From Rhodospirillaceae bacterium (GTDB lineage: Bacteria; Pseudomonadota; Alphaproteobacteria; MPNO01; UBA2964): 47,438 bases of DNA. Of the stretch, positions 1-47,438 are shown in pieces. Each line of letters opens with the position of its first letter. Positions within the stretch are counted from its first letter, which is position 1. The translations under genes and the position numbers were made by a program. The stretch lies in NCBI GenBank assembly GCA_002709075.1, contig PAPV01000002.1:122465-169902 (forward strand), read 5' to 3'. The notes under the pieces are model-generated. The model saw only the letters and a program-made list of their open reading frames with translations, did no database searches and was not told the origin of the DNA.

Positions 1-1130
1 GGTATACCAGGCCCATCATCATCAATAAAAATATTTATAGAATCGCTGTCTTTAGATGCATTGACAACAACTCTCCGACCGTAGGTCGCTGCATTAGATA
101 TTAGGTTAGATAAACACCTTCTGAATGCTATCGGTCGTAGGTCTACATTAAGTGATGCAGAAGACTTCATGGACACTTCACTTTTGAGACCAGAATTTTT
201 CTCCACAACGTCGCGCAACAGCTCATTCAAATTAACGGTTATAGATTTTTCAGCACTCTCGCCTCGGGCAAAAGACAAATATTCTTCAACTAGCTTTTCC
301 ATCTCGGCTACATCTGCTTGTAACGCATTTACGCTAGGGGAGAATTTCAGCATAGCAAGTTGGAGTTTCAGGCGTGTAAGTGGGGTGCGTAAATCGTGGG
401 ATACTCCCGCCAACATCTCTGTTCTTTGTTCGATATTTCGAAGAACACGTGCACGCATCAGATTGAAGGCTGCTGCTGCCTGACGAATTTCGGTTGCTCC
501 TTCGGGCTTAAAATCAGGCACATCTCTTCCCTTTCCAAATGCGTCTACGGCCCGGGCAAGCCTACCGATAGGCCTTAACTGATTTCGCATGAAAATGGTT
601 GCAATCGCAAATAGCAGCATTGAAGTGCCTACCATCCACATCAGAAAGATATAGGTAGTAGAGCTAAAAAGACGTTCCTCGTGAACATCCACTTCAAGAA
701 CTCCATCCGATAGTTGTACAAAGATTGAGACTGTTCGAGGCCGAATATTTAGATCAATTTTAAACGGTCGCTTTACACGCTCCCGCATTGCATCGTTTAG
801 GCTTTTCTCAACAATACTGTTGCCAATTTTACTCGGTTTGTTGGGAAGAATCTGACTCTTTTGAAATCGGACATTTAGTGCTAAGCTTCGCACAGCTGAA
901 TTCATAATCCAACGTTCATTTTCCGTTCCCTTAAATCTTCGGCGTTGATCAATCACACTACTTATCTCACCAGCTACTGATGCCGCTAGACGTCTTGTTA
1001 CTGTTTCCCAGTGCCTTTCATAAAAAACCCAAGTTGAAACTACTTGAACCAAAATTAGGGGGGTTACTATAATTAATATTGATCGACCGAGCAGAGATTT
1101 TGGAAGGTATTTTTTGATTTTGAAAACCAT
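1..1130 (-). CDS. EnvZ-like sensor histidine kinase (3' end outside window)
   Basis: Membrane sensor kinase that should phosphorylate the response regulator encoded just upstream. Read on the minus strand from the ATG at 1130, about 376 codons are open to the window edge. Seen: a transmembrane segment near residues 17-36, a periplasmic region of about 120 residues, a second membrane segment near 160-181, a HAMP linker, the H box HDLRTP with the phospho-accepting His near residue 245, an N box (SNLISNAATYG) and the G1 box DDDGPGIP at the window edge. The last ATP-binding motif is cut off. It starts 9 bases after the regulator stop, so the two form one operon. EnvZ-type kinases sense osmotic or envelope conditions; the signal here is unknown. 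Confidence 0.9.
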   Translation of the reverse strand, partial: MVFKIKKYLPKSLLGRSILIIVTPLILVQVVSTWVFYERHWETVTRRLAASVAGEISSVIDQRRRFKGTENERWIMNSAVRSLALNVRFQKSQILPNKPSKIGNSIVEKSLNDAMRERVKRPFKIDLNIRPRTVSIFVQLSDGVLEVDVHEERLFSSTTYIFLMWMVGTSMLLFAIATIFMRNQLRPIGRLARAVDAFGKGRDVPDFKPEGATEIRQAAAAFNLMRARVLRNIEQRTEMLAGVSHDLRTPLTRLKLQLAMLKFSPSVNALQADVAEMEKLVEEYLSFARGESAEKSITVNLNELLRDVVEKNSGLKSEVSMKSSASLNVDLRPIAFRRCLSNLISNAATYGRRVVVNASKDSDSINIFIDDDGPGI

Positions 1131-1139
1131 GTAATACTT

Positions 1140-1826
1140 TTAGTCTGTTTGCAGCGAGTATCCCTGACCTCGCACTGTTTTCAAATAGCGTGGCCAACGG
1201 GGAGCGGGTTCAATTTTCCTTCTCAGTCTAGTTACTTGTACATCTATCGTGCGTTCTCCTCCTTCAGCATGGCTTTTTTTGAGGAGTGACTGGCGACTAA
1301 CCGGATAACCATGGCTATTAGCGAGTACGCGCAATAAACTCTCCTCCACTTCTGTTAAATGAATTATTTCCCCATTTCTTCTAAGTGTACCCGTTTTTCC
1401 ATCGAATACACATTCACCAAAAGTGAGTGTGATGTCTTTTCTGGAAAACGACAATTTTTCTGAACGTTTCAAAATATTACTTATTCGCAGGAGAAGCTCT
1501 CGTGGTTCAAACGGTTTTGCAAGATAATCATCAACACCATGCTCAAGGCCAGAGATACGATCTTCAACCTCTCCACGCGCAGTAAGCATGAGTATGGGGA
1601 CTGAATTGTTTTCACGAATTGAAGTTGTAAATTCAAAGCCATTTTCTCCGGGCATCATTACATCTAATATAAGAATATCAAAATTTAGACCTTCCATAAG
1701 GTTTCGCGCATGTTTTGCGTCAGATGCTACGGATACATTAAAACTATGATCCTCTAGGTAGCGACGTAGTAGCTCGCGTAGCCGGCTATCATCGTCAACA
1801 ACCAATATATGTGAGCGTGAAGTCAT
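1140..1826 (-). CDS. ompR: OmpR-family DNA-binding response regulator
   Basis: Two-component regulator of 228 residues. The receiver domain spans about residues 5-118, with the acidic pocket DDD at 11-13, phospho-acceptor Asp55 in ILDVMMPG, Thr82 and Lys104 (LAKPF). A winged-helix DNA-binding domain follows (about 130-225), ending with the typical ERTIDVQVTRLRRKIE and TVRGQGYSL motifs. It is first in an operon with the EnvZ-like kinase, 9 bases apart. Similarity is strongest to OmpR of the EnvZ/OmpR pair, which is widespread in alphaproteobacteria. The symbol is assigned from family resemblance, and the target genes are not visible. Confidence 0.9.
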   Translation of the reverse strand: MTSRSHILVVDDDSRLRELLRRYLEDHSFNVSVASDAKHARNLMEGLNFDILILDVMMPGENGFEFTTSIRENNSVPILMLTARGEVEDRISGLEHGVDDYLAKPFEPRELLLRISNILKRSEKLSFSRKDITLTFGECVFDGKTGTLRRNGEIIHLTEVEESLLRVLANSHGYPVSRQSLLKKSHAEGGERTIDVQVTRLRRKIEPAPRWPRYLKTVRGQGYSLQTD

Positions 1827-2281
1827 ATTCGTTTGTTATTGCCTATTCAATTTGCATTTTTGGTTTTTGCTCTGCTCGTATCGTTGCCTAAATAGAGAAC
1901 TACTATATCTAGATTAAAAGCTTTACTTTCTCAATTACTTTAACGTTGAGGCTAGCATTCCCTACCAAAACAAATTCATGGTATCCTAAAAAGTGGTTTC
2001 CTGGAAAATTATGTTTTATTATAACCAATAAAAAAATGTGAAGTTAATAGGATGATAACGCTCTCTCTTAACGGTAAGCAGGATTGGAGAAAACATTATA
2101 CTTCCCCTGCACTTAGTTCTCCATAATGTAATCAGTCATTTATTATCTAAAGCAACCTGGTTTCCGATCAAAATTAGCTTGATTCTTTTAAAGGATGTGG
2201 GTACCGAAATTACGTTTTTTGAGCAAATTAACATCGATATCAAAGTACATCATCTACATAATTTTGTATTAGTGTGAGAAC
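1827..2281. other. Intergenic region upstream of ompR, no gene seen
   Basis: About 450 bases of AT-rich sequence between the ompR start and the decayed gene at 2282. All frames are interrupted and I recognise no RNA gene. It must hold the ompR promoter, but I cannot place one with confidence. Confidence 0.4.
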
Positions 2282-2688
2282 ATGTTTTTAGCATTCATCC
2301 GTCTCTTTATTATGATTTTAGATTTTCTAAAACTGGGTACAATAGCGACAGCGAATAATTTTGAACGAAAGTTTGTGCGATTAATAGCCCCGCTCGACGA
2401 ACCGCGTGGCCTGTGCGTGGACATTCCTGGTTAACGAAATCGGGTAGATATAACAAAACTTTTGTTCTTCATAGCTGTAAGAGAGGAGTCGGAAATTTTG
2501 ACGACCAATAAGATGCCTCTGCGGTTCGTTCAGGAATTCTAAAAATGCTTGAATATCTGCTGTGTGTCAGTGGTGTAAAGACTCCGTTGGGGGTTAAATT
2601 AAAACTAGCCAAGTGTGAGACATCAAAGGCATATTGGCTGTTTAGAAATATATTTTGCAGCCTGTTTCTTTTCCGAAAATGTGTTTGA
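2282..2688 (+). pseudogene. Decayed secreted ricin-type-lectin-like gene
   Basis: Two plus-strand fragments in different frames read as one protein. The first (2282-2434) starts with an ATG and a hydrophobic signal-like stretch, then reads LIAPLDEPRGLCVDIPG and hits TAA. The second (from about 2470) reads HSCKRGVGNFDDQ, a TAA at 2509, then DASAVRSGILKMLEYLLCV, ending with KLAKCETSKAYWLF and TGA at 2686-2688. The spacing of DEPRGxCxD, HxCK, a YxLCV-like strand and a KLxxC...W ending resembles small secreted proteins with a beta-trefoil (ricin B-like) fold. At least one frameshift and two stops make it non-functional. The identification rests on pattern only. Confidence 0.45.
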
Positions 2689-2880
2689 CCGACGGGGCTG
2701 GACAATCAGTATTGCCACGTGGAAAGAGACGCTTTCCATCCGGTCACTTTAGGCGGAGGATAATGTTTTGCCCTGAAAAGAGGAGCTTGGTAGTCTACAA
2801 CGTTGAAAATTATTGATGTAGAATAACTGGCAAAAATTTTTTGGGTTTGTGCAACTAAAAATTCAGCTGTTGACCTCAAC

Positions 2881-2948
2881 ACCCAAAGTCCGGTAAAAGC
2901 GGATTGGGTCATAACCTCCCAACGGGTTACGATTCTTCTGGAAGGGAG
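2881..2948 (+). ncRNA. serC leader RNA (candidate)
   Basis: Two hairpins lie directly before serC. Hairpin 1 (2881-2909) pairs ACCCAA with TTGGGT and, inside it, TCCG with CGGA around a GTAAAAG loop. Hairpin 2 pairs CTCCC (2916-2920) with GGGAG (2944-2948), which is also the serC ribosome-binding site, 7 bases before the ATG. A short competing pairing AACC/GGTT (2913-2927) would free it. A conserved serC RNA motif with two hairpins upstream of serC-serA is known in alphaproteobacteria. Position, shape and gene context fit that motif; I could not run a covariance model. Confidence 0.55.
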
Positions 2949-2955
2949 ATTTTTT

Positions 2956-4137
2956 ATGCCAGATTTTACATCTAGCGCGCAACCCGCGCGCCGTCCGAAA
3001 AATCCGTGTTTTTCATCGGGTCCCTGCACCAAACGACCTGGATGGTCCATAGAGGCCCTCTCATCGGCCTTGATTGGTAGGTCTCATCGATCAAAAGATG
3101 GAAAACAAAGGCTTGCTAAAGTAATCGAGTGTTCGAGGGACCTCTTGAAAATTCCTGATAGTTATCGTGTAGCTATAGTTCCCGCTTCCGATACAGGAGC
3201 TATTGAGATGGCGCTCTGGAGTTTGTTAGGCGCCCGTGGAATTGACATATTGGCTTGGGAAAGCTTCGGTGCGGCGTGGGTGTCTGATGTGGTCAAGCAA
3301 CTTCGGCTTGACGATATAAATGTTTACAAGGCGGATTACGGCGAATTACCTGACCTTGAGAGAGTGGAGTGGTCACGTGATGTGGTCTTTACGTGGAATG
3401 GAACGACATCGGGTGTCAGGGTGCCCGATGGTAATTGGATTCCTGATAATCGTGAAGGTCTGTCAATTTGTGATGCAACCTCTGCTGTTTTCGCTATGCC
3501 AGTTGAATGGGAAAAACTAGATGTCGTTACTTGGTCTTGGCAAAAAGTAATGGGAGGGGAAGCGCAACACGGCATGTTGGTGTTATCGCCTCGCGCCGTT
3601 CAAAGACTTGAGTCCTACACGCCTGATTGGCCGTTGCCAAAAATTTTTCGTTTAACCAGTGATGGTAAGCTTATTGAAGGAATATTTAAAGGAGAAACGA
3701 TTAATACACCTTCGATGATTTGCGTTGAGGATGCTCTTGATGGTTTGCGTTGGGGTAAGGCCATGGGAGGCCTTGAAGCTTTAATAGCTAGGTCAAATGC
3801 AAATCTCTCCGCAATTTCCAGTTGGGTGGGGCGCACTGAATGGGTGGATTTTTTGGCGGTGAATCCGTTAATTCGCTCAAATACTTCGGTTTGCCTTTCT
3901 ATTGTCGATCCATGGTTTAAGAAATTGGCTCTTGAGCAACAACTTGTAGTGCCTAAAAAAATTGACTCCTTTCTTGAGGCTGAACATGTTGCTTATGATA
4001 TTAATGGTTATCGTGCTGCGCCTCCAGGTCTTAGAATATGGGCGGGAGCAACGGTTGAAACAGATGATCTTGAAACACTATTTCCATGGCTCGATTGGGC
4101 ATTCGAAAAAATTAGGTATGAAATGGAAGAGGTTTGA
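2956..4137 (+). CDS. serC: Phosphoserine aminotransferase
   Basis: PLP enzyme converting 3-phosphohydroxypyruvate plus glutamate to phosphoserine, the second step of serine synthesis; also used in pyridoxal phosphate synthesis. It has 393 residues, typical of the longer alphaproteobacterial/archaeal-type SerC. The N-terminal [15 protein letters not shown] phosphate-binding region and the PLP lysine in [16 protein letters not shown] (Lys197) are visible. The ATG is preceded by GGGAG, which is embedded in the leader hairpin, so translation start may be controlled by RNA structure. serA follows 26 bases after the stop, giving the usual serC-serA operon. Confidence 0.95.
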
Positions 4138-4163
4138 ATGCATATTTTTATGAGGATGATAAA

Positions 4164-5762
4164 ATGCCTAAAGTTCTGATTTCAGATAAACTGAGTCCAC
4201 GGGCCGTTGATATTTTCAAAGCACGCGGATTAGAAGTCGATATGATAACTGGTATGGCGCGGGAAGAATTATTGGACCGTATTGGTGACTACCAGGGACT
4301 GGCTGTTCGTTCGGCTACAAAAGTAACCTCGGATGTTTTAGATGCTGCAAAAAATTTGCGTGTAGTCGGTCGCGCTGGGATAGGTGTTGATAACATTGAT
4401 ATAGAATCCGCATCTTCCAAGGGAATTGTAGTTATGAATACACCCTTCGGTAATGCGATTACCACGGCGGAACATGCTATCGCGATGATGTTTGCTTTGG
4501 CCCGCCAAATTCCGCTTGCAGATAAACTGACTCAAAGTGGTAAGTGGGAAAAAAACCGTTTTATGGGTATGGAATTAACAGGAAAAACGCTGGGTATTAT
4601 TGGATGCGGGAACATTGGGTCTCGGGTTGCCGAGAGGGCTATTGGGTTAAAAATGAAAATAGTCGCGTATGACCCGTATTTGACAACGGACCGCGCTGCT
4701 GATTTAGGCGTAGAAAAAGTAGATCTAGAGGAATTGTTCCCCCGGGCTGACGTAATTACGTTACACACACCGCTTACTGAAACCACTCGAGAGATTTTGA
4801 GTGAGGATGCTTTCGAACAAATGAAAGATGGTATTTTTATTGTGAACTGTGCCAGAGGCGAACTTGTAGCGGAAAAAGCGATGAAGTTAGCCCTTAACTC
4901 TGGTAAAGTTGGCGGATATGCTGTTGATGTTTATGCGGTCGAACCTCCTAAAGACTTCTCACTGTTTGGCGTAGAAAATGTGGTTGCAACTCCACACCTT
5001 GGAGCAAGTACAGAGGAGGCACAAGAAAAAGTGGCGTTGCAAATAGCTGAACAAATGTCGGATTATCTTCTTTCCGGCGCGGTTGTAAATGCGATTAATA
5101 TGCCTTCTGTAACGGCCGAGGAGGCGCCAAGATTAAAGCCATATATGCTTCTTGGTGAGATGTTGGGTAGTATTGCTGGCCAGGTCTGTAAAACTAGTTT
5201 GAGATCAATAACCGTAGAATATGAGGGTCAAGCATCGCAATTTAACACTAGACCCATAACGGCATGTGTGTTGAAAGGTGTTCTGGCACCCGTTCTTGAT
5301 TCAGTGAATATGGTCAATGCACCAGTAGTGGCACGAGATCGAGACATTGCTGTATCAATTGTAAACCATGAACGTGAATGTGAATATCAAACCTTGGTGC
5401 GTTTAACTGCGTCAACGGAAAATAGACAATTTTCAGTGGCAGGCACATTGTTCGGTGGGGATAAACCGCGAGTTGTCGATATTGGTGGTGTGCCAATGGA
5501 GGCTTCTCTTAGCGTTCATAATCTTTACACACTTAATCAAGATAAGGCAGGTATTATCGCAGGGTTTGGTCAGGCATTTGCTGATGCGGAAATTAATATA
5601 GCTAATTTTATCTTGGGACGGACACATCAAGGTGGAGATGCGGTTTGTTTAATTGAAGTTGATACTGAAATTCCCACTGCTGTAATAGATAAGGTTAGAC
5701 AGCAACCAAATGTGAACGAGGCAACCCCTCTCTATTTGCCTATGCTCGTAGGGGTTGGTTGA
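4164..5762 (+). CDS. serA: D-3-phosphoglycerate dehydrogenase
   Basis: Catalyses the first step of serine synthesis, NAD-dependent oxidation of 3-phosphoglycerate. It has 532 residues from the ATG at 4164, which has GAGGA just upstream. A longer in-frame start at 4134 would overlap serC and add ten residues unlike the family. Domains: substrate/nucleotide-binding core with GCGNIG near 148-153, catalytic Arg231 (CARGE), Glu260 and His278 (ATPHLGAST), then an intervening ASB-type domain and a C-terminal ACT domain (about 460-530, HNLYTLNQDKAGIIAGFG). The ACT domain implies possible serine feedback. It is co-transcribed with serC. Confidence 0.95.
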   Translation: MPKVLISDKLSPRAVDIFKARGLEVDMITGMAREELLDRIGDYQGLAVRSATKVTSDVLDAAKNLRVVGRAGIGVDNIDIESASSKGIVVMNTPFGNAITTAEHAIAMMFALARQIPLADKLTQSGKWEKNRFMGMELTGKTLGIIGCGNIGSRVAERAIGLKMKIVAYDPYLTTDRAADLGVEKVDLEELFPRADVITLHTPLTETTREILSEDAFEQMKDGIFIVNCARGELVAEKAMKLALNSGKVGGYAVDVYAVEPPKDFSLFGVENVVATPHLGASTEEAQEKVALQIAEQMSDYLLSGAVVNAINMPSVTAEEAPRLKPYMLLGEMLGSIAGQVCKTSLRSITVEYEGQASQFNTRPITACVLKGVLAPVLDSVNMVNAPVVARDRDIAVSIVNHERECEYQTLVRLTASTENRQFSVAGTLFGGDKPRVVDIGGVPMEASLSVHNLYTLNQDKAGIIAGFGQAFADAEINIANFILGRTHQGGDAVCLIEVDTEIPTAVIDKVRQQPNVNEATPLYLPMLVGVG

Positions 5763-5789
5763 TTAGGTTTCATATCTCCAATAAAGAAG

Positions 5790-6398
5790 TTAAATGGCTC
5801 GAAATTCATCTGTCTTAGGTGAAAAAACACTAAGACCTCTCATCTCTTCGTTTATATGCCAACCATGCAGGCCAATTTTTCCGGACCAAACCGGGTCTAG
5901 TATCCATGGGTAAGTCATTAGGTTTTCAAATCCAATACGCAACAGTTCTTCAGCACACTGACCGCGGCGAGAGCCTAAGTTTTCATCTTCCATTGATCCA
6001 CATATTAATGAAGATGTTAGCATTAACCAGCGTGGAAGAAAGTTGCTGTTTAATATTGTTGAAACGTCAGAGGAGTGGGGGTTAAGAAGCGCATTTATGA
6101 TGTTACAATCATTGTGAGCCATTTGGATTATGTGTCGAGTTTTTCGTATTTTGACGCCATATTCTAACGCTGCCATAACGGATAAGTCGCTCTCGCTGTT
6201 AGCCGGCGGAATTAACCCAGCAACGCTTCTAATTATATAGACTTGTTCTTGTGGTAATCCGATTAAAGCAGCTGGGTCTAATGGAAAGTCAACTCCAGTA
6301 ATTACCAAAACATTGAAATTAGTCTTTGGCTTCTTACGAGGCAGTTTAGAAGAAATGTAAGCCGCTGCGTTATTCAAAAAAAAGTCAATATCTTTCAA
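5790..6398 (-). CDS. Beta-carbonic-anhydrase-like protein, catalytic site degenerate
   Basis: A 202-residue protein with the overall pattern of beta-class carbonic anhydrases: a strand ending VITGVDFPLDP, then VYIIRSVAGLIPP, SVMAALEYGVK and MAHNDCN. In active enzymes the first motif is CxDSR and the second HxxC. Here Cys is Gly35 and Arg is Pro39, while Asp37, His95 and Cys98 remain. One of three zinc ligands and the Arg of the Asp-Arg dyad are therefore gone, and CO2 hydration is unlikely. The start is TTG at 6398 with AGGAAA upstream; no ATG or GTG occurs in frame before the upstream stop. It lies convergent to serA. The present function is unknown. Confidence 0.6.
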   Translation of the reverse strand: MKDIDFFLNNAAAYISSKLPRKKPKTNFNVLVITGVDFPLDPAALIGLPQEQVYIIRSVAGLIPPANSESDLSVMAALEYGVKIRKTRHIIQMAHNDCNIINALLNPHSSDVSTILNSNFLPRWLMLTSSLICGSMEDENLGSRRGQCAEELLRIGFENLMTYPWILDPVWSGKIGLHGWHINEEMRGLSVFSPKTDEFRAI

Positions 6399-6585
6399 TT
6401 CAAATTTCCTAATTTATCCAAACCGAAATTTTTACAGATTTTTATCTCTGATAACGTTAATTGATGACATCCATAAAATTGAATTAATCTGAGAAACACG
6501 GTAAAAAATTGATTGTCTTCAGTTTTGTGAATATTTGCATTAGTCTGAAGATACATTTTATACAGTAAAGGTGATTTGCAAAGTA

Positions 6586-7749
6586 ATGACGGATACCGAG
6601 CGGAATACTTTGTTGCCTGCGGGATTAAGCGATATTCTTCCCGAAGATGCGGCATTTGAGGCAGAAACTGTTGATCGATTAATATCCTGTTTCTCTATGC
6701 ATGGTTATCAGCGAGTAAAGCCACCTTTGTTAGAATTCGAAGAGAGTCTCTTGAGCGGTGTTGGTGTTGCAGTCGAACCACAAACATTTCGATTAATGGA
6801 TCCTGTGTCACAGCGCATGATGGGCATGAGGGCTGATATTACTCCACAAATTTCACGGATCGCCCAGAGCCGCTTAGTAGATGCACCTCGGCCATTACGC
6901 CTCTCTTATGCTGGAGATGTACTTAGAGTGCGGGGTTCACAGCTGCGTCCGGAACGCCAACTAACTCAAGTTGGTGCAGAATTAATTGGGTCGGCGGCGG
7001 TGGAGGCTGATGCAGAAATTATTGTGATGGCAATACGTGCTATTCAAAGTACAGGAATTGAAAAACTTACAGTTGATTTAACAATGCCAAGATTAGTGCA
7101 ATTAGTCCTTAGTCGTTATGGACTTTCTGAGAATAATAATCAAAAATTACGACAGGCTCTCGATCGAAAAGATGCAAAAGCCGTTTCTGGATTGGCAGGC
7201 AAAGCAGGACACGAATTACGAATATTATTGAGTGCAACGGGCGTTGCGCATGATGGATTGAAAATTCTAAAATTAGCTAAATGGGCCGATGATCGTGCAA
7301 AGGAAATTGAACGTATTTCTTGCGTGGTGGATCTTTTAACCAAGAATGTACCCGAAATTCAATTAACAATTGATCCTGTCGAGCATAGAGGTTTTGAATA
7401 TCATACTGGTATTGGATTCACAATTTTTTCCCAGGATCCTGCAGTTGAGTTCGCTGGTGGAGGTCGGTATAGAGTCAAAGGGGTGGAGACAGAGGATGGT
7501 GAGCGAGCCACAGGTGTAACATTATATATAGACTCCATTATGACTGCTTTGAAAAGACCGGAGCCGAATAAACGTGTGTACATCCCTATTGGTTCTCCAT
7601 TTTCTTGTATTGCGCGTTTGCATGATGAGGGGTGGATAACAGTTTCTGCATTGCAGCCAGTTGATGACGTAGATATGGCTGCGCAAAATCAGAAATGTTA
7701 CTATGTGTACGATGGTAATGAACTACGTCATGTAAAAGGGTTAGACTAG
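6586..7749 (+). CDS. hisZ: ATP phosphoribosyltransferase regulatory subunit
   Basis: A histidyl-tRNA-synthetase paralogue that partners short-form HisG and carries feedback control of histidine synthesis; it has no tRNA charging role. It has 387 residues from the ATG at 6586 (LLPAGLSDILPEDA start); a GTG at 6571 is an alternative. Class II synthetase-like features include MRADITPQISRIAQS (motif 2-like) and the C-terminal AGGGRYRVKG segment. The stop is 3 bases before purA, an arrangement usual in alphaproteobacteria. AAAGG lies upstream of the start. hisG is not in the window. Confidence 0.92.
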   Translation: MTDTERNTLLPAGLSDILPEDAAFEAETVDRLISCFSMHGYQRVKPPLLEFEESLLSGVGVAVEPQTFRLMDPVSQRMMGMRADITPQISRIAQSRLVDAPRPLRLSYAGDVLRVRGSQLRPERQLTQVGAELIGSAAVEADAEIIVMAIRAIQSTGIEKLTVDLTMPRLVQLVLSRYGLSENNNQKLRQALDRKDAKAVSGLAGKAGHELRILLSATGVAHDGLKILKLAKWADDRAKEIERISCVVDLLTKNVPEIQLTIDPVEHRGFEYHTGIGFTIFSQDPAVEFAGGGRYRVKGVETEDGERATGVTLYIDSIMTALKRPEPNKRVYIPIGSPFSCIARLHDEGWITVSALQPVDDVDMAAQNQKCYYVYDGNELRHVKGLD

Positions 7750-9042
<1,293 letters not shown>

Positions 9043-9208
9043 ATACAAAACAAATTAAAAAGCGCGAAACAGTTCCGTTTGTTTATAGTAGCGATACTAA
9101 TACACGTTATATCAAATACAATAACTGGATTTTGTGTGAATGTTTATTGAATTTTAATTATTTTTCCAAAGAACTCATCAATTTCCTGAATCACCCTAAG
9201 TTCAATAT

Positions 9209-10069
9209 TTATTCATGGATTGCATTTTTTACTTTCTCAAAGGCTCTTACTTCAATTTGACGAACACGTTCACGAGATATTTTATAGTGTAAACTCAGTT
9301 CCTCTAACGTCTTAGGTTCGTCGCTTAACCGTCGTTCTAAAAAAATATGGCGCTCGCGCTCATTGAGAGTCGTTAAAGCATCTGCAAGAAGGTGGCGACG
9401 TTCTTCCAGTTCTTGACGTTCTCCCAATACCACTTCTTGATTTTTGGTAAAATCTTCCAATAAATCTTGCCATTGGTCGCCATTTTCTGCCACAAGTGGA
9501 GCATTTAAAGAGTGATCTGGCGCAGCTAGACGACGGTTCATCGAAACAACTTCTTCTTCCGCCACTTTTAATGTTTTAGCAATCTTAGTAACATTTTCGG
9601 GTTTGAGATCACCGTCCTCAAGCGCCTGCAATTGGCTTTTGAGTTTGCGTAGATTAAAAAATAATTTTTTTTGCGCTGCAGTGGTACCAATTTTAACTAG
9701 AGACCAGCTATGTAAAATATATTCTTGAATAGAAGCTTTGATCCACCACATTGCGTATGTGGCGAGACGAAATCCCTTATTTGGATCAAACTTCTTAACT
9801 GCCTGCATTAAACCCACATTTCCTTCTGAAATAAGTTCTCCTAAAGGGAGACCATATCCACGATACCCCATCGCAATTTTCGCTACTAACCGTAAATGGC
9901 TTGTAACTAACTTATGGGCTGATTGAATGTCATTATCTTCAATCCAGCTATGAGCAGTTGAAACCTCTTCTTCTCGAGAAAGAAGTGGAAATTTACGAAT
10001 TTCTTGTAGGTAACGCGTGAGGTTACTTGTGGGATCTATTTTCGCAAGCGCAGGAACACTAGTTACCAT
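9209..10069 (-). CDS. rpoH: RNA polymerase sigma-32 factor
   Basis: Alternative sigma factor of the heat-shock and stress response, 286 residues. Region 1.2/2 is clear (LTRYLQEIRKFPLLSREEE; LISEGNVGLMQAVKKFDPNKG; YAMWWIKASIQEYIL), followed by the RpoH box AAQKKLFFNLRKL that separates sigma-32 from RpoD. Region 4.2 at the C-terminus (TLEELSLHYKISRERVRQIE) is the HTH that reads the -35 element. A Shine-Dalgarno GGAG lies just before the ATG. The 119-base gap to rluD should hold its promoter. Confidence 0.95.
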   Translation of the reverse strand: MVTSVPALAKIDPTSNLTRYLQEIRKFPLLSREEEVSTAHSWIEDNDIQSAHKLVTSHLRLVAKIAMGYRGYGLPLGELISEGNVGLMQAVKKFDPNKGFRLATYAMWWIKASIQEYILHSWSLVKIGTTAAQKKLFFNLRKLKSQLQALEDGDLKPENVTKIAKTLKVAEEEVVSMNRRLAAPDHSLNAPLVAENGDQWQDLLEDFTKNQEVVLGERQELEERRHLLADALTTLNERERHIFLERRLSDEPKTLEELSLHYKISRERVRQIEVRAFEKVKNAIHE

Positions 10070-10188
10070 AATTATCTCCTCTGACCGAGCTAGACTAATG
10101 TATTATGTATATTACGTCCTTAAATCGCGTCAGGATCTCTTTCGAAAAATCACTTCAATTCTACACTAAATTAATTTATACAGCAAAT

Positions 10189-11187
10189 TTAATTATTACT
10201 GTGTTGTTTTAAAAGACACACTAGGGAATACATATCATCTGGCAGAGCCGCTTCAAATCTTAGTTTTTTCCCGGTTATGGGATGCATAAAACCAAGGCTT
10301 TTAGCGTGCAACGCCTGACGGTGAAACAGATTTAAACGTGTTGTTGTTTCATCCGTTATAGATCGTCGGCGCGATGCTGTAATACCTCCTCCATATACTG
10401 GGTCTCCAATTAGCGAATGACCGATGTAGGACATATGAACCCGTATCTGGTGGGTTCTACCTGTTTTAAGTTGACACTCCACTAGCGCTGCTGAAGATCC
10501 AAAGTACTCTGTAACTGTATAGTTAGTTAATGAATGTTTGCCTCCACTAGTAAGCACAGTCATTTTTTTTCTGTTTTTAGGGCTTCGTCCAATATAATTT
10601 TCGACTCTACCATTTTTGGGACGTGGTATTCCCCAAACAATAGCCAAATAAGAGCGATCTACGTCATGCTTTCTGAATTGCATGGCTAACTCTTTGTGTG
10701 AGTGGTCATTTTTTGCCACAACCAAAAGTCCGCTCGTGTTTTTATCAATTCGGTGGACAATACCGGGACGTTTCACACCCCCAATTCCAGAAAGACTTGA
10801 ATCGCAATGAAAAAGAAGGGCGTTTACTAAAGTTCCATTATTATTTCCCGGTGCAGGGTGGACAACAAGCCCTGCGGGTTTGTCAATTACGATCAGATCA
10901 TTATCTTCATACACTACAACCAGATCTATATTTTCTGGTTTAGGCTCTGCTGGTGTTAAATCAGGAATTAACAAGTCAAAAACTTGTCCTTGTTTTACCC
11001 TATAAGAAGGATTAGTAATTGCTCGCCGAGTAATTGAAATATTTCCTGCTTCAATTAAAGATTTAATTCGAGATCTTGAGAAAGTTGAAATAATATCTGC
11101 TAATGCGCGGTCAAGCCGCTTATTATGATGTTCTTCGGATATAGTTACTTCAACTTTTGTACTTGTGATATTGTTAATATCAGGCAT
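10189..11187 (-). CDS. rluD: 23S rRNA pseudouridine synthase, RluD family
   Basis: 332 residues. An N-terminal S4 RNA-binding domain (KRLDRALADII...SRSRIKSLIEAGNISI) is followed by the RluA/RluD catalytic domain with the active-site Asp in HRIDKNTSGLLVVAK, then LKTGRTHQIRVHMSYIGHSLIGDPVYG. RluD makes pseudouridines in helix 69 of 23S rRNA. Family membership is certain; RluD rather than RluC is inferred from the S4 domain and its position beside the small membrane gene. Its ATG is only 21 bases from the divergent neighbour. Confidence 0.9.
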   Translation of the reverse strand: MPDINNITSTKVEVTISEEHHNKRLDRALADIISTFSRSRIKSLIEAGNISITRRAITNPSYRVKQGQVFDLLIPDLTPAEPKPENIDLVVVYEDNDLIVIDKPAGLVVHPAPGNNNGTLVNALLFHCDSSLSGIGGVKRPGIVHRIDKNTSGLLVVAKNDHSHKELAMQFRKHDVDRSYLAIVWGIPRPKNGRVENYIGRSPKNRKKMTVLTSGGKHSLTNYTVTEYFGSSAALVECQLKTGRTHQIRVHMSYIGHSLIGDPVYGGGITASRRRSITDETTTRLNLFHRQALHAKSLGFMHPITGKKLRFEAALPDDMYSLVCLLKQHSNN

Positions 11188-11208
11188 GGGAACAGAGTGG
11201 GCTAAACT

Positions 11209-11514
11209 ATGAAAATGCTCAAGGCTTCAGTGATCACAATGGGCGTCTTAATATTGACGACCCTGGTAATACTAATAGTGACAATAAGCAATCGCTGGTC
11301 TGCAAATATTTCACCAAAAATCTCCTCACAGGCACTAAAAACTACCAGTGTCTATGACGAAGTAATAAGTCTACCGCAAGGAGCTTATATTCAAAACCTT
11401 ATTTTGGCAGACAACCAAATTGTTCTTCAATTATCGTGGCCAGACGGCAGGAAAGGTCTTCTTCTTTTAGACGTATCCACAGGTAGGAAAATTGGTACAA
11501 TTTCATTTCAGTAA
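11209..11514 (+). CDS. Small membrane protein beside rluD (DUF6476-like)
   Basis: A 101-residue protein with one membrane segment near residues 6-27, a basic flank on the inside and a C-terminal soluble part of about 70 residues ending LSWPDGRKGLLLLDVSTGRKIG. Small single-pass proteins of this size lie divergently next to rluD in many alphaproteobacteria; the match to DUF6476 is from memory. The function is unknown. The start codons of this gene and rluD are 21 bases apart, so each promoter must lie inside the other gene or be shared. Confidence 0.65.
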   Translation: MKMLKASVITMGVLILTTLVILIVTISNRWSANISPKISSQALKTTSVYDEVISLPQGAYIQNLILADNQIVLQLSWPDGRKGLLLLDVSTGRKIGTISFQ

Positions 11515-11623
11515 ATGATAATTGTTTTTTACATTATAACTTTTTTAAATTTTACCTTACTTTACCTTTCAATTAAAAACATAGTCAAAAGTGAGAATAG
11601 TTGAAAATTTTATATCAAAAAGC

Positions 11624-11651
11624 TTGACCCATGCAGGGCTAATACTATGAT
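11624..11651 (+). promoter_or_regulatory. Sigma-70-type promoter of the small transcript
   Basis: TTGACC (11624-11629) and TATGAT (11646-11651) are separated by 16 bases. This is the clearest promoter match in the neighbourhood. Transcription would begin near 11658, only about 13 bases before the strong ribosome-binding sequence. Confidence 0.6.
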
Positions 11652-11687
11652 TGAACACAGTATCAACAACAGAAAGGAGGTGATCCT

Positions 11688-11759
11688 GTGTCTCATTATC
11701 ATTTCGTGTCCTCATTCACAGGTGTCTGGATGGTTGCCTCCGAGGTAAAGCTCGGCTGA
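11688..11759 (+). CDS. 23-residue ORF behind a maximal Shine-Dalgarno
   Basis: GTG start at 11688-11690, TGA at 11757-11759; the peptide begins MSHYHFVSSFTGVW and ends VASEVKLG. Upstream, AGAAAGGAGGTGATCC (11671-11686) is a perfect 16-base complement to the 3' end of alphaproteobacterial 16S rRNA. Seven bases separate GGAGG from GTG, an ideal spacing. The stop codon lies just after a hairpin. The peptide has no membrane segment and resembles nothing I can name. No gene lies between it and the terminator, so it is not an obvious leader peptide. Confidence 0.5.
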   Translation: MSHYHFVSSFTGVWMVASEVKLG

Positions 11760-11799
11760 GTAACAGATGGAGGCCTAAAGAGGGCCGCTGTGAAAATGG

Positions 11800-11828
11800 A
11801 AGGGTCGTCTTTTCAAGACGACCCTTTA
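11800..11828 (+). terminator. Strong intrinsic terminator of the small transcript
   Basis: Perfect 12-base stem: AAGGGTCGTCTT (11800-11811) pairs with AAGACGACCCTT (11815-11826), with a TTC loop, followed by TAATTA. The stem is very stable, though the T-run is short. Confidence 0.75.
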
Positions 11829-11957
11829 ATTACAGCTTGTTAATAAATTGAAAATAGGGTCTACACGCGCCCTTGAAACAGGTTATTTTTCTTCCATTTA
11901 AGGGTGCCCATACTGCAATTTTTAAGAAATAAAATCTCAACGTGATAGCTATATGCT

Positions 11958-11982
11958 ACCATCCTCTTGGACGGTGTTTTTT
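11958..11982 (+). terminator. Candidate intrinsic terminator
   Basis: ACC-a-TCC / GGA-c-GGT with a TCTT loop followed by GTTTTTTCC. It lies downstream of a separate pairable segment (GCGCCCTT with AAGGGTGC at about 11869-11911, one G-U pair). Together these could end a second short RNA between 11.85 and 11.98 kb; nothing else supports a gene there. Confidence 0.4.
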
Positions 11983-12112
11983 CCAGTATGCAGTTGTCCC
12001 AATCCAATCTTTTTCCTATATAAATAATTTAGAAAAACTCAAATACATTGTATCTTTTGAAATAAAAGAGAAACAATATAGGTGAAGATTAAAGTCATCG
12101 GATTGGTAAATC

Positions 12113-12310
12113 GTGGTAAAAGCCATTATTGAAGAGATTGAAGTAATTAATGAGTTGCTAAAATGGAGTACAAAGGAGTATGGTCCAGATTCCCGTCCCG
12201 TTCGAGAATTAGAGCGTATGATAAAAATACGAGATCCTTCTCATCCTTACTCCGACTTCTTTGCGTCGCATTTTGCATCATGGCCTAAAAAGTCTGAAAT
12301 TGATCAATAA
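12113..12310 (+). CDS. Small hypothetical protein
   Basis: 65 residues, charged, probably soluble and helical at the N-terminus (KAIIEEIEVINELLKWSTKEYG), with a proline-rich middle (RDPSHPYSDFFASHF). The GTG at 12113 is the only usable start after an in-frame stop, and the ribosome-binding site is weak. Codon use looks like the surrounding genes. I do not recognise a family and nothing nearby suggests a role. Confidence 0.4.
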   Translation: MVKAIIEEIEVINELLKWSTKEYGPDSRPVRELERMIKIRDPSHPYSDFFASHFASWPKKSEIDQ

Positions 12311-12623
12311 AAATCCTTTTCCCTTTTAAGGTATGAGAAGTGTCGCCTCAGAATTAACAAATCTTAAGATTTATTTTTCTAATAAAAAAATACCCCTAAT
12401 TTAACATTTGCTGAACTCGTATTTTCCCTGTGGAAAAACGATCCTCATAAATATTTTACCTTTTTTTGTTTTAGACCTCTCGGGCTCAAACCCAACCCTG
12501 AAATTATTTAAAAACTTCTTAACGGGCGCTATTCAACTTTCTAGTGTGATAAATAGAGAATTTTGTGTAATGTGAGCAAATTATATAGAATCGTTCATTA
12601 ATTTTTGAATGAGATGATCATTT
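12311..12623. other. Intergenic region, no gene seen
   Basis: 313 AT-rich bases before the dioxygenase gene. The only notable item is a 14-base palindrome AAATCTTAAGATTT near 12359 followed by a T-rich run, possibly a weak terminator of the small gene upstream. Confidence 0.35.
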
Positions 12624-13676
12624 ATGAATCAATGGGAAGCATCGAATAAACAACGCCGGTACGCATCACTAGGAAATCCTATTGTTGACCCTGCTGAATG
12701 GCTGCCGAGTGAGATACTTGGTAAAAAATTTTGGATTTGGAATTTTTCCGAGAGGGAAATAAGAGAGATTGAGTTAGCAGCTTCTATGGTTAATTCAAAG
12801 AATTGTAATCTCTTGGAAATTAGTAAGGATAATTTTTATTTACCGACTCTATCGAATGGTCTCTCCAAAATCCGTGAAGAAATTATTGAGGGTAGAGGGT
12901 TTGCACTTCTTCGCGGTTTATCTGCTGATAATATGAGCGTCTTAGAATTTGCGACGGCCTTTTGGGGGATAGGTCGCCACATTGGTGACCCTATTTGCCA
13001 AAACACTCAAGGACATATGTTAGGACATGTGAAAGACCTTGATAAAGATTATAGTAAAGTTCGTGGTTATATGACAAACGCCCACATGGCTTTTCACTGT
13101 GATCAATCGGATATCATTGCGCTGGGTTGCATACATAATGCGATGAAGGGAGGTCACCACATGATTTGTTCTTCAGTAGCGCTTTATAATAGAATGCTGG
13201 AGGTTGATCCAGATGCTGTGAAATTACTTGGCCAAAATTTTTTCAGATCGCGACAAGGCGAAATTCCACCTGGTGAAACCCTAAATTGGATCACGCAACC
13301 CGTATTTGGCTTTAAGGATGGTTATTTTGCAGCTCGAGGAGTGTCTGCAGCTATAGAAAAAGCACAAGGTTTAAAGGGTGTTCCAATGTTAACAAAAGAC
13401 CAGCGTTCTGCTTTGCAGCTCTTTAAGGAGATGGCACCGCAGCTTGCAACTGAAATTCCATTTGAACACGGTGATATTTTGTTATTGTGTAATCACGTTA
13501 TATTGCATTCCAGAACAGAATTTGAGGATTGGCCGCAACGTGATCGTAAAAGACACTTATTGAGACTTTGGTTAACAACAAATGGGGCACGTCCAGTTCC
13601 GAATGAAATCAGCCGTTGGTCAAATGGGATCTACACGGAAAATACAAGATTTTGTGTTCCATTGGACGCAGTGTAA
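12624..13676 (+). CDS. TauD/TfdA-family Fe(II)/2-oxoglutarate dioxygenase
   Basis: 350 residues. The iron-binding facial triad is visible: His158-x-Asp160 in FHCDQSD and distal His295 in NHVILHSRTEF; the 2-oxoglutarate-binding Arg is in KRHLLRLWL (about Arg314). These enzymes hydroxylate small organic acids such as taurine, gamma-butyrobetaine or herbicide side chains, using O2 and 2-oxoglutarate. The substrate cannot be told. A GAGATGATC Shine-Dalgarno-like stretch precedes the ATG. It stands alone, upstream of the amidohydrolase on the same strand. Confidence 0.85.
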   Translation: MNQWEASNKQRRYASLGNPIVDPAEWLPSEILGKKFWIWNFSEREIREIELAASMVNSKNCNLLEISKDNFYLPTLSNGLSKIREEIIEGRGFALLRGLSADNMSVLEFATAFWGIGRHIGDPICQNTQGHMLGHVKDLDKDYSKVRGYMTNAHMAFHCDQSDIIALGCIHNAMKGGHHMICSSVALYNRMLEVDPDAVKLLGQNFFRSRQGEIPPGETLNWITQPVFGFKDGYFAARGVSAAIEKAQGLKGVPMLTKDQRSALQLFKEMAPQLATEIPFEHGDILLLCNHVILHSRTEFEDWPQRDRKRHLLRLWLTTNGARPVPNEISRWSNGIYTENTRFCVPLDAV

Positions 13677-13930
13677 ACAGAACAAACCAAAACATTAAAG
13701 TTTTATAGGGTTCGTAAAGATTGAAGTTGTAACCTAACAGATTGCATTTGGTGGCAAAAAAAACACTGCATACGAACTGCAATATTTTATCTAATGCGTT
13801 AACTAATATTGATTTGAAAACCACAAGGGTGTTTTTAAGAAAGCTATAATTTAATTAGTAGTCTCTTCCAAGACTTTTCCCATTAAATGTACTCGTGGTA
13901 ACTTTTATTCGAATATCATCAGAGAAAGAA

Positions 13931-15460
13931 ATGAAAAATAGAACCGATAAAAAATTATATAAGGGCGGGTTGATTTTTGATCATGACGGCGATGTGCACC
14001 GTCCAATTGCAGCAGACCTGTTAACTGAAGGTGACCGTATAAAAAAGGTGGGTGCGAATATTAGTACAGAGGGGGCTGATGTGATTGATGCTTCAGATCA
14101 TATTCTGGTTCCGGGAATGATAAACGCGCATTATCATTCCCATGACACATTGTGTCGGGGTCTTTTTGAAGAATTACCTTTGGAATTCTGGCTTCTCTAC
14201 ACTCTTCCTTTGGGTGCATTTCGTAGCAAAGAAGAAATACGCTTGAGAACATTAGTTGGTGCCCTCGAGTCTATGCGTTGTGGAATTACCACAGTACAAG
14301 ATATGCTTGGATTAATTCCTCTTACGGAAGAAAATGTTGATGTTGTAATTGATACATACGCTGAAATAGGAGAACGTGTAATCTTTGCACCGATGGTATT
14401 TGATATTCCAGCAGTTGGAATGATTCGTCATAGCGAAGAATTACCGGTGCATGTTCAAGAAATGCTCGGAACAAGTGCATTGGATTGCAAAACACAATTA
14501 AACTTTATAGACCATCAAATAAAAAGACGGCCATCTGGGGGATTATTGCATTGGGCGATAGGACCATTCGCGCCCCAAAGATGTTCTCCTGAGCTTATTC
14601 GGGGGTGTGCCGAATTAGCAGATATCCACGACCTTGGTATTTACATTCATACATATGAAACGCGCAGCCAAGTTTTGATGGCGCGAGAAAAATACACAGA
14701 AAATGGTGGTTCGTTTATACGATATATGGATGCAAACGGAATGCTTAGCCACAGACTCAATATTGCTCACTCTGTTTGGTTGAGCAGGGAAGAGATGGAT
14801 ATGATGGCTGAAGCAGATGCAGGGGCTGTATTGTGTCACAATAGCAATATGAAGTTAAAAAGTGGCGTATCCCCAATGTTGGATATGCGTTCCGCCGGAA
14901 TGAGGCTTGGTTTGGGTTGTGACAATTGTTCTGGCTCTGATGTACAAAACATGTTTCAAGCAATGAAGTCGTTTTGTATGTTGGGAGCAATTAGTGATCC
15001 CATGCCAGGCTCGGAATTAAGCCATCATGCGCTTCGTTATGCAACCTTAGGTGGCGCAAGAACTGCATTGCTTGAAAATGAATTGGGTGCGCTGAAGCCT
15101 GGGTACAAGGCAGATTTTATGATGATTGATATGTCTGATGTAGGTTGGATACCGTACAATAGTGCTTCTAGACAACTAGTATACACGGAAACCGGTCGTG
15201 CTATCGACAATGTAGTAATTGATGGCAAAATCGTAATTCAAAACAGGAAATGCACTACCATCGATGAAGATATCTTGCGTGCTGAGGTCAGAGATCACAT
15301 GAAGAGTTTCATACCTGAATATGAGGATATTGTTCATTCAAGAAAAGAGGCGATTCCATTTATGCTTAAAGCTCACCAACGAGTTTGGAATACAGATGTG
15401 GGGTTAAGGCGTTTCATTGCAAGAACTCACTACGGTGATGGCGGTCTGAATGAAACTTAG
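13931..15460 (+). CDS. Metal-dependent amidohydrolase (ATZ/TRZ-like)
   Basis: 509 residues from the ATG at 13931; an upstream GTG at 13895 would add 12 unlikely residues. It has the TIM-barrel amidohydrolase pattern: HYHSHD (HxH metal ligands) after VPGMINA, HTYETRSQ (HxxE), AHSVWLS, a CHNSN segment and the GCDN Asp ligand. A C-terminal beta-sandwich part with LKPGYKADFMMID follows. Relatives deaminate or dechlorinate ring compounds (S-adenosylhomocysteine/MTA deaminase, atrazine chlorohydrolase, guanine deaminase). The exact substrate is not predictable. It lies between two dioxygenase genes. Confidence 0.85.
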   Translation: MKNRTDKKLYKGGLIFDHDGDVHRPIAADLLTEGDRIKKVGANISTEGADVIDASDHILVPGMINAHYHSHDTLCRGLFEELPLEFWLLYTLPLGAFRSKEEIRLRTLVGALESMRCGITTVQDMLGLIPLTEENVDVVIDTYAEIGERVIFAPMVFDIPAVGMIRHSEELPVHVQEMLGTSALDCKTQLNFIDHQIKRRPSGGLLHWAIGPFAPQRCSPELIRGCAELADIHDLGIYIHTYETRSQVLMAREKYTENGGSFIRYMDANGMLSHRLNIAHSVWLSREEMDMMAEADAGAVLCHNSNMKLKSGVSPMLDMRSAGMRLGLGCDNCSGSDVQNMFQAMKSFCMLGAISDPMPGSELSHHALRYATLGGARTALLENELGALKPGYKADFMMIDMSDVGWIPYNSASRQLVYTETGRAIDNVVIDGKIVIQNRKCTTIDEDILRAEVRDHMKSFIPEYEDIVHSRKEAIPFMLKAHQRVWNTDVGLRRFIARTHYGDGGLNET

Positions 15461-15551
15461 TCCTAATAGTTAGCAATCTGCTATAAAATATAGCTAAAAC
15501 AAAACTTTTATTTAGGTATTTTCTGATTACTGTACCAAATTGGTTAGCTTC

Positions 15552-16427
15552 TTAATAGTCGACCATATCATTGTCATCAGGTTCTGAAACAGTGTAACGA
15601 CGCAAAAGGCGTCTTTCAGTTTTTGGAAAATCATTTCGTGCATGATTGACGCAGCGGTTGTCCCAAATAAGCAAATCATCGGGTGTCCATTTATGTGAAT
15701 ATATAAATTCTGGTTTCTCAGCGTGATCAAATAAATAGTTTAGTAATTGGTCGCTCTCTGCTCGATCTATTCCCTCGATATAACGAGTCATTAAACGGCT
15801 CAGGTAAAGTGCTTTGCGCCCAGATACAGGATGCGTTTTAACAAGTTGATGCAAAGCGCTTGGATATTCTTCATTGGTTTCAATTTCTTTATTTTGATCG
15901 CGAATTGTTGAACCATAATCATATATGTGGCACGCAGTCATATCATCGATTTTAATTTTTATTTCGTCTGATAACGCGTCATAGGCTGCACGCAGATCAG
16001 CAAAAAGGGTTTCGCCACCTCGAGAAGGTATGTCAATACCATACAAAGTGGTTGCACGATAGGGGTTTGCGCGGTGAGAACCATCAGAATGAAAATACAT
16101 CTCGCCGTCAGGTAGGGAGCCGATAGGCTTGCCATCTTTTCTGATGTTGGTAACGTACATCACACCCCGCTTTTTACCTTGTTTAACATTACCCCGAGTA
16201 GGGTTCCGGTGCGCGCTATCAGCTCTGCCAAACTGAGCTGCAAAGTTTTCTTGATGTTTTGCTTCTAAAATTTGATTAGGAAAACAAAGTACAGAGTATT
16301 TTGCAAATGCAGAGTGTATTTTACTTAAAGTCTCCTTTTTGACTGGTTTTGTCCAGTCAATGCCCTTAATTCTTGCAGCAAAAACAGGAGACAGCTGTTC
16401 AACCTCGAATTCTTCAACCGGTGCCAT
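15552..16427 (-). CDS. TauD/TfdA-family dioxygenase (taurine-dioxygenase-like)
   Basis: 291 residues, the usual length for TauD. Iron ligands are His113-x-Asp115 in YFHSDGSH and His262 in WDNRCVNHAR; the 2-oxoglutarate Arg lies in ERRLLRRYTV. The N-terminus (ARIKGIDWTKP) matches the conserved start of the family. GGAGG precedes the ATG. No taurine transporter or sulfite exporter is nearby, so taurine is not a safe guess; 2,4-D-type or other side-chain oxidation is equally possible. It is divergent from the cupin gene, with which it may share a control region. Confidence 0.88.
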   Translation of the reverse strand: MAPVEEFEVEQLSPVFAARIKGIDWTKPVKKETLSKIHSAFAKYSVLCFPNQILEAKHQENFAAQFGRADSAHRNPTRGNVKQGKKRGVMYVTNIRKDGKPIGSLPDGEMYFHSDGSHRANPYRATTLYGIDIPSRGGETLFADLRAAYDALSDEIKIKIDDMTACHIYDYGSTIRDQNKEIETNEEYPSALHQLVKTHPVSGRKALYLSRLMTRYIEGIDRAESDQLLNYLFDHAEKPEFIYSHKWTPDDLLIWDNRCVNHARNDFPKTERRLLRRYTVSEPDDNDMVDY

Positions 16428-16563
16428 TGCGCCATCCTCCCAAAATTTGAATATTTTACCAGTTTATATTAAAGCAGGGATTTTAAACTGTCACGCAGAC
16501 ACGTAGACTTAATTTACATTGCATGTTTGAAATTGTGAATTGATTGATAAGCAGGAGGATTAT

Positions 16564-17115
16564 ATGAGCGTAGCACGTCATCCAAGAGATTCAGAATTAA
16601 GAGGAGTTTCAATAGAAGAAATTGCAGATTTATATATCGCGCGGTTTAACGATCGGAAGGCAGATTGGGAAGCCTTTGAAGATGCAAAAATTGATGGATG
16701 GAGAAGAGCTCAACACCGGTATATTGGGGCAGGAGGATCTGGAAAACACGATGAACAGAATGTTATCCCGCCACGTGCTCACACCTTATCCATAATGTAT
16801 GTCGAGCCGGGGCAAGGTAATGCCCCACATACGCATGAGGTTGAAGAAACATTTTTCATTCTTGAGGGGCAACTCGATGTTTTTGTGGAGGATGAAGAAG
16901 GAAATCGAATAACTAAAAGGTTGGGAAAGTGGGACTGTATTACCAGTCCCCCAGGGGTTATACATGGCTATGACAATAATAGTCTTCAACCTGTATATTT
17001 CCAGGTGATGTTAGGTAAGGGAAGACCAGAGACAATGGGTTACGCCGATGATGAACTATATGCCCGTCGCGGAGCTCATCTGGAGAAAAACTCAAAGAAC
17101 ACAGATGCAGTATAA
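16564..17115 (+). CDS. Cupin-domain protein
   Basis: 183 residues from the ATG at 16564, chosen because AGGAGGA lies 5 bases upstream; a TTG 24 bases earlier is unlikely. One cupin barrel is clear. Motif 1 PHTHEVEETFFILEG supplies His, His and Glu; motif 2 ITSPPGVIHGYDNNS supplies the last His, so a mononuclear metal site is intact. The first 70 residues form an N-terminal extension without a known domain. Such proteins are dioxygenases, isomerases or small-molecule sensors. It is divergent from the dioxygenase gene at 16427 and convergent with the dehydrogenase. Confidence 0.8.
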   Translation: MSVARHPRDSELRGVSIEEIADLYIARFNDRKADWEAFEDAKIDGWRRAQHRYIGAGGSGKHDEQNVIPPRAHTLSIMYVEPGQGNAPHTHEVEETFFILEGQLDVFVEDEEGNRITKRLGKWDCITSPPGVIHGYDNNSLQPVYFQVMLGKGRPETMGYADDELYARRGAHLEKNSKNTDAV

Positions 17116-17175
17116 ATACAAGCTGCTCTGATAAAATGATTTTACATCTTAGTGCTTTGTCTTCCCTCAATGAAT

Positions 17176-18291
17176 TTAAATTTGCGGTGGACCGTAACCA
17201 GGATGATTGGGGGGGGCGGTGTTTGTCGGTAGTATCGATTTTTTTCCAAAACGTTTTGTCCATCGTTCGATAACTTCTGGGTTAAAAACATTATTAGGTA
17301 TTTCTCCAGCAAGGGCTTGAATAACTGCATCTGTAGCCCACGCATACCCCGGACCGAGACCACTGTTATGATTATATGAAATCATGTGTCCAGATAATAA
17401 AACTTTATCACCCATGGATCGAAATGGGGAGTCATCTGCTATTGGTTCATCCCAGAAAGCGTCAAGACATGCCCCAGCTATAATATCATTTTGAAGGGCA
17501 TGTATTAATGCCTGTTCATCAACATTTTTTCCGCGGGATGTGTTGACGAATAATGCTGTTGACTTCATCTTTTTGAATGAAGTGTCATTTATCAAATTTC
17601 GAGTTTCTGCGTTGTTGACACAATGTAAAGACACTACGTCAGACTTTTCCAATAGTCTGTCCATATTAGTTTTTATTGTTCCGTTTCTTAAAAAACGTTC
17701 ATCTTCAATATAGGGATCGTGGGCAAGAATTTTAAAATTCCATGGAGCAAAAAGTTGTGCAACTCTTGCTCCTATGCGTCCTAGACCAATTAGACCTAGA
17801 GTAATTCCTGGATATCCGTCAGATAGCCGTTGTCCAAGATAAGTTCCGTAATGTTCCTCATTTTTCCATTTACCTTGTTTTATAGCTCGGTCACGTTCAC
17901 GTTGTTGTTTTAATTTAGTTAATATCATCGAGACCGTTCCTTCTGCCACGCCCCAGCAATTTGACTCGGTTGGCGCATGACACACTAAAATACCGAGTTC
18001 TGTGGCGGCCTCTACGTCAATATCATCAGTTCCAACCGTACATTTTGCAATGACACGAAGGTTTGGATTAGCTTCTAGAACACGCCTTGTAATGGGGCTG
18101 GACCGAATTGAGGTGCCGACCAGTGCATCAGCTTCTCTGGAAAAGTCTTCCATTTCAACTTCATTGTCTCCGCCGGGTATATGCCATCTCGCTTCCCCAA
18201 ATTTAAGTTTGCATCCAAACTGTTCCATTTTTTTATTGGCTTCTCTTGAATTTTCAGGAACAGCGAAAATTAAAATCCTTGGTTCTCTCAT
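17176..18291 (-). CDS. D-isomer-specific 2-hydroxyacid dehydrogenase
   Basis: 371 residues from the ATG at 18291, which has GGAAGG upstream; a longer reading from 18441 adds a non-family leader and overlaps the preceding gene. The NAD-binding motif is LIGLGRIGARVA. Catalytic residues are visible as Arg in NTSRGKNVDE, Glu in WDEPIADDSP and His in LLSGHMISYN. The enzyme reduces a 2-oxo acid or oxidises a D-2-hydroxy acid; the formate dehydrogenase or glycerate type is not settled. It is the last gene of a minus-strand run of five genes. Confidence 0.88.
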   Translation of the reverse strand: MREPRILIFAVPENSREANKKMEQFGCKLKFGEARWHIPGGDNEVEMEDFSREADALVGTSIRSSPITRRVLEANPNLRVIAKCTVGTDDIDVEAATELGILVCHAPTESNCWGVAEGTVSMILTKLKQQRERDRAIKQGKWKNEEHYGTYLGQRLSDGYPGITLGLIGLGRIGARVAQLFAPWNFKILAHDPYIEDERFLRNGTIKTNMDRLLEKSDVVSLHCVNNAETRNLINDTSFKKMKSTALFVNTSRGKNVDEQALIHALQNDIIAGACLDAFWDEPIADDSPFRSMGDKVLLSGHMISYNHNSGLGPGYAWATDAVIQALAGEIPNNVFNPEVIERWTKRFGKKSILPTNTAPPNHPGYGPPQI

Positions 18292-18400
18292 TTTCTTACC
18301 TTCCAAACCTTTTTGAATCAATATAATTACAATGTTAGTGATGTATTGGATATACATTATTTTTGAGTGCGGAAGTAAGCCGTTTAGGTTTGGTGCTGAC

Positions 18401-18733
18401 TCAATAGTCGTCGAAAGGTAATTTGATGTCCTGGGACTCAACCTCGATGACCCAGAGATCTGGGTCTCGGGTCAACGAAAGATCTATGAGTGATGATGCC
18501 TCTTTTTCATCTACTGTTTCTTTTTTGTGAATTGGATACCACTCAATTTTATCTTTTGAATTTCGCATCTGCGCGAGAACACGACATGAGTCAATCGATT
18601 GATATAATTTAAATAATACAGTTCCTCCCAGCTTTTCTCCCTTGTTAATAACAGTAACAGATATACCATTCGAAAAACAATTTCGAATAAAAGCTTCTAC
18701 CCATAGATGGGTAGGAATTCTAGCATCATTCAT
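18401..18733 (-). CDS. DUF1491-family protein
   Basis: 110 residues. The pattern RIPTHLWVEAFIRNC..., GGTVLFKLYQ and the C-terminal RDPDLWVIEVES match DUF1491, a family of unknown function found almost only in alphaproteobacteria. Its ATG directly abuts the stop of the VOC gene, so translation is coupled. In other genomes DUF1491 is not tied to catabolism, so its place here may be incidental. Confidence 0.8.
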   Translation of the reverse strand: MNDARIPTHLWVEAFIRNCFSNGISVTVINKGEKLGGTVLFKLYQSIDSCRVLAQMRNSKDKIEWYPIHKKETVDEKEASSLIDLSLTRDPDLWVIEVESQDIKLPFDDY

Positions 18734-19972
18734 TCATCCAAGCGGTCCAAGAAATGGTTCGCCCATAAATGAGTCGGATGCGGGCTCAATTGTCTCCGGC
18801 CAGCGCCCAGGAGTAACCTTCCGACGTTCTTCTTGAGGTCGTGTTTCTCCATTCCACCCTACTTGTTCCATGTAGAAGTATAACTGTATGAGGTGGTTAT
18901 CTGGGTCCTCTACAAAAGCAGTGTAATCAATTCCCAAGTAAACTTCTTGAGGTATGTCGTCTCTAATTGTAAAGCCGTGTTCGTCTCTAAGAAATATTAC
19001 CGCGTCGCGCAACTGACGGTAATTCGCAAGTCGTAAAGCAAATGAAAATAGAAGTGTATCCGACCTACAATGCAATATTTTTCTGAGCTTCACAGGGTAG
19101 AGGGCAAGAGAGTGATGTTCGGTGTTATTACGCATAAATATACAACGGCACCCTCGATAATCCGTCTCCTCAGTAACAGTAAAACCGAGCATGTCCCGAT
19201 AGAAAGACAGGGAGGCATCTATGTCTTCACAAAACAGCCTCACAGGTCCTATTTTGGTTATTTTGAATGGACGGCCTAATAATACTCCATCCACATTGTA
19301 TTTTTCTTCTAGAGGTTCTGTATCGCGGTACCCAGAGGCAGGGTTCGAGCCGTTTTCTAATGCATCATTCACTTCTTGATATTCAGATTTTTGTGGAAGG
19401 GAAGCTACATTTTTGAATTCACGACTGTGCATTTCCCATGGCTTAGAGTGCCCGTTCCAACCGATTTGTTCTATTCCATAATATAGTTCATTCTGAAACC
19501 AGTCGGGATCCATCAGATAGGTGTGCCAGTTTGACCCTGGCATATCACGGCCAGCTTTGGTCATATTACAACCTTTATCCATAAGCCACTCATAAGCATT
19601 AACGACTTCTTTAAGTGTGCCAACTTGCCAAGTGATTTGATTTACAGTTACTTGCTTGCGCCATCTGTCTTTCGTATCGGTTACTCCTCGAAAGAGATGA
19701 TTGTATAGTACTAGCGCATGATGATCATGACCGTACCGAAAAAAATATCCGCGTATATCGCCTAAGTGCTCAAATTCTTTTGGGACTATTTTTCCTTCTG
19801 GATATGGATCTCGAATATCAACAATTTTAAAACCTAAAAGTGAGTGATAAAAATAAAGTGCGTTTTCAACATCCGTTGCATTGACTCCGAAATGACCCAA
19901 GCGTCGTATCTTAAACGGACGTTCAATAAGCACTCCTCCTACGTTGAATTTCTTAACAAGTTTTTCTGTCAT
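18734..19972 (-). CDS. Two-domain VOC (extradiol-dioxygenase-like) protein
   Basis: 412 residues with two vicinal-oxygen-chelate domains. Domain 1 (about 22-170) has LGHFGVN (His27), DHHALVLY (His85) and NELYYG (Glu162), a full His-His-Glu metal set. Domain 2 (about 240-385) has IGPVRLFCEDID without the first His, HHSLALYP with His kept, and IQLYFYME with Gln in place of Glu. The C-terminal domain therefore probably lacks metal. In classical extradiol dioxygenases it is the second domain that is active. The gene starts 3 bases after the epimerase stop. It may cleave a ring diol or act as an isomerase. Confidence 0.82.
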   Translation of the reverse strand: MTEKLVKKFNVGGVLIERPFKIRRLGHFGVNATDVENALYFYHSLLGFKIVDIRDPYPEGKIVPKEFEHLGDIRGYFFRYGHDHHALVLYNHLFRGVTDTKDRWRKQVTVNQITWQVGTLKEVVNAYEWLMDKGCNMTKAGRDMPGSNWHTYLMDPDWFQNELYYGIEQIGWNGHSKPWEMHSREFKNVASLPQKSEYQEVNDALENGSNPASGYRDTEPLEEKYNVDGVLLGRPFKITKIGPVRLFCEDIDASLSFYRDMLGFTVTEETDYRGCRCIFMRNNTEHHSLALYPVKLRKILHCRSDTLLFSFALRLANYRQLRDAVIFLRDEHGFTIRDDIPQEVYLGIDYTAFVEDPDNHLIQLYFYMEQVGWNGETRPQEERRKVTPGRWPETIEPASDSFMGEPFLGPLG

Positions 19973-19975
19973 CAG

Positions 19976-20926
19976 TTACTTCACAAATTTTCGAAGATCA
20001 TACACATAATCCTCTATCGCTTCATCAAAGTTGTATTCTGGCAGCCAATCAAGAACTTTGCGGGCGCGGCTGCAGTCAAGTGGTAGAGCCCGATTGACGG
20101 GTTTTGTGCCCGGTACAATCTCTACTTTCAGGTTGGGAAGATGTTTTTGCGCTCCTAATACCAGATCATTAAAGCTGTGTATGACTTCATATCCTATATT
20201 GAAAACTATTTCTTTTGGTGAGTCTGCAAGCATTGCTTGATCAATTGCACGTCCAACATCTTTTGAATAAACATAAGAAAAGTCCATGGTTTGTTCTTCG
20301 GGGATTTTAGCAGTTTCGCCTTTTATTCCTGCCAATAAAAGGTCCTGAAATTTTTTTCCTCCCTCAGAGCCAGACCAAAAATGACCCACACCAAAAGTAT
20401 TTGCAAGGCGAAGCATGACAACCTTGAAATCTGCATTTATTGCGAAAGCCTCCCAAATCTTCTCTTGGGCGACCTTTGAATTGCTATATGGCGCACCAGA
20501 TCCAAGAAAATTATCTTCTTTTACTGGACCGGTTTTAATTTTTCTCCAGTCATAGGCTCCAAAAGTGCTTATATGAACTACCCGCTGAATCCCGGTAAGT
20601 CGTACCGCATTTGCGATCGAAAGTGTGCCACCAACATTTAAGTCATAGCCATAGTCAATTCTGTCACCAGCTTTCTTGCCAATAACAGAAGCGGTATGAA
20701 GTAAAGAGTCCACCTTATAATCTTTGATAATTTTTATAATTCCTGTCAGGCTTCGTACATCTTCATTTAAGAAAACATAATTTTCGGTTCTTCCCAACTG
20801 CCTTTTCAAGTATTCTTCATGACAAATTGGATCTACGAATACAACTTTTTGGCCACGGCGCAGAGCATGTTTTGCATACGAGGTGCCAATTAATCCGGCA
20901 CCTGTGATCATAGTGGTCATTTTCAA
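19976..20926 (-). CDS. NAD-dependent epimerase/dehydratase (extended SDR)
   Basis: 316 residues. The Rossmann motif is MITGAGLIGTSYAKHALRRG; the active-site YSNSK supplies Tyr and Lys, preceded by HISTFGAYD. The length and the C-terminal DWLPEYNFDEAIEDYVY pattern fit UDP-sugar epimerase-like extended SDRs. Because it sits in an operon with a VOC protein and an exporter rather than glycan genes, it may act on a catabolic intermediate. It is 20 bases from the EamA gene and 3 bases from the VOC gene. Confidence 0.85.
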   Translation of the reverse strand: MKMTTMITGAGLIGTSYAKHALRRGQKVVFVDPICHEEYLKRQLGRTENYVFLNEDVRSLTGIIKIIKDYKVDSLLHTASVIGKKAGDRIDYGYDLNVGGTLSIANAVRLTGIQRVVHISTFGAYDWRKIKTGPVKEDNFLGSGAPYSNSKVAQEKIWEAFAINADFKVVMLRLANTFGVGHFWSGSEGGKKFQDLLLAGIKGETAKIPEEQTMDFSYVYSKDVGRAIDQAMLADSPKEIVFNIGYEVIHSFNDLVLGAQKHLPNLKVEIVPGTKPVNRALPLDCSRARKVLDWLPEYNFDEAIEDYVYDLRKFVK

Positions 20927-20946
20927 CCTTTTACTCCTTTTTTTGT

Positions 20947-21861
20947 TTAGTATTTTTTACTCTCAGTTCGCAAAAGATAAAAACTGCTGCCAAAGATAAC
21001 TAATGCACCAGCATAGGACCAGAATCCTGGTATTTCCGAAAACCAAATTATCCCAATAATAAATGCGTATACAATCCGCATATAGTCAAATGGTACAACA
21101 AAGCTGGTTTCGCCGAGCCCGATACCGTGAGTAAACATAGCTTGACCCGCTATCCCAAGCGAGCCTGTGAGCACAAGAAGTATCAGCTCTGTCCAAGTTG
21201 GCATGATCCATATAAATGAGGAAGGTAGGGCAAGGTCATCCTTTAGAGCATACCCTGCAAGTCCAGGAATTAGTGCGCAAATTGTTGTGTAAAGAGCGAA
21301 GTAGAACATTATGGTGACTGTTTGCTCCGTGCGCGTTAACAATTTTACAGTCATTACAACACCGGTACCAAAAAATGTGCCTGCAACCGCGACTATCATC
21401 CAAGGATTAAATCCTGCATTAAATGGCTGTGTAATCATCAATATCCCACAAAATCCCAATAAGGTGACTACCTTCCTATTGCTTCCCACTACCTCTTTTA
21501 GAATGAGTGCAGCAAACAATATGACAAATAAAGGACGCGCGAACTGAATAGTCACCGCGTCACCAAGAGGTATGTGTATTATTGAAAAAAAGAAACATAA
21601 ATTACCCATAAATCCGAGCCCACCCCGCGCAAAATGCAATGAGTGCTTTGTGGTACATAAAGTTTTTCGAAGGCCTGCTCGCAATATAAGAGGCAGCAGT
21701 ACAACTAATCCGGAGAGGAAACGAACAAAGAGAACCTCAAACGCTGGAAGGCGTTGCCCAAGAACTTTGACAAGAGAAGCCATTAGGATGAGAAGAAATG
21801 CGCCGGTGACTACGAATAATGCACCCTTAATGTTCGACGAGAGATATAAAAACGTTTTCAA
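20947..21861 (-). CDS. EamA-family drug/metabolite transporter
   Basis: 304 residues, about ten membrane helices in two EamA repeats (LRAGLR..., then GFNPWMIVAVAGTFFGTG...). The hallmark FEVLFVRFLSGLVVLLP in helix 2 and the terminal PGFWSYAGALVIFGSSFYLLR are present. It starts with TTG after GGAG. It is first in a run of five minus-strand genes, so it may import or export their substrate. EamA proteins move amino acids, nucleosides or small organic compounds; specificity is not predictable. Confidence 0.88.
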   Translation of the reverse strand: MKTFLYLSSNIKGALFVVTGAFLLILMASLVKVLGQRLPAFEVLFVRFLSGLVVLLPLILRAGLRKTLCTTKHSLHFARGGLGFMGNLCFFFSIIHIPLGDAVTIQFARPLFVILFAALILKEVVGSNRKVVTLLGFCGILMITQPFNAGFNPWMIVAVAGTFFGTGVVMTVKLLTRTEQTVTIMFYFALYTTICALIPGLAGYALKDDLALPSSFIWIMPTWTELILLVLTGSLGIAGQAMFTHGIGLGETSFVVPFDYMRIVYAFIIGIIWFSEIPGFWSYAGALVIFGSSFYLLRTESKKY

Positions 21862-22010
21862 AGGCTATTATCTCCAGAAAGGTCCTTTTGTGTGTTTCTG
21901 AACATATGGATTAAGTATATTTTTTGAAGAAGTATTTTGTCATAATAGTTTGATTATTTATCAAATTACCCCTTTAAATTAATGTTGCTAATAACAAAGT
22001 TGGATTTCTT

Positions 22011-22802
22011 ATGGATACTAAACGGAAACTCGAAAATCGGGTAGCTCTCGTTACTGGGGGTGGGGGAGCAATAGGAGGTGCGTCAGCAAAGCTCATGGCT
22101 GCAGAGGGCGCATCCATATTAGTGGCTGATGTCCGGTTGGAGGCCGCTGAAGAAATTGCTCATGAGATAGAAGTTTCAGGTGGTCAGGCAAAACCGATAT
22201 ATCTGGATGTTGCTGAGCCAGAACAGGTCAGTGAGGTTGTTTCCAAGGCTGAAAAATACTTTGGATCTTTAAATATACTTTTAAACGTTGCTGCTGCTGT
22301 AACGCCTGATGCACCAGTTGAAAAATTGTCTTTATCTGAATGGAATCGTGCCTTTACTGTTAATCTAACGGGTCCATTTTTGATGGCAAAATATGCTATT
22401 CCCTATATGCGTGCCGCCGGAGGCGGGGTGATAGTGAATATGGCCTCACAGCTTGGAACAATTGGAGTGCCAAATAGATCAGCTTATTGTTCTACCAAGT
22501 CTGCTTTAATACATATGACCACTATTTTAGCTGCTGAGGTTGCCTGCGACAATATAAGAGTAAATTCAATTTCTCCTGGTGTGATAGAAACTCCCCGGAC
22601 TCTGAGAAGATTTGAAGGGACTGAACAATTCCAGGCAGCGCGTGGTCCTTTGCATATGTTAGGCCGAGTAGGTAAACCAGAAGAAGTCGCAAAGGCTGTT
22701 TTATTTTTGGCATCTGAGGACTCATCCTTTACTACCGCAACGGATTTGTTAGTGGACGGTGGTTATATTTATCTCAAGAGATCGGGTGATATGGGAACAT
22801 AG
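22011..22802 (+). CDS. Short-chain dehydrogenase/reductase
   Basis: 263 residues, classical SDR. The cofactor motif is VTGGGGAIGGASAKLMA, the structural NVAAA replaces the usual NNAG, a Ser lies in NMASQLGTIG, and YCSTK is the catalytic Tyr-x-x-x-Lys. The C-terminal FLASEDSSFTTATDLLVDGGY is typical. An acidic residue after the second strand (VADVRLE) suggests NAD rather than NADP. It is divergent from the EamA operon at 21861 with about 150 bases between. Confidence 0.88.
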   Translation: MDTKRKLENRVALVTGGGGAIGGASAKLMAAEGASILVADVRLEAAEEIAHEIEVSGGQAKPIYLDVAEPEQVSEVVSKAEKYFGSLNILLNVAAAVTPDAPVEKLSLSEWNRAFTVNLTGPFLMAKYAIPYMRAAGGGVIVNMASQLGTIGVPNRSAYCSTKSALIHMTTILAAEVACDNIRVNSISPGVIETPRTLRRFEGTEQFQAARGPLHMLGRVGKPEEVAKAVLFLASEDSSFTTATDLLVDGGYIYLKRSGDMGT

Positions 22803-22952
22803 GAACATTATCTGAAAGTTGCATCAGAAATTGGGACGGCCGATGCCCACGTTTTGCTTCAAGATATACTCAGTTTTCTTTTATGTATCATTTTATATTG
22901 AATTTTGAATTGTGCCCTTGCCCCTGGATGCCACCGGTGCTACTTCCAGTGG

Positions 22953-23975
22953 ATGACTGGAATAAAACACTCCAATGGATATAAGATAGATGATGTTCTG
23001 CCCACTCCTGAACCTGAAATGGTGGGGCCATCTATCGCACCGCAATCCGTTAAAATTAATTTGGAGACAATTCTTTCGGCGGTTAGACCAATTAAATCAA
23101 ATATACCCGTCGATTGTTATTCTGCAGCCACCCTCGGAACACACCGGGAGGGAAATGCTGTACTAATTGATAAAGAAGGGCTTTTTCTTACAATTGGTTA
23201 TCTTTTAGTAGAAGCCACCGATATTTTGATTGGTGGTTTAGAAGAAAAGGTATTGCATGCGCAAGCAGTTGGTTATGACCATGAAACGGGATTTGGATTG
23301 CTTAGGTCTGTTGAAAGACCAGACTTTGCCCCCATGCAGCTTGCATCGGATGCAGACCATTTAGTTTCGGAAAAAAAAGTAATAGTAGCAGCGCATGGTG
23401 GTGTGCGACGAGCATTAGACGCTAGAATTGCAGATAGGCGGCTTTTTGCTGGTTCTTGGGAGTACATGCTGGAGTCAGCTATTTTCACCGCTCCGTTACA
23501 TCCTTCTTGGAGCGGAGCAGCATTGATAGATCCTGAGACTGGCTTTCTTTGTGGTATTGGATCCCTATTTATTCAAGGTCCCGGTGAGAATGATAAAAAT
23601 GAGCAGGGAAATATGTTCGTTCCAATAGAATTACTTAGTCCCATACTTAACGATATGATTGAATCTGGCAGACGTATTGGACCTTCTCGCCCATGGCTAG
23701 GAATGCATCTAACCGAAGCAATGGGACATCTTGTTGTATCAAGTGTTTTCGATAATGGGCCTGCAGACCGTGCGGATATTCGGCCAGGGGATGTAATAGA
23801 TCATATCGAAGATCAATTTGTAGACACTTTGGAATTGTATTATCGTAATCTTTGGTCAACGGGGGAAGCGGGCGCTTCTGTGAAACTTGGCATAATCCGC
23901 GGTACATCTGGATCAGATATCTTTGTCCGTTCAGGTAATCGCCATGATTTTTATAAGTTACCTCAAAAACATTAA
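22953..23975 (+). CDS. HtrA-like protein with PDZ domain, probably inactive
   Basis: 340 residues from the ATG at 22953; a TTG at 22905 in the same frame is possible. It has a trypsin-like core followed by a PDZ domain (about 250-325; WLGMHLTEAMGHLVVSSVFDNGPADRADIRPGDVI). Alignment to HtrA by eye: the catalytic His in the usual TxNHV is Tyr83 (LTIGYLL), Asp in DxxTDLA is Gly113 (DHETGFG), and Ser is kept as Ser187 (PSWSGAALID). Two of three catalytic residues are missing. No signal peptide is visible. It may be a binding or scaffold protein. It is about 150 bases downstream of the SDR gene on the same strand. Confidence 0.7.
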   Translation: MTGIKHSNGYKIDDVLPTPEPEMVGPSIAPQSVKINLETILSAVRPIKSNIPVDCYSAATLGTHREGNAVLIDKEGLFLTIGYLLVEATDILIGGLEEKVLHAQAVGYDHETGFGLLRSVERPDFAPMQLASDADHLVSEKKVIVAAHGGVRRALDARIADRRLFAGSWEYMLESAIFTAPLHPSWSGAALIDPETGFLCGIGSLFIQGPGENDKNEQGNMFVPIELLSPILNDMIESGRRIGPSRPWLGMHLTEAMGHLVVSSVFDNGPADRADIRPGDVIDHIEDQFVDTLELYYRNLWSTGEAGASVKLGIIRGTSGSDIFVRSGNRHDFYKLPQKH

Positions 23976-24096
23976 AAGGCCTACTTCTTTATATACTGGG
24001 TGTTAACACTAGATTAAAGCCATCTTCGCATTATTATTTCAAGCTTCTTAACAACTGATTTAAGCTAAACTTTTTTAGGTGAGTTTATTCCAATGT

Positions 24097-25221
24097 TTAG
24101 TTGGGCAATTCCCACTCCGCTAAAACTGTCGGATCCGTCTCCTTTCGAACATATCCATATCTGAGTTTTTTAAAATCAGATTGTTTTAACAATCTATGCA
24201 GTGTCCAAACAGCAGCCCCTCTTACTGAGGGGCAAGGATCTGTAACTAGTAATTTCACCTTTTCTATATGTGTTTTTTCACCGCTATTCCCGATAGCGAT
24301 TAATACATTTCTAATGAAACGATCTCTGCCGAGTCGTTTTATTGGTGATCCTGAAAAAATCTCCCTAAAACTTGCATCATCAAGTTCTACAAGATCCGCA
24401 AGATGCGGCCACATTTTCTCTACATGTGGATTCAGTTCATCCAACTTGTGTGTTTGAGCGAAACGATTCCACGGACAAACCGATAGACAGTCATCGCACC
24501 CATAGATTCGGTTCCCTATGGCTTCACGAAACTCATGCGGAATCGGACCAGAGTGCTCAATAGTAAGGTAGGATATACAGCGTCTTGCATCTAATTTGTA
24601 GGGTTCAGGAAAGGCATTGGTCGGACATGTATCGATACAACTGGTGCAGGAACCGCAATGATCTGGTGCTGCTGTATCTGGCTCCAGTTTGAGTGTTGTA
24701 AAAATTTCCCCTAAAAAAATCCAAGAGCCAAAGTGGCGAGAAACCAGATTTGTATGCTTTCCTTGCCAACCCAAGCCTGCGGCTCTAGCGATTGGTTTTT
24801 CCATAACCGGCGCTGTATCAACAAAAAGTTTTACATCTGCTTTATAAAGATGATGTATCTCATGTGCTAGAATACGTAATCTTTTCTTGATAATCTTGTG
24901 GTAATCGCGGCCTTGTGCATATACTGATATAGATCCTCGGTTCTTTTCCGTTAATGCATCTAATGGATTATGCTTAGGACCGTAATTTAATGCAACTGCA
25001 ATTATGGAATTCGCTTCCGGCCATAAATTTCGTGGTTTTTTCCGTTGGGATGAACGGCTCTCTAACCAACCCATGTCACCGTGCCATCCCTTTTTTAAAA
25101 AGTTTGCCAGATGTTTGCCCGCGCTTCCCCCCATTTCTGCAGGAGCAAAGCCTACCGCATCAAAACCAAGCTCCAATGCTCGATTTCGAATTTTAGATTT
25201 TGGTTCAGTAGCGAAAGACAT
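24097..25221 (-). CDS. queG: Epoxyqueuosine reductase
   Basis: Cobalamin- and iron-sulfur-dependent enzyme making the last step to queuosine in tRNA. It has 374 residues. Two 4Fe-4S clusters are clear: CGSCTSCIDTCPTNAF and CDDCLSVCPWNRF. The N-terminal domain contains the usual GFAPAE, KKGWHGDMGWL and FVDTAPVMEK motifs, and a C-terminal HEAT-like part (LVTDPCPSVRGAAVWTL) follows. It sits upstream in orientation of nothing else on this strand, next to tgt and queA of the same pathway. Confidence 0.95.
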   Translation of the reverse strand: MSFATEPKSKIRNRALELGFDAVGFAPAEMGGSAGKHLANFLKKGWHGDMGWLESRSSQRKKPRNLWPEANSIIAVALNYGPKHNPLDALTEKNRGSISVYAQGRDYHKIIKKRLRILAHEIHHLYKADVKLFVDTAPVMEKPIARAAGLGWQGKHTNLVSRHFGSWIFLGEIFTTLKLEPDTAAPDHCGSCTSCIDTCPTNAFPEPYKLDARRCISYLTIEHSGPIPHEFREAIGNRIYGCDDCLSVCPWNRFAQTHKLDELNPHVEKMWPHLADLVELDDASFREIFSGSPIKRLGRDRFIRNVLIAIGNSGEKTHIEKVKLLVTDPCPSVRGAAVWTLHRLLKQSDFKKLRYGYVRKETDPTVLAEWELPN

Positions 25222-25455
25222 CTATTGTAATGTTACCTCTGTGTGCAAGATTAATAATGATTTTTCTTTTCCCAAGTGTTCCGATGTAAAAATCAATAAT
25301 TATATCCGTTAAACCGGGTGGGTGAAGTAGCAGTTAATTTTTGGCAGCGTTAAAATGCCTGTGATCTTAGTGGGGTCGAAATTTTTTATTTCCTGTGAAG
25401 CTTTACAATGTTTTTATGAATTATCGTTCAAACTATGCCAAACCAAGATTGTTCT

Positions 25456-26601
25456 TTATTGTAATTCTAATGCTCTGCTCGGGCCCTCTTTGTACTCAGC
25501 GTTAAAGTCGTTTTGAAATTTTAGAAAAGATCCTTTTTCGATTGCAGTTCTTAATTTTGACATTAACCTTTGATAAAAATACAAATTGTGGTTGGTCAAT
25601 AGCATTCCCGCAAGCATCTCCCGTGCTTTTACGAGGTGATGCAAATATGCTCTGCTAAACCCGTTGCATACTGGACATTCGCACAAAATATCAAGAGGCC
25701 TTGCGTCATCAGCATGTATTGCATTACGAAGGTTTAGCACGCCGCCACGAACGAATGCTTGAGCAGTTCTACCTGATCGCGTAGGCATTACACAATCAAA
25801 CATGTCTACCCCAAGGCTAACGGCTTTAACTATATCCTCAGGCTTGCCTACACCCATAAGATAGTGGGGTTTGTCTGTTGGTAGAAGAGGAATTGTGTAT
25901 TCTAATACTTCTAGCATACATTTCTGTCCCTCTCCCACAGCTAGTCCGCCGATTGCGTAGCCATCAAAATCCATTCCAATTAAAATTTGTGCCGAACATT
26001 TTCGCAAATCAGGGTATACGCCACCCTGTACTATACCAAACAATGCATATCCAGGACGCTGATTGAATACCTTTTGAGATCGTGCAGCCCAACGCATTGA
26101 GAGTTTCATTGACTCTTCGGCTTTTTGTTCGGAAATTGGCCAGCCGGTACATTCGTCAAGTACCATACTAATATCCGAATTAAGCAACGTTTGAATTTCT
26201 ATCGATCTTTCTGGCGAAAGTGTCACTTGCGCTCCATCAAGATGTGAACGAAAAGTAACCCCTTGTTCTGTAAGTTTTCGGCGTTCGGATAACGAAAATA
26301 CCTGATAACCGCCTGAGTCAGTTAAAATTGGTTTCGACCAATTCATAAATTTGTGCAGTCCACCCAATGAGGCCACGCGTTCAGCGCTTGGTCTTAACAT
26401 TAAATGGTAGGTGTTTCCCAAAATTATTTCTGCGCCCGTTGCCTCAACGTCTTTTGGTGTCATCGCTTTGACCGTGCCGGCCGTTCCGACAGGCATAAAT
26501 GTTGGCGTTTCAATTACTCCATGGGCACAGGTAATTTTTCCACGTCTTGCTCTACCGTCATTTGAAAGAAGATTAAATGAAAATTGAGGTGCTTGGCTCA
26601 T
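25456..26601 (-). CDS. tgt: Queuine/preQ1 tRNA-ribosyltransferase
   Basis: Exchanges guanine-34 of Asp, Asn, His and Tyr tRNAs for preQ1. It has 381 residues. Visible: [10 protein letters not shown] with the catalytic-pocket Asp, [29 protein letters not shown] with the nucleophilic Asp, and the zinc site CECPVC...[19 protein letters not shown]. It overlaps queA by 4 bases (ATGA), so the two are translationally coupled. Confidence 0.96.
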
Positions 26602-27626
26602 CTGTTTGCTCTCTCTAAAAGACAGGCATCACCATATGAATAAAATCGATATCCCTTATTTATTGCATGCTGATAAGCAACTTTTATTTTTTCCAGTCCA
26701 GAAAACGCAGAAACCAACATCAAAAGTGTTGAGCGGGGGAGATGAAAATTAGTTTGCAAAAGATCAACCGCGCGAAATTGAAAGCCAGGTGTAATAAAAA
26801 TATCTGTAGTTCCCTCGAAGGGTAAAATTTCACCTGTTTCATTTGTGGCACTCTCTAAAAGTCGAAGAACTGTTGTGCCAGCCGCAATAATTCGCCCGCC
26901 ATTTTTCTTGTTTTCGTTAATGCGGCCCGCGGTCCTCTTATCAATCTTGCCCCACTCCGAATGCATCACGTGTTTATGTATATGATCAACTTTCACAGGT
27001 AAATAAGTGCCAGCGCCAACATGAAGTGTGAGTTTTTCAATTTTTATACCCAAACGCTGCAACTCAACTAAAAGTTCAGGGGTATAATGCAGACCCGCCG
27101 TAGGGGCTGCTACGGCTCCTGGTTGATTGGCGTAGACTGTTTGATAATTTACAACGTCTGTATCGTGTGTGATATTTTCTCGTTTAATATAAGGTGGTAG
27201 CGGCAGTTTTCCATAGCATTTGAGCCCCTCTGCTGTTCTAATTCCCTTGAAGTCAATTCCAATCTCGCCTCCATCAAATTTAGAGGAAACAATCGCAGAG
27301 AAATTTTTCCCAAAATAGACCTCATCACCTAATTTTAATTTTTTAGCGGGTCGTGCAAATGCTAGCCATTTTCGCTCTGATCTTTGCATGTGCAGTGTAA
27401 TTTCAATTTTGGCATCATTGAGTTGGCCGCGCAAACGAGCAGGAATAACCTTAGTGTCATTAAGCACCAGGGTATCTCCCGGGAGTAATAATTTTGGCAA
27501 ATGACAAAACAGGTGGTCCGTCAGGGTGTTGTTAACAACTAGTAATCTACTTGCGTCTCTTGGTGTCTTAGGCTCTTGCGCAATATTTTTCTTTGGGAGG
27601 TGAAAATCGAAATCACTCGTAAGCAT
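26598..27626 (-). CDS. queA: S-adenosylmethionine:tRNA ribosyltransferase-isomerase
   Basis: Transfers the ribosyl part of SAM to preQ1-tRNA, giving epoxyqueuosine. It has 342 residues from the ATG at 27626, which gives the family start [10 protein letters not shown]; ATGs at 27638 and 27704 are possible but add non-family residues. Motifs include [42 protein letters not shown] and THLxVGAGTY-like [14 protein letters not shown]. It is first in the queA-tgt pair. Confidence 0.95.
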
Positions 27627-27960
27627 TCCATTCACCATAGAATTTTGGTCTCTCTGATGGAAAGGAAATTGATTTTCTATTTTGCGGTTTTGATGTGAGT
27701 TCAATCATTTTTTAAGGTTTCCGAGACTTGTGTTTTCACCCTCTCAATATTTCTTTTTTCGAAAAATTAATAGTCGATTTTGAACATAATTTTTCATCAA
27801 ATAAAATTATGATTTCTTAGTCAATTCAAAAAAAATACATTAATTATTCGTTTCGTATATAACCCGGAGTAGATTTATCCTTTTATATGTATATTCCTTT
27901 TTATCGTTAAGTGGCTGTTTGCAATTAAAGGAAAAACCTCATCCCAGAGTTGTTGCGCGA

Positions 27961-28671
27961 TTATGGTTTGTAACCACCAAATAAATGTAAAGAGTTTCCA
28001 TTGTGGCAGAGCCAATTTCGCGCTTCGTGTGCAGAGTGTGTGAGGGTTTTTACAATTGCCCAGAAATCCGATGAGTGGTTCATAAAAGCTAAATGTGCAA
28101 CTTCATGCGCAGCTAAATAATCAGAAACAAAGTCGGGTGCCATGATTAAACGCCATGAAAAATTGAGATTTCCATTTGAGGAGCAACTTCCCCATCTAGT
28201 CTTAGTGTCGCGCACTGTTATCCGATTGATTGATTTTCCGAGGATTGAGGCTTTTTCATAGGATAATTGTGTGAACCTTTTTTTTCCATGATTTTTAATC
28301 CAGTCAGTTACGACGTAATTAATATTCCGGTTTTTCGTAGAAACAATCAACCGATTGCAAAGCAGATTAATTTCCTTTACTCCTTTGCACTTTGTTTCAA
28401 TTAATAATGTCCGTCCCCTGAATGGGAACTCAAGCCCATCTGCGAAAGGTTTCCAAGTACCCAGTTTGGTTTGTTTCTTAATTAGCCATTCTTCATTCTT
28501 AATAACGAAGTTTCTTGCGGCCCACATGGGTGTTCCATCTGGAACCACAAGTTCAAGAAATCCATATCCGGGTACAAGACGCAAGGAAATTCTTCTGGCA
28601 CGTCTGCTAGAGCGAAATAACAGTTGTATCGCATTGCCATTATTTAGACGTATTTTTTTGAGACTATGCAT
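27961..28671 (-). CDS. YgjP/SprT-like zinc metallopeptidase (DUF45)
   Basis: 236 residues. The zinc motif HEVAH lies in YLAAHEVAHLAFMNHSSDFW, with a further His or acidic ligand downstream; TRWGSCSSNGNLNFSWRL is the highly conserved segment before it. The N-terminal part (RRARRISLRLVPGYGFLELVVP) is the usual beta region. These M48-related proteins occur in most alphaproteobacteria and the substrate is not established. It stands alone, with about 255 bases between its stop and queA. Confidence 0.88.
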   Translation of the reverse strand: MHSLKKIRLNNGNAIQLLFRSSRRARRISLRLVPGYGFLELVVPDGTPMWAARNFVIKNEEWLIKKQTKLGTWKPFADGLEFPFRGRTLLIETKCKGVKEINLLCNRLIVSTKNRNINYVVTDWIKNHGKKRFTQLSYEKASILGKSINRITVRDTKTRWGSCSSNGNLNFSWRLIMAPDFVSDYLAAHEVAHLAFMNHSSDFWAIVKTLTHSAHEARNWLCHNGNSLHLFGGYKP

Positions 28672-28828
28672 CTAGAAAAAAATTAGATTGTGCAATCATA
28701 AAAGAAGATTTCTAAATCTTGTAAAAACGACGTTCATACGAAAAACTTTTTATTTATTTAGAAGAAGTGGGGATCATTTCCGAGATTTTAATTTTTACAC
28801 TTAGTTTTGTCTCTCTGGAAGATTTTAT

Positions 28829-29710
28829 TCATGAGTTTATCTTAGAACAAGTAATTATAGTTGAGCGCATATCACGATCTTGATCAACAGTTTCACGGGT
28901 TTCTTTGGAAAAAGGTGATCTAGACATCAACCTGTATAGGTCTGCAGCACCATCATGGAATCCAGCCGTAATTCCGATTGCACGGCATGTCTTAGCTATT
29001 TCTTCCATTTCGCCGATATACCGTTCAGAAACCGCGGGCAAGGAAGGTGTCAAGTTTTGCATTCTCCGGTATAAAAAATCTTGACTAAGCATTAGTTCTT
29101 CATGTGCTGTATCCGCTACACCAAGTTTGTCTGCTGCAATTAGCATGTTTGCGCAAAGAGCACTTACACCCTTTGTAATGCCAGCATAGACCATTTTTAC
29201 CGCCGAAGCCTGGCCGATCTCTTGTCCACAGTTTTTAACCACAATTCCTGCATTACTGAATGTATCCATTAATTTAGCATCTACACCACTAGCAAAGAAA
29301 CGTGGGGGGGTTGAATTTTGCTTAGGCGGGTTGCCGACTATACCAACATCGATTGGCTTTGAGCCTGCTTTTGAAATTGTTATTGCAACACTTTTTGCGG
29401 TTTCCGGCGAAATAGCATTGCAGTCCACATATGGAGGGATTGCTCCGGTTTCTCGCATGCCGTCAGCTACCTTCTTTGCCATATGAAGAGCGTGCGCAGG
29501 AGGCAATATACTCAACACTATGTCCGCATTTTTTAATCCTATGTTGAGTGAGCCGGCGTCTTTGAACCCTGCATCAATGGCTCTCTTTTGAGTGGTTCGG
29601 GTCCTATCATTAAACACACCAAGTATTTCGAAACCCGATTGATGAAATGCATGGCCTACAGCAGCCCCCATCTCACCCGGGCTCAGTATCAATACAGTTT
29701 TGATTTGCAT
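28829..29710 (-). CDS. NAD-binding 6-phosphogluconate/3-hydroxyisobutyrate-dehydrogenase-like protein
   Basis: 293 residues. The N-terminal Rossmann domain has ILSPGEMGAAVGHAFHQSG in place of the classical GxGxMG; the middle contains DIVLSILPP and CNAISPETA. The C-terminal helical domain with ASAVKMVYAGITKGVSALC matches DUF1932. The Lys in VKMVYAG is the likely catalytic lysine of the beta-hydroxyacid dehydrogenase group. It lies 10 bases downstream of the MFS transporter gene, so they are probably one operon that imports and oxidises a hydroxy acid. The substrate is unknown. Confidence 0.82.
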   Translation of the reverse strand: MQIKTVLILSPGEMGAAVGHAFHQSGFEILGVFNDRTRTTQKRAIDAGFKDAGSLNIGLKNADIVLSILPPAHALHMAKKVADGMRETGAIPPYVDCNAISPETAKSVAITISKAGSKPIDVGIVGNPPKQNSTPPRFFASGVDAKLMDTFSNAGIVVKNCGQEIGQASAVKMVYAGITKGVSALCANMLIAADKLGVADTAHEELMLSQDFLYRRMQNLTPSLPAVSERYIGEMEEIAKTCRAIGITAGFHDGAADLYRLMSRSPFSKETRETVDQDRDMRSTIITCSKINS

Positions 29711-29720
29711 TTTTCACCTC

Positions 29721-31217
29721 TTATTTATCTTTTCGGAAATTCCACCCCCAAGTTACGGCTCTCAAACATAATAACGCACACAGTGCAGGGGTTAACGCTG
29801 TTGCACTTAGGACCCAGATGGCAACATTCTCTAGGGTTTTTAAATCAGTGTTCTGGGCAAGGCCGGCAGAATTGGCAATTAATCCTGCTGCGGCCGCCCC
29901 GTAGGCTACTCCGAGGGATCGAATAGTTTGCATGGAGGAAGCTGTAATGCTGTCCTCACCATCGTGGGCGACTGACATCCCAAATGTAATCATGAGCACA
30001 TTGGTTGTTCCTACTGCAATTCCAACCAATGTTATAGTAATAGTGAGCCATATAAGGGAGCCTACCAACACCGCCCATGTAAATGTTAAAATAAATACTG
30101 TAGCAGCTACCATTCCAGCAACTGATGCTACTCGTTCCGGAATACCGGATAATCCTGAAACAGACAATGATCCGATGGTCCAACCAATTGAAAAAACCAA
30201 TGACAGGTATCCAATATATAGCGGTGAAATAGTATGCATTTCCTGTAAAAATAGCGGAGCGAACATCAATAGCGATGAATGCAAAGCGGAAATAAGAAAA
30301 TAGACCCAATATGCAAGTCCTACAGGATTAAAAAAGGAAAGTGGCTTAGTTGGAAATAATTTTTCAGGAGATTTCTCATCTCGCAGAAAGGTAAGCCAAA
30401 CTAGAAAACAGGACAAACATATTAATCCTAAATTGGTAAAAAGATCCGCGATTTGACTGGTAATTCCTATTGTAATGACACCAGAGGCTAGCATAATCAA
30501 ACGTCGCCAAGGTAAACGCCGGTTAGGCTCCTGAGCACTATCTGCCACTATGGTGCGTGTTGATCCCCACATGAATATTAAAATTATGGGTACTTGTGAC
30601 CAAAATGACCCCCGCCACCAACCTATTTCAGCGAAAAAACCTCCAAAAAAAGGACCAAGAAGCGCAGCAATACTCCAAGTTGTGGTTATTGTGCTGAGCA
30701 TACGAGTGCGAATAATTGGGTTGAAATAATCCCGAAGGAGGGCCGTTGTTTGCGCTATTACAAATCCACCACCAAGTCCTTTAACGAAACGAGCAATTAA
30801 TAGCGAAAACATATCAGGTGGAATAGCGCAACCAATTGTACCTATTAATACGACTAAGCCGCTCCACAGATAACCATTTCGTTTCCCAAATCGTACTCGT
30901 AAATGATAACCAGCGGCCGCACCAACAATTGACCCGACCATATAAATCATAGAAGCCCATGTGTAAAAGCTTATTCCACCAATATCTGCTATGATACTTG
31001 GCATAATAGTATTGATGATAAATACATCCAGGGCATGCAGACCGACGCCGAGATTAAGCAGTAAAGTCCATTTACCTTGACCATTAGTGAAAAGATCAAT
31101 CCACTGTGATTGCGGCTTAGTGTTTAAAGAGGATAATTTTTTTCGCTCAACCATGCTGTAATCTACGCTAAAATTTGAAAATGGGATACGTTGTGCGGCG
31201 TTATTTCGCGTAGCCAT
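29721..31217 (-). CDS. MFS transporter, EmrB/QacA-like
   Basis: 498 residues with about 12-14 membrane helices after a 50-residue cytoplasmic start. The motif LDVFIINTIMPSIIADIGG is typical of the drug:H+ antiporter-2 group, followed by YHLRVRFGKRNGYLWSG (motif A-like) and RFVKGLGGGFVIAQTTALLRDYF. Relatives export drugs or natural products. It is coupled to the dehydrogenase gene. The region upstream is a pseudogene. Confidence 0.85.
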   Translation of the reverse strand: MATRNNAAQRIPFSNFSVDYSMVERKKLSSLNTKPQSQWIDLFTNGQGKWTLLLNLGVGLHALDVFIINTIMPSIIADIGGISFYTWASMIYMVGSIVGAAAGYHLRVRFGKRNGYLWSGLVVLIGTIGCAIPPDMFSLLIARFVKGLGGGFVIAQTTALLRDYFNPIIRTRMLSTITTTWSIAALLGPFFGGFFAEIGWWRGSFWSQVPIILIFMWGSTRTIVADSAQEPNRRLPWRRLIMLASGVITIGITSQIADLFTNLGLICLSCFLVWLTFLRDEKSPEKLFPTKPLSFFNPVGLAYWVYFLISALHSSLLMFAPLFLQEMHTISPLYIGYLSLVFSIGWTIGSLSVSGLSGIPERVASVAGMVAATVFILTFTWAVLVGSLIWLTITITLVGIAVGTTNVLMITFGMSVAHDGEDSITASSMQTIRSLGVAYGAAAAGLIANSAGLAQNTDLKTLENVAIWVLSATALTPALCALLCLRAVTWGWNFRKDK

Positions 31218-31311
31218 GCTGAGATTGCACCAGATATGACGCTAGTAATTAAAGTTTGGTCAAAATGGTCATATCCACAGTCACAAACAAAATTGATGCG
31301 TAATATGTCTG

Positions 31312-32102
31312 GTGACACTCAGCTTAATTGATCAGTCACCTATTCTAAATGGTATCACCATTGACGCCATTGATGATACCCTGGCGTTAGCCGTTCACAT
31401 TGATGAATTAATATACTATCGATACTGGTTAGTGGAGCATCTCCAGAGATTTTGATTGATAAGACAGAGTCTTTTACATGCAATCTTAGAGTTGGTTCCA
31501 GAGGAGTAATGCTTAATTATTAAAGTGCGCTTAAAGTTGAAGGAAATTTTGTATTCTTGAGGCATTGAATATTGGCCGAATTGATTTGGGTGTTGGTCGT
31601 GTGCCTGAGAGTGCTCAGATAACCGATCGAGCTCTAAATTTGGCCAGGGGACTTTGGGGCCACAACATTTTCCAAAACAATTAGGTCATTTGATCGTTTG
31701 GTTCAATGATGATTCACCAGAATGTTTCCCCTTTTCCGGTGCCTATGTAATGCCTTCTGGACCAAGCACATTAGAAGTCTGACTTTTAGTTTATCCACAC
31801 CTAATTGTTCTAGCAGGATCTAATTCGGATCTTGTTTTTTTGAATCTTTTTTTACAGTTGGAGGTGGTACTCAGGCGCTGCAACCACACAGGAAAAAAAT
31901 ATGATTTGCAACAAAATAGGTATCCGCGAAGCAGCGTCTGTATGTTTTTATATGTGCTGGTTTTGATGAGAGGGCTGAGAACTTGATGCTATCGAGAAAT
32001 TAGTCTTAGGCATTACAACGGATAGGATCTGGCGGTCTTGAACCAACAGTGAAAGATGCTAAAGCTTATAATAAATTATTTAGAGAGGAACAGCCGCACT
32101 AA
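31312..32102 (+). pseudogene. Decayed luciferase-like flavin monooxygenase (MsnO8 type)
   Basis: No open frame spans this stretch, yet consecutive pieces in shifted frames give one protein. LSLIDQSPILNGITIDAID, then ALAVHIDELIYYRYWLVEHL, lie at 31318 onward. CNLRVGSRGVMLN and GRIDLGVGRVP follow, then LGHLIVWFNDDSPECFPFSG with VMPSGPSTLEV (about 31660-31780). FDERAENLM and GSGGLEPTVKDAKAYN end at TAA 32100-32102. The order and spacing match LLM-class oxidoreductases (DQSP, RYWxxEH, VGSGGVML, IDLGxGRxPG). Several stops and frameshifts make it dead. It lies divergent from the MFS gene. Confidence 0.75.
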
Positions 32103-32562
32103 TATAATCGCACACAATGTATATGTTGGATAGCAATGCGCGTTAGGTTAAATATTGAGACTTTACCAAAGCTATATGCATATAAGAAACTATTAGTACT
32201 TACCATCTTTCTAATCCTCGAAGCCCGTTTTTGATCTTATGAATTTTTGGCGTAGGCTTTCGCAACCTCAACGCTTCAATCTAAAAGAAAGGGCAGACGC
32301 TATGAATGACTTTAGGTTGATTTATAGAGGAGTTTTTTCAAATTTCATCTTTCGTAAACTTGCAAAATGATCTTTGTCATAAGAGACTAATGCTTGAGTT
32401 TAAAAACATTGTGCTTCTGTTGCCATAAGATAAAGCCAGTATGCTTATACTGCGCATTGGACATCATGGTCATTTATAGAAGCGGTTCCATAACAAATTT
32501 TAAATTATTTTAATTATGTAGATATTAGATAAGAGCGCTTTACAAAATAGAGGTGGTTTAGC
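32103..32562. other. Intergenic region, no gene seen
   Basis: 460 bases between the pseudogene and the EamA cluster. All frames are broken and I see no RNA structure. The promoter of the EamA cluster should lie near the right end. Confidence 0.35.
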
Positions 32563-33432
32563 ATGCCGGTTAAACAGTCCGTGATTGCAGGTGCAGGCTG
32601 GATGATTTTATGCACTGCATTTCAGGCAGCGGCCAGTGGTCTGGTTCGTTTATTATCGAGTGAAATAGGGGTTTTTCAACTTCTACTTTTTCATGGTTTA
32701 ATAGGAACAGTGCTTATGACACCGTACATTATAAAGTTACCTTCTGGCACCCTCCGGCGCGCACGATTGCATATTGGTAAATATTTTTTGCGGGGTTTTT
32801 TTTCATTCGTTGGAATGGCAGCATCTTTCTACGCATATTCTGTTATGGATATTGCTAATGTGCAGGCTCTTCAATTTACAACTCCCTTATTTACAATATT
32901 TTTAGCCAGCTTTCTGTTAGCCGAATATGTTGGCCGGCGGGGTTGGCTTGCATGTGTTTTTGGTTTTGCGGGCGCTCTTATAATAGTCCGCCCCGGCTTC
33001 ATTGAGTTTAACCTTGGTGCGATTAGCGCTTTACTAGCAGCATTTTCGTTCGCAGCTGCAAATATTGTTATCCGTAAGTTGTCCTTGACAGAACATGCAG
33101 TACTTATAACTCTCGCTGCCAATATAACAATCATTCCTTTTTCTGCATTATTTGCGGCTCCACAATGGGTTATGCCAATCTGGGCTGACCTACCTCTAAT
33201 TCTGTTAATGGGAGTTTGTTTTATGTTGGCCCAGATATGTTTAGCACTCTCTATCGGGTCTGCTGATGCTCGTGTTGTTCAGTCCATAAATTTTCTTCGG
33301 CTTCCATGGGCAGTTTTCTTTGGTTGGTTGATGTTTCGAGAATTGCCTGATTATTGGACCTATATAGGAGCAACTGTTATTTTTATCGCAGCATACGACG
33401 TACTTCTTCGTGAACGGAGAAAGACAAAATGA
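32563..33432 (+). CDS. EamA-family transporter, first of three in tandem
   Basis: 289 residues, ten predicted helices, two EamA repeats. Typical signatures are FQLLLFHGLIGTVLMTP in helix 2, ALQFTTPLFTIFLASFLLAE with GFAGALIIVRPGF, and the terminal LPDYWTYIGATVIFIAAYDV. Its stop overlaps the next start (ATGA, 33429-33432). The three copies differ clearly in sequence, so this is an old or diversified array rather than a recent duplication. Confidence 0.88.
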   Translation: MPVKQSVIAGAGWMILCTAFQAAASGLVRLLSSEIGVFQLLLFHGLIGTVLMTPYIIKLPSGTLRRARLHIGKYFLRGFFSFVGMAASFYAYSVMDIANVQALQFTTPLFTIFLASFLLAEYVGRRGWLACVFGFAGALIIVRPGFIEFNLGAISALLAAFSFAAANIVIRKLSLTEHAVLITLAANITIIPFSALFAAPQWVMPIWADLPLILLMGVCFMLAQICLALSIGSADARVVQSINFLRLPWAVFFGWLMFRELPDYWTYIGATVIFIAAYDVLLRERRKTK

Positions 33433-34307
33433 GTACCAGTGATCGTTCAAACAATCCGGTTAGGGGTATTTTATGGATGGTTTTTGCTGCGATAGGATAT
33501 TCAATTAATGCAGGATTGGTTAAGGAACTTTCTTCAGATTTAAATACTTTTGAAATAGTTTTCTGGCGTTCCGCATTCGCTTCAATATTTTTGCTACCTT
33601 GGCTTTGTAAAAATTTCTCGGACGGAATTAGGTCGGTACATAGAAAATGGAAGCTTTTTGTGCTGCGTGGTCTCTTAACCTATGCTGCAATGGCATCGAC
33701 TTATTATGCGCTCTCCAATATGCCACTTGCGGATGTTTACGCATTGCAATTTACCAATGCACTTTTCACTATTCTTGCGGCCGTTTTGGTGCTTGGTGAG
33801 AGAGCAGGGAGAAAAACCTGGGTTGCTTGTGCTGTAGGATTTTTTGGTGCACTTATTATTCTTCGGCCTGGTTTCGAGGTTGTTGGTTTTGCAGCATTGG
33901 CCGCTATTGGTTCTGCTATTCTATATAGCGCGACTAATGTGACGATTAAAATATTATCTAGAACCGAATTAACCACCACTATTACTGTATTTGGAAATTT
34001 TATTATGCTGATAATTTCCGCAATTCCAGTAATGGTAAATTTCACTTTGCCCTCTTTGAGCCTGTTACCTTGGATAATAGCGTTAGCAATTTTTACCACT
34101 GCAGCACAGTGGTGCCTTGCACATTCTATCGGTTTAGCTGATGCGCGAGTTGTCTGGCCCTTTGACTTTCTTCGTCTTCCTTTTACCGCTTTCATAGGAT
34201 GGTTCTTTTTTAGCCAGCTGCCAGACCTTTGGACTTGGATAGGTGCAATTATTATTTTCACTGCTAGTTATTATGTGATACGTCTTGAGGCAGGAGATAA
34301 AAAGTAG
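33429..34307 (+). CDS. EamA-family transporter, second of three in tandem
   Basis: 292 residues with ten helices. NTFEIVFWRSAFASIFLLP, ALQFTNALFTILAAVLVLGE, GFFGALIILRPGF and LPDLWTWIGAIIIFTASYYV show the two repeats. The start overlaps the first transporter by 4 bases, and its last base is the first base of the third gene (GTG at 34307). All three are translated from one mRNA. Whether they act separately or as mixed dimers is unknown. Confidence 0.88.
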   Translation: MSTSDRSNNPVRGILWMVFAAIGYSINAGLVKELSSDLNTFEIVFWRSAFASIFLLPWLCKNFSDGIRSVHRKWKLFVLRGLLTYAAMASTYYALSNMPLADVYALQFTNALFTILAAVLVLGERAGRKTWVACAVGFFGALIILRPGFEVVGFAALAAIGSAILYSATNVTIKILSRTELTTTITVFGNFIMLIISAIPVMVNFTLPSLSLLPWIIALAIFTTAAQWCLAHSIGLADARVVWPFDFLRLPFTAFIGWFFFSQLPDLWTWIGAIIIFTASYYVIRLEAGDKK

Positions 34308-35170
34308 TGATTAAATTTCCAGCCTCTAAAATGGGCGCATTTTATATGCTTTTAAGTGCTCTTTGTTACGTGGCCTCTGCGAGCATTCTTCGAGAGTTTG
34401 GAGATAAGTATAGTTCGTTTCAATTAACTTTTATCCGTTCGCTAATTGCCGCGGTAATCGTTTTTCCTATTTTTTTTCAGCAACGGAAAATATGTTTTTT
34501 TCTTCCCAATCGTTTAATCATGCATATAGCAGTCGCGGGTTTTTCTTACCTAGGAATTCTTTTTTGGTTTAAAGCTGCTACTATTTTGCCTGTGGGTGAT
34601 TTGTTTGCTCTTCAATTTACAACGCCGCTATTCACCATAGTGTTTGCGATAATTTTTTTACGTGAAAAATTTGACTTACCTAGTTGCTTCGCGACGTTGA
34701 TTGGATTTTTCGGCGTGCTAATTGTGCTACGTCCAGGTATTTTGGCAATATCTTTTGGGGCCATAGCAGCCCTGTTTTCATCTGTTGGCTATGCAAGTGT
34801 CAACACTGTTATCAAATCACTGTCACGTAACACCTCTGTCACAACAATTGTCTTCTTTGGTAATTTATTTTTGGTTCCTATAGCATTGCCAATGGCAGTG
34901 TATAACTGGACTTCTCCTTCTTTAAACGATTGGCCAGCAATTATCGGTGTTTCATGTTTGTCCACTTTAGGATATTTTAGCATTACAAAGGGCATTTCGC
35001 TCGCGCCCGCTCAATTAGTACAACCTGTTAATTTTATGCGAATGCCCTTAGCTGCACTTGCCGGTTGGATCTTTTTTTCTGAACTTCCGGATTTTTGGAC
35101 TTGGATTGGAACAATAGTGATTTTTATATCAACTACTTTCGCGGTTAGGCGTGGTGCGGCAAAACATTAA
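34307..35170 (+). CDS. EamA-family transporter, third of three in tandem
   Basis: 287 residues beginning with GTG that shares one base with the previous TAG. It has SFQLTFIRSLIAAVIVFP, ALQFTTPLFTIVFAIIFLRE, GFFGVLIVLRPGI and LPDFWTWIGTIVIFISTTFAV, the same framework as the neighbours. The mature array ends 155 bases before the UbiD gene on the same strand, so the transporters may serve the decarboxylase substrate or product. Confidence 0.88.
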   Translation: MIKFPASKMGAFYMLLSALCYVASASILREFGDKYSSFQLTFIRSLIAAVIVFPIFFQQRKICFFLPNRLIMHIAVAGFSYLGILFWFKAATILPVGDLFALQFTTPLFTIVFAIIFLREKFDLPSCFATLIGFFGVLIVLRPGILAISFGAIAALFSSVGYASVNTVIKSLSRNTSVTTIVFFGNLFLVPIALPMAVYNWTSPSLNDWPAIIGVSCLSTLGYFSITKGISLAPAQLVQPVNFMRMPLAALAGWIFFSELPDFWTWIGTIVIFISTTFAVRRGAAKH

Positions 35171-35325
35171 ATTTAAAAAATATTTAGAGACTTTTCATGA
35201 TAACACTTCATTTTTGGCCGTACTTTTTTCTCGTGCAAAACTTTGTCCATTTAGCTCTCTGTTTACAGACTCTGATGAGACGAATAACGTCTAATAGCGA
35301 TAAATAAACGGTCAAGGAAAATAAG

Positions 35326-36819
35326 ATGGTCAGTTTCGAAAGGTCGGAAGAAAATAAGCAAAGGGTCATTTATAATGATTTGCGTGAATATATTGAGATA
35401 GTTGAAGAACTTGGAGAATTGCGACGTATAGACGGCGCTTCGTGGCAGGAAGACATTGGATTGGCTACCGAATTGCTCCAGCATAATGAGTGGGCGCCTT
35501 GTGCTTTGTTTGACAAAATCCCTGACTATCCAGAAGGGTATCGAGTCTTTAGTAATTTTTTTGGTGGAAGGCGACAGAATATCACTCTCGGCTTTCCTGC
35601 ACACCTTACAAAATTTGAGCTAAGCAAACTTTTTAATAAGGCTTATGCGTCAGTTGTTAATAATCCTTTGCCGTATGTTACTGTAGAAGACGGACCGGTT
35701 TTAGAAAACGTTATTGAAGATGATGACGTTGATGTATTGAAATTTCCTGTGCCCCTATGGCATAAGGAAGATGGCGGTCGCTATATCGGAACTGGGTCTT
35801 TCAATGTTACTCGTGATCCAGTTGAGGGTTGGGTCAATGTTGGCACTTATCGGGTGATGGTACAGGATGCAAGAACGGTAGGTTTTTATATTTCTCCAGG
35901 TAAACATGGACGGTTGCATCGCCAAAAATTTATGGATGCGAATGAACCCATGCCGGTTTGCGTTGTTGTGGGTGTTGACCCATTAAGTTTTTTAATGTCC
36001 TCAAGTGAAATCCCCTATGGGGTTTGCGAATATGATGTGATGGGTGCGTATCGGGGCAGTCCTGTGGAAGCTGTGATTGGCAAGTATACCGGGCTGCCTT
36101 TTCCGGCGAAGGCGGAAATTGTACTGGAGGGTTTCTGTTATCCAGACCGGCAGAGACTGGAAGGTCCGTTTGGAGAATGGACAGGTTATTACGGAAATCC
36201 AGAACATAATGGACCAACATTAGATATAAAGGCAATTTATCATCGGAACGATCCTATTATGTTGGGTTGCCCCCCTCAGCGTCCTCCGGAAGAGCAGTCA
36301 CGCTATAGGGCAGTTGTGCGTTCAGCACTTTTACAGGAACAGGTGGAAGCTGTTGGTATTCCGGATATAGGTCGCGTATGGTGTCATGATTGCGGTGGTG
36401 GTCGCATGTTTACTGCTATATCGATTAAACAAAGATATCCAGGACATGCAACCCAAGCAGGTCAAATAGCTAGTCAATGTCGTCTCGGGGCATATGCTGG
36501 AAAATTTGTTGTAGTAGTAGATGATGATATTGATGCTTCCAACTTAGAGGATGTTATGTGGGCCATGTGTTTTCGAACTGATCCAGCAAGTGATATTGAT
36601 ATAATCAAGTCAGCCTGGTCGACAGGTCTTGATCCACTCATCCATCCCGAGCGCAAAGCCAATGGAGAAACAACAAACAGTAGAGCGATTATAAATGCTT
36701 GTAAGCCATTTCACTGGATTAACAAATTTCCACGGGTTAACATGCCAGATGAAGAAACTTCTAGAAAGGCTCAAGAACGCTGGGGATGGCTCTTATCTAA
36801 TAATAATCCGCCCTCATAG
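35326..36819 (+). CDS. UbiD-family prenylated-FMN decarboxylase
   Basis: 497 residues, usual for UbiD-like (de)carboxylases, which remove or add CO2 on aromatic or unsaturated acids. Visible: LREYIEIVEELGELRRIDG start, ITLGFPAH, the RYIGTGSFNVTRDP segment, FYISPGKHGRLH, YRGSPVEAVIG, and EGPFGEWTGYYG with the conserved acidic catalytic residues. The C-terminal DDDIDASNLEDVMWAM and a metal/cofactor region also fit. It needs prenylated FMN from UbiX, and no ubiX is in the window. The distance from ubiquinone genes and the closeness to EamA transporters suggest catabolic use rather than UbiD itself. Confidence 0.88.
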   Translation: MVSFERSEENKQRVIYNDLREYIEIVEELGELRRIDGASWQEDIGLATELLQHNEWAPCALFDKIPDYPEGYRVFSNFFGGRRQNITLGFPAHLTKFELSKLFNKAYASVVNNPLPYVTVEDGPVLENVIEDDDVDVLKFPVPLWHKEDGGRYIGTGSFNVTRDPVEGWVNVGTYRVMVQDARTVGFYISPGKHGRLHRQKFMDANEPMPVCVVVGVDPLSFLMSSSEIPYGVCEYDVMGAYRGSPVEAVIGKYTGLPFPAKAEIVLEGFCYPDRQRLEGPFGEWTGYYGNPEHNGPTLDIKAIYHRNDPIMLGCPPQRPPEEQSRYRAVVRSALLQEQVEAVGIPDIGRVWCHDCGGGRMFTAISIKQRYPGHATQAGQIASQCRLGAYAGKFVVVVDDDIDASNLEDVMWAMCFRTDPASDIDIIKSAWSTGLDPLIHPERKANGETTNSRAIINACKPFHWINKFPRVNMPDEETSRKAQERWGWLLSNNNPPS

Positions 36820-36844
36820 GCAGTGTGTAAGAATAATTTTAACA

Positions 36845-37759
36845 TTAACTTTTTGCCATTTTTGCTTCGCTTCGGGTCATGTATAAGGTGGAGCCGGCGA
36901 TTATAGTTGCACCCACCCATGTCCATACATCTGTGGCCTGGTCAAAGATAAGCCAGGCGATTCCAGCGGAGATCGGTAAACGCAAGTATTCAATGGGCTC
37001 AATTATTGTAGCTTCAGCATGTACTAGTGCGCGCACAAGGCAATAGGGAGCTAGTGTTCCTGAAATTGCAAGAAGTAACAACGCAGGAATGTCCGCTGTA
37101 TTTGGTATTATCCACCGAAAGTTTAAAACTTGTAGTGTCTCATCGGGCAAATACATTGCAATCAACCAACCAATACTCATTGAAAGAGCAGAGAAAGCAC
37201 AAACCATCATTTGATAATAAAATGTTGTGGTATTTGGATGTTCGGTAGCACCCAAAGACCTTGTATAGATGGCAACACCGCCGTAGGAAAGGGCAGAACC
37301 CAGCACTAGTAACGCTGAGTTGTTTATTGGCAATGTTCCGGGTCTGAGTATGACTATTATTCCAACGAAACCAATGAACGTAGGAATTAGCCGACTTGGT
37401 CCAGGACGTTCTCCCAAGAATATTATTGCAAGTACTATTACCATTAGTGGGATGGTGAAATGCAATGAGACAGCTGCAGCGATCGGAAGGGCAGATAATC
37501 CGGCAAACCACATCCACATGCCGATAAAATTACAGATGTTTCTTTTAAAATGAGATGATAGGCGGGATGTTTTTAAGAATGCAAATCCACTCCAGAGAAC
37601 AATTGATAGAAATAACATCATTCCAATAAAATTCCGCAAAAATACAAGTTCGATTGATGGGATATGGGGCAACAAATTAATAGCGATTGGTACAATTGAA
37701 TGCCATGTTGCGGCGCAAACTCCCCATGCCGATCCTATAACGATATCGTTTTTTGTTAT
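36845..37759 (-). CDS. EamA-family transporter with no standard start codon
   Basis: A fifth EamA protein. In-frame coding continues upstream of TTG 37675 through DIVIGSAWGVCAATWHSIVP, the expected first helix, before IELVFLRNFIGMMLFLS. No ATG, GTG or TTG lies between this helix and the upstream stop. AGGGAG (37769-37774) sits 9 bases before ATA at 37757-37759, and ATT at 37777 is also possible. The coordinates use ATA, giving 304 residues. Either it uses a rare start codon, the start was mutated, or only a truncated form is made. Other motifs (GFVGIIVILRPGTLP, DVWTWVGATIIAGSTLY) are intact. It converges on the UbiD gene. Confidence 0.7.
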   Translation of the reverse strand: MTKNDIVIGSAWGVCAATWHSIVPIAINLLPHIPSIELVFLRNFIGMMLFLSIVLWSGFAFLKTSRLSSHFKRNICNFIGMWMWFAGLSALPIAAAVSLHFTIPLMVIVLAIIFLGERPGPSRLIPTFIGFVGIIVILRPGTLPINNSALLVLGSALSYGGVAIYTRSLGATEHPNTTTFYYQMMVCAFSALSMSIGWLIAMYLPDETLQVLNFRWIIPNTADIPALLLLAISGTLAPYCLVRALVHAEATIIEPIEYLRLPISAGIAWLIFDQATDVWTWVGATIIAGSTLYMTRSEAKMAKS

Positions 37760-37982
37760 TGTCTTTTGCTCCCTAATTTCTGGTAGATAACATGTTAATC
37801 AGTTATTATTGTGCTTTAATTGGCGTAAAGAAGTTTCATAAAGTGTGGGTTACATGAATAAAAAACACCGCACAAATAATTGATAAATTTAAGAAAAATC
37901 TGCTCGTAATAATAATGTGCGATATAAACATTTTTATAAGTTTGCGAGTATTTAGCTTTTTAAATTAGACTATAATCTTGGT

Positions 37983-39323
37983 TTATTTGAGCAAAAAGTT
38001 ATCTATCCCACAAAGTATTAAAGCACACGCAACTCCAATTCCAAAGGCGAAAGTAATATTGGAGCATGTAATAACTCTAAATGGGCTTAAATTAAACATT
38101 ACCGATCCTGTAATAACTGTAAGACTCCCTAGAGAGATAAGGCTACACAATCCCCATCCAACTAAAAGAGACTCCATTAATACCAGATCGCTCACTCCGG
38201 TCGGAATAATGGTAAAGATTACCAGCAATATAGTGCCTGGAACAATAGCATGAATTCCCGCTAGTCCAGCTAGAATCATGCCCATTATAACAATGAAAAC
38301 CGTTTCAGTACTTGATATCGAAAGTGAATTTAGCCAATCAACTATTCCACTTTGAGGAGTTGCAGCCTCAAAAACGGTCCCAAGTGTTATGGCAAGGCTT
38401 AAAAGTGTTGTTTCAGGACCAATTTTTCTTGCGCCTTTCAATGTGGTTCGTAAACCGGATTTTAAGTTTTTATAATTGGTAGTGAAGAGTGCAATCAGGC
38501 AGGGAACAGGGAGTCCAATTATTAAAGACTGTAACGTAGACCATTTTGTCAGGGAACTAATAAAAATAATTGTTGCAGCAGAAAAAAATATGGTTGGTAT
38601 TATTGGCCCAAGGCTCCTTAGTGTTTGAAGGATAGTGGACAGTTTCCATTCATTCTCAATTAGAGTAAGATATGTAAATAGGCAAAAAATAGTGAGCGCG
38701 CCACCTAGTAAAACTGGTTGCCATAGTGGAACAGATGGCAAGTATTCGCTCGCTAATGCCATCCCAACAATGAACGGTGACCAAAAAGGTACTAAAGCCA
38801 TTCCTCTTGCGGCGAGAATAAATATTGATTCTCTTTCCTCCTCAGGCGTGTTTTTCCCAACTATCGGTGCTAGAATTGCGAAGACGCCAACTTGAAGGAT
38901 AGAACCTATTATATGTGCCCCAGTAATTATGCCACCGGATCGTGCATTCTTTGGAAGAGAGGCAAATGCTTGCCGGGCTTTATCTGTTTCCGGGCGATGA
39001 TCAACGGTAGCACGCAATAAAACAAGTGTAATTAGGAAGGCAGGAAATATCGAGGCACGGGAGAGACCCTCTAAAATTGCCGTTTCGACACCGTAGGCTG
39101 AAGATATCCAAACTATTCCGCTAGCAATTAAAAAACATATACATTTAACGGAGGTCCGTATTTTAATGATAGATAAAACACAAAAACTTACAAGAAAAGC
39201 AGAAGCAAGGACGGTAAGTACGGAGGAGGCAGAGAGAATCCCAAGCACTCCAAAACCCCAAAGTAACATTGCATGTATAGTGAGGGTTTTATGGAAAGGG
39301 TTAAACTGAATAGTTTTATTCAA
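37983..39323 (-). CDS. Polytopic membrane protein, probable permease
   Basis: 446 residues, about 11-12 membrane helices. It starts with TTG at 39323 with GGAAA upstream. Conserved-looking segments are NARSGGIITGAHIIGSILQVGVF, GMALVPFWSPFIVGMALASEY and LAGLAGIHAIVPGTILL; the doubled pattern of helix-loop-helix resembles ion-transporter (IT) superfamily permeases such as TRAP large subunits or citrate/arsenite carriers. I cannot assign a family with confidence. It is not in an obvious operon. Confidence 0.65.
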   Translation of the reverse strand: MNKTIQFNPFHKTLTIHAMLLWGFGVLGILSASSVLTVLASAFLVSFCVLSIIKIRTSVKCICFLIASGIVWISSAYGVETAILEGLSRASIFPAFLITLVLLRATVDHRPETDKARQAFASLPKNARSGGIITGAHIIGSILQVGVFAILAPIVGKNTPEEERESIFILAARGMALVPFWSPFIVGMALASEYLPSVPLWQPVLLGGALTIFCLFTYLTLIENEWKLSTILQTLRSLGPIIPTIFFSAATIIFISSLTKWSTLQSLIIGLPVPCLIALFTTNYKNLKSGLRTTLKGARKIGPETTLLSLAITLGTVFEAATPQSGIVDWLNSLSISSTETVFIVIMGMILAGLAGIHAIVPGTILLVIFTIIPTGVSDLVLMESLLVGWGLCSLISLGSLTVITGSVMFNLSPFRVITCSNITFAFGIGVACALILCGIDNFLLK

Positions 39324-39628
39324 ATCATATTTCCATTATATCCCACTAAGCCCCTACTTTAAGCTCATTAATAGACTTGTTCCTAGTTTTATATGGATGC
39401 CATTGGATAAAACAATACCTGTTTTGGAAAAAGAATAAGCAGGGCTAAATTGAAATCAAACCTAAAGTTAATCTCGTTAGTCAACTTTATGTCCTATTCT
39501 GGTCAATCTTTATTTTTTTAAGCACAAATTAATTGTTTTTATCATTATAAATAAAATATATCGGACTCTATGGATTGAGTGTATACACCAAGAAAATTTT
39601 TTTAAAACTTGATACTATGACAGTGTTA
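39324..39628. other. Intergenic region, no gene seen
   Basis: 305 very AT-rich bases between two minus-strand transporter genes. No coding frame, RNA or clear terminator was found. It should contain the start region for the permease gene. Confidence 0.35.
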
Positions 39629-40765
39629 CTATTCTAGGTTTTTTATTTGATGCCAAGAAAACATCGCCGTCAATAGCCCGGCCAAACACATAACACCCAT
39701 TGCGTAAAACGAATAAGCGCCGTATTCGTCGTATAAAAACCCGGAAAACATTGTGGAAATAGCCATAGCTCCTCCGACCGCAGTGCTAGAATATATACTT
39801 TGCGCGGTTGCAGCAAAACGTTCCGGAATCATTTTCATGATAAAATGCAGTCCTGCTAGATGTGTTGCACCGAATGTAAAAGCGTGAAGAAGCTGAGCAA
39901 AAATTAAAGCTGGCAATACGGTGGTTTCTGCGAGGATCATCCACCGCAAAATACCCGCTAAAGCAGCTATTAATAAAAAGTGTATGGGTTTAAATCTTTT
40001 AAAAAGTATACCAGATACCGAAAATAAAAGAATTTCGGCAATAACTCCTTCCGCCCATAATGCGCCAATAACTCCCTCGCTAATTCCTGCCGATCGCCAG
40101 TGAATAGTTGCAAAACCATAAAGAACCCCGTGGCTGGCTTGCACCAGCGCCGCACCTCCCATAAAAACAAGTGCTGGTGGTGAAGAAAAGACTGCTTTTA
40201 TTGGGGAAAAGAAATTTTGGTTACCGGATGTGATGGTTTTTGGCAAATAATGACAAGCTGCAATCGTAAAAATGATAAACAAAATTATTAACCAAAGGAT
40301 TGCATCAGCCGGCTGATCTTCAAGAAAGAAACCACTGAAACTCGCCGTTAAAATGAAGGTTAATGATCCCCAAAGACGCACGCGTCCATAGTCTACCTGT
40401 CCGCTTCGAACTTTTAACATAGTAACAGCGTCGCCCAAAGGCATAAGTGCAAAAAGCAACATCGTAGCAGGAATGCTTACTATAAGAAGTGACCAGAATT
40501 CATTGGCTGAAAAGAAAAGTAAATGGGAGAATAAACTGCCCCACGCGAGCCCAATGATCAGTTTTTTTGGCTGACCAAAACGGTCTGCCAATTGCGCGAT
40601 AAATGGGTTTGATAAAGCACGAATCCATAGGCCAGCTGAAATTACAAATCCAATTTGAGTCAAACTGAGGCCGCGTGACTCAAGCCAAACCGGCCAGAAC
40701 GGCAGTATTACCCCAATAACAAGGAACAAAGCACCGTAAAATAATGATATGCGCGTTGCCGTCAT
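39629..40765 (-). CDS. MFS transporter, phenylpropionate-permease (PPP) type
   Basis: 378 residues with about 12 helices. The N-terminus SLFYGALFLVIGVILPFWPVWLESRGLS and ALSNPFIAQLADRFGQPKK match the MFS_1-like group that includes HcaT; YGRVRLWGSLTFI is another marker, as is HAFTFGATHLAGLHFI near the end. HcaT-like proteins are candidates for aromatic acid import, which would fit the UbiD gene nearby. It is the last typical chromosomal gene before the accessory block. Confidence 0.85.
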   Translation of the reverse strand: MTATRISLFYGALFLVIGVILPFWPVWLESRGLSLTQIGFVISAGLWIRALSNPFIAQLADRFGQPKKLIIGLAWGSLFSHLLFFSANEFWSLLIVSIPATMLLFALMPLGDAVTMLKVRSGQVDYGRVRLWGSLTFILTASFSGFFLEDQPADAILWLIILFIIFTIAACHYLPKTITSGNQNFFSPIKAVFSSPPALVFMGGAALVQASHGVLYGFATIHWRSAGISEGVIGALWAEGVIAEILLFSVSGILFKRFKPIHFLLIAALAGILRWMILAETTVLPALIFAQLLHAFTFGATHLAGLHFIMKMIPERFAATAQSIYSSTAVGGAMAISTMFSGFLYDEYGAYSFYAMGVMCLAGLLTAMFSWHQIKNLE

Positions 40766-41130
40766 AGTCCAATAAGGGGTTTCGCTATTTTTTTTGGCAG
40801 AGCATAATACACGTAGGAGACAAGTAGTCTAACAAATGCGTTTAAGTCAACAGAATCATTCACCTTTTTGAACTTAAGATTTTCATTTCCATAACTTATT
40901 AAAACATAGAATATTGAATATGAGAATCCTTCAGATTAAAAAAAGGTATCTATTTTTGTGAAATTACTGGTGCCAAATTGGTGCCAAGTAGATCCTACAA
41001 AAAAAATACTCTGTCATTTATAATATAAATAGAAGAGTAGGCGATAGTCACTTAAATCTCTGGGTCTATCATCAAGTTGCCAGAGATTTCTAATTCAAGT
41101 TAACATTATGTCTATCAACAGCGATCATCA
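40766..41130. other. Boundary region between chromosome and accessory block
   Basis: 365 bases with no coding frame. It contains the 9-base direct repeat TGGTGCCAA at 40968-40976 and 40979-40987, and a perfect 10-base inverted repeat at 41054-41089. Gene type and base composition change across it, making it a candidate left edge of the mobile element. No tRNA gene is seen here. Confidence 0.45.
41054..41089. repeat. Perfect 10-base inverted repeat
   Basis: AAATCTCTGG (41054-41063) and CCAGAGATTT (41080-41089) are separated by 16 bases. There is no T-run after it, so an operator, a recombinase site or the upstream region of the MORN gene is more likely than a terminator. Confidence 0.6.
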
Positions 41131-42051
41131 ATGAACATCAGGATAATTATTATTCGTAAAATACTCTCTATATCTTTTGCTTCTTTGTTTTTCCTGTTCA
41201 GCACTGCATTGGAAACCTATGCTTTGCCTATATGTAAAGGAAGCTCCGCTAAGGAAGGCGATAACGTTTGATCGTGGACGAATTGTAAAGGCACGTTCAC
41301 ATTTGCTGATGGACGAAAATACGTAGGTGAATTCAAGAATGGTAATCTCCATGGTCAAGGCACGTACACATGGGCTGGTGGTGAAAAATATGTAGGTGAA
41401 TACAAGGATGGTAAGCGCCATGGTCAAGGCACGTTCACATTTTCTAACGGTCATAAATACGTAGGCGAATGGAAGAATGGTCAGGCGCATGGTCAAGGCA
41501 AGGTCATATGGGCTAACGGTGATAAATACGTAGGCGAATACAAGAATAATAAGCGCCATGGTCAAGGCACGATCACATGGGCTGACGGTGATAAATACGT
41601 AGGTGAATTCAAGAATGGTCAGGCGCATGGTCAAGGCACGTACACATATGCTGATGGCAAAACGTATGCTGGGATTTCTGTGGACGATGGCCTTACAGGA
41701 AAAGTAGGCCTGAAATATTACTCAAGGGAAAAAAATGCAAGTAACTCTCAATGGAGAATAGGGAACATCTACGCTGGTGGTCTTGGTGTCCAAAAAGACC
41801 TTCACAAAGCAATTGAGTACTATACTAAGGCAGCAGGCAAAGGTCATGCAAAAAGCAAATCAGCATTAGATTCCATAAGAAGAGAACATGAGCGTAAAGC
41901 TCTTGAAGCTTGCATGTTTGAGAACATTAAAAAAGTTACCAATGATAAAACGGAACGTATTGTTAAAAAATACTGCCAAAATGAAATAGCTGAGAAGTCT
42001 CTTAAAGAACTACTACCAAAACAAAAGAGAAAAAGAGCTAAGTGGTTTTGA
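41131..42051 (+). pseudogene. Secreted MORN-repeat/Sel1 protein interrupted by in-frame TGA
   Basis: ATG 41131 opens a 307-codon frame broken only by TGA at 41269-41271 (codon 47). Codons 1-34 encode a signal peptide (LSISFASLFFLFSTALETYA). After the stop come SWTNCKGTFTFADG and six MORN motifs (YVGEFKNG..HGQGT), then a Sel1-like repeat (IGNIYAGGLGVQKDLHKAIEYYTKAA) and a basic tail. The stop replaces what looks like Trp (TGG to TGA) before SWTNC. No ATG follows until 41680. It is therefore either a nonsense-mutated gene or one translated by readthrough. MORN repeats bind lipids or mediate envelope contacts. Confidence 0.75.
41320..41664 (+). repeat. Tandem 69-base MORN repeats
   Basis: Five consecutive units with an exact 69-base period; copies of TACGTAGGTGAA-type sequence start at 41320, 41389, 41458, 41527 and 41596. 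They encode 23-residue MORN units (YVGExKxGxxHGQGT). Copies are similar at the DNA level, so unequal recombination may change their number. This is coding repetition, not a CRISPR array. Confidence 0.85.
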
Positions 42052-42082
42052 ATGCCTCTTGATACCAACATGCGAGACTATC

Positions 42083-42147
42083 ATAAAAAATAGTCGTATA
42101 ATGATATAATACGCTAACTATAGATTTACTGTAGTTGATCTTCTTTC
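42083..42147 (+). repeat. Promoter-like repeat, copy 1
   Basis: It begins AAAAAATAGTCGTATAATG and continues with TAGATTTACT inside a short inverted repeat (AACTA/TAGTT), then a pyrimidine-rich stretch. It lies between the convergent MORN gene and the gene at 42193, so anything transcribed from it on the plus strand would run antisense to that gene. Confidence 0.6.
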
Positions 42148-42192
42148 TTTATTTTTTTTTTCTTCTAGTTCTCTTCTTGTTTAGGTATAGGC

Positions 42193-42504
42193 TTAAATTT
42201 TAGGCGGTGCAGGATAGTTACTAATAAAATCGCTTGAGATGATAGTGTATTTTCCTGTTTCTATTATTACGCCAGCCTCTCGCCTTTGATTAGTAAGCTC
42301 CGCATCTGCACCAAATTTTTTGAAAGCATCCAAGCTGTCAAAGCACATTGCTGTATGCAGTTTTGTTGGATTTTCTTCCTCTGTACCAGCATAAAGAAAT
42401 GAGATTCCCATTTCTTTTAGTTTGTCAGTTTGAGACACGACCATCTTCTGCCAAGCACCAAAACCCTTTGTTATTGTGATTTCTGTTTTGACTATAATTG
42501 TCAT
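42193..42504 (-). CDS. Small DUF3764-like protein
   Basis: 103 residues, soluble. The pattern TEITITKGFGAWQKMV, GISFLYAGTEEENPTKLHTAMCFDSLDAFKKFG resembles DUF3764, a ferredoxin-like alpha/beta-barrel family of unknown function. The match is by eye. GGAGG lies 5 bases before the chosen ATG at 42504; a second ATG four bases earlier is out of frame. It follows the polymerase-like gene by 19 bases on the opposite reading order, so both lie on the minus strand and could be one unit. Confidence 0.55.
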   Translation of the reverse strand: MTIIVKTEITITKGFGAWQKMVVSQTDKLKEMGISFLYAGTEEENPTKLHTAMCFDSLDAFKKFGADAELTNQRREAGVIIETGKYTIISSDFISNYPAPPKI

Positions 42505-42523
42505 TCATTCCTCCATTTTATTC

Positions 42524-44470
42524 TCATTCTATAACCAAACCTTCTATTAGTTCTTTCGTTGCATCTTTACAAAATCTTTCTGCTTTTAATTCTTTACAGT
42601 ATTTCATCCATACAGGAAGTGTATCAAATTTTCCTATCACCCCCAGCATCTTCATAATTTCTATTCTCTCAGGTTGTTTTCTCCATTGTTTAAACTCCTT
42701 CAGAGACTGTTTGTGTCTTTCACTTACGTATTGTTTTCGTTTACTCAGTGGATGTATTTCTTTTTTAGGCATCCAGACAGGCATGGGTTTTTCACTCTTA
42801 AAGACTCTCCCATCAGATGATGTCCATTCTGAATAAAATGAACTGTTCAACTCATCATCAGACAAGCCACTAAATTTTTGCCACACTCTATTCATTTGCC
42901 ACTTAAGATCTGATGCATACTCTTCCCATATTAGGTAACTGTCATGGACTGCCAGAATTGGAATACCTCGTCTGGTGAATGTTGATAAAATCGCCTCTGT
43001 AATTTGAGAATCTAAATACTGAAGCTCCATGCCACCGCTTCTACCTAGATAATTAGCAATGGGTTTGTGCTTCATTCTGATAGCTTCAATGTATCGTTTT
43101 AGCCGTTTATCATTCAGAGGTTGATATTGCTTAGAATAATTAACTCCTGTGATTTCCCTGATCCTTTGTCTGGTAGCTAGTATTGCTGATTCATCAGACT
43201 TCGTATTCACGAGAATAAGCATCAGTGTTTTGATTAAGGTACGTTCTCTCTCTGCCACACTGGGTAAAGTGTTAGATCCGTACACAGAACTGATGCTGCT
43301 TTGTACTGCACCACCATGATCTGAGTTGGTATGCGGATTTAATTCTTTGAACTGCTCACTCAGATCATAAGGATCGTTATCTTCTCCATATTCTTTCCAG
43401 TAATTGATGCCTTTTCTCGCATAGAGAAGAACTGGGTGGTGAGATGAATAATCTATTTCAACAGTAGGATAACCATCTATGCGTATAAATTTTCTATATT
43501 CACGAGGTATCTGTTGCCAAAAACCTCCATAGAATCTTCCACCTTGTCTAAAACTATTATTGTTAAAGACTCTGTAAACGAAGTTTCTTTGGTTAACGAA
43601 TATCTTTTTATTTTTGCCATCTCTTGGCTTTGTAAAGTCTCTGCTTTTACGTTCACCATTCTCTGTTTCATGTTCAATATAGCCCCTAGGAGCTTCATGC
43701 TTATTTACCCGTCCTGTAGCTAGATCAATATTTTCTTGTACTTGATCTGGATTGTCGTCATGAGACCACACATAAGGCACATCTGTATTACACAGATCTA
43801 TGTGATGATGTTGAAGCACCCCATTATACTCACACAGGAACCAGCCCATCTTCTCCACTTGAGGTGTATCTTTATATTCAACAGCTATTTGTTGTGGTCT
43901 ACCGTACTCATCCTCAACCTTCTCGTGCATAACGATTAGATCACGATTTCCAACAACAGGTTTGCCATCTATCACATCTAGATCCAACCTCAGATCTAAC
44001 TGGTGAACTCCTGCCTTTACGAACTCTTTTACTAGAGTTTCAGTAGGCCAAATCTTTGTATTTTTTTTGATACCTGTCTCTGGATCTTTAAAGCCTTTGA
44101 CCCAGTTGATTAACCCAGCATCAGATAATTCATCTTGAATATCTATAATTATTCTACTGATGTGCAGTTTGTTGTATCTGCTACCAGCTCTGTAGTGAGA
44201 GAGTGTCCTTGAGAAACCAGTTACTAATTGAGGATCGTCCAACCAATTAACGTAGAGGGACAGGAGTAAGACCTTCAGTTGTCGTTTCTTTTTAGAGTGC
44301 CACTTTTTACTGTCTGAGTTACTGCCAATAGCAGTGTGAATGTATTGATCATAAATACGATTAACAAATTCATTTACTTCTGGATAATCAGACCACGTGT
44401 GAACATCTAATTGTCTAGAATGATCTAGATCAAATTCTTCAGGTAAATCTTCTCTTTCTAATTTAGGCAT
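42524..44470 (-). CDS. Polymerase-like protein with family A/T7-type motifs
   Basis: 648 residues, no family name recognised. The C-terminal half carries, in the right order, motif A VEIDYSSHHPVLLYA (Asp340), a motif B-like Arg-x3-Lys (Arg410, Lys414 in RTLIK), a helix MELQYLDSQITEAIL, and motif C PILAVHDSYLIWEE (His509-Asp510). This order and the HD pair match family A DNA polymerases and T7-like RNA polymerases. The Tyr normally found in motif B is absent (Leu418, Asn422). The N-terminal 300 residues match no exonuclease or primase I know. It starts under an inverted copy of the promoter-like repeat and is divergent from the HTH operon, as a replication gene might be. Confidence 0.6.
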   Translation of the reverse strand: MPKLEREDLPEEFDLDHSRQLDVHTWSDYPEVNEFVNRIYDQYIHTAIGSNSDSKKWHSKKKRQLKVLLLSLYVNWLDDPQLVTGFSRTLSHYRAGSRYNKLHISRIIIDIQDELSDAGLINWVKGFKDPETGIKKNTKIWPTETLVKEFVKAGVHQLDLRLDLDVIDGKPVVGNRDLIVMHEKVEDEYGRPQQIAVEYKDTPQVEKMGWFLCEYNGVLQHHHIDLCNTDVPYVWSHDDNPDQVQENIDLATGRVNKHEAPRGYIEHETENGERKSRDFTKPRDGKNKKIFVNQRNFVYRVFNNNSFRQGGRFYGGFWQQIPREYRKFIRIDGYPTVEIDYSSHHPVLLYARKGINYWKEYGEDNDPYDLSEQFKELNPHTNSDHGGAVQSSISSVYGSNTLPSVAERERTLIKTLMLILVNTKSDESAILATRQRIREITGVNYSKQYQPLNDKRLKRYIEAIRMKHKPIANYLGRSGGMELQYLDSQITEAILSTFTRRGIPILAVHDSYLIWEEYASDLKWQMNRVWQKFSGLSDDELNSSFYSEWTSSDGRVFKSEKPMPVWMPKKEIHPLSKRKQYVSERHKQSLKEFKQWRKQPERIEIMKMLGVIGKFDTLPVWMKYCKELKAERFCKDATKELIEGLVIE

Positions 44471-44490
44471 AAACTTTTTTCGTGCTTTAG

Positions 44491-44510
44491 CATTATACGA
44501 CTATATTTAT
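44491..44510 (-). promoter_or_regulatory. Inverted partial copy of the promoter-like repeat
   Basis: On the minus strand ATAGTCGTATAATG reads toward the polymerase-like gene, whose ATG is about 20 bases downstream. TATAAT serves as a possible -10; no good -35 is visible. The UTR is very short and lacks a clear ribosome-binding site. Confidence 0.5.
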
Positions 44511-44552
44511 TCGTAGATCTCCAAAAAATATGTTATAATTATACCATAAGAG

Positions 44553-44572
44553 AAGTGATTCGTTAATCACTT
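44553..44572. repeat. Perfect 8-base hairpin in divergent control region
   Basis: AAGTGATT (44553-44560) and AATCACTT (44565-44572) with a 4-base loop. It lies between the polymerase-like gene and the HTH operon, next to repeat copy 2. It is a candidate operator for the HTH protein or a replication-origin element. Confidence 0.5.
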
Positions 44573-44576
44573 AGAA

Positions 44577-44642
44577 GATAAAAAATAGTCGTATTATAAT
44601 ATACTACGATAATCTCATAGATTTACTATGATTGTTATCTTT
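44577..44642 (+). repeat. Promoter-like repeat, copy 2
   Basis: AAAAAATAGTCGTATTATAA followed by TAGATTTACT within a hairpin (CATAG/CTATG), then a pyrimidine-rich tract. It lies about 90 bases before the first gene of the HTH operon and probably drives it. Confidence 0.6.
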
Positions 44643-44727
44643 ATTCTCTCTTTCTGTACGTAATATTAGAGTCTCGTACTCTCTTAATTCCTATTCAAAT
44701 TTAACCTTATTAGAAGGAGTTATAGCT

Positions 44728-44877
44728 ATGGCTATTAACAAAGAGAAAGATTTAAAGAAGAACAAACGTCTAGAGACAATGAAAAAGATAATCAGTGGAG
44801 AACTTCCATCTAAAGATGTTGTTTCCACTCTGTATGATGAAATTAAATTTCCTCCTAAAGCTCTTTACGACCAATGA
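44728..44877 (+). CDS. Small hypothetical protein, first of HTH operon
   Basis: 49 residues from the ATG at 44728 with AGAAGGAG upstream. It is lysine-rich at the N-terminus (NKEKDLKKNKRLETMKK) and otherwise acidic and helical, without a recognised domain. Its stop overlaps the next start (ATGA), so it is translationally coupled. A nucleic-acid-binding or regulatory role is conceivable but not shown. Confidence 0.6.
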   Translation: MAINKEKDLKKNKRLETMKKIISGELPSKDVVSTLYDEIKFPPKALYDQ

Positions 44878-45098
44878 ACAATGTAGCTGAAGAGTTTGAA
44901 GACAACTTTGAAAAATTTAGAAATCAATCAGCTCATCGTATTCGTTGTCTTATGGATCTAGATGGAGGTGTTGGTCTTCAAATTGTGAGAGACAAAGAGC
45001 TTATAGGCTTCATTGTTAATGGAAAAATATACATTGATGCAGATGAGATTGAGGTTCTTGTTCAAAAAGAAGATCAAGAAGAAGAACAGGACAATTAA
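44874..45098 (+). CDS. Small acidic hypothetical protein
   Basis: 74 residues, strongly acidic with a tail of Glu, Gln and Asp. A small beta-rich middle (GGVGLQIVRDKELIGFIVNGKIYIDADEIEVLV) could be a compact fold. It overlaps the previous gene by 4 bases and the next by 1 base. I recognise no family; its acidity recalls DNA-mimic or inhibitor proteins, but that is only an analogy. Confidence 0.6.
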   Translation: MNNVAEEFEDNFEKFRNQSAHRIRCLMDLDGGVGLQIVRDKELIGFIVNGKIYIDADEIEVLVQKEDQEEEQDN

Positions 45099-45310
45099 TG
45101 AGACAAGGCATAGAAGTACAAGTAGCAGCTAGGATGCTAAATATCAGTACAAACTATGTGTATAGATTAGTGCGAGAGGGTCATCTCACAGCAGTAAATT
45201 ATGATCCTCTTCTTATTTCTGCATCTTCTATTAAACGTAGATTACTTCAGCTTGTGCCGTTTCTAGCTGCAGATCTAGCTGTTAGGACTGATTATCAAAT
45301 TAGACGGTAG
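45098..45310 (+). CDS. Excisionase/MerR-like HTH protein
   Basis: 70 residues. VQVAARMLNISTNYVYRLVREGHLTAVNYDPLLISASSIKRRL has the layout of the HTH_17 (excisionase/MerR-type) fold: a helix-turn-helix followed by a wing and a second basic helix. Such proteins control excision or transcription of mobile elements. It is last in the three-gene operon, its start overlapping the previous stop by one base. Confidence 0.7.
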   Translation: MRQGIEVQVAARMLNISTNYVYRLVREGHLTAVNYDPLLISASSIKRRLLQLVPFLAADLAVRTDYQIRR

Positions 45311-45428
45311 GAAATAGCTACACTCTGATGGAAGCATACTTGTCAACTGAAGGAGCTTTCGCTAGGATTTAAATGTTTGGATTGACCAGTCAAATGCAGT
45401 TCAAAAGAGAGAGGGGGTTTTTCAAAAA

Positions 45429-46391
45429 ATGCTACGTTTAAGCGGGTTATTATTCATCCTTTGTTCTATCTCACTAAATGTTGCCCCCACCGCAGCAGCT
45501 AAAGAGTACCCAGTCGGCACGAAACTGAGAGATATTGTTCAAATAGATTTCAATTCCGGTTCAAGAGCAATACCGTTGCCCCCAGGACAATGGGAGGTCG
45601 CACTCTCGAAAAAATGGACGGTTAGCAATAATAATCTTTCCGATATTAGCTTTTATGGCTCCTACCTCGTTAGGATTGAGGGCAAAAAAGTAACAGGAGC
45701 TCTATACTACAACACTCCCGCAGATTTACCAGATTTCGGGTGGGTTGGAACTGGAATTTGCGAAAACAGCAAACTTCGACTTAGAAGTTGGATTCTTGAG
45801 GGAACAGGGAGTAAAGGGGATCCCGCATTAGAAGATTGTCTAGGCTTTAGCTGGCTAAGGGGTTTTAACGTCAGATCGAAAAATGTTCAGAAGGTGTTTA
45901 ATTATCTCTCCCAAAAAGGAGTGACCCGAGAAACAATCCCTAATGGGTGGTTTCGACTAATGCGAAATTACAGTTCAGACGAAAATCTCATAAGGATTCG
46001 GCTTTACCTCTCTACAGAGGCGGCCGGATTTCCAAGAGAGCCGAAATTTTCCTACTCAGACTCACCATGGATGCCTAATAATATTGCCACTCATCCAAAA
46101 AAAAAGAAGTTTGTTGATCAAGCTAAAGGCTGGGCTAGAAGTTGGAACGATTTGATTACGAAGGGCATCAATAACCAATTGACACTTGGAGCAGTTCAGA
46201 GCCATAGCACTATAACTGGCATGTATCATAAGACTTCTCGGGCCACGTTACCAACCCAAAAAGGGTCCGGCTCAGACGACAAAGGTGATGTGACGGCAAA
46301 GCTGAAAAAGCTGAAGGCAATGTTCGAAGCTGAATTGATAACTCAGGATGAATACGAGGCGAAAAAGAGCGAAATACTATCCTCAATGTAA
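45429..46391 (+). CDS. Secreted protein with C-terminal SHOCT-like helix
   Basis: 320 residues. A signal peptide (residues 1-24, LSGLLFILCSISLNVAPTAAA) is followed by a beta-rich region starting YPVGTKL and a cysteine pair (GICEN, DCLGF). The end (VTAKLKKLKAMFEAELITQDEYEAKKSEILS) is a SHOCT-like oligomerisation domain. No function is recognised for the main part. A purine-rich GAGAGGGGG lies upstream. It stands alone, after the HTH operon. Confidence 0.7.
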   Translation: MLRLSGLLFILCSISLNVAPTAAAKEYPVGTKLRDIVQIDFNSGSRAIPLPPGQWEVALSKKWTVSNNNLSDISFYGSYLVRIEGKKVTGALYYNTPADLPDFGWVGTGICENSKLRLRSWILEGTGSKGDPALEDCLGFSWLRGFNVRSKNVQKVFNYLSQKGVTRETIPNGWFRLMRNYSSDENLIRIRLYLSTEAAGFPREPKFSYSDSPWMPNNIATHPKKKKFVDQAKGWARSWNDLITKGINNQLTLGAVQSHSTITGMYHKTSRATLPTQKGSGSDDKGDVTAKLKKLKAMFEAELITQDEYEAKKSEILSSM

Positions 46392-46639
46392 TTCCTCAAT
46401 TTAGAAATGGAGTTGCCGCCTCAGTCCATAGCGATTTATAGAGAGAGATTTTTAGTGTATTCTAGTCCAATACAACTGCCTTAGAGATAGTTCCCCTGAG
46501 CCAATACAGAGCGTTTAAGAGAGTATTCAAAGAGCCGCACACAGAAATACAGGAGTAGATAAAAACAAGATCGTCATCATCATCTTAATTAGATGAAGGG
46601 ATACTCATTACCAGACTATTTTAAGTCGGGTGCTGTAAG

Positions 46640-46706
46640 ATAAAAAATAGTCGTATAATGATATAACACGAGTACGTAGCTTAGATGTACTTTGGTTCTT
46701 TATCTT
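46640..46706 (+). repeat. Promoter-like repeat, copy 3
   Basis: It begins ATAAAAAATAGTCGTATAATG and continues with TAGATGTACT, which lies in an AGTAC/GTACT hairpin, then a pyrimidine-rich tract. It precedes the secreted protein gene at 46935 by about 230 bases on the same strand. The intergenic region 46392-46934 also holds a 30-codon ORF at 46801-46893 that I cannot support as a gene. Confidence 0.6.
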
Positions 46707-46934
46707 CTTATGGTTTTTTTATACATAAGTCATAACCTTTAATTCTAATTTTTTTTATTCCTTTCTAGCTTTAGCTTTGGATCTATGGATTAATGCTGTT
46801 ATGAGAAAACAATATTTTGCAATTGGATCCAGTGGGACTATGTTTGATAAAGAAATTTCAAAGATGGTGAGAAGCATTGATTTGTCGGATTAAATCATTT
46901 CCACTGTAAAAAACGTTTGTCTGGAGATTTCCGT

Positions 46935-47408
46935 ATGGCTTTTATTTCGAAGCAATTTAATCCTTTTTATAGGTTTTCACTGACGGCTATTTTATGCGTG
47001 AGTTTTGGATGCTTTAGCGTGATTTTTTCCAGCGTTAACTTTTATGCTCATGCCGGAGAAAACTATGCTTTTAAAGTGAAAGTAAAAAATAATACCGGAA
47101 AAAAAATAGGCGTTTCTTTAGTCCAATGGCAATCAAAAGGATCATTAAAGTGGAAAGATTGTGATATCAGACTAGTGCTCAATGCAGGGCAAAATAAAAC
47201 ATTGACTTGTTCCACTCGGGCCAATGTAAAAAAATGGCGACGGCGGATTAAAATGAGTGGGTACTGCATAAATGATGATGGAACTACACCTAACATCCGT
47301 ACAGTCTATTTCCCACTGACTAAAAAGTGGTTTTCAAGAAGTTGGGCTGTTAATCGCAAAAATACATACACTCTTGCCTTTAAAAGGGACCAATTCCGTT
47401 GCTATTGA
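46935..47408 (+). CDS. Secreted hypothetical protein
   Basis: 157 residues from the ATG at 46935, preceded by GGAG; a TTG at 46917 is an alternative. A hydrophobic segment at about residues 14-38 ending NFYAHA acts as signal peptide. The mature part is basic and beta-rich (YAFKVKVKNNTGKKIGVSLVQW...), with four cysteines that may form disulfides. No family is recognised. It is probably transcribed from repeat copy 3. Confidence 0.65.
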   Translation: MAFISKQFNPFYRFSLTAILCVSFGCFSVIFSSVNFYAHAGENYAFKVKVKNNTGKKIGVSLVQWQSKGSLKWKDCDIRLVLNAGQNKTLTCSTRANVKKWRRRIKMSGYCINDDGTTPNIRTVYFPLTKKWFSRSWAVNRKNTYTLAFKRDQFRCY

Positions 47409-47438
47409 GGTAAAATAGGAGCTTACTCTCTGTTGTGT

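Follow-up and report, generated by a model that had tools for sequence, protein, structure and literature searches.

The locus and its genes

The window, by which is meant the whole stretch of 47,438 nucleotides of Rhodospirillaceae DNA that was analysed, carries on its minus strand an open reading frame for a protein of 648 residues, with its start codon at 44470 and its stop at 42524; the initial annotation gave these coordinates and named no strand, and the plus strand across the same interval holds many stops. The gene, its conserved motifs and the features that surround it are as follows.

42524..44470, minus: polymerase gene, 648 aa, of divPolA2 / TV-Pol type (open reading frame, PHROG_4756, AlphaFold2 palm, divPolA2 profile match)
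43955..44437, minus: winged-helix-like domain at the N-terminus (residues 12-172), a candidate for DNA binding
43514..43540, minus: GRFYGGFWQ motif, residues 311-319, counterpart of RGRVYA in T7 RNA polymerase and TGRLSS in Pol I
43433..43459, minus: motif A, residues 338-346, with catalytic D340; H345 lies at the position of Pol I Glu710 and T7 RNA polymerase Gly542
43202..43243, minus: motif B, residues 410-423, with R410, K414 and N422
42935..42955, minus: motif C, residues 506-512, LAVHDSY (LIHDSF in T7 RNA polymerase)
42086..42113, plus: conserved site downstream of the polymerase gene, pointing back at it (0 mismatches, 0 expected)
44481..44508, minus: conserved site located 10 bp before the start codon and directed into the gene (1 mismatch)
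44581..44608, plus: third site copy, pointing off the polymerase gene, toward plus-strand genes
46643..46670, plus: fourth site copy; the roughly 250 bp that precede it recur at the end of contig C12
45098..45310, plus: excisionase-like HTH_17 gene (Pfam HTH_17 1.4e-6, TIGR01764 2.1e-5)

The excisionase-like gene that had been proposed next to the polymerase is real, and probably belongs to the same element; the rest of that element is not visible, because the polymerase gene lies 3 kb from the contig end. Adjoining the excisionase-like gene, a secreted protein with a SHOCT domain at its end is encoded at 45429-46391 of the plus strand. A gene for a secreted MORN/Sel1-repeat protein, with a 69-bp tandem repeat (41279-41726) and one in-frame stop, occupies about 41100-42051 of the plus strand, and a similar MORN protein carrying a trypsin domain (L140 9764-11140) adjoins a second copy of the polymerase, which is found on contig C15 of the same genome and is 39-60% identical to the first in pieces.

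Predicted structure and catalytic motifs

The window protein is a real but very divergent polymerase. PHROG_4756, a family labelled as of unknown function, matches it at 7e-49, and a phage RNA polymerase PHROG does so weakly (0.028), while no Pfam, NCBIfam or PADLOC model fits and searches of the PDB by sequence or profile returned no relevant match. Assignment of the polymerase to a defence system was dropped, PADLOC being without a model for it. PHROG_4756 was also found in 26 of 27 diverse homologues, a set in which Pfam polymerase models had no matches; likewise, models of family A (Pol I type) in Pfam and NCBIfam matched neither the window protein nor 26 homologues.

That the protein contains the palm of family A/T7 polymerases had been suggested from its motifs, and structure prediction with AlphaFold2 and homologues bears this out, the best matches being polymerases. 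The full-length model (61 rows; pLDDT 80.8, pTM 0.83) aligned best with the apicoplast DNA polymerase 9qsc (Z 10.5, rmsd 4.1, 249 aligned), then with yeast mitochondrial RNA polymerase 8atv (9.7), T7 RNA polymerase 1h38 (9.2) and Klenow 1kfs (8.4), gaps of about 1 Z unit that would not decide between a DNA and an RNA polymerase; Foldseek placed the same polymerase groups on top, with E values of 3e-4 to 1e-3. The N-terminus, which had been called unrelated to known exonucleases or promoter-binding domains, indeed displays no exonuclease domain, but when residues 12-172 were modelled alone (pLDDT 89, pTM 0.83) a weak, consistent likeness to winged-helix proteins emerged (S19e- and S10e-kind ribosomal proteins, PadR and MarR; Z 5.7-6.8, none outstanding), and this domain is likely, if not firmly, a winged helix.

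Asp340, Arg410-x3-Lys414 and His509-Asp510 lie exactly where the initial annotation had located them, and all five residues are invariant in 61 homologues that are 23-37% identical to the window protein, as are G311, R312, R326, E338, Y368 and N422. Because the peptide used for retrieval spans residues 311-318 only, conservation outside that stretch was not imposed by the search. The Tyr of motif B is absent, as had been noted, the position eight residues after K414 being Asn422, where T7 RNA polymerase has Tyr639 and E. coli Pol I has Tyr766. In the motif register, the sugar-gate pair of Pol I is replaced, Glu710 by His345 (58 of 61 homologues) and Tyr766 by Asn422 (61 of 61). These positions, Glu710/Tyr766 in Pol I and Gly542/Tyr639 in T7 RNA polymerase, determine the choice of ribose versus deoxyribose, and both thus appear to be changed in this family. 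Judging from motif spacing in the sequences, the exchange of Glu for His would set the family off from DNA polymerases, and that of Tyr for Asn from both DNA and RNA polymerases.

Distribution and relation to described families

Homologues were detected in 20 of 385 sampled alphaproteobacterial genomes. The degenerate peptide GRF[YW]G[GP][WF]W yielded 235 encoding stretches in GTDB genomes, from which 79 loci were kept, mainly from the Roseobacter group, SAR116 and other alphaproteobacteria, with a minority from bins named Desulfovibrio, Nitrosomonas, Comamonadaceae and Cyclobacteriaceae; many of the sources are draft sequences or metagenome bins. Among phage records, the window protein has 114 matches and a phage homologue has 221, with ICP1 and 115 Rheinheimera phages included, and the PhAER-3 homologue used as a query retrieved MG592441 and the 115 Rheinheimera phages. 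Phages PhAER-3, 2L372X, VPMCC14 and 277E43-1 hold two to three family members per genome at variable places, as if these were self-mobile. The closest orthologue of the window gene (L052 6340-8274), at 63% identity, is interrupted by either an in-frame stop or a frameshift, and its contig also encodes a second, intact polymerase, with an integrase between the two. In three genomes of about 1.4 Mb (L005, L031 and L032) the homologues have a degenerate motif B, with no Lys, and RD in place of HD; these are perhaps inactive forms kept in small genomes.

A profile of the family matches AUR84708, the divPolA2 representative, with an E value of 1.5e-26 at Z = 100,000, and the window protein therefore belongs to the divPolA2 family, which was described in tailed phages with repair DNA polymerase or RNA polymerase left as options for its role (Yutin et al. 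2024, PMC11348598). As in the phage proteins, the catalytic palm is kept, the 3'-5' exonuclease is absent and an unrelated N-terminal domain of its own replaces the known thumb, and here too several copies often occur per phage; unlike the phage copies examined, the window gene is chromosomal, lies in an integrase-bearing type of element and has flanking sites.

The second described group is that of the TV-Pols, which occur in alphaproteobacterial and other mobile elements beside a resolvase or a lambda-type integrase; some have a helical domain at the N-terminus that was left unassigned, and primase plus polymerase activity was predicted for the group (Iyer, Abhiman and Aravind 2008, PMC2579912). 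The present family shares with them the catalytic Asp pair (D340, D510), the hairpin Arg (R312) and the RxxxK of the fingers (R410-x3-K414), each in 61 of 61 homologues, as well as the stand-alone format of 400-600 residues, the frequent occurrence in alphaproteobacteria, the integrase or resolvase neighbours in mobile elements and the lack of a nuclease domain. Some TV-Pols are reported to be associated with a D5 helicase (PMC2579912), a pairing that the elements inspected here did not show. Ma-LMM01 gp030, taken as a TV-Pol by its position beside a transposase, gave no match by HMMER or hhalign with single sequences; kinship with TV-Pols is thus suggested by the agreement of the tested features and the chromosomal context, a comparison by description rather than with the sequence of a named member. 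The initial annotation had proposed the replicase of an undescribed element: the gene family does reside in a class of mobile elements, but the family itself had already been described, as divPolA2 and, for its context, among the TV-Pols.

A more distant comparison is offered by SCCmec CcPol, filed as a TV-Pol, which is active and functions as a primase with its partner MP (PMC7581432, PMC10061031). Like the CcPol-MP and PolA-SSB primases, the window protein is a family A-like polymerase of a mobile element, which it may likewise serve; CcPol is near Pol I, is devoid of the N-terminal domain of many TV-Pols and is accompanied by an SSB and a helicase (PMC7581432, PMC10061031). Neither an OB-fold partner nor a helicase was found among the window neighbours scanned, where the contig ends before the element does, or in L119, an element of three genes described below. 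A 2026 survey of bacterial DNA polymerases recognises, within family A, PolA1, PolA2, PolA3 and a minor PolA1-like group (PMC12926913).

Mobile elements carrying the polymerase

The family resides on small mobile elements of marine bacteria, 5-12 kb in size, integrated at tRNA genes and equipped with an integrase of the tyrosine type. Of 83 loci, a good many of them short contigs, 46 have a tyrosine or serine recombinase no more than 6 kb away, and tRNA genes adjoin the integrases of polymerase loci; the C15 copy of the window's own genome has an integrase 1.8 kb off, beside tRNA-Val. Complete elements are bounded by direct repeats of tRNA ends (att repeats):

L119: 4,942 bp, 40-bp repeat, tRNA-Gly
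L058: 7,223 bp, 67-bp repeat, tRNA-Leu
L098: 7,923 bp, 66-bp repeat, tRNA-Val
L079: 8,518 bp, 82-bp repeat, tRNA-Gly
L083: 12,000 bp, 112-bp repeat, tRNA-Val

The smallest, L119, has three clear genes, which encode an integrase, a caspase-domain protein and the polymerase, the last being its sole replication gene. In this it recalls the PICMI satellites, whose minimal element consists of an integrase, AlpA and one replication gene, and which employ an unrelated primase (DUF3987/DUF5906) and a fis site (PMC10803314), where the present elements use tRNA-gene integration and a divPolA2-type polymerase. Cargo genes encode caspase-domain and DUF4062 proteins (L119 7449-8513; L098 11238-12593), the DUF4062 protein matching the candidate defence family PDC-S60 of PADLOC, as well as Sel1 and UPF0149 proteins.

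Conserved sites facing the gene

A site of about 25 bp, AAAAACGTcTtAGTAATGGAA, lies upstream of 29 of 70 family genes and of 1 of 695 other genes, and 58 copies occur within 3 kb of a polymerase gene (502 kb) versus 6 elsewhere (698 kb). A matrix derived from the upstream sequences of polymerase genes, independently of the window motif, converged on AAAAACGTcTtAGTAATGGAAaAag, and its scores are bimodal, with 30 of 80 loci at 19.8 or above and the others at 7.3 or below (99% null, 7.2). At a threshold of 14, upstream sites point toward the gene in 34 of 72 loci and in the opposite direction in none of the 72, counts that are in part a product of fitting, since upstream copies served to train the matrix; downstream copies, which stood outside the training, point inward in 18 of 74 loci and outward in none of the 74. 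The fair tests of the site are its orientation and the other-gene and downstream controls, and the counts are not independent events, because many loci share ancestry. About 30 of 78 loci (about 40%) have no site above threshold, and in only 4 loci do both sites lie within 600 bp. The link between polymerase and site is a statistical and not a physical one. Between loci whose polymerases are 30-35% identical, TAATG is 98% identical, the 8 middle bases 44% and the flanks 25-26%; the middle bases track polymerase identity (Spearman 0.33), whereas the flank does not (0.05).

The four copies in the window, against 0 expected, represent a 28-bp motif that approximates AAAAATAGTCGTATAATGATATAACACG and has the layout of the matrix consensus (A-tract, 8 bases, TAATG) with other middle bases. 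A scan of the whole genome for this motif, admitting at most one mismatch to the core plus the pre-gene copy, found it only in the polymerase region and at a single position close to where contig C12 ends, and five copies of the window type surround the orthologue in a sister genome; the two genomes carry their own version of the site, almost only in the element. The C12 copy follows a tyrosine recombinase by about 90 bp and has about 250 bp of flank in common with the window, at 85.5% identity, and C12 may carry the missing part of the window element. The common stretch measures 249 bp (window 46423-46671, L163 11097-11343) and is inverted; at the C12 end, it adjoins the recombinase gene, which is split into two overlapping open reading frames. 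When an inverted pair on the two sides of the gene was searched for independently, the window and L052 gave 18/20 matches, above all shuffles, while paired sites around the phage homologues examined were not above shuffles.

Other occurrences were considered individually. Copies after the second polymerase in L140 and L052, initially viewed as hairpin terminators, instead fit the site matrix (17.6 and 19.3), and matches inside the integrase genes of L056, L058 and L103 are coding sequence (KRLSNVLEG), taken as chance. A site of the C15 type, AAAAACTCATCAGTAATGAGA, is present in a relative (G007:C2:258000-269000; L165 4924, minus strand), off its known polymerase fragment.

Inverted repeats and att sites in Rhodobacterales

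In Rhodobacterales (Roseobacter group) the sites are located within inverted repeats of 245-492 bp, mostly 95-100% identical, that flank the polymerase:

L065, 447 bp, 100%; L112, 345 bp, 100%; L110, 245 bp, 100%; L101, 351 bp, 100%
L096, 367 bp, 100%; L100, 492 bp, 99.8%; L109, 464 bp, 98%; L078, 301 bp, 98%
L106, 382 bp, 96%; L092, 277 bp, 95%; L113, 341 bp, 85%

In seven of these loci the repeats start with the final 17 nt of tRNA-Gln, either TCCTACCACCCCAGCCA or a version that differs by one base, and all eight repeats examined hold an inward site 126-187 bp from the outer end, those of L110 and L092 being below threshold. In L112, L113 and L065 the polymerase is the sole open reading frame of at least 90 residues between the outer ends. 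Three att cores are visible in L110, L101, L100 and L109, in the order direct, inverted, direct, the inverted core having both arms; in L110 and L101 its right arm keeps 94-100% identity across 300 bp, and in L100 and L109 the identity is lower. By this arrangement, the excised circle of these four elements would hold two inverted att sites, with the polymerase in one of the halves that they delimit and the integrase in the other.

The yeast 2-micron plasmid carries two inverted tyrosine-recombinase sites within long inverted repeats, a likeness that is one of geometry only and concerns some Rhodobacterales elements. A rather unlikely, speculative extension is that a primase-polymerase with a His/Asn gate starts at the facing promoter-like sites while the inverted att repeats allow integrase-driven inversion and amplification, as a bacterial counterpart of that plasmid.

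Possible roles of the polymerase and its sites

Taken together, the fold, the existence of minimal elements and the sites, which pair inward and are nearly absent before other genes, favour a polymerase that initiates in a site-dependent manner and replicates its small integrative element, a reading as a primase-polymerase that we hold tentatively, at slightly less than even confidence. The element's tyrosine integrase would excise the element, after which a single-chain polymerase that has a predicted palm and fingers of family A/T7 type and a winged-helix-like N-terminal domain, but no nuclease, would recognise the short sites, each made up of an A-tract, 8 variable bases and TAATG, that lie on either side of its gene and point toward it; a new strand would be started there without a primer, and the element copied. 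The putative His/Asn sugar gate may permit starting with, or mixing, ribo- and deoxynucleotides. The CcPol-MP primase of SCCmec (PMC7581432) is counted as published precedent for this reading, and the site-less loci, the scarcity of loci with both sites close by and the unpaired phage copies are counted against replication; in addition, some elements may borrow host functions, so that a lone polymerase need not be a replicase.

The layout of the sites would fit transcription as well, and the strongest rival, because of this promoter-like layout and the HDS of motif C, is a T7-like single-subunit RNA polymerase that would use the sites as promoters to transcribe its own gene along with a few others of the element, a possibility that we consider unlikely but serious. 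The palm, the RxxxK, the HDS(F/Y) of motif C and the GR(F)Y hairpin all resemble T7 RNA polymerase, the predicted fold fits the mitochondrial and T7 enzymes about as well as DNA polymerases, the order of A-tract, 8 bases, TAAT and G is like that of a T7 promoter, 4-5 site copies surround genes in the window and L052, and such a role was considered for divPolA2 by Yutin et al. (PMC11348598). However, the site precedes almost no other gene, the downstream copies face back into the polymerase gene, and the Tyr of motif B, kept in both T7 RNA polymerase and Pol I, is Asn throughout; the protein is also about 200-400 residues shorter than T7-like enzymes, and its N-terminus differs from that of T7. 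No Pfam RNA_pol match was obtained and the family profile was not significant against T7 RNA polymerase; HMMER and hhalign with single sequences provided no link to either T7 RNA polymerase or Pol I. The simpler notion of a promoter before every element gene, raised by the multiple copies in the window and L052, was overturned by the 1 in 695 count at other genes and by the inward arrangement.

Less probable still is autoregulation, with the sites as operators to which the winged helix or another element protein binds and with the polymerase engaged in gap filling, repair or another job unrelated to them. The position of the upstream copies, 45-240 bp ahead of the start codon, the TATAAT contained in the window version of the site, the divergent HTH gene close by and the winged-helix-like N-terminus would all agree with operators, but the inward copies after the gene would be left unexplained, and TAATG is kept across phyla in a general consensus that has no sigma-70 -10 box. 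That the sites and inverted repeats serve the integrase rather than the polymerase, as arm sites or as a switch whose inversion would reverse the polymerase gene, is improbable. The location of the sites within inverted repeats, 126-187 bp from the att core, in Rhodobacterales would agree with it, but L098 and L119, which have no such repeats, carry the site next to the polymerase gene and at a remove from the att repeats, and the site is retained in loci with different recombinases.

Implications

The family (phage divPolA2, PMC11348598) and its chromosomal context (TV-Pols, PMC2579912) are already known; what is new is the DNA around the gene, with conserved sites that face it from both sides. 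No description of the sites, the inverted att repeats or the His/Asn sugar gate was found in the open-access papers searched. The reports on TV-Pols (2008) and phage divPolA2 (2024) pose one question, that of DNA replication, priming, repair or transcription, and the match to AUR84708 ties numerous chromosomal genes to divPolA2. The flanking sites supply a concrete DNA substrate with which to address this functional question, and suggest where the polymerase may start copying DNA. If the enzyme does start synthesis at the site, it would be a primase that belongs to neither the DnaG nor the AEP family, or else a promoter-specific RNA polymerase distinct from the T7 group.
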